From: Cordilura impudica
Taxonomy: Eukaryota > Arthropoda > Insecta > Diptera > Scathophagidae
Direction of reading: 5' to 3'
Assembly (NCBI GenBank): GCA_963682025.1
Contig: OY821521.1
Span: 116,901,604-116,965,603, forward strand
Length of the DNA: 64,000 nucleotides
In this document: positions 1 to 64,000 of the stretch, one piece after another
Position numbering within the stretch: position 1 is the first letter of the stretch
Layout of the letters: each line of letters opens with the position of its first letter
The notes under the pieces: model-generated
The model's database searches: none
What the model was told of the DNA's origin: nothing
What the model saw: the letters and a program-made list of their open reading frames with translations, nothing else
Translations under genes and position numbers: made by a program

Positions 1-660
1 GACAATTAATTTTTTAATTTTTGGTATGGTATCTAATAAAGCATATACTGCAGATCGAAAAGAAAATCCGTTTAATTTTCAATATTAATTTGCAAAGATT
101 TAACTTAGTTGTTAACGGAGTACAATTTCCTGCCCAACCAATCGAATTTAACTATAACAATGATGGTGTAATAATAGTATGAAAACTGTCAAACTGCATG
201 AAAAACCGCATTTAGGTTTCTGAACATGAATAATAATAGCCAAAGGGCGATTCAAAACTGGATGAAAAACTGCATTTAGGATTGTGACTTTGTTATAAAA
301 TAGTGTTGTCAGTACACATTTTTCCTTATCTCGTAACTTTTTTAAATAAAAAATGTATAGTGCCCTTTAGGCTTCAATAAATCATAATGTTTCGACCTAC
401 TTATTGGCTAAAAAAGAAAAAAGGTTTAGAATTTGTATACAGTAACTTCCAAACTGTATGAAAACTGATTCAAAGAGTATCAAAAGTCTTACTTGAACAG
501 ACAGCGAACTAGGCGGATCTGTTTACTAAAAAAGTTTTGTCAATAGCAAATAAATACACATTTTTCCTTATTTGGTAACTTTTTTTAATAAAAAAAAATA
601 TATAGTGTCTTTTTAGGCTTCAATAAATCATAATGTTGCCACATTAGGTTTTCAACACCA
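1..660. repeat. Degenerate dispersed repeat, shared with 36.3-37.1 kb
   Basis: Two stretches here (about 310-390 and 556-637) repeat the same text: a 'cacatttttcctta' segment, then an A-rich run, then 'aggcttcaataaatcataa'. The same blocks, with the preceding 'aaactgcatgaaaaaccgcat' type segment, recur at about 36890-37100, and a shorter relative lies at 39580-39660. No ORF is credible. I read it as an old dispersed repeat with internal duplication. It might be a terminal region of the Maverick-like element whose protease remnant lies at 35.8 kb, but that link rests only on proximity. Confidence 0.6.
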
Positions 661-1333
661 AGTAAGGGGAATACGGGAGTGAGTTTTTGTTAAACGTGGG
701 GAATATGGTGGTGCCCTCTGCGATACTACTTGCGGTGGCAATTGGAAGCTCATCGCGCATCCAAATGTACTGAAAAAGTGTTCTAGAAGGTACAAAAATA
801 TATTACCATCGCCCTTCGATCAATGAACTACAATACGTCTTAGCGCGACTAATTTTTATGAAAATAAAAACGATCAGCGCCAAACTTGTACAGAACAAGG
901 CTTATAATGAGGAGAAAATTTGAGTGGCATCCAAATATTACGAAGATCTCTCCACAAAATTATTTTCCATTTTTACGCAGTTCTCCTCGAAAAGTATCAC
1001 ATAGTAAACTTGAGGCGGGCAATAATTACCACAAGCGAACAGAATATGGCTTCATCGGAGTCCTCTGCATTGTTCGATGGAAAGGATCCATGCATACCAC
1101 ATCGGATAGCGCTTTTAGATTTTATATAACTGTTTTGTTGTATAAAAAATCAAAAACATTAGTTGATAAAGGTATACAACGGTTGGTGCAAAATAGAAAA
1201 TTGAAAAAATTTACAACCTAAAATAAGTAAAATTAAATAATAGAAAAATTGTAATTTAACGACAATAACCAACATTTTTATGTTAACCATTTTTTTTTTA
1301 ATATACTTACTATTTGTTAATAAAATTTTTATT
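661..1333. other. Unassigned sequence with decayed coding-like stretch
   Basis: Less AT-rich than its surroundings. A plus-strand reading from about 800 to 1000 stays open for some 50 codons, is broken by a single stop near 922, and continues. Overlapping plus-strand frames at 886-1221 and 920-1129 are open, but none resembles a protein I know. From 1230 to 1333 the sequence is AT-rich with nothing recognisable. It may be an old pseudogene fragment or chance. Confidence 0.3.
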
Positions 1334-3691
1334 ATACCCTCCACTCCAGTGTGCAGAGGGTATATATAAGTTTGTCATTCCGTTTGTAATAATTAGAAAA
1401 AAAAATTTGGACCCCATAAAATATATATATTTGTGATCCTTATAACAACCGGAGTTGATATAGCGATGTCCGTCTGTCCGTCTGTGGAAATCACGATGAC
1501 GGCATCAATCGGGCAGCTAGGGTGCTCGTTGGCATAAAAAATGATTCATTAACATCCTGAAAAGTTTGCTATTTAAAATCGTCCAAATCGGTCGATTAGG
1601 GCCCGAGATTTGAATGAAGAACTAAAAAAAGTCTTGAAAAAATATAATTTTCTATGTTGTTCTTGTCACGATCACGCCCTCAATAGGATAGCTAGGGTGA
1701 TAATTTTTAGTGAGAATGATTCACCAAATTCATGGGAAGATTTCTACTTCAAAAATTATTAAAATCGGTGGAACAGGTCCAGGTAAATCTATGAAAAATT
1801 AAAAAAAAAATGAAAAACATGATGTTTCCATATTGTTCCTGTTGTTATTCTAAATGTTGCATTGTTGTCATAGCTGGACTTGTTGTTTTTGTGGTCGTTG
1901 TGGTAATAATATAATAAAAACAAACCCTTTGTACATTTTTTTGTGAACTCTGGTAGAAAATTTTAAAAGTTTCCATTGTTTTGGCATCACTAAAAAAATT
2001 TGTTAGATCATTTCTGTCATTGCCACGAGCCTGCATGCAAAATTTCAGATCGATTGGCTCTCGGGAAAGGGGCTAAAAATCGATCCAAAATTTTGTCGAC
2101 AAGCAGACACTACCAGTTAATATAAAGGCAGTAAATAAAGGGAGTAAAAGTTCACCAATAATTTAAAAAACAAATTTTTATGTATTAATTTATTTAAAGA
2201 AAAAAATAATTTAATGAAATAGTAATAATAAAAAAAAATAATATACAATACAAAAAAAAAGAATATATAAATAAAATAAAATAAAGATAAATGCATTCAT
2301 AGCATTATAATACATATAAAAGGTCAATGTTTCCTAACCGTAACCGTAACGAGTCAGTTGTTTTTTTTTTACATGAAAATCATTTAAAACAGTTACCGAA
2401 CGTAACCGGAACGTCCCAATACTTTTCATGTGAAAAAAAGGCTGACACGTTACGTAACAGTTACATGTCGCTAACTTGTTCTTTACACAGGCTACTGCTT
2501 TTGCAACCAACTTCAAGTCTATTTATATAGTTTCGTAAGCATAACTGATAAAATTGTTTCTATTATTTTTTGCTGTAAGTAATAAATTATAAATATACTG
2601 AATTTGCAAACTAAAATGGATACATATATTGGAGGTGCTTTAATACAAAAGAGTTAACGAAACAAAATCAAAAAAAAAAAAAAACAACTCTACAACATCA
2701 ACAATGGCAGTCATATGTTCTTCAAATAGAAAAAAAAACTGCAAGTGTGTTTTGTTGGCTACAAAACATAAATAGTGTTGACAATATAACAAAATATGTA
2801 AAAGAAGTTAGTGCTATGAAATATTTTATTTTGTTAAAAAAAAAATCGCAAAATGAAAGGCTATAATTCCATTAATAATCAAAAGGCGTTAAACTAATTT
2901 ATTTATTTTTACGTTGTACTAATGCATTTTAAATAAGTAAAAGTAATTGTATATTTAAATAAAAATGCATTTGTATTATATGTTGCTGTCGTATTCAGAA
3001 AAATCAAGTAGCTGACTATACGACTACAAATGCTGCTGCCAGCAGTCGTCTATGTGTTTCATTCATGATGTTGCATTTTTTGCGAGCAATACTTACATAT
3101 ATTCTAAATAAAGAAATAATAGTTCTTTTCATACTGCGAAATCTATACAAATATATGTACAAATACTATATGTCAAATTTCAAATTTGCAATAATTGATA
3201 CATTTTTGAAAGAAAATTGTATAATATGAAATGTCTTTAATTTATTTCATAGAAAACAATTTTTTGAGGTGCGTGGATTTTCCATATTTACTGTTTTACT
3301 ATTTTCGTAATGAGGTTAAATGAGTTAAAAAGAATTTAAAATATTTGAAAATATTAGGTGAGGATCCTCAAGATGTAATATACGATCGGTCTAAAACTTT
3401 TCACTTAGAGCCACAGTTAAATTCGAAACAACAAAAACCCATATATTTTGTGCATAAAGTTTAACATTAAATGTGCTTTTCTAAAATGTCTATATATTTT
3501 TTCTCATTCATTTCTGACTATCTTCAATGTAAATTTACCAAAGTTTTTTTTATTGCAATATGTATATAAAACTTAAAAATTTAATATTTTTTATTGTGTA
3601 TTAACTTATTATTCTGCGATTTTCATTACATCACAAAATGTTACAAATTGGCACTACTGTTTCAAAAACAGAAAACTTCTATATCAGTTGA

Positions 3692-4240
3692 AAACAGTTG
3701 ATCTGTAAAACTGTGTGTGAAATTGTGTCAAATAAAATTACAAATATTAATAAATATAATAATACATATATATATATTTTATTAATTTTGTTAAGAATTA
3801 GCACAAAATTGATTTTCCATTTTGCATTTCATTTATAAAGAATTCTGCCATATTTTGTTAAAGGGAAAATCCATTTTTGTTATATTAAAAAAAACAGTCT
3901 TGCATTTAATTTTTCCGTGACTGCCTCAATAATTGCGTAGATGCCACCACAATATTTTTTCTAATTAAAACAGTTGATCTGTAAAACTGTGTGTGAAATT
4001 ATGTCAAATAAAATTACAAATATTAATAAATATAATACATATAGATATTTTATTAATTTTGTTAAGAATTAGCACAAAATTGATTTTCCATTTTGCATTT
4101 CATTTATAAAGAATTCTGCCATATTTTGTTAGAGGGAAAATCCATTTTTGTTATATTAAAAAAAACAGACTTGCATTTAATTTTTCCGTGATTGCCTCAA
4201 TAATTGCGTAGATGCCACCACAATATTTTTTCTAATTAAA
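3692..4240 (+). repeat. Subrepeat of ~275 bp, two copies
   Basis: Two tandem copies (starts 3692 and 3967) of an AT-rich unit beginning 'aaaacagttgatctgtaaaa' and ending near 'gccaccacaatattttt'. The equivalent place in unit 2 (9459-10255) has three copies, so the number changed after or during the 6-kb duplication. A strongly diverged relative lies at about 13060-13210. Confidence 0.8.
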
Positions 4241-4259
4241 TATTAACCAATATCTAACT

Positions 4260-5300
4260 AGAATTGTGATTTATTCTGACTAAAAAGTTCCAATTAAAAG
4301 TTATTCATCCCAATTATGAATATTCTCAAGGAATTTCTTTCTCACGGAAGATACATTTCTCGAGAAAAAAATTCCTCCAATTATAAATTCCGCGTGAACA
4401 AAAAATGATTAACTGGCATCATCGAATTTCGAAGCCACTTGCTTTGCTTATTGACAATTTATTTTCTATTTTTTGTGTGTGTGCAAACGACCCTACAATA
4501 AATGTCCCAATAAACATTTTTGTTTGCTATCAACTTGAGGTGCATTTGAGATCAAATACATTTCTCAAATCTCCAACGTCAATTCTCAAATGCCCTCAAT
4601 AGTTCGAATATAGTCTTCTCAACTTAAAAGGCACATTTTTTATATGGCGATTTTCATAGTTATCAAATTGAGAAATTTGTGATTCTCAACTTGATAGCAA
4701 AGAAATATTTCCAATCGGTATCAAATGGAAGGTACGGAATTGCCATATTAAAAAATATTATACAAATTTTAGAAATGAAAACAATGTACTTTTTTTTAAT
4801 GTTTCAATTTAATTTCATTATATATTTAACATTACTATGTACATATTTAACATTAAATGTACATATTATGTACATTTTTTAAAATCTAGAATTAAAAATA
4901 AATGAATTAATTAGTTGTACATTTTTTGAAAAATTCGACAAAAAGCAAAAATAATTAAAAATATATCAATGATTTATTTGTACTTTTTTGGCATTTTTTA
5001 ATTTAATTTATTATTTATGACATATTTAAATAATATCTCAGACTTAACACAAATCGTATTCAAGTTGAAAAAATGTTTGGTCTCAAGTGGAGAAAAGTGT
5101 TGGATATCCAATTGAGAGTAAAAATGTTTCTCAAAGATTGGAAGTCTCAACTTGATGTCAAGTTGAAAGCAAACAAGGAGAAAAATTGTTCAACCCAAGT
5201 TGAGAATTACATTTGACATCAATTTAAGAACTTAACTTTTCTCCAACATTGGAGAAATAATATTTCAATGCATACTGGGGAATGACCGAAACTAACACAT
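4260..5300. repeat. Part of B segment with many inverted 'caacttga' words
   Basis: This part of segment B, duplicated at 10270-11300, carries repeated and inverted copies of words such as CTCAACTTGA and TCAAGTTGA, concentrated at 4530-4700 and 5060-5270. The arms are imperfect and could form a long irregular foldback. The open frame at 4405-4602 is identical in both copies simply because the DNA is duplicated; it has no protein-like features. Identity of the element is unknown. Confidence 0.4.
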
Positions 5301-5360
5301 AAACAGTTTTTTCCTATTTGAAAAACATATGACTGTCATTGTTGCTGTTGTAGAGTTGTT

Positions 5361-8300
5361 ATACCCTCCACTCCAGTGTGCAGAGGGTATATATAATTTG
5401 TCATTCCGTTTGTAATAATTAGAAAAAAAAATTTGGACCCCATAAAATATATAACAACCGGAGTTGATATAGCGATGTCCGTCTGTCCGTCTGTCCGTCT
5501 GTGGAAATCACGATGACGGCATCAATCGGGCAGCTAGGGTGCTCGTTGGCATAAAAAATGATTCATTAACATCCTGAAAAGTTTGCTATTTAAAATCGTC
5601 CAAATCGGTCGATTAGGGCCCGAGATTTGAATGAAGAACTAAAAAAAGTCTTGAAAAAATATAATTTTCTATGTTGTTCTTGTCACGATCACGCCCTCAA
5701 TAGGATAGCTAGGGTGATAATTTTTAGTGAGAATGATTCACCAAATTCATGGGAAGATTTCTACTTCAAAAATCATTAAAATCGGTGGAACAGGTCCAGG
5801 TAAATCTATGAAAAATTAAAAAAAAAAAATGAAAAACATGATGTTTCCATATTGTTCCTGTTGTTATTCTAAATGTTGCATTGTTGTCATAGCTGGACTT
5901 GTTGTTTTTGTGGTCGTTGTGGTAATAATATAATAAAAACAAACCCTTTGTACATTTTTTTGTGAACTCTGGTAGAAAATTTTAAAAGTTTCCATTGTTT
6001 TGGCATCACTAAAAAATTTGTTAGATCATTTCTGTCATTGCCACGAGCCTGCATGCAAAATTTCAGATCGATTGGCTCACGGGAAAGGGGCTAAAAATCG
6101 ATCCAAAATTTTGTCGACAAGCAGACACTACCAGTTAATATAAAGGCAGTAAATAAAGGGAGTAAAAGTTCACCAATAATTTAAAAAACAAATTTTTATG
6201 TATTAATTTATTTAAAGAAAAAAATAATTAAATGAAATAGTAATAATAATAAAAAAAATAATATACAATACAAAAAAAAAGAATATATAAATAAAATAAA
6301 ATAAAGATAAATGCATTCATAGCATTGTAATACATATAAAAGGTCAATGTTTTCTAACCGTAACCGTAACGAGTCAGTTGTTTTTTTTTTACATGAAAAT
6401 CATTTAAAACAGTTACCGAACGTAACCGGAACGTCCCAATACTTTTCATGTGAAAAAAAGGCTGACACGTTATGTAACAGTTACATGTCGCTAACTTGTT
6501 CTTTACACAGGCTACTGCTTTTGCAGCCAACTTCAAGTCTATTTATATAGTTTCGTAAGCATAACTGATAAAATTGTTTCTATTATTTTTTGCTGTAAGT
6601 AATAAATTATAAATATACTGAATTTGCAAACTAAAATGGATACATATATTGGAGGTGCTTTAATACAAAAGAGTTAACGAAACAAAATCAAAAAAAAAAA
6701 CAACTCTACAACATCAACAATGGCAGTCATATGTTCTTCAAATAGAAAAAAAAACTGCAAGTGTGTTTTGTTGGCTACAAAACAAAAATAGTGTTGACAA
6801 TATAACAAAATATGTAAAAGAAGTTAGTACTATGAAATATTTTATTTTGTTTAAAAAAAAATCGCAAAATGAAAGGCTATAATTCCATTAATAATCAAAA
6901 GGCGTTAAACTAATTTATTTATTTTTACGTTGTACTAATGCATTTTAAATAAGTAAAAGTAATTGTATATTTAAATAAAAATGCATTTGTATTATATGTT
7001 GCTGTCGTATTCAGAAAAATCAAGTAGCTGACTATACGACTACAAATGCTGCTGCCAGCAGTCGTCTATGTGTTTCATTCATGATGTTGCATTTTTTTGC
7101 GAGCAGGAATACCTCGACGATATTCAGACTATCCTGATGCTTACACCACATGAAATGTAATTTCAACAATTGGATCAACAATTTCACTACTAGGAATTTT
7201 ATTTTTATTTTCATACTGCGAAATCTATACAAATATATGTACAAATACTATATGTCAAATTTCAAATTTGCAATAATTGATACATTTTTGAAAGAAAATT
7301 GTATAATATGAAATGTCTTTAATTTATTTCATAGAAAACAATTTTTTGAGGTGAGTGGATTTTCCATATTTACTGTTTTACTATTTTCGTAATGAGGTTA
7401 AATGAGTTAAAAAGAATTTAAAATATTTGAAAATATTAGGTGAGGATCCTCAAGATGTAATATACGATCGGTCTAAAACTTTTCACTTAGAGCCACAGTT
7501 AAATTCGAAACAACATACGTTTTTTCATTATTCTTTTACAAATATGAACATAAGTTTGGCATATTAACTTTCTGTTGTCTTTACAAAATAGAGTTACCGA
7601 GTTCATAATGAGTTTTTTGCTTGCAAAACAGTTCTACATAGTTATATAGAACTATTATTCTGCTTTACCTAAAAAATATCTGATTGCGATTACATCTAAA
7701 TTTTAAAAATTGTTTATAATTACTAAAGCATTATTATTCACAAAAATGCAAAATTGCACTTTTTAAATTTTCCATTCAAATTTAAGAAAATATCAATTCT
7801 TAAAACTGAAATTAAAATTTCCCATTATAAATTATAAAATATTAATTGAATTTCAGAAAATCATATCAAAACGTCGGAAATAATGATTTTAAATTTAGAA
7901 GACATCAATTGCATCAAATTCCAAAAAAAAAAAAACACCAAATATGTTTACATTTAATGTTTACATTAAAAATAAAAAGAAATATTGGCATTCAGGAGAA
8001 ATTAATAGCTTTTCAGTAACTTCTTTTAACGATAGTCGAATCGTTAAAAAAAGAAAAGCAAAATTATCAGTAAAATTTTTAAACGATATTCGCTATTGTT
8101 AAAGTCAGCTGTTGTTGTTTATCTAAACGACTACCATTTTTGTATTGTTTATTCAATCGATAAAAACTTAAATTTTTAGGTTGAAATGTCGTCATACATA
8201 CGTAAATAAAAATAATAAAATAGTGAAAATATTTTGCTTCTATTAAAAAACTTTTTTATATAAATAAAAAAATTAAATAGCATATTCAATTCATTATTTC

Positions 8301-11300
8301 ATTTTCAAATAAATAAACAGAACTATTAGTAAAAAAAATAGAGATATTAAACATACACATAAAATCATCCTGTCAAACACGAAGTATTTTGTTTTTTTCT
8401 ATTCTTTGTGTTTTTCGCTTATTTTGACAAAGATGCCACTCGTTTACAATTTAAATAAATAAAACAATAGATTTGTCGACTGTCGTTAAGATGTATGTAC
8501 TTAGTGAGTCATTTAATCCTTAGCGCAAACAACAATAGCTGTCGATATATTTTGCGATTGTCGGAAAACATTAATTTAAATTCAATGAATTTTATAAAAC
8601 GTCAAATGATATTTAAGAATTGCGAACGTAAAAATTGTAACATAAATAAACGCAATTTGATGAGAATGTTATTTTTTATATATAAATTTTCACAATTTTT
8701 TTTTGGATGAATATTTGAAGTTTTTCAGAAAATAAAGATAACAAATTATTTTATTTAAAATGTTTGGGACATTTGGTTTTTTGCGTTTGGCATCCCTAAT
8801 TTGATTATTTATTATTATAAATTTATTCTCAATGTTTTCCAAATATGGCAATATTTTAATAAAAAAGTTGAGAGAGATTTTTTTTTGGTTATTATTTTGT
8901 TACTCGATCCGACCTATATGGCCGCAATGAAAAAATATTTCGCCAGTTAAAAGAAACTATACAGCCATCTCCAATTAGCACGATTTAATGCATATAGCCA
9001 CCCTACACAACCATTACCTTTGCAATGGAGGTTAGGGCGAGCTATTTAATTAGCAAAAACTAAATTAAACGAGAAGTTATGTCATATAACCGGAAACCAT
9101 GCATATTTTTCCAATATTTTGTTTACATTTATTATCAATACTCAAACCGAGGTGGAGGGTATCAAAGATTCGGCACAGCCGAATTTAACACTCTTGTTTT
9201 TTATAGCATTTTCAAAAAAAAAAAAAGTTTAACATTAAATGTGCTTTTCTAAAATGTCTATATATTTTTTCTCATTCATTTCTGACTATCTTCAATGTAG
9301 ATTTACCAAAGTTTTTTTTATTGCAATATGTATATAAAACTTAAAAATTTAATATTTTTTATTGTGTATTAACTTATTATTCTGCGATTTTCATTACATC
9401 ACAAAATGTTACAAATTGGCACTACTGTTTCAAAAACAGAAAACTTCTAAATCAGTTGAAAACAGTTTATCTGTAAAACTGTGTGTGAAATTGTGTCAAA
9501 TAAAATTACAAATATTAATAAATATAATAATACATATATATATATTTTATTAATTTTGTTAAGAATTAGCACAACATTGATTTTCCATTTTGCATTTCAT
9601 TTATAAAGAATTCTGCCATATTTTGTTAAAGGGAAAATCCATTTTTGTTATATTAAAAAAAAACAGACTTGAATTTAATTTTTCCGTGACTGCCTCAATA
9701 ATTGCGTAGATGCCACCACAATATTTTTTCTAATTAAAACAGTTGATCTGTAAAACTGTGTGTGAAATTGTGTCAAATAAAATTACAAATATTAATAAAT
9801 ATAATACATATATATATTTTATTAATTTTGTTAAGAATTAGCACAAAATTGATTTTCCATTTTGCATTTCATTTATAAAGAATTCTGCCATATTTTGTTA
9901 AAGGGAAAATCCATTTTTGTTATATTAAAAAAAACAGACTTGCATTTAATTTTTCCGTGACTGCCTCAATAATTGCGTAGATGCCACCACAATATTTTTT
10001 CTAATTAAAACAGTTGATCTGTAAAACTGTGTGTGAAATTGTGTCAAATAAAATTACAAATATTAATAAATATAATACATACATATATATATTTTATTAA
10101 TTTTGTTAAGAATTAGCACAAAATTGATTTTCCATTTTGCATTTCATTTATAAAAAATTCTGCCATATTTTGTTAAAGGGAAAATCCATTTTTGTTATAT
10201 TAAAAAAACAGACTTGCATTTAATTTTTCCGTGACTGCCTCAATATTTTTTTCTAATTAAATATTAACCAATATCTAACTAGAATTATGATTTATTCTGA
10301 CTAAAAAGTTCCAATTAAAAGTTATTCATCCCAATTATGAATATTCTCAAGGAATTTCTTTCTCACGGAAAATTCATTTCTCGAGAAAAAAATTTCTCCA
10401 ATTATAAATTCCGCGTGAACAAAAAATGATTAACTGGCATCATCGAATTTCGAAGCCACTTGCTTTGCTTATTGACAATTTATTTTCTATTTTTTGTGTG
10501 TGTGCAAACGACCCTACAATAAATGTCCCAATAAACATTTTTGTTTGCTATCAACTTGAGGTGCATTTGAGATCAAATACATTTCTCAAATCTCCAACGT
10601 CAATTCTCAAATGCCCTCAATAGTTCGAATATAGTCTTCTCAACTTAAAAGGCACATTTTTTATATGGCGATTTTCATAGTTATCAAATTGAGAAATTTG
10701 TGATTCTCAACTTGATAGCAAAGAAATATTTCCAATCGGTATCAAATGGAAGGTACGGAATTGCCATATTAAAAAATATTATACAAATTTTAGAAATGAA
10801 AACAATGTACTTTTTTTAATGTTTCAATTTAATTTCATTATATATTTAACATTACTATGTACATATTTAACATTAAATGTACATATTATGTACATTTTTT
10901 AAAATCTAGAATTAAAAATAAATGAATTAATTAGTTGTACATTTTTTGAAAAATTCGACAAAAAGCAAAAATAATTAAAAATATATCAATGATTTATTTG
11001 TACTTTTTTGGCATTTTTTAATTTAATTTATTATTTATGACATATTTAAATAATATCTCAGACTTAACACAAATCGTATTCAAGTTGAAAAAATGTTTGG
11101 TCTCAAGTGGAGAAAAGTGTTGGATATCCAATTGAGAGTAAAAATGTTTCTCAAAGATTGGAAGTCTCAACTTGATGTCAAGTTGAAAGCAAACAAGGAG
11201 AAAAATTGTTCAACCCAAGTTGAGAATTACATTTGACATCAATTTAAGAACTTAACTTTTCTCCAACATTGGAGAAATATTTCAATGCATACTGGGGAAT

Positions 11301-11377
11301 GACCGAAACTAACACATAAACAGTTTTTTCCTATTTGAAAAACATATGACTGTCATTGTTGCTGTTGTAGAGTTGTT
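5361..11377 (+). repeat. Composite tandem repeat, unit 2 (A'-C-B', most complete)
   Basis: Complete unit of 6017 bp: A' (5361-7513), C (7514-9195) and B' (9228-11377). A' opens with ATACCCTCCAC, and C closes with the inverse, GTGGAGGGTAT (9152-9162), followed by a 'ttcggcacagccgaa' hairpin and 'tttaacactcttg'. A'+C therefore looks like one element of about 3.8 kb with matching inverted ends. The junction B to A is the same at 5340-5375 and 11357-11392, which shows tandem duplication rather than independent insertion. Confidence 0.8.
9459..10255 (+). repeat. Subrepeat of ~273 bp, three copies
   Basis: Copies start at 9459, 9735 and 10007. They are nearly identical to each other and to the two copies in unit 1. 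Each includes 'aattgcgtagatgccacca' near its end; the third is slightly shortened there. Confidence 0.8.
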
Positions 11378-12238
11378 ATACCCTCCACTACAGTGTGCAG
11401 AGGGTATATATAAGTTTGTCATTCCGTTTGTAATAATTAGAAAAAAAATTTTGGACCCCATAAAATTTATATATTTGTGATCCTTATAACAACCGGAGTT
11501 GATATAGCGATGTCCGTCTGTCCGTCTGTGGAAATCACGATGACGGCATCAATCCGGCAGCTAGGGTACTCGTTGACATAAAAATGATTCACTAACATCC
11601 TGAGAAGTTTGCTATTTAAAATCGTCCAAATCGGTCGATTAGGGCCCGAGATTTGAATGAAGAACTAAAAAAGTCTTGAAAAAAAAATAATTTTCTATGT
11701 TGTTCTTGTCACGATCACGCCCTCAATAGTGCAGCTACAGTGATCATTTTTAGTGAGAATGATTCACCAAATTCATGGAAAGATTTCTACTTCAAAAATC
11801 ATTAAAATCGGTGGAACAGGTCCAGGGAAATCTCTGAAAAAGTAAAAAAAAAAATGAAAAACATGATATTTCTATATTGTTCTTGTTGTTATTCCAAATG
11901 TTGCATTGTTTTCATAGCTGGACTTGTTGTTTTTGTGGTCGTTATGGTAACAATATAACAAAAACAAACCCTTTTTACATTTTTTTATCAACTCTGGTAG
12001 AAAAATTTAAAAGTTTCCATTGTTTTGGCATCACTAAAAAAATATGTTAGATCATTTCTGTCATTGCCACAAGCCTGCCTGCAAAATTTCAGATCGATTG
12101 GGTCACGGGAAAGTGGTTAAAATCGATCCAAAATTTTTTCGACAAGCAGACACTACGAGTTAATATAAAGGGAGTAAAAATTCACCAACATCTAAAGCAA
12201 ATAATGCTAAAATACCTAGTTGTTAATAAAAAAAACAA

Positions 12239-12871
12239 TTGGGCAATTCACAATGGGTAATGTATCGTTGTATCTCTTGTATCGTGTATCACTTTACAAT
12301 AGTGTAAAAGTGTTGTTGGTAATTTTCACTGAAAAATCTGATACACGATCCAACTTCATTTGCTATGTTTAGTAAATGTTGTATATTGTATCATAACATA
12401 TCTGTTCCAAGTGAATGCCAGTTTTTATGAAAAAGAAAAAAACAAATACATAGAATATTATCAGCATAAATAATTATAAAATAAAATATGGCAAATAATG
12501 CAAATAACGCAAATACATCGATAAGTTTATTTATATAAAAATTAATGTTTATATTTTTAGTATGTATTTTCTCTTTCAGTACCAACCAAAACATTTATGT
12601 AACATTTTTTTTTTTTCATTATAAATTAAAATGCAAGAGGTACGTAACTAAAACTCCAGGGTATATCTCACGACCAAAAAGCAAACACTGACAAGTGTTT
12701 TCTCTTATACAAAATAGCAGAAGCGACGAAGCGATCTTTCCCCGTTGGATCGAAAATTACTAAAGAAAGCGTTTTACAATATGAAAATACAACTGAGTGT
12801 TCACAACAAATGATTGTATTGTGTATTTCAATACAACATACAATATACAACACCTGTTGTGAATTGCCCAA
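12239..12871. mobile_element. Non-autonomous TIR element, 633 bp
   Basis: Perfect 15-bp terminal inverted repeats, TTGGGCAATTCACAA at 12239-12253 and its complement at 12857-12871. If the ends are taken as TGGGC...GCCCA, a 3-bp direct repeat AAT flanks the element. The interior (12391-12886) has only chance ORFs. A 3-bp duplication would fit a PIF/Harbinger-like MITE, but the superfamily is inferred and the boundary is ambiguous by a base or two. Confidence 0.65.
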
Positions 12872-13309
12872 ATGTAAATTTAGCAAAAAAATTTATGTAT
12901 TAATTTATTTAAATAGAAAAACACAAAAATAACGTTTGATGTTGTATTTTTTGTGTGTAATATTTAAATATACATACATACACATATTAAATAATACAAA
13001 TAATGTACATATATTATATATATGTATGTATGTATATTCATAGTAACTGCATGTTAGAAATAAATCGGTTATTTTATTTACATAAAATTCTGCAGTATTT
13101 TGTTGTGGGGAAAATACATTTCTTTTGTATTAACAGAGTGTCACTTCATTTTGCTCAGCGTGACTATGCCACAGTAGATGCCGCCATAATTTTTGTTTGT
13201 TCTAATTAGCTTTGCAATAGTTATTTCTATTTTAACATGAATGTTAATATTTTCATCTAGATATCATACAGAACAATGTTAAGAGTATACACGGGTTGGT
13301 CTTTTATTT
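12872..13309. other. AT-rich spacer with microsatellite and a diverged B subrepeat
   Basis: Contains a short TATG/TATA microsatellite at about 13000-13035. At about 13060-13210 it has a diverged relative of the ~275-bp subrepeat seen at 3.7 and 9.5 kb. No gene is supported. Confidence 0.5.
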
Positions 13310-13362
13310 CATACGTTTTTTCATTATTCTTTTACAAATATGAACATAAGTTTGGCATATTA

Positions 13363-13937
13363 CCCACCAATCTCACATCACACTGCAAGTTCGAAAAACT
13401 CAATACACTCACATTTTTTTTACTAATACACACACATTTTCCGCAGTGGTCACACTAATGACACCAAATTTTTCGTGCGAATAGTGGCAGACACTAACGA
13501 TGATTAATGTTACCCTGTTATAAATTTAATGCAAATTTACTGGATTCTGTAAAATTGTAATTAAAGTTTTAACTTGTTAAATCTATTATAATGATTTATT
13601 TTTTGAAATGCGCATACAAAAACGCAAGTTTGTTAATTATAGAGCATAAATATTATTAACTATTATTAAAATAATACTAATAATAATAAATGTAAACATT
13701 TTCCCTCAAACATGTGCCTGTATAATAAACTTGGTAACTCTACTTAAAATAAAATAAGAGAGAGAAGTATACAAATTTTTTCAAGTTTACGCTTCGACAA
13801 CATTTTAAAAATGAGATTGCAGTCAGATGTTTGAGCATAAAATTTAATGGCGATGGATTCGACTAATTCGAACAATTTTTCGTTGATAATACGTACACAA
13901 CGATTTTACAATTTCAGTGTGATGTAAGATTGGGGGG
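13363..13937. mobile_element. Harbinger-like MITE, 575 bp, TSD TTA
   Basis: Ends are imperfect inverted repeats: CCCaCCAATCTcACATCAC at the left and, complemented at the right, CCCcCCAATCTtACATCAC. TTA is present on both sides (13360-13362 and 13938-13940). The paralogous unit 2 sequence at 7564-7566 has a single TTA with no insertion, so the boundaries and target duplication are proved within this window. A 3-bp TTA duplication and G/C-rich tips are typical of PIF/Harbinger elements. No transposase is encoded. Confidence 0.85.
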
Positions 13938-15323
13938 TTAACTTTTTGTTGTCTTTACAAAATAGAGTTACCGAGTTCGTCAATGAGTTTTTTGCTTACA
14001 AAACAGTTCTACATAGTTATATAGAATTATTATTCTGCTTTACCTATAAAATATCTGATTGCGATTACATCTAATTTTTAAAAATTGTTTATAATTAATA
14101 AAGCATTATTATTCACATAAATACAAAATTTCACTTTTTAAAATTTCCATTCAAATTTAAGAAAATATCAATTATAATAAAAACTGAAAATAAAATTTCC
14201 AATTATAAATTAGAAAATATTAATTGAGTTTCAGAAAATCATATCAAAACGTCGGAAATAATAATTTTAAATTTAGAAATATCTTTACATTTAAAAATGT
14301 TTACATTTGAAAAAAATATTGCCATTCAGGAGATATTAATAACTTTTCAGTACCGCGATTCAGTAACTTCTTTTAACGATAGTCGAATTGTAAAAAAAAG
14401 AAAATTGCAAAATTATCAGTAAAATTTTGAAACGATATTCGCTATTGTTAAAGTCAGCTGTTGTTGTTATCTAAACGACAACCATTTTTGTGTTGTTTAT
14501 CGATAAAAACTTAAATTTTTAGGTTGAAATGTCGTCATACATAAATAAAAATCATGAAATAGTGAAAATATTTTGCTTTAATTAAAAAACTTTTTTATAT
14601 AAATAAAAAAATTAAATAGCATATTCAATTCATTATTTCATTTTCAAATAAATAAACAGAAATATTAGTAAAAAAAATAAAGATATTAAACATAAACATA
14701 AAATCATCCTGTCAAACACGACATAATTTGTTTTTTTCTATTCTTTGTGTTTTTCGCTTATTTTGACAGAGATGCCACTCCTTTACAATTTAAATAAATA
14801 GAAAAACAGATTTGTCGATATTAATTTAAATTCAATGAATTTAAGAAAACCTCAAATGATATTTAAGAATTGCTAACATAAAAATTGTTACATAAGTAAA
14901 CGTAATTTTATGAGAATGTTATTTTTTATATATAAATTTTCACAATTTTTTTTGGATGAAAATTTGAAGTTTTTCAGAAAATAAAGATAACATTAAATTA
15001 AAAAAATTGCATATTAATTACAGTAGTAATTGCAATATGTCTGAAAAATGACGATAAATCTAACAAACAAAAAATTTCTTCGCTTCTCAAATATATGTAA
15101 GGAGCATATGTAGATATGTACAAAAACCGTACATCACATATGACAACTCTTACGAAAAACTGAGAATAGTGGAAATTAGAAGTATAAATGCAAAAAAAAA
15201 ATATTCAAAATTCAAAAATAACGATTGTTTGTTTGGACAGAGTTGTATCTTCTGAAATTAATACAAAGTAAAGCTGTATGGTACGAAAACTGAAAACTAA
15301 CCACACTGCTCGTAGGCCTGACT

Positions 15324-15396
15324 TTAGGTGAGTGTGTTAAAGCGCTGACCAAAAAGTGCAAGTACGAGTGTATGTGAAGGTTCATGGTTCAAAACC
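15324..15396 (+). promoter_or_regulatory. tRNA-like Pol III A and B boxes, array unit 1
   Basis: GGTTCAAAACC at 15386-15396 fits the B-box consensus GGTTCRANNCC exactly. About 45 bp upstream, TAGGTGAGTGTGTTAAAGCG (near 15324-15343) resembles the A box and D-arm of a type II tRNA (Leu/Ser). The same sequences occur about 609 and 1227 bp downstream in units 2 and 3. No clean acceptor stem forms, so it is a tRNA-derived head rather than a tRNA gene. Confidence 0.6.
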
Positions 15397-15480
15397 TCAC
15401 GGCCGCCCTAAGTAGAAAAAAATTTTCATATAGAAACAATCTATTCAATTAAAACATAACAATTATCACAATGTTCAATA

Positions 15481-15521
15481 AATCGCTGATGAAGGCTGAA
15501 ATGCCAGAAACCGGTCCGATT
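15481..15521 (+). ncRNA. Hammerhead ribozyme-like motif, copy 1
   Basis: Fits a type I hammerhead. Stem I is AATCG (15481-15485) with CGATT (15517-15521). The core CTGATGA is at 15486-15492. Stem II is GGC/GCC with a TGAAAT loop. GAAA is at 15507-15510. Stem III is the palindrome ACCGGT with no loop, followed by C15516 at the expected cleavage position (GTC). The one departure is an A-A mismatch where a G-C pair (10.1-11.1) normally sits at the base of stem II, which may weaken activity. The loopless stem III would work best as a dimer, which a tandem transcript provides. Confidence 0.6.
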
Positions 15522-16099
15522 AAGAATACAGTGCAGTTATGAATTTTTGAAATATATGCTTTCTTCTTCTTTACCACGCACCATTTAAACAAAATTAATA
15601 AAAAAAAAAAAAAAATTGCATATTAATTACAGTAGTAATTGCAATATGTCTGAAAAATGACGATAAATCTAACAAACAAAAAATTTCTTGGCTTCAAAGC
15701 GTCATCTCAAATATATGTAAGGTGCATATGTAGGTATGTACAAAAACCGTACATCACATATGACAACTCTTACGAAAAACTGAGAATAGTGGAAATTAGA
15801 AGTATAAATGCAAAAAAAAATATTCAAAATTCAAAAATAACGATTGTTTGTTTGGACGGAGTTGTATCTTCTGAAATTAATACAAAGTAAAGCTGTATGG
15901 TACGAAAACTGAAAACTAACCACACTGCTCGTAGGCCTGACTTTAGGTGAGTGTGTTAAAGCGCTGACCAAAAAGTGCAAGTACGAGTGTATGTGAAAGT
16001 TCATGGTTCAAAACCTCACGGCCGCCCTAAGTAGAAAAAAATTTTCATATAGAAACAATCTATTCAATTAAAACATAACAATTATCACAATGTTCAATA

Positions 16100-16140
16100 A
16101 ATCGCTGATGAAGGCTGAAATGCCAGAAACCGGTCCGATT
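16100..16140 (+). ncRNA. Hammerhead ribozyme-like motif, copy 2
   Basis: Same sequence and fold as the copy at 15481, 619 bp downstream. Core CTGATGA is at 16105-16111 and the predicted cleavage is after C16135. The A-A mismatch at the base of stem II is shared, so it is a family feature rather than damage to one copy. Confidence 0.6.
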
Positions 16141-16717
16141 AAGAATACAGTGCAGTTATGAATTTTTGAAATATATGCTTTCTTCTTCTTTACCACGCAC
16201 CATTTAAACAAAATTAATAAAAAAAAAAAAAAATTGCATACTAATTACAGTAGTAATTGCAATATGTCTGAAAAATGACGATAAATCTAACAAACAAAAA
16301 ATTTCTTCGCTTCAAAGCGTCATCTCAAATATATGTAAGGTGCATATGTAGGTATGTACAAAAACCGTACATCACATATGACAACTCTTACGAAAAACTG
16401 AGAATAGTGGAAATTAGAAGTATAAATGCAAAAAAAAATATTCAAAATTCAAAAATAACGATTGTTTGTTTGGACAGAGTTGTATCTTCTGAAATTAATA
16501 CAAAGTAAAGCTGTATGGTACGAAAACTGAAAACTAACCACACTGCTCGTAGGCCTGACTTTAGGTGAGTGTGTTAAAGCGCTGACCAAAAAGTGCAAGT
16601 ACGAGTGTATGTGAAGGTTCATGGTTCAAAACCTCACGGCCGCCCTAAGTAGAAAAAAATTTTCATATAGAAACAATCTATTCAATTAAAACATAACAAT
16701 TATCACAATGTTCAATA

Positions 16718-16758
16718 AATCGCTGATGAAGGCTGAAATGCCAGAAACCGGTCCGATT
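16718..16758 (+). ncRNA. Hammerhead ribozyme-like motif, copy 3
   Basis: Identical motif 618 bp after copy 2, with predicted cleavage after C16753. Cleavage at neighbouring copies would release monomers of about 618 nt. Confidence 0.6.
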
Positions 16759-17520
16759 AAGAATACAGTGCAGTTATGAATTTTTGAAATATATGCTTTC
16801 TTCTTCTTTACCACGCACCATTTAAACAAAATTAATAATAAAAAAAAAAAAATTGCATATTAATTACAGTAGTAATTGCAATATGTCTGAAAAATGACGA
16901 TAAATCTAACAAACAAAAAATTAAATTATTTTATTTAAAATGTTTGGGACTTTTCGTTTTTTGCGTTTTTCATCCCTAATTTGATTATTTATTATTATAA
17001 ATTTATTCTCTATGTTTTCAAAATGTGCCAATATTTTAAAAAAAAGTTGAGAGAGCTTTTTTTTTTTGGTTATTATTTTGTTACTCCATCCGACCTATAT
17101 GGCCACAATGAAGAAATATTTGGCCAGTTAAAAGAAACTATACAGCCATCTCCAATTAGAACGATTTAATGTATATAGCCACTCTACACAACCATTACCT
17201 TTGCAATGGAGGTTAGGGCGAGCTATTTAATTAGCAAAAACTAAATTAAACGAGAAGTTATGTCATATAACCGGAAACGCATGCATATAGGTGTATAACC
17301 AAAATGCATGCCGATCAGCAACCACGATGACCAAAAAGCAAACACCGAAATAACTCCGAAATAATAGAAAAGAAGAAAACCAACCAAAAGAATTTGCTGA
17401 AATAATTTGGTATTAAGTTTAACAAATTGTTTACTTTTTCATTTACATTTATTATCAAGACTCAAACCAAGGTGGAGGGTATCAAAGATTCGGCACAGCC
17501 GAATTTAACACTCTTACTTG

Positions 17521-18293
17521 ATTTTTATTATTATTTATTAATCTTTACATATTTTATTTTTTTATTTTTTAACGACAGTGAAGTAATTTTTTAATGTTAA
17601 ATACTGTATTAAAATTATCAAATCAAATTCAAAAGGCCCCTCTGCGGGCCACCAAATAAATTCAAAAAGGGATTTTTTCTTGCTGCTTTTTTACAAATAT
17701 TTTATTTTTTAAGACAATAACATACATTTTTATGCTAATTATTTCTTTTACATACAATTATATATTAACTTTTCATAAATCAAATTTTAATTTTTCATTT
17801 ATTTATTAATCAGCTTTTTCTACAAGCAAGCAGTAAGTGAAGGCAATTATGAGTATGAATGAGTTTCAATTTTTGTGTTGTGTGTGCATAACATAACAAA
17901 TATCGTAAAATTTTGATCGTAACTTTGGGAGCAAAAAAAAAAATGACCGTATTTATGGAACAAGATTTTGTTCCACCAACACGCTCCTCCATTTCAATTT
18001 TCAGGTGCATGTATAAAGCTTGTTGTCCTCTCTTGCATTATCAGTTTTCATGCACCAAATATTCAGTTTGTGCATCCTCATTATATATGGTCCTTGGTAT
18101 ATACACCAGAAGGACAAACCTGAAATGTTGTATATCCCAAAGCTCTAGAATAACTAAAATTTGTAACTTCTAAACATCATACACTCAAAATAATCCATGC
18201 ATAAACATAGTTAATTGTAATGGTAAGCATGTTAAACCATTTTTCAAATCAAGGGCCTTTGGATCCCGGGCAAGACCGGGTAAAAACAGCTAG
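17521..18293 (+). mobile_element. Helitron-like 3' end (5' end not located)
   Basis: The sequence ends with a GC hairpin, CCCGG-gcaaga-CCGGG (about 18265-18280), ten bases before CTAG (18290-18293) followed by T. This is the standard Helitron 3' terminus: hairpin, short spacer, CTRR, T flank. I could not identify a 5' TC terminus, so the left limit is only the end of the preceding repeat. No Rep/helicase is encoded; the short ORFs at 17810-18173 look like chance. Confidence 0.5.
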
Positions 18294-18871
18294 TTGACTA
18301 TAATAAAATTTGCTTTTAGAACTTTATCTACAGACATTTTGAAAATTTTTGTTAATACTCGAAACATTAGGCATTAGTATTACGTTAAAACAAGAAATGG
18401 TTATATGCTGCACAAAATAATCGAGTATCGTGATTCCGAAAATTGTTCCATACAGTATGTTTCTGAATATATCACAAAAATAGGAGGACCTTCGGTCGGA
18501 TATTTTACGAAGTGTGCTGGAATTGATGAACTTTTTCTTTAGATAAGTATTCAGTTTTTTGGCCTAACAATGTAACCAAGACAATGTCTGCGATTGTTGG
18601 GTATAGCGGTTACATAATATATAACCGCAGATAAAGGGTTGAGTTTCATTTGAAATTTGTATAGACAAATTTGCAAACGTTTCGTTACGCTTCATTTCAT
18701 GATATGAGAACAAAAGAATTTATTATCGCATAGGCACACTTGAAAAACTAAAAAAAATTTCTTGGGAATCATGTGTCATTTAATTTATTCGATTTCCATT
18801 TTTTTTGTTGTATCCAAATTTTTTTTTAAAAGAGCAATTTGGTCATATTTTTTTAAATTGTATTCAGAAAT
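18294..18871. other. No recognisable feature
   Basis: AT-rich sequence without a credible ORF or repeat that I could identify. A short foldback around 18600-18632 ('agcggttacat' against 'ataaccgc') is visible. Confidence 0.4.
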
Positions 18872-20216
18872 TTACTTCATTTGATTTGAAAACGTTATTT
18901 GGTGCATTACTTCCGAAAAAAATATACTTAAATAAAACATATCATAAAAAAAAACCTTTTTATTGAAATTTGTTTGTTGTATTAAAATCGCAATTTTGAA
19001 ATAGACACTTTGTAATTTTTTTTGCCTATTCCAAACACGAAAAACGACCTCCTGGGAATCGACCCAATATTTTGCGGAACCTTTCATCTTCTGCTGCACC
19101 GCAAAAATCAAGTCTGCATCCCACCAACCATAAGCATTGCGCAAGACCTCCACCCGCTGAATAAACCGTTTAGCATTTAGAGATTTTACACCAGTTGGAT
19201 AAAAATCCGGCAACATTTCAACCATGTCTCGAATGCTGCAATAATTGTTGCCATTACTGTGATTTAAAACCCATTGTCGTTGACGTTGACCAAAATCATT
19301 ATAGTCCTCAAACCCTGGTGGTTCCATCATCAACACATCCCCGTTGCTGCCCACCAGAAGAGGAAGCATAATTTTGTGGATGACCTCCATCAAAAATACT
19401 TTGGAACGCTGAAACGTTACCAGAATCACTATTTTCAGGCTGTTGCCCAAAACATTCATGTTGTTGTGCTCGTTGACTACCACATGTTAACGCATTACCA
19501 TAACCACACATCCTTTCACTTCTCGTAAAATTTTCATTATTAAAACTTTCGTTTCGTGCCACCCTATTGCTATTGCCATAAATACCATCAGAATCAAATC
19601 GTTGACGATCACCAACAGTTGACGTTGAATACATATTATTATTCGTTGAAAATGCATTCTGCTGATGAAAAACACTCGTTGTCATTGTTGGTCGCTGGTA
19701 AGAACTCGTTGGTTGCAAAACATTGGTGTTTGTGTGTAGGTACGTTGGCGGTTGATTTCCAATACGTGTTTGTGTGTGCGTTGGCGCGTTTCGTGTATTC
19801 ACTTGTTGAATCTGCTGTTGTTGTTGCGTTGAATTTGGATGATGTAACTGTGTTGTATTTAGATGATGTTGTTGTTGTTGTCGGGAAAATGGCGGTGTAT
19901 GTACTGAGAGGTTCATGCCTGTAATGCTATTACACATTTCATCCTCCCCCAAACCTCGTGTTGGCGAAGATTCTGACGTTGGCCGGAACCCCATTCGTTG
20001 TACATTCTGGATCGACTTTTCCAGCAAATCCAATCGTTTGGGCAAACTTGCCGACACCGACGCGTCCCGGAAACTCTCAAACTGCTCTTCACCAAAATGC
20101 TCCTCTAAGCGCTCGACCAGAACCGCCTTTTTCCCGGACGTTGGCAGACCGGCAGCTCTGCACCTTCCACGAAGAGCCTCCACATTCATGTTGCGGAAAT
20201 TCACCATCGTCTTCAA
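18872..20216 (-). pseudogene. SAP-domain gag of an LTR-type retrotransposon, frameshifted
   Basis: The first part (19308-20216, 302 residues) begins with a SAP motif within residues 10-42 (VEALRGRCRAAGL, then VERLEEHFG). A Gln/Asn/Thr-rich low-complexity linker follows. Near 19310 the frame shifts to a second open stretch with a gag capsid-like segment (LNAKRFIQRVEVLRNAYGW, then AVQQKMKGSAKYW at about 19050-19220). After about 19040 homology stops and the reading is noise. SAP domains bind nucleic acid and occur at the N-terminus of some insect retrotransposon Gags. No protease, RT or LTR lies nearby, so this is a 3'-truncated remnant. The exact clade is uncertain. Confidence 0.65.
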
Positions 20217-20643
20217 CAGAACAAAAAAAACTCTTGCGGATTTGTATTTTAACTTTTCCTTTTAATAAAAAAAAACAATTTTTGGGAACAGACACGATCC
20301 CACTTCTGAAATTGACAGAAATGGCTTTTAAATCAGACCGACAACTTAAGCAAACAAAACAAATTATTTTAATGTTAATTTTAAAACGTTTATTTAATTT
20401 AATAAAAATAGTTATATTAAACGAATTTAATACATGTCTTTCTTTCTCTAGTCTCGTACGCAGAATGCCCTCTACCACAAAATACAAAAATGACATAAAA
20501 CATTTATTCGCCAATCATATCAAAACGATAGCACAAAACTGCACTATGGGGCAGGATTGATTGTGCGTGACACTTTCTAAAGTACACTCAATTACTTAAA
20601 TTCTATGAGCGACTTTCTAAAGTACACTCAATAACTCTAAATA
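20217..20643. other. Flank of gag remnant with short direct repeat
   Basis: Upstream of the gag start on its strand. At 20566-20640 a 'gactttctaaagtacactca' phrase occurs twice about 45 bp apart. It might be leader or LTR debris of the gag-bearing element, but no second LTR is visible. Confidence 0.3.
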
Positions 20644-23182
20644 CAGTATTTTTCGGTTAATTGCACATCAAAATTTGCACAACTTTTTGTTCAATTAACC
20701 GGGGAACCAATTAACCGATACCCGCTTAATTGAACAATTCCTTCAATTACAAGAATCCCGTTTAATTGAACAGTTTGTTCAATTACAGAAATCACGCATA
20801 ATTGGAACTACTAATGAATTAAAAGAAATCGCATATGTGCACTTTAAGTTTTTCAAAATAATTTTTTTTTACCTTAAACGAAAAAAAGGCAAGTAACAGA
20901 AAAAAATGTACATATATGTGTATACGCAGGTATTTATTATTGTAGGTATGTACTATTAAATGTGCTATTTATGTGCACATTAGTTTTACAAAAAAATAAA
21001 ATTTATAAACTAAAAAACAATTCATATATTGGTTTTACAAAAAAAAAACATAAACTTAAAGAATAAAAACAATTCATATGCATATACATACAGCTCTTCC
21101 ATTCACGTAAGTATAAAAATATTACATAGTACTTAAAAAATAAAAAAAAGGAACAAATAAATTCATGTTGTACATATTCACACTTTTCGAGATCATTATT
21201 TAAAAAAGAAAAATAAACGTGTTGTTTACATTTTAAAAGAATTACTTGAAAAAGTATGTAATTTTTGTTTGCGTATTTTTTAATTTATTTGAGACAATGT
21301 AAGACTCCATATTACCTAACTCACATAGGAACTTGTTTTCGGTACAAAAAAATGTCTGAAGTTCTTGGATGTGTTTTAAAGCTTCTAGAACTGATGGAGG
21401 TTTTGGATTATCATGTTCTTGCTCTTCTTCCTCAACATCAGCCCCATCCAAAATATTTTCAATAATTTCCATATCAGTAAGCACTCCATTACATTCCTCG
21501 TTGTCGTCACATGTTACAAATTCTTCAAATTCTTCTCTTAAATTGTCCGCTATTTCAAACTCATCGGAACTTTCAGTTTCTCATTTTCTTCTTCGGGGGA
21601 CGTCTTCACTAATCTCGCCTGTAAAATTATACCTAGCATTACTAAAATGTACAATAACAAAATCCGATAGTTTAATACCTTTTTAAAACAATTTTTAATA
21701 GACGTTGGTTTAACCATCCAAAAACTGCGCTTTGTCATATGCATTGCATGTAGAATATTAATTGACTTTGAAAACTCTTCAACTGTTTTCCCTAGCTCCA
21801 TAGCTACAATCTGTTTTCTAAATATATTCTGTCTATAATATGACTTGAAGGCATGAATTATACCCTGATCTAGGGCTGGGTTATTGCTGTAGTATTTGCT
21901 GGTAAAAACTGTAGATTTATGTGCTTTAAATTTTGGGGCTTCTTGTGGCAAGACGCATTATCTACAAACAGAACAATGTTTCGTTTCTGTGAAGCCATTT
22001 CTTCTTCTAAGTTAAGTATAATTTCGCTCCATAGATCTGCTGTCATCCATGCTTTTTGATTCGAATAGTATTTTAAGGGCAATACTTTATTTTTCAGGCA
22101 ACGTGGGTTTTTAGCCTTTCCGATTATAATAACTTTTTTGTATTCACCCGTGGCATTGCATATAAAAAGTAATGTTACGCGCTCCTTAGATGACTTAAAT
22201 CCAGTGTTACAGTATCCCTGTTTGCAAAGGCTTTTTGGAGGCAATGCTTTGAAAAATAAAGCGCTCTCATCCGCGTTGAAAATGTCGGCCTCCTCGTATT
22301 CTGATAATATATTTGGTGCAACTGAACTTAAAAAATCTTCTGCCGCATTTGAATCCGCAGATTTTTGCTCCCCATGTATTTTTCTGAGCTTAATTCCTTG
22401 CCGCTGTTGCCAGCGCCATAACCAGCCTGTTGATGGGGTAAACTCACAATTCATTTGTTGAGCCAACTGCTGCGCTTTTTCCATCAACATGTTTGTTGAA
22501 ATCACTGCACCAGATGATTGCATTTGTTCGAACCAAATTTGAAGCGCTCGTTCAACGTCAATATTGTTTCCATGCCGTTCACGCTTGCTTGACAATTTGC
22601 ACTTGGAGGCTTTTGATTTTATTTCGAACTCATTTCGCAAAATTCTATTCAATGTGGTAAGAGAGCACGCATACTTTTTGCACAGCTCAGACTTCTGCTT
22701 GCATTTAGCTTCAGATAAAATTTTAAGCTTATCCTTAAGTGTAAGGGTTACGTATCGTTTTCCACTCATAGTCTACAAAAATTAACAATAAGATAAAATT
22801 AATTTCCAATGTTATTGTCAAATACAAATTAAACACTTACCCTTTCTCACGGTTTTTCCTTAGCAATAAACATATGTTTTCAATTACATACATACATAGT
22901 AGAGATGCCACCCAGTGTTTTTCACAAATGATGTCAAATATGTATGTGCAAAAATGCCAGATTATTTTTCAATAATATTGCAATTAACCGGGTAAAAGTA
23001 AGAGGAAATTTATTTTTGATGACATGAATTTTGAACCAATTAAGCGGGAAAATCAATTAACCGGGTTCAATTATCCGAGGAAATTTACATGTGTTTTCGT
23101 ATGCAATATTTTTGCCCGATCATGTGGTTCAATTAAGCGTGGAAACCAATTAACCGTAGGGTCAATTAACCGAAAAATACTG
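20644..23182 (-). mobile_element. Tigger/pogo transposon, 2539 bp, TA target duplication
   Basis: Terminal inverted repeats CAGTATTTTTCGGTTAATTG at 20644 and complemented at 23182, flanked by TA on both sides (20642-20643 and 23183-23184). Subterminal regions (20690-20820 and 22980-23180) are crowded with variants of TCAATTAACCG / CAATTAAGCG in both orientations, likely transposase-binding sites. TA insertion and CAGT...ACTG tips are typical of the Tc1/mariner-pogo group. The transposase inside is broken, so the copy is non-autonomous. Confidence 0.9.
21242..22769 (-). pseudogene. Pogo/Tigger-family transposase, frameshifted
   Basis: The main frame (21870-22769, 299 residues) has a psq-type N-terminal helix-turn-helix (residues 1-50, LTLKDKLKILSEA then LTTLNRILRNEF). 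A CENP-B-type HTH follows (about 75-130, including WLWRWQQRQGI). The DDE domain has Asp in FNADESALFF and Asp in LFVDNASCHK. The frame ends at TAG 21870-21872 through a one-base loss exactly where the third acidic motif begins; that motif continues in another frame at 21550-21951 (DQGIIHAFKSYY). A further break precedes the acidic C-terminal tail (21242-21484). At least two frameshifts make it non-functional. Confidence 0.9.
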
Positions 23183-23184
23183 TA

Positions 23185-23678
23185 TTATCAATGCATTTTT
23201 GGTTGGGTGGAGTCTCTTTCCATGTCAGTCTTCATTCATAGAGTTTTACTTTGAACTCTAAATTAATTGGATGTTGTGTAAATAGAAACTGCATGTGAAG
23301 CAATTTCCTTACTCAAAATAAAATCAAAACAAATGTTAATGGGTCACTAGTTTCAATTGCATTAGTCAATTGTGTTGGTGGTTTACCCCAAAAACTATAT
23401 GAGTATTACTCATGTTACTAAAGAAAGGAAACAGAGACTCAACCATACCACAAAGCATTGTTGTATGCATGGCGTTAGTATTTACATTAACTTACACGCT
23501 ATACCATGCACACGTTACACCCTTCGCCTTAAGAAAATCATATAATTGTTCTTTAGCACACTTGTATGATTTTCAAGTGGTGTAAAGTGCATTCTTATAG
23601 TAGCTATTAAAAAAAATTTTAAAAGTTTATTGTAATGTAATACTTTATTTGTACAATTGCTTAAGAAAAATTTTATTA
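23185..23678. other. No recognisable feature
   Basis: Between the Tigger element and the LINE 5' end. No convincing ORF, repeat or structural RNA was seen. A slightly GC-richer patch lies at 23440-23560. Confidence 0.4.
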
Positions 23679-23854
23679 CAGTTCGAATCTAATTCTCTTT
23701 ACGAACGGTCGTGTAAATAATTAAAGCGCTTAGAGTACAATTATTTAAAATTAAAAACAAGTGTATATTTTTGTTTTTGCAATTGCCTATTCTTGATCTC
23801 ATTTGAACTCACGTGGTAGACAATCCAGCTTAAAACAGGAATAAAAATTTTGCG

Positions 23855-25010
23855 ATGGCCCGAGGGGCCAAATCTTCATCAAAAAGAAAGCTTGTGAACA
23901 AGATGACAAAACTTCCTCCGGTTTTTGTTAACCCGAACATCGCGTCAACTTCCAGCAACAGATTTAGCCTGCTTGCTGGCCTCAATGATATGGACGTAAC
24001 TCCTGCATCAAATATTAATGATATTAAACAACACAAACCTCCACCTATAGTTGTAGAAACCAACGCCTCATTTGCAGAAATACGAAAACTACTTGGTAAA
24101 GATTGTATTTTCAAACGTACTTCAATTGGTACCAAAATTTTTGCTCCAACTAAAGAATCGTACGAATGCTATAAGCAAATTCTTAAAGAGAGTAAAATGG
24201 AGTTTCATTCATATGGCTACAAAGATAATAGGTTATACACAACCTTTCTACACGGTTTACCCCGCATAAACTCTGAGGACATCACCGAAGAGTTAAAAAA
24301 CTACAACCTATCCCCTTCTTCGGTGGTTGAAATAGTCACCAAATTCAGTTCGAACAACAATGCTGTTTACAAAGTTCAATTTGTTCGTAAAAATTTTAAC
24401 CCAACTGCCTTAAAAAATGTAAGGACAATTTCCAATATCATAATTTCTTGGAAAAAATACAAATCTAGATCCAGAAATAAACCAACTCAATGCTGGAACT
24501 GCTTAATGTATGGCCATGGCGGTGAACATTGCCATCGAAGTGCTGCGTGTATGATATGCGCAGAACAACATCATACAAGTGTGTGTCCGTTTAACACAAA
24601 CGAAAAAAGACCAGCTGTTTTTACATGCTTTAATTGCAAAAAACGGAAAAGAGAGAACTGATCACTCTGCAAACGACATCAACTGTCCGTTACGTTCTCT
24701 CTATTTGGAAACTAGAACAAGAGTAACTTCCAAAAGTCATAACAGCAGGCAACAACAAAATATTTCATTTCAATCAAAGGTTGATTTCCCAAATTTAAGT
24801 AACAACAACACAAATTGTAACAATAACATCAATAATAACAGCAACGCTACATATGCTAACCAGCTGAAAACAAACAACGATTTATTTAGCATTGATGAGC
24901 TTTTTGATATTTTCACTACAGCTATGGATGATTTGCATAGGTGCACTTCAAAAGTACAACAAATCAAAGTTGTAATGTCAATGGTAAAATACGCCCATGG
25001 ATTATACTAA
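23855..25010 (+). pseudogene. LINE ORF1 (Gag-like zinc-knuckle protein), frameshifted
   Basis: Starts MARGAKSSSKRKL at 23855 and reads to 24661, where a one-base change near 24645 ends it; the remainder continues in another frame to TAA at 25008-25010. It has a basic N-terminus and an RNA-binding middle region. Three CCHC-type knuckles follow: CWNCLMYGHGGEHC, CMICAEQHHTSVC and a third starting FTCFNCKK. This is the usual nucleic-acid chaperone of Jockey-clade LINEs, forming RNP particles with the element RNA. The last 14 nt overlap ORF2. Confidence 0.85.
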
Positions 25011-27480
25011 TAATTTAAACGAATTCAAAATGCTTCACTTGAATGCTAATGGCATTTCAAACTTTTCTAAAACAATTTGAGATACTAATTGAACGAGAAA
25101 ATATTAAAATAGCGTCTTTGAATGAAACATTTTTTTCAGAAATTCATAGAACCTATTTTAAAAATTATTATTTATATAGAAGTGACAGAACAGATGCAAG
25201 AGGAGGAGGAGTAGCTCTGTTAATTCATAAATCTGTCGCTCATAAAAATCTCTTTATATCAAACACCTCATCAATCGAAAACATCTGATATCTTGAACCT
25301 AACACCTTCCACCAAAGAATATATAGTTTTTGGTGACCTAAATGCCAAACATTGTTCATGGAATTGTCGTTCAAATAATACTGCAGGAATCGCACTCAAC
25401 AACCTACAGCAATCAAGCAATTTTTTTATTCACTATCCTAATAGCCCAACACTATTCCCCCATCAACACAATCGCGAAGCATCCACAGTCGATATTATTT
25501 TAAGCAACTCCGCTTTAAATATAGACGTAAAAACAATGGATTACGAAATACCATCAGACCATCGCCCCATTATATGTACACTTAAAAGGTCAATGGCCTT
25601 GCAGGTTGACCTCAATTATTATGATTATGTATAGTGCAACCAACTGGAACATTTATATGAATTTTTTAAACAATAAAATCACGTTATATTCCGATATATA
25701 CAATACCAAGGCAGTAATTGATCAGGAAATCCAAAAATTTATAAATGTAGTTTTCGAAGCAAGGGATGTGTCTACACCTAAAATAACTCAACAAAATAAT
25801 TACACATTACCAGAAAGTACTGTGAAATATATAAAACTAAGAAGAAGCTTTAAAAGAAAAAGCCAACGATCTTCAAATATAGCCGAGCAAACTTTTTATA
25901 ATCAATGTACTAAGTTTCTAAGTGATTGATAAAAGTATTAATTCGGAGCTCAATAAAAAATGGTCTCAATTATTATCCAATTTAAAACCAGGTGATAAAT
26001 CGTTTTGTAAAATAAGCAGGAACTTGCGAGGAAAAGGAAAAAATCAAATCGCTCACTTCAAAGTTGGAAACACAAAAATAACATTTAATAAGGACAAGGC
26101 TGAAGTCCTGGCAAATACATTTGTCCAAGCAAATAACCTCACTTCGAACTATAACCACTCGGCAGATACACTAACAAAAACAACAGTAAATAATTTTAAG
26201 AAGGAAAATCCCAGTTCTGAATCTACAATTTATACATCTCTTGAAGAAGTAATGAATATTGTTTCATCAATAAAACCCTCAAAATCCCCTGGTTTTGGCA
26301 ATGTTCCCAACCTGCTCTTAAAGAAACTACCACTCAAAGCTCTAAAATTACTGGTTATAATATTTAACAGCTGCATCAAACTCAACTATTTCCCAAACCA
26401 TTTCAAAAATGCTAAGGTTATAGCTATTAACAAACCTAGCAAGCCAAAAACTAACCCAAACAGCTACAGACCTATCAGTCTATTAAGTAACTTTGGTAAA
26501 ATGTTTGAAAAAATTCTACATTCTCGTCTTAGTGAATTTGTAACGACCAATTCTATTGTTGCTAAAGAACAATTTGGATTTAAAAAAGGACATAGCACTA
26601 CTCACCAAATAAACAGAATTAAAAATCAAATAATCAACAATAAAAACAATAAACGTTCAACGGGTGTAATATTGTTAGATATTGAAAAAGCGTTTGACAC
26701 CGTTTGGCATAATGGCCTCTTATTTAAACTTCTTGATGCGAATATACCAAAATATCTATGTAAACTTATTTCAAATTTCATTCACGACAGAAGCTTTAAA
26801 GTTGCGATTAATAATGAAACATCAACTCCAAAAACCATTACCTCAGGGTTACCTCAAGGATCAGTCTTGTCGCCATTGCTTTACTCGATATATACATCTG
26901 ATTTCAAAGTCCAGAAATATATGCTTACTACGCAGATGATACTGCGTTAATTTCTTCAAACAAACTTACAAGTGCACTCCTGAAGAAAATGGAAAAGGGA
27001 CTTGTAAAATGCAGTAAATATTTTCACAAATGGAAAATCAAAATTAATCCAAACAAGACCCAAGCAATAATTTTTCCATTCAACAAATCTCCCAAATACT
27101 GCCAAGACGTCATCTTCTTATTGGAAATAATACCATAAATGTACTTAACGATGTCAAATATCTCGGAGTTGTCTTGGACAAAAAGCTTACATTTAAACAA
27201 CATATTATGGCTACGTGCCAAAAAGCTATAAAATCAGTTAAAGCATTATGGCCACTACTAAATAGAAGGTCATTTCTAAATCACCAAAACAAAAATCTAC
27301 TCTTCAAAAGCCCTGGAGGTATCCTACAAATCTTCTTCATGAAGAAACCGGTTATGAAAAAATTATCGATTTCATATCAAGGATTAATAACAATTACAAT
27401 TGAAAATTCCTCTTACCCACTGCTAAGAGAATGTATAGAAATAACGTAAAATTAAAAAAGAAATCACCAAATTGAAAATT
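24997..27480 (+). pseudogene. LINE ORF2 (endonuclease-RT), multiply broken
   Basis: ATG at 24997 overlaps the ORF1 stop. The frame is broken near 25068 (5-bp loss relative to copy 2), 25285 (deletion of about 90 bp), 25625, 25925 and 26925. Recognisable parts are an APE-type endonuclease (FGDLNAKHCSWNC, then PSDHRPI) and the RT (SYRPISLLSNFGK, LLDIEKAFDTVWH, LPQGSVLSPLLYS). The YADD box is still present in the DNA but lies in another frame after 26925. Not functional. Confidence 0.85.
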
Positions 27481-27745
27481 ATATGCTTGTAGAGGTCTAT
27501 TATTACTAATAAACCTCCTATAAGCATATAAACATTTTCAGATAGTATTTGAATATATTAAATCACATAAAGGTTTATTCCTCCCATTTTCCTTTAAAAA
27601 TCATTAAAAAATAAAATAAAAACTATTTAATATCTTTAGATCCTATATATTATTTGTTGCAATATCTATATGTAAAGATAAGATCTCATATGTAAATATC
27701 AAATTTGTTAAAATATGTAAATAAAGGAAGAATATATAATTGAAA

Positions 27746-27976
27746 TTGAAAATTAAGAAAAATTTTAGTGTGTTGTTATTTTGTAATTGGATTTTTGTCG
27801 TATTTTTTTTATAGTACTTTAGGTGTGAAAAATATTGTCATTATGATGTGACGTAATTATAGTAAAATATATGTTTATATAGACTTAAAATTAATACATG
27901 TATTTTTGTTGTTATATTTGTTTTCTGTTTTTTTTTTTATATTTCTGTATTACTATTATATTTCTTAAGTAAATTT
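27746..27976. other. AT-rich tail of the 412-like remnant
   Basis: AT-rich, T-runs, no ORF. It lies downstream of the integrase end on the minus strand and may be 3' untranslated or LTR debris, but no matching second LTR was found. Confidence 0.3.
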
Positions 27977-30900
27977 TTATGAATGGTTTATATCGATATT
28001 AATAATTTTATACGGACCATTGTATGGTGGTTCGTTCTTCTTTCTATTTCCTACTTTATCTAATACTAAATCTCCTATCGCTAATTTTATACTATTTACT
28101 TTTTTAAAAGATTCCAATCTTTTATTCTTTATGTCTTCTATCAATTTCTTCGCCTGGTATATTTGGTATTTTATCAAATGGTGAATATTCGGTATCAATG
28201 TGTGGCGTTATGTTGTATGCGAATGAATAGTAAGTTATCCATTCACTCCAATTGTCATCATTTACAAAAGATAAAAAATATTCATTCAATACCCTATGTT
28301 TTCGTTCGACAGCACCTAATGTCTCGTGATGGTAAGGTGTCGAGATTTTTTTTTCTTTTTTAGCAAATCGCAATTTTCATTTCAAAGTCTTGAATATTCC
28401 ATATTTAAATATTAAATTTTCAGTCAAAGCTTTCGCTATCGATTTGACTTCTTTAGTTTCCATTGCGACTGCTATTATATATTTTGTTAGTTCACATTGC
28501 ATGGTCAATATATATCTGTAGTATCCAGAAGGACGTAGTCGTCCTACTGTATCGATGACTATGGTGCTAAAACTATCATTTGGTGTGTACGTTATACATA
28601 ATGGTTCTTTTGTGTGTCTTACTTGTTTGTTTCTCTGACAAAGATCACACGTCAAAACATATCTCTTTACCATTTTATTCATGTTTTTTCATATATACTT
28701 ACATATTTTTGTTTTAATTTCAATAATGTCTTTCTAACTCCGAAATGACCTCCGCATGATGTGTCGTGATACATTTTAATTAATTTTTTCTTCTCTTCAT
28801 TGTTTATTATTTTCTGTGGATTGCTATATAAAAGAATTCTGACATCATTATTATCATTATTTTCATTAATTTCCTTTTTCATATTCCCGTGGGTTATTAT
28901 CTTAAATATTTCGTCACCTTTTTCTAGTGCAAATTTATCATATTTCAATCTGCTTAACTTAGATGAATGTTTCTCCAACATGTTACCTAAGTAAATGGGA
29001 TTATCACTGCATCTCACGCGCGTTTCGTTCACAAAATGATTATCTTCAATTTTGAATTCTTTAGTCGACTTGTCTAATATAAATTTTAATTTTCTCGCGA
29101 GTTTTATATCTTTAATGGATGTACATTCCCATATCTTGAGTTGATCAGGCCCAATAGGAGATGATTATCCGTTTCCACATTTATAGCTTTATTTTCTTCT
29201 ATTTTATTTTTATTTACTTCATTTTGTATTATATTTTTATTTTCTTAATTTTGTATCATATATTTCTTAATTTTTCTTGTCATCACCAGCGTCTTTTTTA
29301 TTGATTGATCCGTATTATGAGGTATCATTGTTTTTAATATATCTGAGTTTAACTCTATTCTCGACAATACGTCTGCATTTGTGTTGCTAATACCTTTTTT
29401 ATATATTATTTGAAAATCATAGTCCGATAATTCCAAGCGAATTCTAGTTAATTTTGAATTCGGATTTTTGTGAGAAAATAACGCGATTAGTGGGCGATAG
29501 TCTGTAACAACTGTAAACCTTCTTCCGTAGAGGTATGGGCGGAAAAATTGTATTCCCCAATACATACCAAGTAGTTCTTTTTCTACATCACGTTTATTCT
29601 TCTCGTATTTATTTAGTGAACGGCTTGCGAAAGATATTGGTCTATCTTCTCCAATTTATCCTTGTGATAATACAGCTCCAAGTGCATAATCAGATGCGTC
29701 TGTTGTTAGTACAAATGGTTTTTCAAAATCTGGATACTGTAATTACTAATTTGCCTTTCAATGTCTCAAACTCTGTTTGACATTGCGCTGTCCATTCGAA
29801 TTTTGCATTCTTTTTCAACAAAGCATTCAAGCAATTTGCTACTTCAGCAAAATTTTTAAAAAATCTTCTGTAATAATTGCAAAATGCCACAAACCTTCTC
29901 ACTTCATCGGCATTTTTCGCAATTTGGTATCTTGTAATTGTATCGAATTTTGAAGGATCTGGTCTAATACGTTTTGGCGTTATCAAGTGTCCAAGACACA
30001 CTACTTCTGGTTTCAAAAAGCAACATTTACTCGGATTTAGCTTCAGATTATATTTTCTCAGTCTGTCAAAAATTTTAATCCAATTGGAATTGTGGTGTTG
30101 TAGACTACAACCAAATACTATAATGTCATCAACGTAAAGAAAAGCTTCAGATTCCAATCCGGCCAGAGCCACAGTTAGCATCCTCTGAAAACTATTCGAT
30201 GATATCTTTAAACCAAATGGTAGCCTAGTATATTGATAATGTCCATTAGGTGTAGAAAACGCGGTATATGGTCGTGATTTGTGATCAAGTTCAATTTGAT
30301 GAAATGAGATTGTCGTATCCAATGTTGAAAAATATTTGGCTCTACCCAGTTTATCCAAAATGTCATCCAAACGTTTTAATGGAAATTTATCATTGACGAT
30401 TTTGTCATTTAGTTTTCTAAAATCTACTACTAATCTCCATTTCTTTAAATCTGTTTGTCCCTTTTTCGAAACCAGTAATAGGCTTATCGTTTGTCTATAA
30501 AAATTATTTGTTGTCAAATCTTCTAAGTATTGATGTAAGTTCATTTCCATTTTCATCATTTAAGTCTTTCAAATTCAAATTCTTGGTTTGTTACATTTAA
30601 TAATTTCACGTGTTGGTTACCATCTTAAGGTATTATTGCATTTGCCATATAAATTCCTTTCATAAGTTCTCTATTCAATATCACAGCATCTTCATTCAGT
30701 TTTATCTTAAAAGGAACCACAATTTCACTCCTCGCTGGGATTATTACTTGATTTATATTAAAAGCCCTATCATGAATTGGGATTGTTATCTTTTCACCGT
30801 TAATGTTGAAAGTTAATACGTATTTGTCGTAATCGATGTTACATCTGTATCTTGTTAAGAAATCTCTACCCAAGATTCCATCGGTACCTATCGGTATATC

Positions 30901-31080
30901 ATCCGCAACCATTTGTATTTTCTGTTCAATGACTATGTCGTGTATATTTATATTAATAATTGTAGATCCAATTATTATTATTATTATTATTATAACGTTT
31001 TAACTATTTCTGTTGCACAGTGAGATGTCCGCACCTGTGTCTATTAAAAATGTAAGTTTCTGTTTGTAGCCTCAATACTC
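27977..31080 (-). pseudogene. 412/mdg1-type Ty3/gypsy pol, decayed
   Basis: Minus-strand pol in many frames. The protease has LIDTGADIS at about 31030-31055 and continues at 30625-30912 (DGILGRDFLTRY); an ATT microsatellite at 30965-30992 separates the two. The RT is at 29723-30559, with VVDFRKLND, RLPFGLKISSNSFQRML and YVDDIIVFG. RNase H is at 29245-29780. Integrase follows as a zinc domain at 28679-29032, core fragments at 28122-28682, and a C-terminal piece at 27977-28198 (GPYKIINI). The phrase VRRFVAFCNYYRRFFKNFA and the general wording match the 412/mdg1 branch as I remember it. No gag, env or LTR pair is visible. Each domain border carries a frameshift or stop. Confidence 0.85.
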
Positions 31081-31119
31081 AATCTTACATAATTTCTGAG
31101 GTTGGATGTTATGTTCTAT

Positions 31120-31407
31120 ATTTTTATACCCTCCACACGTCAGTGGCTGAGGGTATATATAGGTTTGTCATTCCGTTTGTAACGCATCGAAAAACTAATT
31201 TCCGACCCCATAAAGTATATATATTCTTGATCCTTATCACAGCTCGAGTCGATATAGCGATGTCCGTCTGTCTGTTGAAATTACGCTCATTCACAAAAAA
31301 AGCCATCTAACTGGATAAGGCTACAATAATATCATTTGCCATAATTCCCAGCAGGTTGGTATTGAAAATGGGCTAAATCGGGCATCATCGTGATTAGATA
31401 CGAGCAA
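31120..31407 (+). repeat. Dispersed fly repeat with ATACCCTCCAC end, truncated by LINE
   Basis: Begins ATACCCTCCACACGTCAGTG and folds back on GAGGGTATAT. 'gtttgtcattccgtttgtaa' and a 'gatatagcgatgtccgtctg' block follow, as in the 1334, 5361, 11378 and 52703 copies. It is closest to the 52703 copy. LINE copy 2 interrupts it at about 31408, just after 'gatacgagcaa', a phrase also present at 52978. Confidence 0.75.
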
Positions 31408-31883
31408 TTTTCAATTATATATTCTTCCTTTATTTACATATTTTAACAAATTTGATATTTACATATGAGATCTTATCTTTACATTTAGATATTGCAACAA
31501 ATAATATATAGGATCTAAAGACATTAAATAGTTTTTATTTTATTTTTTATTGATTTTTAAAGGAAAATGGGAAGAAAAAAAACCTTTATATGATTTAATA
31601 AATTCAAATACTATCTGAAAATATTTATATGCTTATAGAAGGTTTATTAGTAATAATAGACCTCTACAAGCATATAATTTTCAATTTGGTGATTTCTTTT
31701 TTAATTTTACGTTATTTCTATACATTCTCTTATCAGTGGGTAAGAGGAATTTTCAATTTTGGCAAAATAATTGTTGTTAATCCTTGTTATGAAATCGATA
31801 ATTTTTTCATAACCTGTTTCTTCATGAAGAAGATTTGTACGATACCTCCAGGGCTTTTTATTTATCATTTTAAGACATTTGTT

Positions 31884-34377
31884 TTATATAATTTGTAAGC
31901 GTTTTAGGTGGCAGTTGGCAGCGTCAGTCCAAATAGGACACGCGTATGTTAATATTGGCCTTATAACACTTTTGAATAGGAGATTTTTGTTTTTGGGGTT
32001 TAGAAATGACCTATTTAGAAGTGGCCATAATGCTTTAAATGATTTTATAGCTTTTTGGCACGTAGCCATAATATGTTGTTTAAAAGTAAGCTTTTTGTCC
32101 AAGACAACTCCGAGATATTTGACATGATTAACTACATTTATGGTATTGTTTCCAATATGAAGATGACGTCTTGGCAATCTTTTGGGAGATTTGTTGAACG
32201 GAAAAATAATAGCTTGGGTCTTGTTTGGATTAATTTTGATTTTCCATTTGTGAAAATATTTACTGCAATTTACAAGTCCCTTTTCCATTTTCTTCAGGAG
32301 TGCACTTGTAAGTTTGTTTGAAGAAATTAACGCAGTATCATCTGCGTAGTAAGCAATTTTCATATATTTCGGGACTTTGAAATCGGATGTATGTATATAT
32401 CGAGTAAAGCAATGGCGACAAGACTGATCCTTGAGGTAACCCTGTCGTAATGGTTTTTGGAGATGATGTTTCATTATTAATCGTAACTTTAAAGCTTCTG
32501 CCGTGAATGAAATCTGAAATAAGTTTGCATAAATATTTTGGTACATTTGCATCAAGAAGTTTAAATACTAGGCCATTATGCCAAACGGTGTCAAACGCTT
32601 TTTCGATATCCAACAATATTAGACCCGTTGAACGTTTATTGTTTTTATTGCTGATTATTTGATTTTTAATTCTGTTTATTTGGTGAGTAGTGCTATGCCC
32701 TTTTTTAAATCCAAATTGTTCTTTAGCAACAATAGAATTGGTCGTTACAAATTCACTAAGACGAGAATATAGTATTTTTTCAAATATTTTACCTAAGTTA
32801 CTTAATAAACTAATAGGTCTATAGCTATTTGAGTTATTTTTTGGCTTACTAGATTTGTTGATAGCTATAACCTTAGCGTTTTTGAAATGGTTTGGGAAAT
32901 AGTTGAGTTTGATGCAGCTGTTAAATAATATAACCAGTAATTTTAGAGCTTTGAGTGGTACTTTCTTTAAGAGCAGGTTGGGAACATTGTCAAAACCAGG
33001 AGATTTTGAGGGTTTTATTAATGAGACAATATTCATTACTTCTTCTAGAGATGTATAAATTGCTGACTCAGAACTGGGATTTTCCTTCTTAAAATTATTT
33101 ACTGTTGTATTTATTACTATATCCGCTGAGTGGCTGTAATTCGAAGTGAGGTTATTTGCTTTGACAAATGTATTCTCCAGGACTTCAGCTTTGTCCTTAT
33201 CAGATGTTATCCTTGTATTTCCAACCTCAAGGTGAGAGATTTGATTTTTTCCTTTTCCTCGCAAGTTCCTGCTTATTCTCCAAAATGATTTATCACCTGG
33301 TTTTAAATTGGATAATAATTGACACCATTTCTTATTGCGTTCCGAATTAATACTTTTATCAATCATGTTACTTAGAAACTTAGTACATTGATTATAAAAA
33401 GTTTGCTCGGCTATATTTGAAGATCGTTGGCTTTTTCTTTTAAAGCTTCTTCTTAGTTTAATATATTTCACAGTACTTTCTGGTAATGTGTAATTATTTT
33501 GTTGGGTTATTTTAGGTGTAGACGCATCCCTTGCTTCGAAGACTACATTTATAAATTTTTGTATTTCCTGATCAATTACTACCTTGGTATTGTATATATC
33601 CGAATTTAACGTGATTTTATTTTCTAAAAAATTCATATAAATGTTCCAGTTGGTTGCACTATAATCATAATAGTTGAGGTCAACCTGCGAGGCCACTGAT
33701 CTTTTAAGTGTACACATAATGGGACGATGGTCTGATGGTATTTCGTAATCCATTGTCTTTACGTCTATATTTAAAGCGGTATTGCTTAAAATAATATCGA
33801 CTGTGGATGCTTCGCGATTGTGTTGATGGGGGAATAGGGTTGGACTATTAGGATAGTGTATAAAAAAATTGCTTGATTGCTGTAGATTGTTGAGTGCTAT
33901 TCCTGCAGTATTATTTGAACAGCAATTCCAAGAGCAATGTTTGGCATTTATGTCACCAAAAACTATGTATTCTTTGGTGGAAGGTGTTAGGTTCAAGATA
34001 TCAGCACAGAAGTTATGGGTATATCTTGGTGAATATAACGAAGATACAACAATAGGTCTATTAGTTATAATAACTTCAATTGATATGTTTTCGATTGATG
34101 AAGTGTGTGATATAAAGAGGTTTTTATGAGCGACAGATTTATGAATTAACAGAGCTACTCCTCCTCCTCTAGCATCTGTTCTGTCACTTCTATATAAATA
34201 ATAATTTTTAAAAAAGGGTCTATGATTTTCTGAAAAAAATGTTTCATTCAAAGACGCTAATTTAATATTTTCTCTTTCAATTAGTATTTCAAATTGTTTT
34301 AATTTAGAAAAGTTTGAAATGCCGTTAGCATTCAAGTGAAGCATTTTGAATTCGTTTAAATTATTAGTATAATCCAT
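31884..34377 (-). pseudogene. LINE ORF2 copy 2: APE endonuclease and RT, one frameshift
   Basis: Open for 679 residues from ATG at 34377 to 32338. The endonuclease occupies about residues 10-235 (LHLNANGIS, ASLNETFF, FGDINAKHCSWN, PSDHRPIMC). The RT covers about residues 430-670 (SYRPISLLSNLGK, LLDIEKAFDTVWH, GLPQGSVLSPLLYSIYT). A small insertion near 32390 (an expanded 'catgtatgtata' run) throws the frame. The YYADDTALISS box and thumb region follow in the 31884-32555 frame. The endonuclease would nick target DNA and the RT would prime from the nick. The architecture is Jockey-clade; subfamily not assigned. Confidence 0.88.
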
Positions 34378-35530
34378 GGGCGTATTTTACCATTGACATT
34401 ACAACTTTGATTTGTTGTACTTTTGAAGTGCACCTATGCAAATCATCCATAGCTGTAGTGAAAACATCAAAAAGCTCATCAATGCTAAATAAATCGTTGT
34501 TTGTTTTCAGCTGGTTAGCATATGTAGCTTTGCTGTTATTATTGATGTTACTGTTACAATTTGTGTTGTTGTTTCTTAAATTAGGAAAATCTCCCACATT
34601 AAATTGAAATGAGTTATTTTGTAGTTGTCTGCTTTTATTCGGACTTTTAGAAGTAACTCTTCTTCTAGTTTCCAAATAGAGAGAACGTAACGGACAGTTG
34701 ATATCGTTTGCAGATTGATCAGTTCTCTCTTTTCCCTGTTTTTTGCAATTAAAGCATGTAAAAACAGCTGGCCTTTTTTCATTCGTGTTAAACGGACACA
34801 CACTTGTATGATGTTGTTCTGCACATATCATACATGCAGCACTTCGATGGCAATGTTCACCGCCATGGCCATACATCAAGCAGTTCCAGCATTGAGTTGG
34901 TTTGTTCTTGGATTTCGTTTTGTATTTTTTCCAAGAAATTATAATGTTAGAAATTGTTCGTACATTTTTTAAAGCAGTTGGATTAAAATTTTTACGAACA
35001 AATTGAACTTTATAAACTGCATTATTGTTTGAACTGAATTTGGTGACTATTTCAGTTACGGAAGAGGGGGATAGGTTGTAGTTTTTTAGCTACTTGGAGA
35101 TTTCCTCAGAGCTTATGCGGGGTAAACCGTGTAAAAAGGTGGTGCATAACCTATTTTCTTTGGAGCCATAAGAATGAAACTCCATCTTATTCTCTTTAAG
35201 TATTTGCTTGTAGCATTCGTACATTTTATTACTAGAAGCAAAAATTTTGGTACCAATTGAAGTACGTTTGAAAATGCAATCCTTACCAAGCAGCTTTTGT
35301 AATTCTGTAAATGAAGCGTTAGCTTCTACAACAATCGGTGGAGGTTTGAGTTCCTTAACATCGTTAATATTTGATACGGGAGTTACGTCCATATCATTGA
35401 GGCCAGCAAGCAGGCTAAATCTGTTGCTTGAAGTTGACGCCATGTTCGGGTTAACAAAACCCGGAAGAAGTTTTGTCATCTTCTTATTCACAAGCTTTCT
35501 TTTTGATGAAGACTTGGCCCCTCGGGCCAT
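34364..35530 (-). pseudogene. LINE ORF1 copy 2, single in-frame stop
   Basis: Starts MARGAKSSSKRKL at 35530 and is open in one frame to the stop at 34364, apart from TAG at 35090-35092 where copy 1 has a Glu codon. Residues 1-146 precede the stop. After it come the RNA-binding middle and the three zinc knuckles (CWNCLMYGHGGEHC, CMICAEQHHTSVC, FTCFNCKKQGKE), then an Asn-rich stretch and the ending VKYAHGLY. The last 14 nt (34364-34377) overlap the ORF2 start in the -1/+2 register. Confidence 0.85.
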
Positions 35531-35778
35531 CGCAAAATTTTTATTCCTGTTTTAAGCTGGATTGTCTGCCACGTGAGTTCAAATGAGATCAAGAATAGGC
35601 AATTGCAAGAACAAAAATATACACTTGTTTTTAATTTTAATAGTTGTACTCTAAGCGCTTTGATTTTTTACACAACCGTTCGTAAAGAGAGTTAGATTCG
35701 AACTGATAGTATACTTGAAAATGACAAATCCTGTGTAATTATTCAATCACTATAAATTCAGTTAAAATCAATCATTAT

Positions 35779-36159
35779 ATGAAATCGAACAGTACAACTA
35801 AAAATCATTTTAAAGGTGTCTTTGCTTCTGATCAACTACCTAAGAAAGCTGTTGTAAAACCATCATTGAGTATAGCAAACGCCGATCCGTCATATAAACC
35901 AGGACAGCATTGGGTTGCTTTTTATTTCCAAAAAAATAAACCTGGTGAATTCTTTTGTCTGGCTGGTCAACCACCTATTAAACCTTTTATTAAATTTTTG
36001 AATACAAATTCTAAATCGTATATTTATAACAAAAAACGTATTCAAGGCGAATATTCAATATTATGTGGAATTTATTGTTGTATTTTTATTTATTTTAGAT
36101 GTAAAAAAGTATCATTTTATAAAATTTTAATATTTTTTAATTATTCAAACTTGTTTTAA
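35779..36159 (+). pseudogene. Adenain-type cysteine protease, Maverick/Polinton-like remnant
   Basis: 126 residues from ATG 35779. Recognised by GVFASDQLP near the N-terminus, KPGQHWVAFYF with the catalytic His (residue 44), GQPPIKPFIKFLN, YNKKRIQ and CGIYCC with the catalytic Cys (96). These are landmarks of adenovirus-type proteases carried by Maverick/Polinton elements, where the enzyme processes virion proteins. The stretch that normally reads FFD-S-Y/F-G here reads FFCLAG, so the expected acidic residue of the triad is lost. The C-terminus is short and ends in hydrophobic noise. LINE copy 2 ends 74 bp upstream and may have removed the rest. No PolB, integrase or capsid gene is nearby. 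Confidence 0.7.
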
Positions 36160-37226
36160 AATGATGTATTAATAATAAGTGTTTTTAAATATATTTTTTG
36201 TAAATAAAATAACAATAAAACAAAATTATTCAATTGTTGTTTTTATTTCATTCAGTGTATTTGTGATTTTGTTAAACAGACAGCGAACTCAGCGGTTCTG
36301 CTTACTAAAAAAAATCATGTGAGTCCGATCACAGGGGAGATGTGTGAACATCTGGTAATAAATAAAATGCAGAAAACAGAGACAAAAAGGTTATTTCATA
36401 TAATAATTTTATCACCAAACAATCATAAGTCATACCGATTTGTCTTACATGTACGCTGTTTTTGTGATTGTATTGTGAAATAGAAATTTACCCCCCTGCG
36501 CGTATAGATGTTTACACATCAAAAAGTTCTGTCATTATAGAAGCGAAGAAAGATCTGTGTTAACATGTATGTGTTAGTAAACATGTTAACACAGTTCTTT
36601 TTTTCGTTTACATATACACAAAGATAAGAGGCATAACTTTTTTTTATTTACTTACAGTTTTTTTATTACAATCTCATCTTGTTAAATACAGAAGAACATT
36701 ATGAATTCAAAAAAAGTTATGTCTTTAATGGTTTTGCTAAACATTGCCAAATTTATAATGACTAATAGTATTGCTAACTATAAGTAAAGCGAATATGGGT
36801 GTGAGTTTTTGTTAGTAAACAATTTTAAGTTAAGCTTTTGGTTTGTTAAGGTGAATAATAATAGTTAATGGTTGATTCAAACAATATCAAAACTATCAAA
36901 CTGCATGAAAAACCGCATATAGGTTTCTGAATATGAATAATAATAGTCAGAGGGCGATTCAAATCTGAATGAAAAACTGCATTTAGGATTGTGACTTTGT
37001 TAAAAAATAGTGATGCCAGTACACATTTTTCCTTATCTGGTAACTTTTTTAAATAAAAAAAATGTATAGTGTCTTTTTAGGCTTCAATAAATCATAATGT
37101 TGCCACCTCTACCAAATATATTAATAAATAACGAAAAAAGTCGGTAAATTTGTGAAAATAATGCTAAAATAACGGGAAAAGGGTCACTAATCTGCTAAAT
37201 AATGGGTAAAAGGTCGGGCATCTACT
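36160..37226. repeat. AT-rich flank plus dispersed repeat shared with 1-660
   Basis: 36270-36320 ('acagacagcgaact') matches about 498-530, and 36890-37100 matches about 180-390. At 36560-36600 a foldback of 'gtgttaacatgt' and 'acatgttaacac' is visible. No gene is supported. The repeat family is unknown. It might be part of the Maverick-like element carrying the protease remnant upstream, since both lie in one block. Confidence 0.5.
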
Positions 37227-37234
37227 AAATAATG

Positions 37235-39514
37235 TTTAGTTTAGTTTATTTTTTTTATTTGTTCTTCCCATACAACAAGATTTACATCTTTTATATTATA
37301 GTATGGGAATTTTTAAAGAAAAACAAGTTACGGTATACAAAAATATTTAAATAAATTGTATAATTATATAAAGTAAATAAAAAAAATAAATAAAATAAAG
37401 AACTAAATAAATGAATGAGTTTGACATAATTTAACATAAAAGAATCAAATGGTAAAAATTTTGATTAAGAAAAAAAAAAGAGAAAAATGGTTGAAATAAC
37501 GTAGGTATATTAAAAACAATAAGTGACAAACAATTTAAATTTGCATTGAAAAACTAGCAGTTATTTTGTTTTTGAACTGTATTGCGTTGTTGATTTTCTG
37601 TGTTTGATTTGGTAGTAAGTTCCAGAGATAAACGGCATTAAAATAGAACTGCCATTCAGAAATTTTACTACGATATCTTATCGGTACAAGCTTTCTCCCT
37701 CTATTGGATCTTGCAAAGGTTAAGCGGTTGAAAAGGTATGATGGTTCCTTCTGATATATAATTTTGTGTAATAGGACTAGCACCTTTAATTTTAAAATAT
37801 TATCAAACGACATACCATATAGTCTTGTTGAAAACGAGGAAATACGATCAAGTCTGTTTAATCCATAAACATACCTTATAATACTATTGAAGGCCACATT
37901 TAGTTTTCTCTTACTAGTTGAGTCACATAAAGCAAAAATTTCACACCCGTATAATAAAACCGGCATTAGGTAAGATTTTGCAAGTATTATTCTTATATTT
38001 AATGGAGTGCAAGGTTGAGTCGCCCAAAGCGTCCGAAGCATACCATACGTTCTCCCTACCACAACGTTTACATGATTGTTCCAACTAAGTGTGTCATTAA
38101 AAACAATACCCAGATTTTTTGATGAGGACACAATTTCAATTCTCTGATTGTTGAGAACAATATCAAAATCTAGATTATGACGTAGAGTTTTCTTGTGCAT
38201 GATGAGACATTTGGACTTGAGGGGATTCAGACAAAGTCCATTAGCAGTTTCCCAGTTATAAATATTATTTAAATCATCATTAAGTTTTGCTACGTTTTCT
38301 CTGGAAGATATTAGTGGACTGCAAAGATATAGTTGGACGTCATCGGCGTACATGTGTACCTTACAATACTTTACATGCTCTGGCAAGTCATTGGCGTACA
38401 TTGAAAATAAAAGAGGGCCTAGAATTGAGCCTTGCGGAACACCTTTAGGTACATGTAGTGGTCTCGAAAATTGGTTATTAAGGAAGACTGACTGAACACG
38501 GTTTGCCAGGTAGGATTCAATAAGTTTCTTTGAACACATGGAGAAATTAAAAAGCCGGCTAAGTTTTGTTGAAAGTATTGAGTGATCAACTATGTCGAAG
38601 GCTTTAGAATGATCAAGAAGGACTAAAAAGCAAATATTTCCACCATCAATGGCATGACGAATATCATCTGCAACATCTATTAAAGTAGTTTTACAACTAT
38701 GTTTTTGCCTAAAGCCTGATTGCTTTTGCGATAATAGCCCAAATCGTTTTAGGTATTCGTTTATCTGTTTATGCATTATCTTCTCAAGAGCCTTAGAAAA
38801 GAATGGTAGTATTGATATAGGCCTAAACTCAGAGTTTGTCTTAGGCACAGGAATAACCTTTGCATGCTTCCATTGTGTTGGAAACACGCTGGTGGTAAGG
38901 ATCGTATTATACATGTAAGTTATGTATGGTAAGAGGATAGGAAGGATAATTTTGATAAATTTAGGGTGCATGTTATCATATCCAATTGCATTTGATTTTA
39001 TGGCTAAAAGACAGGTAAGGGCCTCATCATTGCTAACACATTGAAAATCAAATGGACTATCATTGTCAGAAATCACTAGGTTATTGATTGTATTGTGTGC
39101 AGGAGGTTGACATTGAACAGTGGGTAAATTAGTAAAAGCTGAATTAAGTTCATCAGGAGTGAGTTCGCAAGTTTTCCTATTACTAGTTCGGCCAATTCCA
39201 ATTTCCCGAATAGTTTTCCATTTCCGTTTGGTGTTAATTGCATTTTCAAAACGGTGGCCATAATATTCAGACTTTGATCTACGAATTTCACGAGTAACTT
39301 CTCTTCTAAGATATCGATATTCTTCTTTAAGTTGAGGTAACTTAAATTTTTTCCAACGTGAAAACGCATTATCTCTTTGACCAATCAGTTGTTTAATATG
39401 TGCTGTAAACCACGATCTTGTATAGGTCCTAATGTTCTTCGTTATCTTAGGTACAGTAAGATCAAATAAGTATGAGATATTTATTCTGAGAACAAAAGGT
39501 TGATGAATCTGTTA
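37235..39514 (-). mobile_element. CR1/L2-group LINE, 5'-truncated, TSD AAATAATG
   Basis: The element's 3' end lies at 37235 with short 'aactaaact' repeats, and its truncated 5' end at about 39514. AAATAATG flanks both sides (37227-37234 and 39515-39522). The flanking sequences (37110-37226 and 39523-39660) belong to one older repeat block, as expected for a clean insertion. Only ORF2 is present. The 3' UTR is about 300 bp. Confidence 0.75.
37535..39510 (-). CDS. CR1/L2-like LINE ORF2 C-terminal part: reverse transcriptase
   Basis: A single open frame runs from the truncated 5' end (about 39510) to the stop at 37535, roughly 650 codons; the first 513 residues from a GTG codon at 39076 understate it. 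The upstream part carries the RT-0 linker (RSWFTAHIKQLIGQRDNAF). The RT follows with FRPISILPFFSKALE, LLDHSKAFDIVDH, VPKGVPQGSILGPLLFS and MYADDVQLYL. Next come the thumb and a C-terminal tail with NAVYLWNLLPNQTQ. The wording fits the CR1/L2 side of the Jockey/CR1 assemblage. The frame is unbroken, so insertion is not very old, but the endonuclease is missing, so it cannot move itself. Confidence 0.8.
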
Positions 39515-39522
39515 AAATAATG

Positions 39523-39885
39523 CTAATAACGGGCAAATTCAAACTTAACGGAATAAAAAAAGTGCTGCCAAGTTAAAAGGTATATAAAAAAAAACTGCAT
39601 TTAGGTTTGTGACTTTGCTAAAAATAGTGCTGCCAGCCCAAAAAAGACCAGTGCTGCCACCCTAAAAGAACTTGATGTGCACATATGTACTAGAATCGTG
39701 GTGTGGTCCATAACATACACAACTATACTACTTCTATGTTTTTAACCTATGATTAAAAAAGAGCAATTTTGATGTTTTTGATTTTTTATAAATTTTAAAA
39801 CAACAAAAATATTTAAATTTTACATCAAAAAAATTATTTATTCGGAAAAACTTAATGAATATTTCCGAAACTATTGCCCTAATTA
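39523..39885. other. Old repeat flank and AT-rich spacer
   Basis: 39540-39660 continues the repeat block interrupted by the CR1-like LINE ('aactgcatttaggtttgtga'). The rest is AT-rich with no feature seen. Confidence 0.4.
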
Positions 39886-39887
39886 AA

Positions 39888-40660
39888 AACAAGTAAGAAA
39901 ATTATAGTCGGTCTAGACCGACTATACGATACCCTATACCATGCGTTTAGAGACCCTATCTTTTAGGCCCAACTAACTGGACATAGAAAATAAGCAAAAA
40001 CCAAATTTGAGTGGGATTTTTATTAATTTTTTTGGCTGCAGATATGAAAAAGTTCATATCGGATGCTATATCTATATAGGGACTTGGTCCAAAAATGGAC
40101 CGATCCTGATCATGTTTGGTAAAGTCTCTTGTATTTGCAAAAATATATACAAACAAAATTTGAGAAGAATCAGTGCAATATTTTTGTTTTTTAATAGATT
40201 TAAGTGAAGATCGGGAAGCAGCTCTATATGGGGTCAAAGGGATCATTTTTGGACTACTCATTAATGGATGTAATGAACGCATACAAACCCAATTTGAGTA
40301 AGAACTATATGACAATTTGGATCTTATGGCAATTTATGTCGATTTCATATGGGTAATTTGTATGGGGGCTAGGTCTGAACATGGACCGATTCTCACCAAT
40401 TTCAATAGCGTTCATCCCATGGCCGATAAAAGCTTATGTACCAAATTTCATCAAAATACATTCATATTTGCGACCTGCAGTTTGATTACAAGCTTTACAT
40501 GGACACACAGACGGACGGACATTGTTAAATCAACTCAGAAAGTGATTCTGATTCGATCGGTATAATTAAAGATGGGTCTAGGTCAAATATTTTTGGTTGT
40601 TACAAACAGCAGCACAAAGTCATTATACCCAAACCACATAGTGGTATAGGGTATAAATAG
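39888..40660. repeat. Dispersed fly repeat with ATACCCTATACC inverted ends
   Basis: Opens 'aacaagtaagaaaattatag' and a GGTCTAGACC palindrome. ATACCCTATACCAT (39929-39942) follows and is matched by its complement GTGGTATAGGGTAT at about 40641-40654. The interior contains 'accaaatttcatcaaaata', 'acatggacacacagacggac' and 'actcagaaagtgattctga', phrases I associate with a widespread non-coding repeat of calyptrate flies. No coding capacity. Confidence 0.65.
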
Positions 40661-41364
40661 TGCAGACATAACTTGGAGGTAATTTAGCTGTGGATTTTCG
40701 TATTTTTTATTTAACCAAATCGGACAAACCGTTCTTGAGTAATGCTAAAATATGTGGTGAAGCCTCCTTCATTTTTTAAATAGCGGTTTATCGCGAGAAC
40801 CAGAGTTAATCCACAAAAAGTGAGTTATCGACTTAGGTCTTCATCAGCAGATGTAGCAAAATTGACTAACAATCCCTATGCCGCAGAATTAGTGTTGCCC
40901 TGTGTTATATATATGGGGTGCATATATAGCTAACGTGTATAAGGTTGACAGCATATTATATTAATATAGTTGTATCATCTGAAAGTCGTTGTATAAATAT
41001 TTTGAAAATTTTTGTAGTTCTCAAACAAAAATGTAGATGTCGCTAGTGTGTGTCTAGACTGATTGGACGGTGTACAGCAGTGTCGGCCATATCGGCACCA
41101 GCGAGCCGAACTCTAATCGGCTTCTTATATGTATACAGCCGAACGAAAACAAAAATACTCACCAAAGAGTAAAAGTAAACAACAATTTCATTCAGTCATA
41201 CGAAAGCTTTTGAACAAAGCAGGTCTATGTCGCATTGCCTTTGAAATTCTTTTATTGTTTTTTTAATAGGTACACAGAGAATATTTACAGCAATGCAAAA
41301 TTTTTTTGTTTTGTGAAAGCTTATATATTTTTTTATAAATGGATTTTTAATAAAAATAAAGCAA
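40661..41364. other. Spacer with hammerhead-like trace and possible hAT-type end
   Basis: Holds the CTGATGA motif described separately at 40820-40860. At about 41083-41110 'cagtgtcggcc' resembles a hAT terminal inverted repeat, but I found no partner. Nothing else is supported. Confidence 0.35.
40820..40860 (-). ncRNA. Degenerate hammerhead-like trace near the Penelope-like element
   Basis: On the minus strand CTGATGA is followed by AGAC-CTAA-GTC, a possible stem II, but then GATAAC instead of GAAA. It lies downstream of the Penelope-like ORF on the same strand, and such elements often carry hammerheads in their terminal regions. The second box is mutated and stem I is not convincing, so at best this is a decayed copy. 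Confidence 0.3.
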
Positions 41365-41549
41365 TCATGTGGAATGAAGAATGGAAAAGTAGTTTCTTCT
41401 TTTGTTTAAACGCGCTAAATGAAGCGGAGTGCCTGGTGTGTAACCATGTATTAAAAATAATAAAGGCATTTAACCTTCAGCGCCATTATAGAAGGTGTCA
41501 CCCTGAACTTATTTTAGTTGTCGAAAACGAAAGAAAAAATTACTATTAA
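41365..41549 (+). pseudogene. Zinc-finger fragment of hAT-transposase / GTF2I-repeat-like type
   Basis: The last 60 codons of an open frame read MWNEEWKSSFFF, then CLVCNHVL and LQRHYRRCHPEL. The pattern is Cys-x2-Cys, about 18 residues, then His-x4-His. This WxxEW...CLxC...NLxRHYxxxH layout is typical of the N-terminal finger in hAT-derived proteins (ZBED5/FAM200/GTF2IRD2 kind). The frame ends right after the finger, so the catalytic part is missing. The preceding part of the same frame (41235-41364) looks like noise. Confidence 0.55.
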
Positions 41550-41935
41550 AACTAAAAGAAAATATAATTCCGTTTTTGGGAACATACCACTCATTAACCT
41601 TTAAAATTTCATATCTATTTAAGTTTTGCTATTTTTTGTTTTTTTTTTAAAGAAATTAATTACTTATTTGATTTAATAAATAAAGTAATAAAAAAGATTA
41701 AATTTTCTTTACATTTTGTTTAAAATTTTCAAAATGTAAGATTTAAAATTTTAAAACAACAAAATATATTTAAAATTTTCCCATATTCATCGTGAACTCA
41801 ACTATTTTCCCTTTTAGTCATTTATATTAACATTCATATAAAACCTACACAAACCAACTCAATATCGGCATTGTGTTACGTCCATGAATTTCGATCAGTG
41901 TAATACAACTAACACATGCTCATAAACACTACTAC
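41550..41935. other. AT-rich spacer, no feature seen
   Basis: A/T runs and short 'aaaattt' repetition, no credible ORF. It precedes the endonuclease end of the Penelope-like element. Confidence 0.4.
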
Positions 41936-43560
41936 TAACTCATTTCTCTCGATGGCCACCACTGATGTACAGCATCTCTAACGTCAATCTCTTGTATGTG
42001 TTTTCTGTTTGTATTATACGAACGTTGTCAAAGTCTGGTGAGTGAGAGTTTTCTGCACAGTGGGACGAAAGTGCAGGTTGTTGTGAATTTTGAGTGTTGC
42101 GTATTCTTGAATTTGATTTGTCTCCGCTGAACCTCGTTTTTAAAGTGTTTTTATAGTTCCGACGTAAACTTTGTCGCAGGCATCTTGTATGCTGTAAATT
42201 TGGTTGTTTTGTCAAGTTTATTGGTTTTGGTGTTGGTGAAGAGTTTCTTCGTAGTATTGTCCATTTTGTAGGCGATTTTTATGTTGCTTTCGTCACAGAA
42301 CTTTATATTGTTCATTCTTTCCGCAATTCTTGGTTCGTATGTGATGCTTTTTAGATTTTAGGCTGTTCTGGATTCGTATATTTTATCTGTGTTGAATTTG
42401 TTGAGCAAAATGTTAATCATAATTGTTTTTTTGTTTTCTCCGTGAAAAATTGTGTCTCTGATCGGTAGTACTCGTTTGATAAAGTTGTTTCGAAAAATAG
42501 TTGATAAGGCGGCCAGATGATGTAGGTTTTTGGTACCAGTTAACTTTGATTGTATTTTTTTCGCGTATTAGTTTTGTATCTAGATATGGCAGCTAGTTGT
42601 TTTGTTATTCTTTCGTGAATTTTATGATTACATGGAAAATCTTCAATACTCCAAGTGTTATTTCTATTTGGTCCTTTTTCACTATTGCCAAAATGTTATT
42701 GACATATTTGGTTAGAAGTTTAGGTTTTATTCATACAGTTTTTTCAAACATTGGTCTAGAAGGTCCTTTATAATAATGTCTGCAATAATCGGAGGTAGTG
42801 CTGATCCCATTGGTAGCCCTTTTAAATTTTGTCTTTGTATTTAAAATACCGAGTATCTTTTATGCAGAATCAAGAAAAATTCCTTCGTCCATTTCATTGA
42901 TGTTTCTATCTGTTGCCATTTATTGTCGATGAGTTTTAATGCATGGTCCACTGGAATACTGGGAAAAAGTAAAACTACGTCAAAGGATATCATGTCCTCG
43001 ATTCTTGTGTTGTTAAGTTTGTTCTTGAACTCTATGGCGCCTGTTACGTTGTATACAGATCCTTCTGTAAGCGTTTTAAGTAAAGTTGTCAAGTATTTGC
43101 ATAATTCGTGGGCTGGTGCGTCGATGTTTGAACAAATTGGTCGTAGTGGTGTTCCTTCTTTGTGAATTTTCTGCATTCCATATATTCTTGGTACTCTTGG
43201 TGTAGTTACTTTTAATTTGAATTTCTCTCTGTCGTTGATAATACCCTGTGTGGCCATCTTGCCAATGATTTCGCTGGTTCTTCTGTGTACGACTCTGTGT
43301 AAAGACATCTGTGTAAAGACTCTTCAAATGATCAATTGTACGGGCATTCATAAACAAATAGGCCTCTTGAGTATTGTCCTACATGCCGTCAATTATGAAG
43401 CCAACTGGTTCAAATTCATCGATACCGCCACAGTGGAAATCAATGTTTTCCATTTCTATGACATAACGACGGATGTTGTCTTTCTTACTCCATTTATAGT
43501 TGGCCAAAACTTTATAAATTTCGCCGCGTTTTTATGACCTGACAAAATTCTTTAATAAGC
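41936..43560 (-). pseudogene. Penelope-like element ORF (RT + endonuclease remnant)
   Basis: Minus strand. The RT core lies at 42841-43308 with VPRIYGMQKIHKEGTPLRPI, SFDVVLLFPSIPVD and ALKLI. It continues in another frame at about 42730-42840 (GLPMGSALPPIIADI). The active-site box at 42695-42706 reads YVNN where the family has YVDD, so both catalytic aspartates are changed. The C-terminal end of the endonuclease region is at 41940-42215 (SSHCAENSHSPDFDNVRI, then YKRLTLEMLYI). In active Penelope elements the GIY-YIG endonuclease follows RT. The copy has many frameshifts and is dead. Confidence 0.85.
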
Positions 43561-43576
43561 AGAACTTATAACATCT

Positions 43577-43777
43577 GTGTTGTTTAAAAGAAGTTTTGCG
43601 GTGCCTTCCAATGAGTTGAACAATGACTTGTATTTAAACAACTCCTCAGCGGCAACCCTATACACTACACGTTCGAAATGTCGTAAACGGTCGTACCATT
43701 ATATGCTCGGTTTTCGCCATCAATGTCTGGAAAGGTCAATCGGCTTGAGTTTAGAAATGGCTCCATGGCAATACGGG
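43577..43777 (-). pseudogene. Unidentified coding-like fragment, left half (split by provirus)
   Basis: GC-richer than its surroundings. On the minus strand a frame around ARIAMEPFLNSS then LTFPDIDGENRAYNG is open from the provirus junction to a stop near 43677. A plus-strand frame is also open at 43577-43777. I do not recognise either. The sequence continues at 52280 once the 43778-52275 provirus and one CGGG copy are discounted, so the fragment predates the insertion. Confidence 0.35.
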
Positions 43778-44278
43778 AGTTATGATATGTAAGCTATCAG
43801 GGTGTAAAAGAAAACACAACTTGTTCTTTTCTGAACTCAACACACACTAATTTTATTTTTGATATTGTTCTTATAGTAACTTAACTTAACAAAAAAAAGG
43901 GGATACAAGAAAGTAATGAAAGTAAATAAAAATGCATTCTAAAGTTTCCAAGAATTTGGGTAAACAAAATTAGTTGATAATAAAAATTACATTCCATAAT
44001 TAACAAGAATTTGAATAAATAAAATTTAGTTTGACCTAAAATTAATTGCTTATTATGTTCATGTTGCAATTGCCATTTAAGTGGATTTAAAGTGGTTTAA
44101 AGAATTCTCAGAACTGATTTGTAAATATTTATTGATACAATGTAATGATTGATATGGGTAATGAACTAAAGTGTATTGTATAATGTGCGTTGTTCAGCAT
44201 TATGCCCTCCGTGGTTTTGGTGGTGGTAGTGTAGTGATGGTTGTTGTTGTTGTTGTTGGTGTGCTGGGTGTCGTAACT
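43778..44278 (-). repeat. 3' LTR of the 8.5-kb errantivirus (501 bp)
   Basis: On the element strand it begins AGTTACGACACCC and ends CATATCATAACT; AGTTA...TAACT-type tips are usual for gypsy-group LTRs. It has one more TTG in the microsatellite near 44241 than the 5' LTR. The env frame ends inside it at 44200. Confidence 0.93.
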
Positions 44279-45897
44279 CCTCCCCCCTTAAGATAGAGCG
44301 ACGGCCACAATGATGTTGTTGGGGTCGGAGCGATATACTGTAGATCGGGTAGGAGATGTTTGTAGCTGTTTTTCCGTTTGATGACTATGATGAGTATAGT
44401 GATGACGATTATGGTACATACTAGGGTTGTAGAAGTTGTGATTGAATGTATTGTTGTTGTCGTTACTTCGAGCTTGTTGACTTTGGTGTCCATTTGGAGA
44501 TTTAAGTCTTTTAGTTTCCTTAGATTCAGAACTTCAGTTGTGGAGTTTGCAGATACATTACTGTTCGGTAACGGGGGAATGTGAACTTGGTCCCAGAAAG
44601 TATCAGCATCATCGTAATATGTTATGCCGTTTATTGAGACATCACAGTGTTGGAAATGTATTAGAGCAGTCCCTTCTACCTTGAGAGTTTTGGTGCTGCA
44701 AGTAGAATTTATTAGTGTTTCTGGTGAATTAATAAAAAGAATGTAATTTGGTTCAGCCTGATAGACTGTTTCTATTTTTCCCACGTCGTTGAGCGGACAG
44801 CTTGCTGCTTTGTTGTTCATTAGGTTTCCAATACAAATTGAGTTTTCAGTATCTTCTTGTTTGGTTGGCTTGTTGCAATAATATGTTCCTTCGATCTTGG
44901 GGCAAAGTGCTTTGTGATGTTGTGTGGAATTTTCATTAAATGTTATATATGGTTCAGTTTTTACAATTTTTGTTTCATATATAGGTAAAGGAATTATATG
45001 GTATAAAAAATAATTTTCATTTGAAATATTAGGTATAAGTATGTTAAATATAATATTTGATTTATTATAGTAGGCTTGCATGCCTAGCATTTCATAAATG
45101 TTTTCGAATGATTCGATTTTTATGTTTTGGGTTTTTAGTTTAAGCTCAATAATATCAAGTTCTTCTGGACTAAGCAGGAATCTTGAAATTATATTGAGTT
45201 TCGATAGAACCACTGCCTCGGCTATATTTGATAAGTGATTTGTTAATAAGTCGATATTAAAGTTAACCTGATTTAGGTATTGTGTTCTAATAATAATGTC
45301 TTCCTCGTGTTGTATTTTGTTGGCTGTGTTTGTCATGTATTTTGCTATTGTGTGTTGTTCATTGTTGATGTGTGCTGTAATGTTCCTGAATCTTTCCATC
45401 ATCTTAAAATTGATTGAGTGTTGGTGTGAGAGCGTGTTTGTGACGTTGTTAAGGTTTGTGTATACGTTGGCTATTTGTTCGTTAATCGTTTGTGCGTCTT
45501 TGGCGTCCATGTTACCCGTTATTATTTTAATCGCTGAACCTAGCCCGTTGAACAAACCTCTTTTTTGTCTTTGAGTCGGGTACAACGTTAAAAATTTATT
45601 CTTTAATTCCTTGAGTTTTAGTGTAGTTACTTTTTCAATGTTAGTCTCGGATGTATGTTTCTCAAAAAGTGTAAGGGTGGTCTCAATATCGTCAATATTA
45701 GTTTTGTAGTCTTCAAGATTAATAATATGTATAAGGTTGTTAAAATGAGTAATGGATCTTGCAGGACCCAATCGTAGAGGTAAGATTTTCTGATTGGTTG
45801 GCAAGTTGTGTACTTCGAGTATTTGTGTGTGAGTTGGAGAGGTTCTGTAGGAAAAATAAATTAGTGTTAGTATAGCACGAGTACAGTGTTTTTGTAT
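44200..45897 (-). CDS. env: Errantivirus Env (baculovirus F-type fusion glycoprotein)
   Basis: Envelope protein of about 565 codons in an open frame starting just after a stop at 45898-45900. The 534-residue reading from a TTG at 45804 omits a hydrophobic segment (LTLIYFSY) that is probably the signal peptide. Visible parts are a furin-type site RQKR followed by a GLFNGLGSAIK fusion-peptide region (about residue 83 of the TTG reading), heptad-like helical stretches, and Cys-rich segments. A transmembrane helix (LVCTIIVITILIIVI) lies about 60 residues before the end. No in-frame ATG is seen near the start. A splice acceptor-like TTTTCCTACAG at about 45847-45857 suggests env is read from a spliced RNA, as in other errantiviruses. 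The C-terminal 26 codons lie in the LTR and include a Thr/Pro run. Confidence 0.88.
   Translation of the reverse strand: MQKHCTRAILTLIYFSYRTSPTHTQILEVHNLPTNQKILPLRLGPARSITHFNNLIHIINLEDYKTNIDDIETTLTLFEKHTSETNIEKVTTLKLKELKNKFLTLYPTQRQKRGLFNGLGSAIKIITGNMDAKDAQTINEQIANVYTNLNNVTNTLSHQHSINFKMMERFRNITAHINNEQHTIAKYMTNTANKIQHEEDIIIRTQYLNQVNFNIDLLTNHLSNIAEAVVLSKLNIISRFLLSPEELDIIELKLKTQNIKIESFENIYEMLGMQAYYNKSNIIFNILIPNISNENYFLYHIIPLPIYETKIVKTEPYITFNENSTQHHKALCPKIEGTYYCNKPTKQEDTENSICIGNLMNNKAASCPLNDVGKIETVYQAEPNYILFINSPETLINSTCSTKTLKVEGTALIHFQHCDVSINGITYYDDADTFWDQVHIPPLPNSNVSANSTTEVLNLRKLKDLNLQMDTKVNKLEVTTTTIHSITTSTTLVCTIIVITILIIVIKRKNSYKHLLPDLQYIAPTPTTSLWPSLYLKGGGVTTPSTPTTTTTTITTLPPPKPRRA
44279..44292 (-). 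promoter_or_regulatory. Polypurine tract
   Basis: On the element strand CTTAAGGGGGGAGG sits directly before the 3' LTR, the expected primer for plus-strand DNA synthesis. Confidence 0.85.
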
Positions 45898-45904
45898 TTA
45901 TTTA

Positions 45905-48900
45905 TTATTTTGTCTGTTTTCTTAATCTACATTTGTGTATTTTCTTTTTGCCTCTAGTTACTATAGTAATATTGTTATTCTTATGAACTATCTGTTTGGA
46001 GAATCTTGGGGTTAATTTATTTCGCTTTGCCTCCTTCCTGAAAACAGTTTGGCCTTCGGAGTTGTCTTCTGGATTCTGTCTGGAAATGTTCGCATTTTCA
46101 ATTCTAGTTTCCGTTGCACTTTGGACTTTTTCCTGAATTTTCGGATACAGTTCGTCAAGGAAGATATTCAGTTTGGATAAATAGTCATGTTCGTTTGAAA
46201 AGTTCAATGTTTTCATGAATTTGTATGGTCGACCGAAAAAGAGTTCGTATGGTGTGAGTCTTGTTGTCGAGTGAATTGCGTTATTGTAAGTTATAAACGT
46301 TTCAAAAAGTATCTCCTCATGTTCTGTTGTGAGTCTATTCTCCTTTCTCTTGGATAGAATTAATCGGTATATTTCCGTCAGAGTGGAGTGTAACCTTTCT
46401 ACTGGAGAATTGCTACTGGTTTGTTGGAAGGACGTGATATGCAATTTAATTTGAAATTGCTTACAAAAGTCTTGAAAAATGTTTGCAACGAATTCAGAGC
46501 CTTGGTCACAGACAACCATTTTTGGTATACCATATGTACTAATGTAACTTTTGAAAGCTTTAAGGACTGTTATGCTACTTCTGCAACTGAGAGTGTATCC
46601 CCAGGCAAATTTGGAACATTTATCGATAACAGTGAGGATTTGGCTATTGTTTATGGTGTAAATATCGATGTGGAGTATTTCAAGGGGTTTTAATGGGGTT
46701 TCCGGGGTTACGAATTTTAGCTTGGGGGGATTTCGGTCGTATTTAAGAGTTTTACATTTTTCGCAGTTGTTCAAGGTTTTCGTAATTTTGTCCCTCATGT
46801 TGGGAAAATAATATTTCCTTTTCAGATGTAACAGTGTTTCGTTTATTCCCCTATGATTTGAGCGTTCGTGATAATCGCGAATTGTTTTCTCCTGGTTATC
46901 TTCCATTGTTATGTCCTCAAGAATTTCTGTACACCTGACAAGGCGGAATGTCCTGGCTTGAGAAAAGTATTTGGAGAATGTTGCCTGTACTATTAAGAAG
47001 ATGTTGTCATCTGTGTAAATGGCTGTTTGTTTATTGGGAGAAAAGTATTTTCTAAATATGTCTAACATGATTTCCTCGCTAAATAGTTCCCTACGTAGGA
47101 TCCTTCTCTGTTTATTTCTAAAAATAGTCTCAACGGTCATTGGGGATCCTGTTTCCTTTGTTTCAAGAATGATTTGTAGGTTAAATTCATTCAAAGGTTT
47201 CTCGGAGATAGGGATACCGTCATCCAAGTTTTCGTCTGCACTGTGAATTGTATTTGTGTTATTGAAAAGTTCTTGACTGTTTCCCTCTGATGACTCATTT
47301 ATTTTGACACGGCTGAGAGCATCAGCATTTGTATTATGTTTACCTTTTTTATAGATAATTTCATAATCATATTCCTCCAATTTTAACCTCCATCTTACTA
47401 GTTTGGAGTTGGGTTCTTTCAAGTTCATCACCCAGGTAAGAGGTTTGTGGTCCGTAAAAATTTTGAATTTCCTTCCAAAAAGGTAAGGACGGAAATATTT
47501 GACCGCCCAAACTATAGCAAGTAACTCCTTCTCTATTGTGGAGTAGTTACATTCGGTTTGTGATAGTGTGCGACTCGCGAAACAAATTGGTTTGTCGCTT
47601 CCTATATGACCTTGGGATAAGACCGCTCCCAATGCGATGTTACTTGCGTCCGTTGTAAGGATGAATGGTTTAGTGAAATCAGGGTGTTGGAGAATAGGGT
47701 CGTTCATTAATAAATCTTTACAGGTTTTGAATGCTTCGATGTAGTTTTGGTTCATTGTAATGGTTGCGCCCTTTTTTAAACATAGAGTAAGGGGTTTGGT
47801 AAGTTTGGCCAAATCTTTAATGAACTTACGGTAATAACCAATAAGTCCCAAGAAGGCTTTAATCTCGGTACGGGTTCTAGGTGTTGGGAAGTTTTTTATT
47901 GCTTCGATTTTTGCCGGGTTTGGTTTAATCCCTTCTGAATTTATGATGTGCCCTAAAAAGGATATTTCCTTCCTGAGGAACTCGCACTTATCCATTTGAA
48001 TTTTAAAATTAGCCTCTCTGAGTCTCTCGAATACTTGAGTTATGCTTTCCAAATGTTCTTGTAAGGACGTAGAGTAAATGATGATATCGTCAAGGTAAAC
48101 GAGACATATTTTTCCCACTAGATCCTTTAAGACGTTATCCATTACTCTCTGAAATGTACTTGGGGCATTTTTCAAACCGAATGGCATCCTAGTAAATTCA
48201 TAGTGACCATTTTCCACTGTAAAGGCTGTTTTTTGTATGTGTCTAGGATCCATCTCGATTTGGTGGAAACCGCTGGCCAGATCTAATGTAGTGAAATACA
48301 AGCATCTGCCAAGTTTGTCTAATATCTCAGATATATTTGGTATTGGGTATCTGTCGGATATAGTTTTGTCGTTGAGTTTCCTATAGTCGATCACTAATCT
48401 CCATTTTTCATTACCGTGGATGTCAGTTTTTTTAGGAACTATCCATACTGGAGAGCTCCAGGGTGAATAGCTATGCTGAATGATATTATGTTCCAGCATC
48501 TTGTTTATTTGTGTTTGTATTTCCTGTTTATGTACGTACGGGTATCTGTATGATTTTGTATAAATGGGAATGTCGTCGTTGGTAATTATTTTATGTTTTA
48601 TCTTGTTAGTAAATGAAAGTGGTTCGTTCTCCTTGTAAATAAGATCGCTAAATTTCCTACACAGTTTCACAATTTTTCTTCGTTCTTCGTTATTGAGTTG
48701 ATCCGTTCTTAATAGATCATTCAAATTTAATGGAGTTGACTGATCATTTGTGATTTCAGTATTACTATAACTAACGTTAAAATTGTTTAGTTCGATGTAA
48801 TTTGTTGCATCGTATTGCTCAGCGATCAATGGGGATTCTAATAAAAATGTTTGGTCTACATGCGAGAAATTTGTTATCTCGACGTAGCCACGCCCGAGTC

Positions 48901-49464
48901 TAACATTGTACAAACCTGGACTAACGAAAAGCTTAGGGTTCAATTCAATGGAATTTATGTAGACAGTGCCATTCTGCTTATTAATGGGTAATTCTACTAG
49001 TATTTTCGAATTTGCTGGTATATTTAGAATACCAGTTGATTGATTAGTTTTAAGGTTGATATTATTAATGGCATTACCTGTAATTAGGGTTCTGTTCACG
49101 AGGTCAATTTTGGCGTTAAGCAAAAGTAATGTGTCCATACCCAAAAGGCCATCGAAGAAATTATGGAACTTGAAAATGAGAAATTTGAATGATCCTGTTT
49201 GATTAAATTCCGAAAATGTTGGTAATATTGTTTGTTTGTTTACTTGGTAGCTTTTGAAAACGGTCGTAATTGTGATTGGGTCACATTTAATTTGATCTTT
49301 GGGTAAAATGTATTCGGGGTTTATAAAAGACGAAGATGCTCCAGTGTCTAAAAGAAATTTAAGGGGTTTGCCAGAAGGTAGATGTATTGTTATGTAGGGT
49401 AAGGTTGATGGATGTTTCGCTGGGTCTATGTAGCCGGTTGGTTGTTCGAGGCTGTGGTAAAAAA
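45905..49464 (-). CDS. pol: Errantivirus Pol (protease, RT, RNase H, integrase)
   Basis: Open frame in the -1 register to gag, entered at the T7 run at 49459-49465. Protease comes first (KFLLDTGASSSF at about 49345-49375, then DGLLGMD). The 1079-residue reading from the TTG at 49144 starts inside the protease. Numbering from there, RT spans about 160-400 (VIDYRKLND, MPFGLKNAPSTFQR, YLDD at about 350), and RNase H has TTDAS near 489 and FTDHKPLTW. The integrase has an HHCC zinc finger (about 749-787), Asp in HIDIY, Asp in VCDQGSEF, and Glu in SPVERLH (about 906). No internal stop or frameshift was seen. The stop lies 8 nt before the env frame opens. Confidence 0.93.
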
Positions 49465-50787
49465 ATTTTGGGTTTCCTCAATGTTGGTCGGTTCAGTATT
49501 GTAATGTTCATCTAATTGTCGTTTATCATCATCGGAGGTACTTGGTCCGTTTAAATGGGGGTTATCAAAAAAAATATCTCGTTGGCGAGAATTTTGATCA
49601 CTGTTGAAGTTGTTTGGGTCGTTATCGATATACTTATCCAATTGCTGGTAATTGTTGGAAGAGATTGTCTCATGGAAATTGAAATTTGGGTTTCCAGCAA
49701 ACCGGGTTTGCTGACTAGGGCTCGCTTTTATTTGTGGAATGTTTTGGTGCCTGAAATTGTTTGGAGGATATTGGTTCCTAAAATTTTGATTAATCTGTTG
49801 GGGCTGTTGTTGTCTATTCGGAGGTTGGTATTTTTGATCCCTGCGATCGTAATTCCGCTGCCAATTATGGTTCCAGTTAGTCGGTTGGGGCTGTTGTTGT
49901 CTACGCGGAGGTTGGTATTTTTGATCCCTGTGAAAGGGGTTATCATATGGTTTGTATTGGGAGTAGTACCCTTTATTGGATGTTGGAACTCTTTGGTAAG
50001 AAATATTCTGTTCCTTTATGCAACAGGATAGTGCTGTGGAAAGTGAAGTTGGTTGCATTGCCCTTACTCTCGATCCTAGTGGTTCATTAAGTCCACTAAG
50101 GAAAGAGTTTAGGCACATCTCAGAGTAAAGGCACTTTTTTGCGTCAATGACTCTAGTATCTTTTTCGTGAATGAGTATGTTGTTGCAAAGGGCGGATTGG
50201 AGTTCAATAATTTCTCCGTAGAAAGACTCAATAGTTTTGTTAAATTGTTTAACGGTATGTAGGTCTCTTATTAGAGACGTTTCGGTCCGTTTGTCGGAGT
50301 AATGTAGAACGAGATTGTTCTTTATATCGTCCCAAATGAGCGGAGTCCCATACATATTAAGGACCTCATTTGCCTGTCCTTCAATCTTGTTTCGTATGGC
50401 CCTTAGTAAAATTTGGCCGTAAGGAGTATTGTCTGTACCCCGTATGTAAAGAAGGATTTCCTCAACGTTGTTAAGGAATTCATAAAGGAGTCTAGGATTA
50501 CCGTCGAATTTCGGCAAATCCTTAATCGCATCGGGTATTCTCAATGAATTGAAAATATCGATTTGATTATCCGCTTGGTTTTGTGTGGGTTGCTCCGTTG
50601 ACATTGTGTCGGAAATGGAACAAGAACTAAGGTCCGAAATGGTCGAGTTACTTTTGGTGAGACTTGTATCTGACTTCTCAGCGAAGGTAGAATTATTGTT
50701 TTCAGGGATAGATGTCAAGCTAGCAAACTTCCTTAGCTTATAAGGAATGAAACGGAGTTTCTGTTTTGGTTCTTTACTATTCGGCAT
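49426..50787 (-). CDS. gag: Errantivirus Gag
   Basis: 453 residues from a true ATG at 50787. After an Arg/Lys- and Ser-rich N-terminus comes a capsid-like region (about 80-270; PKFDGNPRLLYEFLNNVEE and SALCNNILIHEKDTRV). A Gln/Arg/Asn/Pro-rich tail with two copies of a DQKYQPPRRQQQPQP-like repeat (about 290-340) follows, with no CCHC zinc knuckle, as in other errantiviral Gags where the basic tail binds RNA. The C-terminus overlaps the pol frame by about 39 nt. Confidence 0.88.
   Translation of the reverse strand: MPNSKEPKQKLRFIPYKLRKFASLTSIPENNNSTFAEKSDTSLTKSNSTISDLSSCSISDTMSTEQPTQNQADNQIDIFNSLRIPDAIKDLPKFDGNPRLLYEFLNNVEEILLYIRGTDNTPYGQILLRAIRNKIEGQANEVLNMYGTPLIWDDIKNNLVLHYSDKRTETSLIRDLHTVKQFNKTIESFYGEIIELQSALCNNILIHEKDTRVIDAKKCLYSEMCLNSFLSGLNEPLGSRVRAMQPTSLSTALSCCIKEQNISYQRVPTSNKGYYSQYKPYDNPFHRDQKYQPPRRQQQPQPTNWNHNWQRNYDRRDQKYQPPNRQQQPQQINQNFRNQYPPNNFRHQNIPQIKASPSQQTRFAGNPNFNFHETISSNNYQQLDKYIDNDPNNFNSDQNSRQRDIFFDNPHLNGPSTSDDDKRQLDEHYNTEPTNIEETQNFFTTASNNQPAT
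49459..49465 (-). promoter_or_regulatory. Probable -1 ribosomal frameshift site (T7)
   Basis: In the gag register the run reads T TTT TTT, a slippery heptamer for -1 frameshifting, about 10 codons before the gag stop. The -1 frame is open from here through protease with no stop, so slippage would give Gag-Pol. Confidence 0.65.
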
Positions 50788-51763
50788 AAAAGAAAATTTG
50801 GCTATTTAGTCTAACTTGGTATTTAAGGTATGTTGTTAGCGATTGGATATTTAATTTATAGATTCGTACCGATATACCTTCGATACTATTTTTTTTTCAA
50901 TTGAAATCGCTTTTATTCTGTTTCTTTTATATATATATATTTTATTTATTTTTTTTTAATTTGTATCGATATGCCTTCGGTACAAGTATATGTATCTTCC
51001 TATTAAAATTTCACGAATTTTCGTTTCAAATACTGAGTTTTAATTGTGTACCGATATACCTTCGATACTTTTTTTTTTCAATTGAAATCGCTTTTATTCT
51101 GTTTCTTTTATATATATATTTTTTTTTTTTTTTTTTTTAAATTTGTATCGATATGCCTTCGATACAAGTGTATGTATCTTCTTATTAAAATTTCATGTAT
51201 TTTCGTTTCAAATACTGAGTTTTAATTGTGTACCGATATGCCCTCGATACTATTAAAATCTCATGTATTATAGCAAGTTAAATATTTAGCTTATTATATT
51301 TTCTTTACTTAAGGTTAAATTATTTCATTTATCTTGTTTTTTTTTTTCTACTTAAAAAAAAAATATTTTACAAACAATTTTATTTTACTATTGTGTATAC
51401 AACATCACAAAAACACTTACATGCACCCGATCAGGAATATTAAGATGAACCACATGCTATGGTGATTGTGCTGTTGTTATCCTTGTTATTGGGAGTGGGG
51501 TTCCAGTGAATTAAGGGTAAAAACCCACGGTTGTTTAACTCGATGTCGTCTTTTGAGTTTGGTTGCCTTCTGGTGAATTTGAAAGTCTTTTTTTTTACTT
51601 TTCCTTTTTTTTTCAGGAATATTTTTCTTTTTAGAACACTTAAGTTGTTTTTTTTTTTCTGTGTTTTTATATACGGTTTATTTTATTATATATATTCTTT
51701 TTCTCTTCTTATTTGTAAAAAAAAGGACACTTTTTAAAAAAGACACCGAAACCGTTCACTGAA
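50788..51763 (-). promoter_or_regulatory. Errantivirus leader with tandem palindromic motif
   Basis: Untranslated leader rich in T runs. A 21-bp motif with arms GTAYCGA and TCGRTAC around a TATRCCY centre occurs five times: 50866-50886, 50963-50983, 51048-51068, 51145-51165 and 51230-51250. The start-to-start distances are 97, 85, 97 and 85, so it is a 182-bp tandem repeat carrying two motifs per period. Position between primer site and gag is the same as the Su(Hw) insulator cluster in Drosophila gypsy, but the motif is different. Confidence 0.75.
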
Positions 51764-51778
51764 CTATTGACTGCGCCA
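51764..51778 (-). promoter_or_regulatory. Primer binding site, tRNA-Ser type
   Basis: On the element strand TGGCGCAGTCAATAG directly abuts the 5' LTR. TGGCGCAGTC is the tRNA-Ser type site used by 17.6/297/ZAM-like elements. Confidence 0.85.
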
Positions 51779-52275
51779 GTTATGATATGTAAGCTATCAG
51801 GGTGTAAAAGAAAACACAACTTGTTCTTTTCTGAACTCAACACACACTAATTTTATTTTTGATATTGTTCTTATAGTAACTTAACTTAACAAAAAAAAGG
51901 GGATACAAGAAAGTAATGAAAGTAAATAAAAATGCATTCTAAAGTTTCCAAGAATTTGGGTAAACAAAATTAGTTGATAATAAAAATTACATTCCATAAT
52001 TAACAAGAATTTGAATAAATAAAATTTAGTTTGACCTAAAATTAATTGCTTATTATGTTCATGTTGCAATTGCCATTTAAGTGGATTTAAAGTGGTTTAA
52101 AGAATTCTCAGAACTGATTTGTAAATATTTATTGATACAATGTAATGATTGATATGGGTAATGAACTAAAGTGTATTGTATAATGTGCGTTGTTCAGCAT
52201 TATGCCCTCCGTGGTTTTGGTGGTGGTAGTGTAGTGATGGTTGTTGTTGTTGTTGGTGTGCTGGGTGTCGTAACT
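51778..52275 (-). repeat. 5' LTR of the 8.5-kb errantivirus (498 bp)
   Basis: Same ends as the 3' LTR and no other difference noticed apart from one TTG fewer in the GTT/TTG microsatellite. It is expected to contain the promoter; no TATA box was assigned with confidence. Confidence 0.93.
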
Positions 52276-52279
52276 CGGG

Positions 52280-52655
52280 CTACAAGGACTCGCCGCTTTC
52301 TAATTAAGCAATGGCGTGCTGTAGCTTCAGTAACCCGTATCTTTTGCGCAGAATTTGCAGCTGATAGTCACATTGCCAGCACTTTGAGCAGAAATGGTAA
52401 CATCGTTTACATTAGACGGATCTTCCACAACATTAGCATCAGACTTTACACAATATCATTTGACTTCTGGTTCTAATTTGGAATCGACATTTAGTTTCGG
52501 CATTAGATTTGACATAAATTTTAGGGATGGCCACAATAGCTTCAGGGGGTTGAACAGCGGCTTCAATAATTGCAGCGGTGACTTCCCGACTCAAAACAGC
52601 GGTAGCGAAATTTTTGCGCCAAAATTTTTTATTCCATCCAGCATCTGTTGCTTAA
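52280..52655 (-). pseudogene. Unidentified coding-like fragment, right half (split by provirus)
   Basis: Continuation of 43577-43777 across the provirus. On the minus strand, frames reading LSREVTAAIIEAAVQPPEAI then AIPKIYVKSNAETKC (about 52440-52600) and NDVTISAQSAGNVTISCKFC (about 52340-52410) are open in turn. Codon use looks coding and the patch is richer in G+C, but the frames change at least twice. No family recognised. It could be an old host-gene pseudogene or an unlisted element. Confidence 0.35.
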
Positions 52656-52702
52656 ACATATGGAAGATCATTTTTCATATAGGACATTTTAATATTTTTT
52701 TG

Positions 52703-52990
52703 ATACCCTCCACACCTCAGTGGCAGAGCGTATGTATAGGTTTGTCATTCCGTTTGTAACGCATAGAAAAACTAATTTCCGACCCTATGGAGTATATATA
52801 TTCTTAATCATTATCACAGCTCGAGTCGATATAGCGATGTCCGTCTGTCTGTTGAAATCACGCTCATTCACAAAAAAAAAAAAAACCATTTAACTGGGTA
52901 AAGTTACGATAGAATCACTTGCCATTATTCCCACCAGTTTGGTATTTAAAATGGGGTAAATCGGGCATCATTGTGCATACGAGCAAAAAT
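52703..52990 (+). repeat. Dispersed fly repeat with ATACCCTCCAC end
   Basis: ATACCCTCCACACCTCAGTG foldback, 'gtttgtcattccgtttgtaa', and 'gatatagcgatgtccgtctg', closest to the 31120 copy. Ends around 'gatcgagcaa'-like text and runs into unrelated sequence. Confidence 0.7.
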
Positions 52991-53205
52991 ATGCAGATAC
53001 ATCTAAAAAAACATAAAACCCAATGTGTTTGTTGTAAAATTTAGTGGTTGAACATAATTGTTGTCACAGATAAAAAAAAGCCACGAACAAATGATGCAAT
53101 CATACCAACAACACACAACTATCATGAGCTATGTTAGTAGTATTGCCACATATTTTTTTTATCGTTATAACGATATAATAAAAAAATCGCCAATATGAAC
53201 AAAAA
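52991..53205. other. AT-rich spacer, no feature seen
   Basis: Short foldback 'atcgttataacgat' at about 53160-53173; nothing else recognised. Confidence 0.3.
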
Positions 53206-53690
53206 TATAATCCCTAATGAAAAAGGAAAAATGAAAATTGAAAAGTGAAAAATGGAAATGGAAAATGAAAACTGAAAACTTAAATATTAAATATTAAAAA
53301 TTAAAAATTAAAAGTTAAAAAATTAAAAATTAAAAATTAAAAATTAAAAATTGAAAATGAAAAATGGAAAATGAAAAATAAAAAATGGGAAATGAAAATT
53401 GAAAAATTAAAAATTAAAAACGAAACATGAGAAACGAAAAATGAAAATTGAAAAATGAAAAATTAAAAACGAAACAAGAAAAATTAAAAGTGAAAAATGA
53501 AAAATTAAAAACTAAAAATTAAAAATGAAAATTGAAAATGATAAATGGAAAAAGAGAAATGGAAAATGGAAGATTAAAAATGAAAAATAGAAAATGAAAA
53601 TTGAAAAATGAGAAATTGAAGATTAGAAATTAAAACCTAAAAATTAAAAGTTAGAAATTAGAAATTAAAAATTCAAAATTAAAAATTATA
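53206..53690 (+). repeat. Degenerate A-rich simple repeat (AAAAATT / GAAAAAT)
   Basis: About 480 bp built from variants of a 6-8 bp word (aaaaatt, gaaaatg, aaaaacg) with very few C residues on this strand. Locally regular (53290-53350), elsewhere drifted. No coding potential. Confidence 0.85.
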
Positions 53691-53780
53691 TACCACACGT
53701 GAGTTTTAAGGCTTAATAAAAAAATTATATCTTTTAAAAATATTTGTTGGTGGCGCGCCAATTGTGCTACAATAAGAAAT

Positions 53781-54780
53781 TCAGAAAACTTTTTTTAAAC
53801 AATATATTTCATTATTTTTTTTATTGTATGGAGAATTCAATTTGATTGTACAGAAAATTTTGAAGATGATAGACCGTAAATGACCTCCATGCTCATACAC
53901 GCTTATGCGACACCTGATCAGAAAATTATTCAATGGGGGCTGAATGGTTGAAGTCGGGATCGCCTCAATTATTGTTTTAATGGACTGCTTCAATCCAGCC
54001 AAATTTCTTGGTTTCATTTTGTACACCTCCTGCTTGACATAACCCGAAAAAAAGTCTGGTGCAGTCAGATCAGGTAACTTTGGGGCCAGGAGTTTCTGGA
54101 TATTAATTTGCTTAGGAATTTTCGTTGGAGCTCCGCCATAACCGGTCTGGCTATGTGCGCAGTTGCTCCATCTTGCTGGAACCAAATGCTATTGCAACGG
54201 ATACATCTTCGGCGCAGTTCTTTTTATATCGTTCCCCATTGACAGTCACTGTTACGCCGTTTTCTTCAAAGAAGTATGGCCCCACAATGCACCTTGATGA
54301 AATTGCTCACAACACAGTGATTGGTTCTGGGTGCAGTTCTGTCTCATGGAGTATTTGTCGATTAGACTCACTCCATATACGACAATTTTGCTTGTTTACA
54401 TTGCCGTTTAGATCAAAATGGGCCTCATCAGACTTAAGTAAGCAATTTATCAAGCTGTTGTCTTCTTCGGCCATTTGAATCATATTTTTTTGCAAAATTC
54501 CAGCCGAGTAGGCAAATCCAGAGGGGGTAACTTGATTAAGACTTTTTACGGAAACAAGATTGGAATGACCGTCTCCTAATTCCAATTTGCGCCGATAAGT
54601 TTCGAGTCGAAACGCTTGGATGCTACAGCCCATTGTACCTTGAACCCAAACATAGGGATCTCGGCAAACATGTTTAGCAGCCTCATAGAGGCCCATCTAC
54701 TAGGAAAACCTCCGCCTAAATTTTCTTTGGACGGAAATGAAGGATTGAAAAGCATGGTACCGCTGCACAATCAAAATCCT
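53781..54780 (-). pseudogene. Tc1/mariner-superfamily transposase, decayed
   Basis: Minus strand. 54307-54696 contains SDEAHFDLNGNVNKQNCRIW and HETELHPEPITV, the first DDE aspartate region. 54185-54306 continues in another frame (GPYFFEENGVTVTVNGERY). 53781-54185 holds LPDLTAPDFFSGYVKQEVY, the third acidic motif region, and EHGGHLRSIIF near the C-terminus. The region with the second Asp is lost or shifted and the N-terminal HTH is missing. At least two frame breaks. I found no TIR pair. Confidence 0.85.
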
Positions 54781-55145
54781 AAGCATTGATTTTAATAAAT
54801 CTAAATAGTAACCTGCCAAATAAAATAGATAATTATGATCGGGGGTAGATAATTATGATCGGGGGCAGATACTTATGATCAGGGGGTGAGATTGGAGGGT
54901 AGAAAACCTGCGAGACTATATAAATAAAAAGATTTATTTTTTTTGTTGTTTTTCATTTAAAATATAAGTTTTTATTGATTAATTTCTTATTTTTAACTTA
55001 AAATTATTATATACATACATACATAGATATAAATACTAGTTATTATTAATATTAATAATTTCTGAAAAGAAAAAAGAAATGCTACATTATATGCATGCAA
55101 TTACCCACAATATATTTCAAAATTAGAGAAATGTGATAACAATTT
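54781..55145. other. Spacer with a ~23-bp triple repeat
   Basis: At about 54832-54900 'gataattatgatcggggg' and variants occur three times in tandem. The rest is AT-rich with a TACA/CATA microsatellite at about 55013-55027. No gene. Confidence 0.5.
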
Positions 55146-55560
55146 CATCGTAAATTATAACCCTTTAATAAGCATGTGTAATAGGGCGGGTCGATTTAAA
55201 AATCGTCCAAGTGACAAGGAAAATCGTATTCTAGGGATCAAAATAAGAAACTTTGCCCCAGGAACCATACCTCTAAAACGAATTCTGATGTCCCGACTTT
55301 TGACCTGTCTGTCTGTCTGTCTCACTTTGACCCATTTAGAGTGCCCCAATCGAGTCCAAATGTATGATCGACCCACACTAACTTTGGAGGGCCGACCCAC
55401 CCATGCCAGTGGCACACTCCCTGGAATCCCCCTGGGGGGATCCCCATACAAACATTTCAAAAAATCACCATTTTTGTTTACAATTGGGCTGACTATGTTT
55501 GATTTAATATTAAAATTAACACTCATACGTATACGTATCTTCTACTCTGCTAATAAATAA
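55146..55560. repeat. GC-richer dispersed-repeat-like block
   Basis: Starts 'agggcgggtcgatttaaaaa' and contains 'tctgtctgtctgtctc' and several GACCCACC / CGACCC words. It reads as one of the short non-coding repeats of fly genomes and stands out in base composition. Open frames on both strands (55155-55560) mirror each other and are not protein-like. Assignment is by general appearance only. Confidence 0.35.
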
Positions 55561-55776
55561 TGACTATGTTAAGTTATTCAAAAAGATTGATCGGATGAGG
55601 GTAAATAATTTTAAAAAATTATTATTTGCTGATAACAAAAAATAAAAATGCGTCCCATATACAATTTGTAAATTATAGAACTAACGTTCCATAGTTTATA
55701 TTTAGAGTTAAATATATAATATATAAAAAAAATATTTTTTTTATGTAAGATGTCGGAGGAAATTCATTTATAATTA
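55561..55776. other. AT-rich spacer, no feature seen
   Basis: Runs of A/T without ORF or repeat structure that I could identify. Confidence 0.3.
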
Positions 55777-56149
55777 CTAGCAGATTCCAGCCCTCGAAAT
55801 TCGAGTGCAAATTCTAGGAAATTTTATTTTTTCATTAAATAAAGTCCCTAAATGTATGCTAATCAATTATAGCCAATTCACAAATCAACACAAAAAACAA
55901 ACTCATTTTTATTACAAAAACATTAACAAATTTAATAAACACACACATAGCATTATATAATTTTATGTGTTAGTAGCAAATTTAAATACAATTTACTCAA
56001 AATAAAGGAAAAAATTTAAAAATCTGTAAATATGCAAAACGGCTAAAAAGAAATACCTTTCAAATAATATACGTTTGGTCAAAATCGGGATAAAACGGTA
56101 GAACAAAACTTCGGTCACAAGAAACCGCCTAGCCTATTAATATTATAGA
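55777..56149 (-). mobile_element. Small non-autonomous Helitron, 373 bp
   Basis: On the minus strand it starts TCTATAATATTAATAGG (after A) and ends CTAG before T. A CTCGAATTTCGAG hairpin lies about 12-24 nt before the end. TC start, CTRR end, 3' hairpin and insertion between A and T without duplication are the Helitron hallmarks. The AT-rich interior encodes nothing. Confidence 0.7.
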
Positions 56150-57060
56150 TACTAGAACTGAGTTCAAGTTCTATATATGTGTTTTTTTTTAACAATAAGA
56201 GATATTTCAACTCGCGCAAAAAAAATCAAAATATAAATAAACTCTAGAATAAATTGAGCGTTATACAAAAAATATTTTGCTTAACCTTATGTTACATTTG
56301 AATAAACTACATTTTCTGATTACCAAAAAGATTGACGAATATCAAATGAAATATCATAAATGTGTTTTAGAAAGCTTAGATACAACAAACATTTTATATT
56401 TGGTCTAATTTAAATTTTATTAACATTTTTCTATCCAGATTGTAGAAATTTTCCTACAAATTTTCTACAAAATTAATTAATTTTACTAAAATTTTAATAT
56501 AATTCTATAGTAATTTAATAAAATATTGAAAACTTACTCTATTCATATGGAGTTAATTTATATAATTTTGTTACTCTTAAATGAAATTAAACCGATTTAT
56601 TTATTATTATTATGAAAATTTTTTCAGGTCAATAAAAATAAAACAAACAATTTTTTAAATATATTATGTTTTTATTTATATTTATAGTTTAAAATACATT
56701 TGTATAGGTTAAAAAGTTTTTTTGTTAGCTGATAACATGTATGCACATGTGTTAGTACAGTCTTTTGTTCAGCACATACAATCATATTTATGAAATCAAT
56801 TATTGAAATATATAAACGGAGTAGAGATATTATTGTATATCATGAAGGTCTCAATCATTTGAGAGAACATTTGTTTATGCGTTGAATCAATGCAACAACC
56901 GTATGATTTTAAGAGATGTAATTCAGTTGAGGACACCATTCTAATATAAACTTCACGTTCAGATCAGTAACTGATGAATATTTAATTGAATAAAGATATT
57001 ATATACATAAAATTTTTTTTACAGTTTTTTTGTAAATGAGAAAAAATTAATTTATGTTTC
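56150..57060. other. AT-rich stretch, no gene seen
   Basis: More than 900 bp with no credible ORF. A foldback-like 'aacatgtatgcacatgtgtta' near 56734-56754 resembles the one at 36560-36600 and 57919-57935, so these places may derive from one element family. Confidence 0.35.
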
Positions 57061-57110
57061 TTCAATATTCTTTTTGTTTGTATATAAATTAAGAAAGTCT
57101 ATTAATAATT

Positions 57111-57600
57111 TTAAATTTTTTCTGCACAAACACATGAATTTTTCATATTTCTTATAATACTTTTACAATTTTCTTTATGATAATTACACACTTCTGCATT
57201 TAGACCACAGCTATATAGAAAATGAATATTTGGACAATCAAAATCATTTAAATTAAATATATTGATATCTTCTCCAACCATTTCCTTTATCAAATTTACT
57301 TTTTCCAATCCTTTAACATCAACGATTTAATTCTCTTCCTTCGTAAGAGTTTCACTTAGAAATTTTTCAAGATTTTGTTGAGTTGTGTTACCATCCTGCC
57401 ATGATAATCCATGAAATTGATAATATAGCCAGTTATTTGTTATCTTTTCCTTTGATGTTAATTTTGAGTATTCCAAAGACGGAAAAATTACAAACGTATC
57501 AACTTTTGTGTTGGATCTAGAGATGAACTTCTTTATAAATAAATTTGTTTTTAACATATAATCCTTGCATGTCTATTACTATTACTTTTTCTTGACACAT
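57111..57600 (-). pseudogene. Unrecognised broken gene (possible virus-like or mobile-element ORF)
   Basis: Three minus-strand pieces look like one protein cut by frameshifts: a start at about 57597 (MCQEKVIVIDMQGLY), 57327-57557 (TFVIFPSLEYSKL, ITNNWLYYQFHGLSWQDGN) and 57111-57308 (LEKVNLIKEMVGEDINIF, FDCPNIHFLYSCGL, then several Cys/His). The HGLxWxDG and VKGxEK-like wording recalls a family of uncharacterised arthropod proteins associated with mobile or virus-like DNA, but that is memory only and no function is implied. At least two frame breaks. Confidence 0.45.
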
Positions 57601-57649
57601 TATATTTTAAGGTAAATAAAAACAGATACTACGAGGTTCATTGCAAAAT

Positions 57650-57960
57650 ATCGGTCTATATATACTCAATCAGTGATTAATCATACATCTAAATATAGAT
57701 TTGATAAGAAGTATTGTACTTCTGCGGTGATGAGTCATACATCTAAATATAGATTTGATTAGAAGTAAAGTACTTCTGCTGTTATGAGTTAACTATAGAC
57801 TTGATAAGAAGTACATAACTGATAAGAAGAACATGACTTCTGCTGATAAGAAGAACATGACTTCTGCGGTTATGATTTAATTAACTAAAAATACATTTGA
57901 TATTGCCAATAAAAAATTAACATGTATGAACATGTTCACAATGAGTCATGTAACTAAATA
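57650..57960. repeat. Tandem repeat with AGAAGTA...TACTTCT foldbacks
   Basis: Two copies of about 55 bp ('catacatctaaatatagattt' type text followed by AGAAGTA-n-TACTTCT) at about 57680-57780, then shortened 'gataagaagaacatgacttct' repeats to about 57875. Each unit contains a small inverted repeat. Confidence 0.65.
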
Positions 57961-58013
57961 TAGACTGTCAAAATATTCTATATAACTACGATTTTTATAG
58001 TACGCTACCCCCA

Positions 58014-58335
58014 TGTAATCGTTATCAGATATAAACTTGATCGTTATCAGTTACAAAGCTGATCGTTATCAGCTATAAACCTGATCGCTATCAGATATAA
58101 AGCTGATCGTTAGCAGATATCAATGAATACAATAAACAGTATTTTAAATTTTTTTTGCATATGTCGCATATATTTTACATAGTTTTACATATATTTTGCA
58201 TATTTTACCAAAAAAAAATTGTCTTAAAAAACTTAATAATAATAATAAAAAAAAATTTTTTTGGTTTTTATTTGTATCAAACATATACGAAAATTCCTAT
58301 AAACCAGATCGTTATCAGATATCAAGCTGATCGTT
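58014..58335. repeat. 22-bp hairpin satellite, left block
   Basis: About five copies of a 22-bp unit like GCTGATCGTTATCAGATATA at 58014-58128 and a further fragment at 58302-58335, with AT-rich non-repeat sequence between. Each unit contains CTGAT-CGTT-ATCAG, a perfect 5-bp stem with a 4-base loop. The same satellite continues at 63650-64000. Confidence 0.8.
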
Positions 58336-58415
58336 TTGAATAATTATAATAAATATTTATTTTTTAATGTGTTATTCTAAATTAATAACAGATTTAAACA
58401 ACAAAACAAAATATA

Positions 58416-58773
58416 AATTATAAAACAATAAAATATTTGAGGGTTTCTGGCAGCACTATGTGCTTATTAATTTATTGTTTCTTATTTTATTTTACAGCAC
58501 TATGTGCTTTGAGTTTATAATTAAAACTAACTTACAAAAATGTTTATTCTTAGTATTTATTCCTATCGAAACACAAAAACACGAAACCAAGAAATGCTGG
58601 TGTTGCAAAAAGAGGGTTTGCGCGTGTAGCGTAAACCTGACACATTATTTTTGTATGTTGAGAAATAATTTTGTTGACTAGCAACAAGACACCTTTGTTT
58701 TTAAGCAAAAGTGCAGACGCTGTGGGAAATAAACAATGGAATTTAACATTGTGAAACAAATAATGTGTTAACT
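58416..58773 (-). repeat. 3' LTR of the gypsy-like element (358 bp)
   Basis: On the element strand begins AGTTAACACATTATTTG and ends TTTTATAATT. 'cagcactatgtgctt' occurs twice within it (about 58452 and 58494). It is preceded on the element strand by the polypurine stretch GGAGGGAGG (58774-58782). Confidence 0.92.
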
Positions 58774-58807
58774 CCTCCCTCCGAAATTCCAATCGTCCCC
58801 GATTGGT

Positions 58808-60300
58808 TTAAAAATATGGGATGTCATTTAGACTTATGTGCCGTGGAGCTATCCTAGTCGGCATCTGGAAGGATTCGTTATTTTCTATGATAATTTCCGT
58901 TTTCTTGTTCTTTTTACATTTGAAAAACATGATTATGATTATTATGAAGGCTAAAAGCCCGAAGTGTGTAAACATGCTAGATTTGGCTAACAGGTTTATG
59001 GAACTAATTTTCCTGATATTTTTGATATTAAGTTCCTTCATGAATTCCAACGATAGCACTTCTTTGAACTCGGAACGAGGGTTTGAGTGCTTTATTAATG
59101 AGGGTAATGGTCTCGAGCTGTGTGTTTCTATAGATGAAAAACATAAATTATCAATGTTTATGGTATCATTAAAAATGTTTATCAAATATGACCCATGTAA
59201 GTATTTTGTATTATTATTAATAGAAATATTTCCTTTAAAATCATTCAATAAAATTAGTCCGCTACTTATTTCTTCTACTTTTTTTTATATGTTGCGTATT
59301 TGTTACAATACAATTATAAGGTTTGTTTTCTAATAAATTTCTTATACAATTTTCATTTCTTAAATTAACAATTTCATTCTGTTTGCAAATTTTTATATTA
59401 TTTATTAAATTACATTCAATCTTAATACCATAATATTCTCCATTACATTTTAACATTTTCTCAAAATTTATTTTTAGAATGGTTTCATTTTTACTTAAAG
59501 GCTTAACTAAAAAGAAATTACAAATTTCCGATCCCGTTTTGGGCAGTTTTACAACATAAAGTAACATTTTATCCTTAAAGGCTATTTGAATGTCCGCGAA
59601 ATTCAATGATTCTTCCAAAGAATTAAATGGCATATTTTCTTCTACAAAAATATCATTAATTTTATGAGTTTCTTGATTTGATAGCATAAATGTGTTAACA
59701 ATATTAGCTTTTGTGAGATGAATTGCTTTTCTGATATTTTCTATTTCCTCTTTAATTATATCAATTTTAAATTTGTATTGAAGTATTAGTACGGTTTGAA
59801 AATCATTACTACTTTTCAATGTTTTTATTATTGAGTTACTAATTTGAGTTATGTTGTTAATTCTATCAAATAAGTTTTTGTTAATAACAAGTTGTTGGTT
59901 GTTATTTTCGATTACTTCCACAAATTTACCATTAATGGCCACGAGATCGTCATGATCTGGGTTTCCTGCAACCCATTTCCATGCAGATCCTATGAAATCT
60001 AATAAACGTTTGTTTTTATTAATAGGGATGATGTTGTTAATGGTTGAAATCATGTTGTTAATTTCCTCTGTAATGAATGGATGTAGTGGATGAGATGAGG
60101 GTATGTTTTTGCCAAAGTTAGTTTTGAGGTCTTCTATTATCGTGGAGTACTCCGTCAGATTAATTAAGTGCATAATCCTATATGTTCCCGTTTGAATCTT
60201 GCCGGTGCCATCCTCTATGGTAACTATCTCGGATTGAGAATAGTCTAATATTTCGACTGATCCCCAGCAAAAATTAACATTTAGGGAAAGGAGTGATCTA
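58808..60300 (-). pseudogene. env: Gypsy-type Env, frameshifted
   Basis: Two minus-strand frames: 59262-60173 plus upstream to about 60300, and 58808-59248. The break is in an 8-base homopolymer near 59280-59287. The N-terminal part has LLDFIGSAWKWVAGNPDHDD, a landmark of gypsy Env. The C-terminal part has a transmembrane helix (LLAFIIIIIMFF) and ends APRHISLNDIPYF. A splice acceptor-like TTTTTTAG at about 60300-60308 (element strand) precedes a hydrophobic start, matching spliced env expression in gypsy. No furin RxxR site is obvious where expected, apart from KNKRLLDF. The frameshift would remove the membrane anchor. Confidence 0.85.
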
Positions 60301-60318
60301 AAAAATACATGATCATTG

Positions 60319-61575
60319 TTAGCTTCGTATTCGGTCTTTATGAACTACTTTGCCTGATTCTGTTGTTACAGTGGAATTTTTGTTTTCCTTAACTATTTCT
60401 TCCTTAAACCTCTTCGAAAGTTTGGTTCCTAGTCTTTTATTTTGTCTGACAAAGATTTTCTCTTTGATAAATTCGCATTTATCGAATTGCACTTTTAAGT
60501 GAGCTTTTTCTAAAGTGTTAAAGATAACACTTAAGTTATCAAAATGTTCTTCCTTAGTTTTGCTAAAAATAATTATATCATCGATATAAATGTAGCAACG
60601 AATACCGATGTGTTCCCTCAGCACATCATCTAAGGTGCGCTGGGAAATAGCAGGAGCATTTCTCAGTCCAAATGGAAGTCGGGTGAATTCAAACTTCCCA
60701 TTGACAACGGAGAATGCAGTCTTCTCAATATCAGCCTCATTAATGACGATTTGGTGGAAGCCACTTTTAAGATCAATTGTCGAGAAATATTTATTTGAAC
60801 CTAAATTCGCCAAAATAGTGGTAATATCTGGAATTGGGTACTTATCTGGTATAGTATCTTCGTTTAATTTACGATAATCGATTACCATACGAAACTTTTT
60901 TTCACCTGAAGCATCTTGCTTTTTCGGTACGATCCATACCGGTGAATTATAGGGAGATTTTGATGGACGAATAATGCCATCTTTTAGTAATTCTTCAATT
61001 TGTCTGCCTATTTCCTTTTTCAGTGGTATTGGGTACGGATATGTTTTGGAATATATTGGTCTATCACTCTTAGTTCTAATTTCTGCCTTGACATTTGTAA
61101 CAAAGGTTATTTTTTTATCGGGCTCAGAAAATAAAGTTGGATAAATTTTAAAAAGTTGTTTCAATTTTTCATTGTCTTCGTGACAAAGGTGATCAATTCT
61201 TAATGTGACATGAGATATAGAATTAATTTTCAACTGATGAATGGGGTATCTGTACTTATCTAGTAATGCAAAATAATTTTCTTTAGTGAAAATAATTGCA
61301 TTCAAAAATTTCAATGTATCATTGCCTATTATGGCATCGAACGTCGTCAAATTTGGTAGAATATAAAATTTTAGTTCACCTATTTCGTCATTAAAAATGC
61401 TAATATTTGCGTGGTGAGTAATTTCAACTACTCCACCAATTGAATTGGCAAAAAAGGATTTGTTAGAAATGGGATTTCGAATATACTTAGGATTAACGTA
61501 ATTTTTATTTGATCCGGTGTCCAAAAGAAATTTCAATTCATTGCTGTTTTTCGTTTTTAATAGAAAGTATGGCAA
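60319..61575 (-). pseudogene. pol: Gypsy-type Pol with in-frame deletion: PR-RT joined to integrase tail
   Basis: 418-residue reading. Protease has KFLLDTGSNKNYV (about 15-27). RT has VIDYRKLNED, LPFGLRNAPAISQR and YIDD (about 330). At about residue 374, after FDKCEFIKEKI, the sequence jumps without frame loss to FVRQNKRLGTKLSKRFKEEI, the basic C-terminal end of integrase, and stops normally. RNase H, the zinc finger and the DDE core are all gone. The frame begins at a TTG; the gag-pol junction is damaged. Confidence 0.88.
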
Positions 61576-61599
61576 GGAAGAAAGCCTAATCTAAAAAAT

Positions 61600-61939
61600 T
61601 AATATCGTCGTTAGTAAATTCTGATTGTGTGTAATATAGCAAAGTATTTTCTATTTCCTCCAGGAATTAAATTCCCCTGGTTTCCCAGAAAACTCTCTCA
61701 GACATTTCACTACATCAGGAACGCGTTCTGAACGCGTCAGTGTTCCTACTAAAATCTATATTTAATTCCTCATCCTGTTCAGCCCTGGGATTCAAAATGG
61801 AAGTGACCGTTTCTGATATTAGATTAACAAGTTCCCTGTTTTGCTTGTTAGTAAAGGAAGATGATGTGTTAGTACTACTAGTGGAAGCTCCTAAGCTTAG
61901 CTTTGACAAAGTCGCAGCTATTTGTTCTTCTTGGCTCAT
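61600..61939 (-). pseudogene. gag: Gypsy-type Gag, N-terminal remnant
   Basis: ATG at about 61939 gives 74 residues (MSQEEQIAATLSKLSLG then a Ser/Thr-rich stretch, LVNLISETVTSILN) before a stop at 61715 caused by a small change at a repeated ACGCGTTC. Downstream another frame continues briefly (VVKCLREFSGKPGEFNSW), typical of gypsy Gag, before most of the gene is deleted. Confidence 0.7.
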
Positions 61940-61974
61940 TTTCAGGATTTTCCCTTTCTGTTATTATCAATAAC

Positions 61975-63006
61975 TTTCAGTAATATGTAAATTTCGAAAT
62001 TATTTTGTTTTTACCAATTTAAGAATTTCATTACTTATTAAATATCATTTTATCAACTCAAAAATTTTTATAATTCAAATTCCTTTTAAATATTTTATTT
62101 TGTTATCTTTTACTAATTTGAGAATTTTCAAAAATTATTAAATACTATTTTATCAACTTAAAATTTTGTAATTTAAATTCTTTTTAATTTTTAAATTTCT
62201 CACAATTATCAATAAACTTGCAACTAGATTCACTATCTTAATTAAACATCAATAAATTGCAATAGTTTTAATCGTACATTAATATTGTGATCCTCTGGAA
62301 CATGGTTGACCAATTGCTGGAGTCGTTGTTGTTGTTGTTGTTGTTGGTGTTCGGACGATGAAGATGTGTTGCTGTTGTCGTTGAATCAAGGTGAATTGGC
62401 CGCACCGATCGATTTGCTTAATCGATATCTTCCTTCAAATAAGAAATTCTTTTGTTTATCACTTATTTTGAGAACTTTAATTTTACTAATATTGTGCGTT
62501 AGATTTTTTTTCTCTAAAGTTTGAAATTTATTTTCACTTGTGGTTTCAGTTATATTAATTTCTAATTTAGTTTGTGTTTAAAAATTTATTTGTAAAAAAA
62601 TTTTTAGTTTATCAATTTTGTTCAAAAGTATTATTTATTAATAATTTAATTTCACTTGTAGTTTGCAATTTAATTTGATTTTATTTGCTAAAATTTTTAG
62701 TTTATCATTTTCTTTTGTTTTGAAATTTTTATTTTGTTCAAAATTTTGTTTAAGTTTAATTTCACTTGTTCTTTGCAATTTAGTTTCGATTTTATTTGCT
62801 AAAAATTTTTAGTTTATCATTTTCTTTTGTTTTGAAATTTTATTTTGTTCAAAATTTTGTTTAAGTTTAATTTCATTTTTTTCCGGTTTCCGGGCTTGAC
62901 CGGCCGCGACAGAACGTACGCCCCCGTTTGGAATTTGTCCCTACTAGGGAACCGTGTCAAGTCTTTTTTTAATTCGGAGTCTGAAAGATCTTTTTTTTCT
63001 TTCAGA
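61975..63006 (-). promoter_or_regulatory. Leader of the gypsy-like element with tandem repeats
   Basis: AT-rich untranslated leader between primer site and gag. A ~110-bp unit beginning 'ttcacttgt' and 'tttgcaattta' is repeated at 62651 and 62761, with a more diverged relative from about 62533. Another diverged ~110-bp pair lies at 62010-62215. A TTG microsatellite is at 62322-62345. No Su(Hw) cluster was recognised. Confidence 0.65.
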
Positions 63007-63024
63007 GCCCCACGTTGGGCGCCA
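63007..63024 (-). promoter_or_regulatory. Primer binding site, tRNA-Lys type
   Basis: On the element strand TGGCGCCCAACGTGGGGC directly follows the 5' LTR and is complementary to the 3' end of fly tRNA-Lys, as in Drosophila gypsy. Confidence 0.9.
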
Positions 63025-63381
63025 ATTATAAAACAATAAAATATTTGAGGGTTTCTGGCAGCACTATGTGCTTATTAATTTATTGTTTCTTATTTTATTT
63101 TACAGCACTATGTGCTTTGAGTTTATAATTAAAACTAACTTACAAAAATGTTTATTCTTAGTATTTATTCCTATCGAAACACAAAAACACGAAACCAAGA
63201 AATGCTGGTGTTGCAAAAAGAGGGTTTGCGCGTGTAGCGTAAACCTGACACATTATTTTTGTATGTTGAGAAATAATTTTGTTGACTAGCAACAAGACAC
63301 CTTTGTTTTTAAGCAAAAGTGCAGACGCTGTGGGAAATAAACAATGGAATTTAACATTGTGAAACAAATAATGTGTTAACT
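63024..63381 (-). repeat. 5' LTR of the gypsy-like element (358 bp)
   Basis: No difference from the 58416-58773 LTR noticed on reading both. The open frame on the plus strand (63068-63289, also 58460-58681) is repeated only because the LTR is. Confidence 0.92.
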
Positions 63382-63385
63382 TATA

Positions 63386-63649
63386 TAATACATTATGAAA
63401 CTCGTCAACAATGTTTTTAACATGAGGTTATTTTGAAGAAAATACATAGATCTCTTAAATTTAATCAATCAAATTGGTTGAAAAAGTATATTGATTTGAA
63501 TAACTATCATAGAACATTAGCTAAAAATTCATTTGAACAAAGTTTTTTTCAAGCTTATATAATAAACCAATTTACGTTGGTTTTTCCATTTTAGAATTAT
63601 TTAAATAGAAAATGCATGATTTTCATTATGATTACATGAAATTTAAATA
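63386..63649. other. AT-rich flank, no feature seen
   Basis: Sequence between the provirus and the satellite. Together with 58336-58411 it represents the pre-insertion site. Confidence 0.4.
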
Positions 63650-64000
63650 TCAGATTATCAGATACGAAGCTGATCGTTACCATATATGAAGCTGATTGTT
63701 ATCAGATACGAAGCTGATCGTAATCAGATATAAAACTGATCGTTACCAGATATAAAGAAGATCGTTATCAGATATAGAGCTCGTCGATATCAGATATAAA
63801 GCTGATCGTTACCAGATGTAAAGCTGATCGTTAGCAGATGTAAAGCTGATCGCTACCAGATATAAAATTGATTATTATCAGATATAAAGTTGATCGTTAT
63901 CAGATATAAAGCTGATCGTTACCAGATGTAAAGCTGATCGTTATCAGATATAAAGCTGATCGTTACCAGATATAAAACTGATCTTTATCAGATATAAAGC
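63650..64000. repeat. 22-bp hairpin satellite, right block (runs off the window)
   Basis: About 15 tandem copies of a 22-bp unit (GCTGATCGTTATCAGATATA plus AA, with T/C and A/G variants such as CGTTACCAG). The CTGAT...ATCAG palindrome is kept in many units; in others one arm is changed to ACCAG. The array is still going at position 64000. Confidence 0.88.

Follow-up and report, generated by a model that had tools for sequence, protein, structure and literature searches.

What kind of element is a tandem array in which every full unit carries a hammerhead-like motif, and by what machinery could it have entered a fly chromosome? In this work we address this question for a locus of Cordilura impudica, combining the analysis of one stretch of 64,000 nucleotides (the window) with comparisons to related copies and to Penelope-like elements (PLEs) across the same genome. 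We consider it probable that the array represents a single insertion from a young, non-autonomous retrozyme family moved by PLE machinery. The Penelope-type insertion anatomy of this family is evident from its genome-wide copies and is invisible in the window alone.

The array and its hammerhead-like motif

A preliminary description of the window had reported tandem units of ~618 bp. Alignment bears out the tandem arrangement, resolving three full units and 70 nt of a fourth at 15007-16922, while the reported length holds for two of the three units and fails for unit 1, which is shorter than the others because of an 11-nt gap.

15007..15615, + strand: unit 1, 609 bp (alignment)
15616..16233, + strand: unit 2, 618 bp, the reference for unit coordinates (alignment)
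16234..16852, + strand: unit 3, 619 bp (alignment)
16853..16922, + strand: 3' tail, the first ~65-70 nt of the fourth unit, with the AC-rich end CTAACAAACAAAAA (alignment)

Unit periods across the family range from 597 to 629 bp, with two shortened units (573 bp and 430 bp) as the exceptions. The longest frame in the three tandem units spans 78 aa, so that the array holds no reverse transcriptase (RT) or GIY-YIG endonuclease ORF and is not an autonomous PLE; its GC content is 31-32%. The window copy is a one-armed form of insertion with a tail, and the end class of this tail (unit 59-70) was found again at other loci. With 4.0 SNPs between its units it is less uniform than other arrays, which we read as a sign of age.

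The proposal that each full unit contains a type I hammerhead-like motif stands at the level of sequence, as the same 41 nt (AATCG-CTGATGA-A-GGC-TGAAAT-GCC-A-GAA-ACCGGT-C-CGATT) recur in all three units and match a full type I descriptor comprising the core, stem II with one mismatch tolerated at its base, an A-U-closed stem III, and stem I.

15481..15521, + strand: type I hammerhead-like motif of unit 1, predicted cut after 15516 (motif search, descriptor)
16100..16140, + strand: type I hammerhead-like motif of unit 2, predicted cut after 16135, which is position 520 in unit coordinates (descriptor, homodimer fold)
16718..16758, + strand: type I hammerhead-like motif of unit 3, predicted cut after 16753 (motif search, descriptor)
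16086..16152, + strand: extended stem I round the motif of unit 2 (folds)

These copies, which count as one event because they arose by duplication, are the only matches to the full descriptor in the window, and within 3 mismatches the 41-nt motif occurs at no further place there (0.00 expected). The gap pattern of the core is not significant by itself (3 found vs 1.33 expected, with 14 of 100 shuffles reaching 3). Resampling from a Markov model 300 times (38.4 Mb over the two strands) gave 13 relaxed matches to the descriptor, and none that combined a palindromic stem III with a 5-bp stem I. Searches for the motif with a variable loop in viral contigs, and for an exact 25-nt piece of it in prokaryote genome contigs, each gave 0 matches. 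The A-A mismatch at the base of stem II, earlier flagged as a caveat, is real and atypical for a type I hammerhead. A search with the Rfam models, which the preliminary description had proposed as a check, did not recover the motif: the whole window gave 0 matches at the gathering threshold, and no hammerhead family matched 14900-17000 at E <= 10. In the literature consulted, recognition by these models does not define a retrozyme.

Stem I of natural type I hammerheads continues past an internal loop, and the folds of unit 2 similarly extend it through CAC/GTG, a 2x2 loop, TGTTC/GAATA and an AATA/AA internal loop to AATCG/CGATT. When a 75-nt stretch is modeled as an unconstrained homodimer, the predicted minimum is a double hammerhead in which ACCGGT pairs with ACCGGT; for the bare 41-nt core the double hammerhead is not the minimum-energy structure. 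From this design we infer that the motif may self-cleave and that it would need to dimerize to do so. Fold energy was dropped as support for the hammerhead, whether of monomer or homodimer, since shuffled sequences do equally well (133 of 300 shuffles are as low as the homodimer, and the monomer is no better than shuffles).

The label of a SINE-like unit proved weak. As to the tRNA-like head, a Pol III B-box match is present in all three units, from which transcription might start, while strict A-box patterns found nothing in the unit and neither ARAGORN nor Rfam returned a tRNA.

16005..16015, + strand: Pol III B-box match GGTTCAAAACC, identical in units 1 and 3 (pattern search)

What had been taken for poly(A) is in fact an internal A-run of the unit, which at most other loci is the 11-nt AAAATTAAAAA. 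At most array 3' ends neither poly(A) nor a LINE-like simple-repeat tail has been appended; extra A's are present at L031 and L058.

Family, insertion anatomy and clonality

Searching the genome (1.486 Gb, 855 contigs) for the unit yielded 414 candidate regions, with at least 162 matches among the best 40. Our sample comprises the window and 35 loci taken from the best-scoring matches, and is thus biased toward window-like copies. Core and stem I, whose conservation in other family members the preliminary description had left to be checked, are unchanged in most of the 127 motif copies at these 36 loci: 110 copies are identical, 12 have in common a G-to-A change disrupting one pair of stem II, a further 5 are changed otherwise, and none contains an indel. 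The broken pair occurs in every copy read of L064 (7), L046 (3) and L048 (2), which inserted despite it. Although motif variability is 0.0035 vs 0.0092 at unit positions 20-464, the motif ranks 138th of 535 windows compared, which is not exceptional, and we therefore dropped its conservation as a sign of selection; in a family so young it is no proof of function. Units from several loci show not one SNP between them, which indicates that the family was active recently.

Insertions with both ends were read at 32 of the 36 loci, leaving out three that are cut by the fetched stretch (L035, L041 and L053) and one that ends in N (L057). All 44 array 3' ends of these insertions lie, by BLAST coordinates, at unit 592-612 (site 1) or 59-70 (site 2), two intervals that were drawn after seeing the data and together cover 5.4% of the unit.

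16207..16227, + strand: site 1 (unit 592-612), projected from other loci, immediately ahead of and within the internal A-run

Measured from the predicted cut, site 1 lies 72-92 nt downstream and site 2, in the next unit, 157-168 nt downstream in the window unit, with a gap of ~86 nt between them; at loci that have the 11-nt spacer, both the distance to site 2 and the gap are shorter by ~13 nt. Direct arrays make up 20 of the 32 insertions (12 ending at site 2, 8 at site 1) and head-to-head pairs the other 12, with no tail-to-tail pair. In 11 of the 12 head-to-head pairs the arms are discordant, their ends falling at different sites (P = 0.0098 under random pairing). The sole concordant pair is L065, whose right arm, read letter by letter, runs ~10 nt beyond site 1. 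L064 was scored as discordant on account of a direct repeat that encloses the insert as a whole; the last unit of L064 contains a long, expanded A-run at the position of site 2, and with the arm read as ending there the pair would be concordant. Head-to-head junctions contain overlaps or short inserts, and array 5' ends are scattered along the unit. Two small clusters of 5' ends, one by the predicted cut at unit 522-524 (4 of 44, one of them in a microsatellite) and one at unit 572-576 (5 of 44), emerged from inspection of the data and serve as leads only.

The flanks of the window array contain a putative target-site duplication (TSD).

14992..15000, + strand: left copy of the putative 9-bp duplication ATTAAATTA (flank comparison)
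16920..16928, + strand: right copy of ATTAAATTA, overlapping the tail end by microhomology

Sharing of at least 9 nt arises by chance in 0.7% of all random pairs and in 9.9% of AT-matched random pairs, and for the latter reason this duplication was dropped as evidence on its own and duplications were judged over the whole set. Direct repeats of at least 9 nt flank 21 of the 32 insertions vs 11.2% of 992 mismatched flank pairs, a result that is supportive rather than exact, several of the repeats being simple repeats. Furthermore, the ATTAAATTA site is occupied again at L065, by an array from a different subfamily that lies within a ~98% identical copy of the sequence that flanks the window array; its units differ by 9-10 SNPs from those of the window and by 0 from those of L040, L042 and L043. 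Occupation of the same site in both places suggests that target choice is probably not random.

Comparison of 94 full units from the 36 loci revealed a marked uniformity within insertions. Units of one array differ by a mean of 0.66 SNPs (117 pairs) and units in opposite arms of one insertion by 0.57 (51 pairs), vs 6.12 for units from different loci (4203 pairs). Across arms the value is 0 in L040, L043 and L064, and 0.67 over the 12 full units of L049. A-run lengths and unit period are likewise mostly constant per locus, and 31 of the 37 within-locus differences are private to their locus, the other six being three states of the reference unit itself and three shared states (L035, L041 and L053). 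Such near-identity within insertions, set against the divergence between loci, implies that each insertion seems to have been copied from one monomer, which was probably an RNA circle made by the hammerhead.

Penelope-like elements of the same genome

The window itself contains, outside the array, a remnant of a PLE.

42841..43323, - strand: Penelope-type reverse transcriptase fragment (relatives of the homologous L067 protein)

The best relatives of the L067 protein, which belongs to a PLE of this genome, are fly proteins, many of them muscid; proteins from beetles, ants and a coral rank lower. An RT domain is present in many of these relatives, and a GIY-YIG domain in one among the 120 listed. 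Pfam found no domain in two PLE pieces, and the assignment to PLEs is based on the RT and GIY-YIG domains of these relatives together with hammerhead/ATG geometry judged by eye; in L072, also by eye, the frame soon reaches a stop and a long ORF begins further along.

With the window fragment as query we obtained 3245 candidate places in the genome, of which 150, many with long open frames, were scored. Neighbors within 6 kb among these 150 comprise 16 '-+', 18 '++', 1 '--' and 0 '+-' arrangements, such that all 16 opposite-strand neighbors are head-to-head; three of the 16, judged by their spacing, are probably one duplicated segment. Outer ends were measured in seven head-to-head pairs, including C2:175303277, which was located via a family of 75% identity. 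An eighth pair, C2:251190743/251192927, was dropped as its presumed right end (L071) contained no PLE sequence. Six of the seven are discordant, thus following the same rule as the fly family, the exception being C6:6475801, whose left arm stops before the hammerhead region.

In three PLE families the end sites, measured from the predicted cut, fall 59-117 and 100-149 nt downstream, with hammerhead-like cores ahead of them. Paired arms placed on their own family end 30-44 nt apart, in contrast to the longer gap of ~86 nt in the fly family, and a GACCT/AGGTC complement round site 1 was seen by eye in the three PLE families and not in the fly family. Among 21 sampled junction stretches, six (L069, L072, L088, L089, L091 and L093) contain a hammerhead-like core with one unpaired U before stem II, two (L083 and L085) have matches of a different shape, and the remaining 13 have none; an irregular stem II base therefore occurs among the PLE hammerheads of this genome. 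Between the element and these 21 junctions, out of the 3245 places, common sequence amounted to AT-rich noise only.

Candidate routes of insertion and known systems

Together, these observations lead us to favor, on balance, PLE-driven rolling-circle retrotransposition of ribozyme circles, primed from both sides of a chromosomal break at two neighboring sites. Multimeric RNA would be cut by dimeric type I hammerheads into monomers of ~605-619 nt, which would be closed into circles. A PLE enzyme, presumably supplied in trans, would cut AT-rich DNA and prime reverse transcription within the RNA, at one or other of the two sites past the hammerhead, by an enzymology drawn by analogy from a PLE of Anolis, for which the accessible part of PMC11167929 describes cleavage of both strands at AT-rich DNA and reverse transcription that begins internally at a pair of adjacent sites. 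Both DNA ends would then prime on one template and copying would go round several times, producing two clonal tandem arms joined head-to-head, one starting at each site, with a short target duplication. Several observations count against this reading: the two-site rule fails at L065 and in one PLE pair, source arrays that were already homogeneous or expansion after insertion could likewise yield clonality, three loci inserted with a stem II pair broken, conservation of the motif is unexceptional, Rfam misses the motif, the dimer energy is no better than that of shuffles, and no sequence is shared with the sampled PLEs. In the Anolis PLE the ribozyme is reported to be dispensable for in vitro insertion and to cut only after protein is added (PMC11167929).

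The clonal arms are most simply explained by one closed circle that both primers copied again and again, and the main rival to this account is a PLE-type insertion templated by a long multimeric transcript of a homogeneous array, the hammerhead being irrelevant or lost. In its favor, the portion of PMC11167929 consulted reports that the Anolis PLE has a multimeric mRNA and that the main in vitro substrate is uncleaved RNA; motif conservation is, moreover, not exceptional, and 12 copies have lost a stem II pair. Nevertheless, mutations of the parental units should then recur as within-array polymorphism common to loci, whereas the differences are mostly private (31 of 37) with only three shared states, and we regard this route as unlikely. 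Copying of a linear monomer is disfavored, since jumps from template to template ought to have scarred the motif round the predicted cut, and no copy contains an indel there. Arrays that are homogeneous yet vary in unit number would also be consistent with insertion of a monomer or dimer by a PLE and later satellite-like growth through unequal exchange or replication slippage. However, near-zero divergence at many loci leaves little time to grow, and the opposite arms are identical in L040, L043 and L064 and differ by 0.67 SNPs in L049, making this a very improbable history. We give still less credence to an ordinary SINE moved by LINE priming at A-rich stretches: the B box, the A-rich end sites and the extra A's at a few ends (L031, L058) are in keeping with one, but the A-run is internal, most 3' ends have no added poly(A), and no tRNA model matched. 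Nor is LINE twin priming known to place both outer ends at two fixed start sites.

Penelope/Poseidon-type PLEs resemble the fly family in their tandem and head-to-head arrangements, a tail on one arm, short TSDs, AT-rich targets and a minimal hammerhead ahead of the RT start sites (PMC3846280 and PMC11167929, in the parts available), and differ in that the fly family has neither an RT/endonuclease ORF nor sequence common to the sampled PLEs. According to the available text of PMC3846280, the tail is optional on one inverted pLTR, TSDs are 8-10 bp, and the head-to-head form is most frequent. Priming of the two DNA ends at different sites may explain why head-to-head PLE inserts are tailed on one arm.

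At the level of the family, the earlier comparison with retrozymes proved the best analogy, given the tandem copies, type I motif, absence of an ORF and low GC. Metazoan non-LTR retrozymes, as far as the accessible sections of PMC7229834 describe them, have a type I hammerhead, in some cases with a very short palindromic stem III, occur as head-to-tail tandems of low GC with no ORF, and have TSDs that, if present, exceed 4 bp. They differ in length (~170-400 nt, a described range rather than a definition, vs ~605-619 here) and from the fly family in its Pol III B box, and those sections make no mention of head-to-head composites with two fixed end sites. The same sections list insects among retrozyme carriers and name PLEs as strong candidate movers of animal retrozymes (Cervera and de la Pena 2020), while a second account from 2020 by the same authors (PMC7761336, in part) reports no conserved motif betraying the mobilizing machinery and no visible promoter. 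Titles and abstract openings of open-licence literature contained no retrozyme with such insertion anatomy and no fly retrozyme family. Mobilization of retrozymes by PLEs has hitherto been a published guess; here it is joined by insertions with a PLE fingerprint that are clonal in both arms, and the model of PLEs and RNA circles is now directly testable in a fly.

Further likenesses concern the ribozyme itself. The SM-alpha repeat of Schistosoma, from another phylum and likened by description only, is SINE-like with a type I hammerhead (PMC8490949, accessible part), and the axolotl satellite-type hammerhead unit of ~330-350 nt is likewise comparable by description only (PMC7229834, accessible part). 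Two such axolotl hammerheads in the same text share parts of the design: HHR_Amex1, in which stem III is a single pair with a palindromic tetraloop, is far more active when dimeric, and HHR_Amex2 has a U-U mismatch where the fly motif has its A-A. Cleavage of HHR_Amex2 is weak for the monomer, reaching a reported 22% within one hour, and improves for the dimer.

Insertion site and 5' ends of the hammerhead element

The ATTAAATTA site is occupied by the hammerhead element, a family of ~600-bp repeats carrying a type I hammerhead-like motif, both at window 14992-16928 and at a second locus of the Cordilura impudica genome (L065), with the two insertions representing distinct subfamilies that each lie in their own copy of one host sequence. 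Among 44 arm 5' ends (an arm being one tandem stretch of an insertion), five begin near TTTACCACGC, at unit 572-576 (window ~16187-16191), a cluster that possibly marks a transcript start or a reverse transcriptase stop.

Penelope-like elements and their surroundings

Penelope-like element (PLE) copies form a long tandem run in the same genome (contig C1:231703631-231766173), with a spacing of mostly ~2.8 kb and almost equal scores. At L070 (contig C2:251188900-251189700), a reverse-oriented hammerhead element copy lies within about 50 bp of a PLE arm end, and the 54 bp separating the two match the left flank of the window array (14683-14736). By eye, a GACCT (or GGCCT) ... AGGTC complement common to three PLE families (L072, L088 and L089) flanks end site 1, the first of two positions where arm 3' ends cluster, and may represent a recognition stem; similar inspection of the hammerhead element revealed no such complement. 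Near the PLE remnant in the window, one trace was read by eye:

40820-40860, minus strand, CTGATGAAGACCTAAGTCGATAAC

In sequence, this trace looks like a decayed hammerhead core.

A 271-bp tandem repeat

Besides the hammerhead array, the window contains a further dispersed tandem repeat:

3691-4240, 271-bp-unit tandem repeat, 2.0 copies
9459-10245, 271-bp-unit tandem repeat, 2.9 copies

A hammerhead descriptor run on the window gave no match within either locus, and the 271-bp unit is nearly the same at both.
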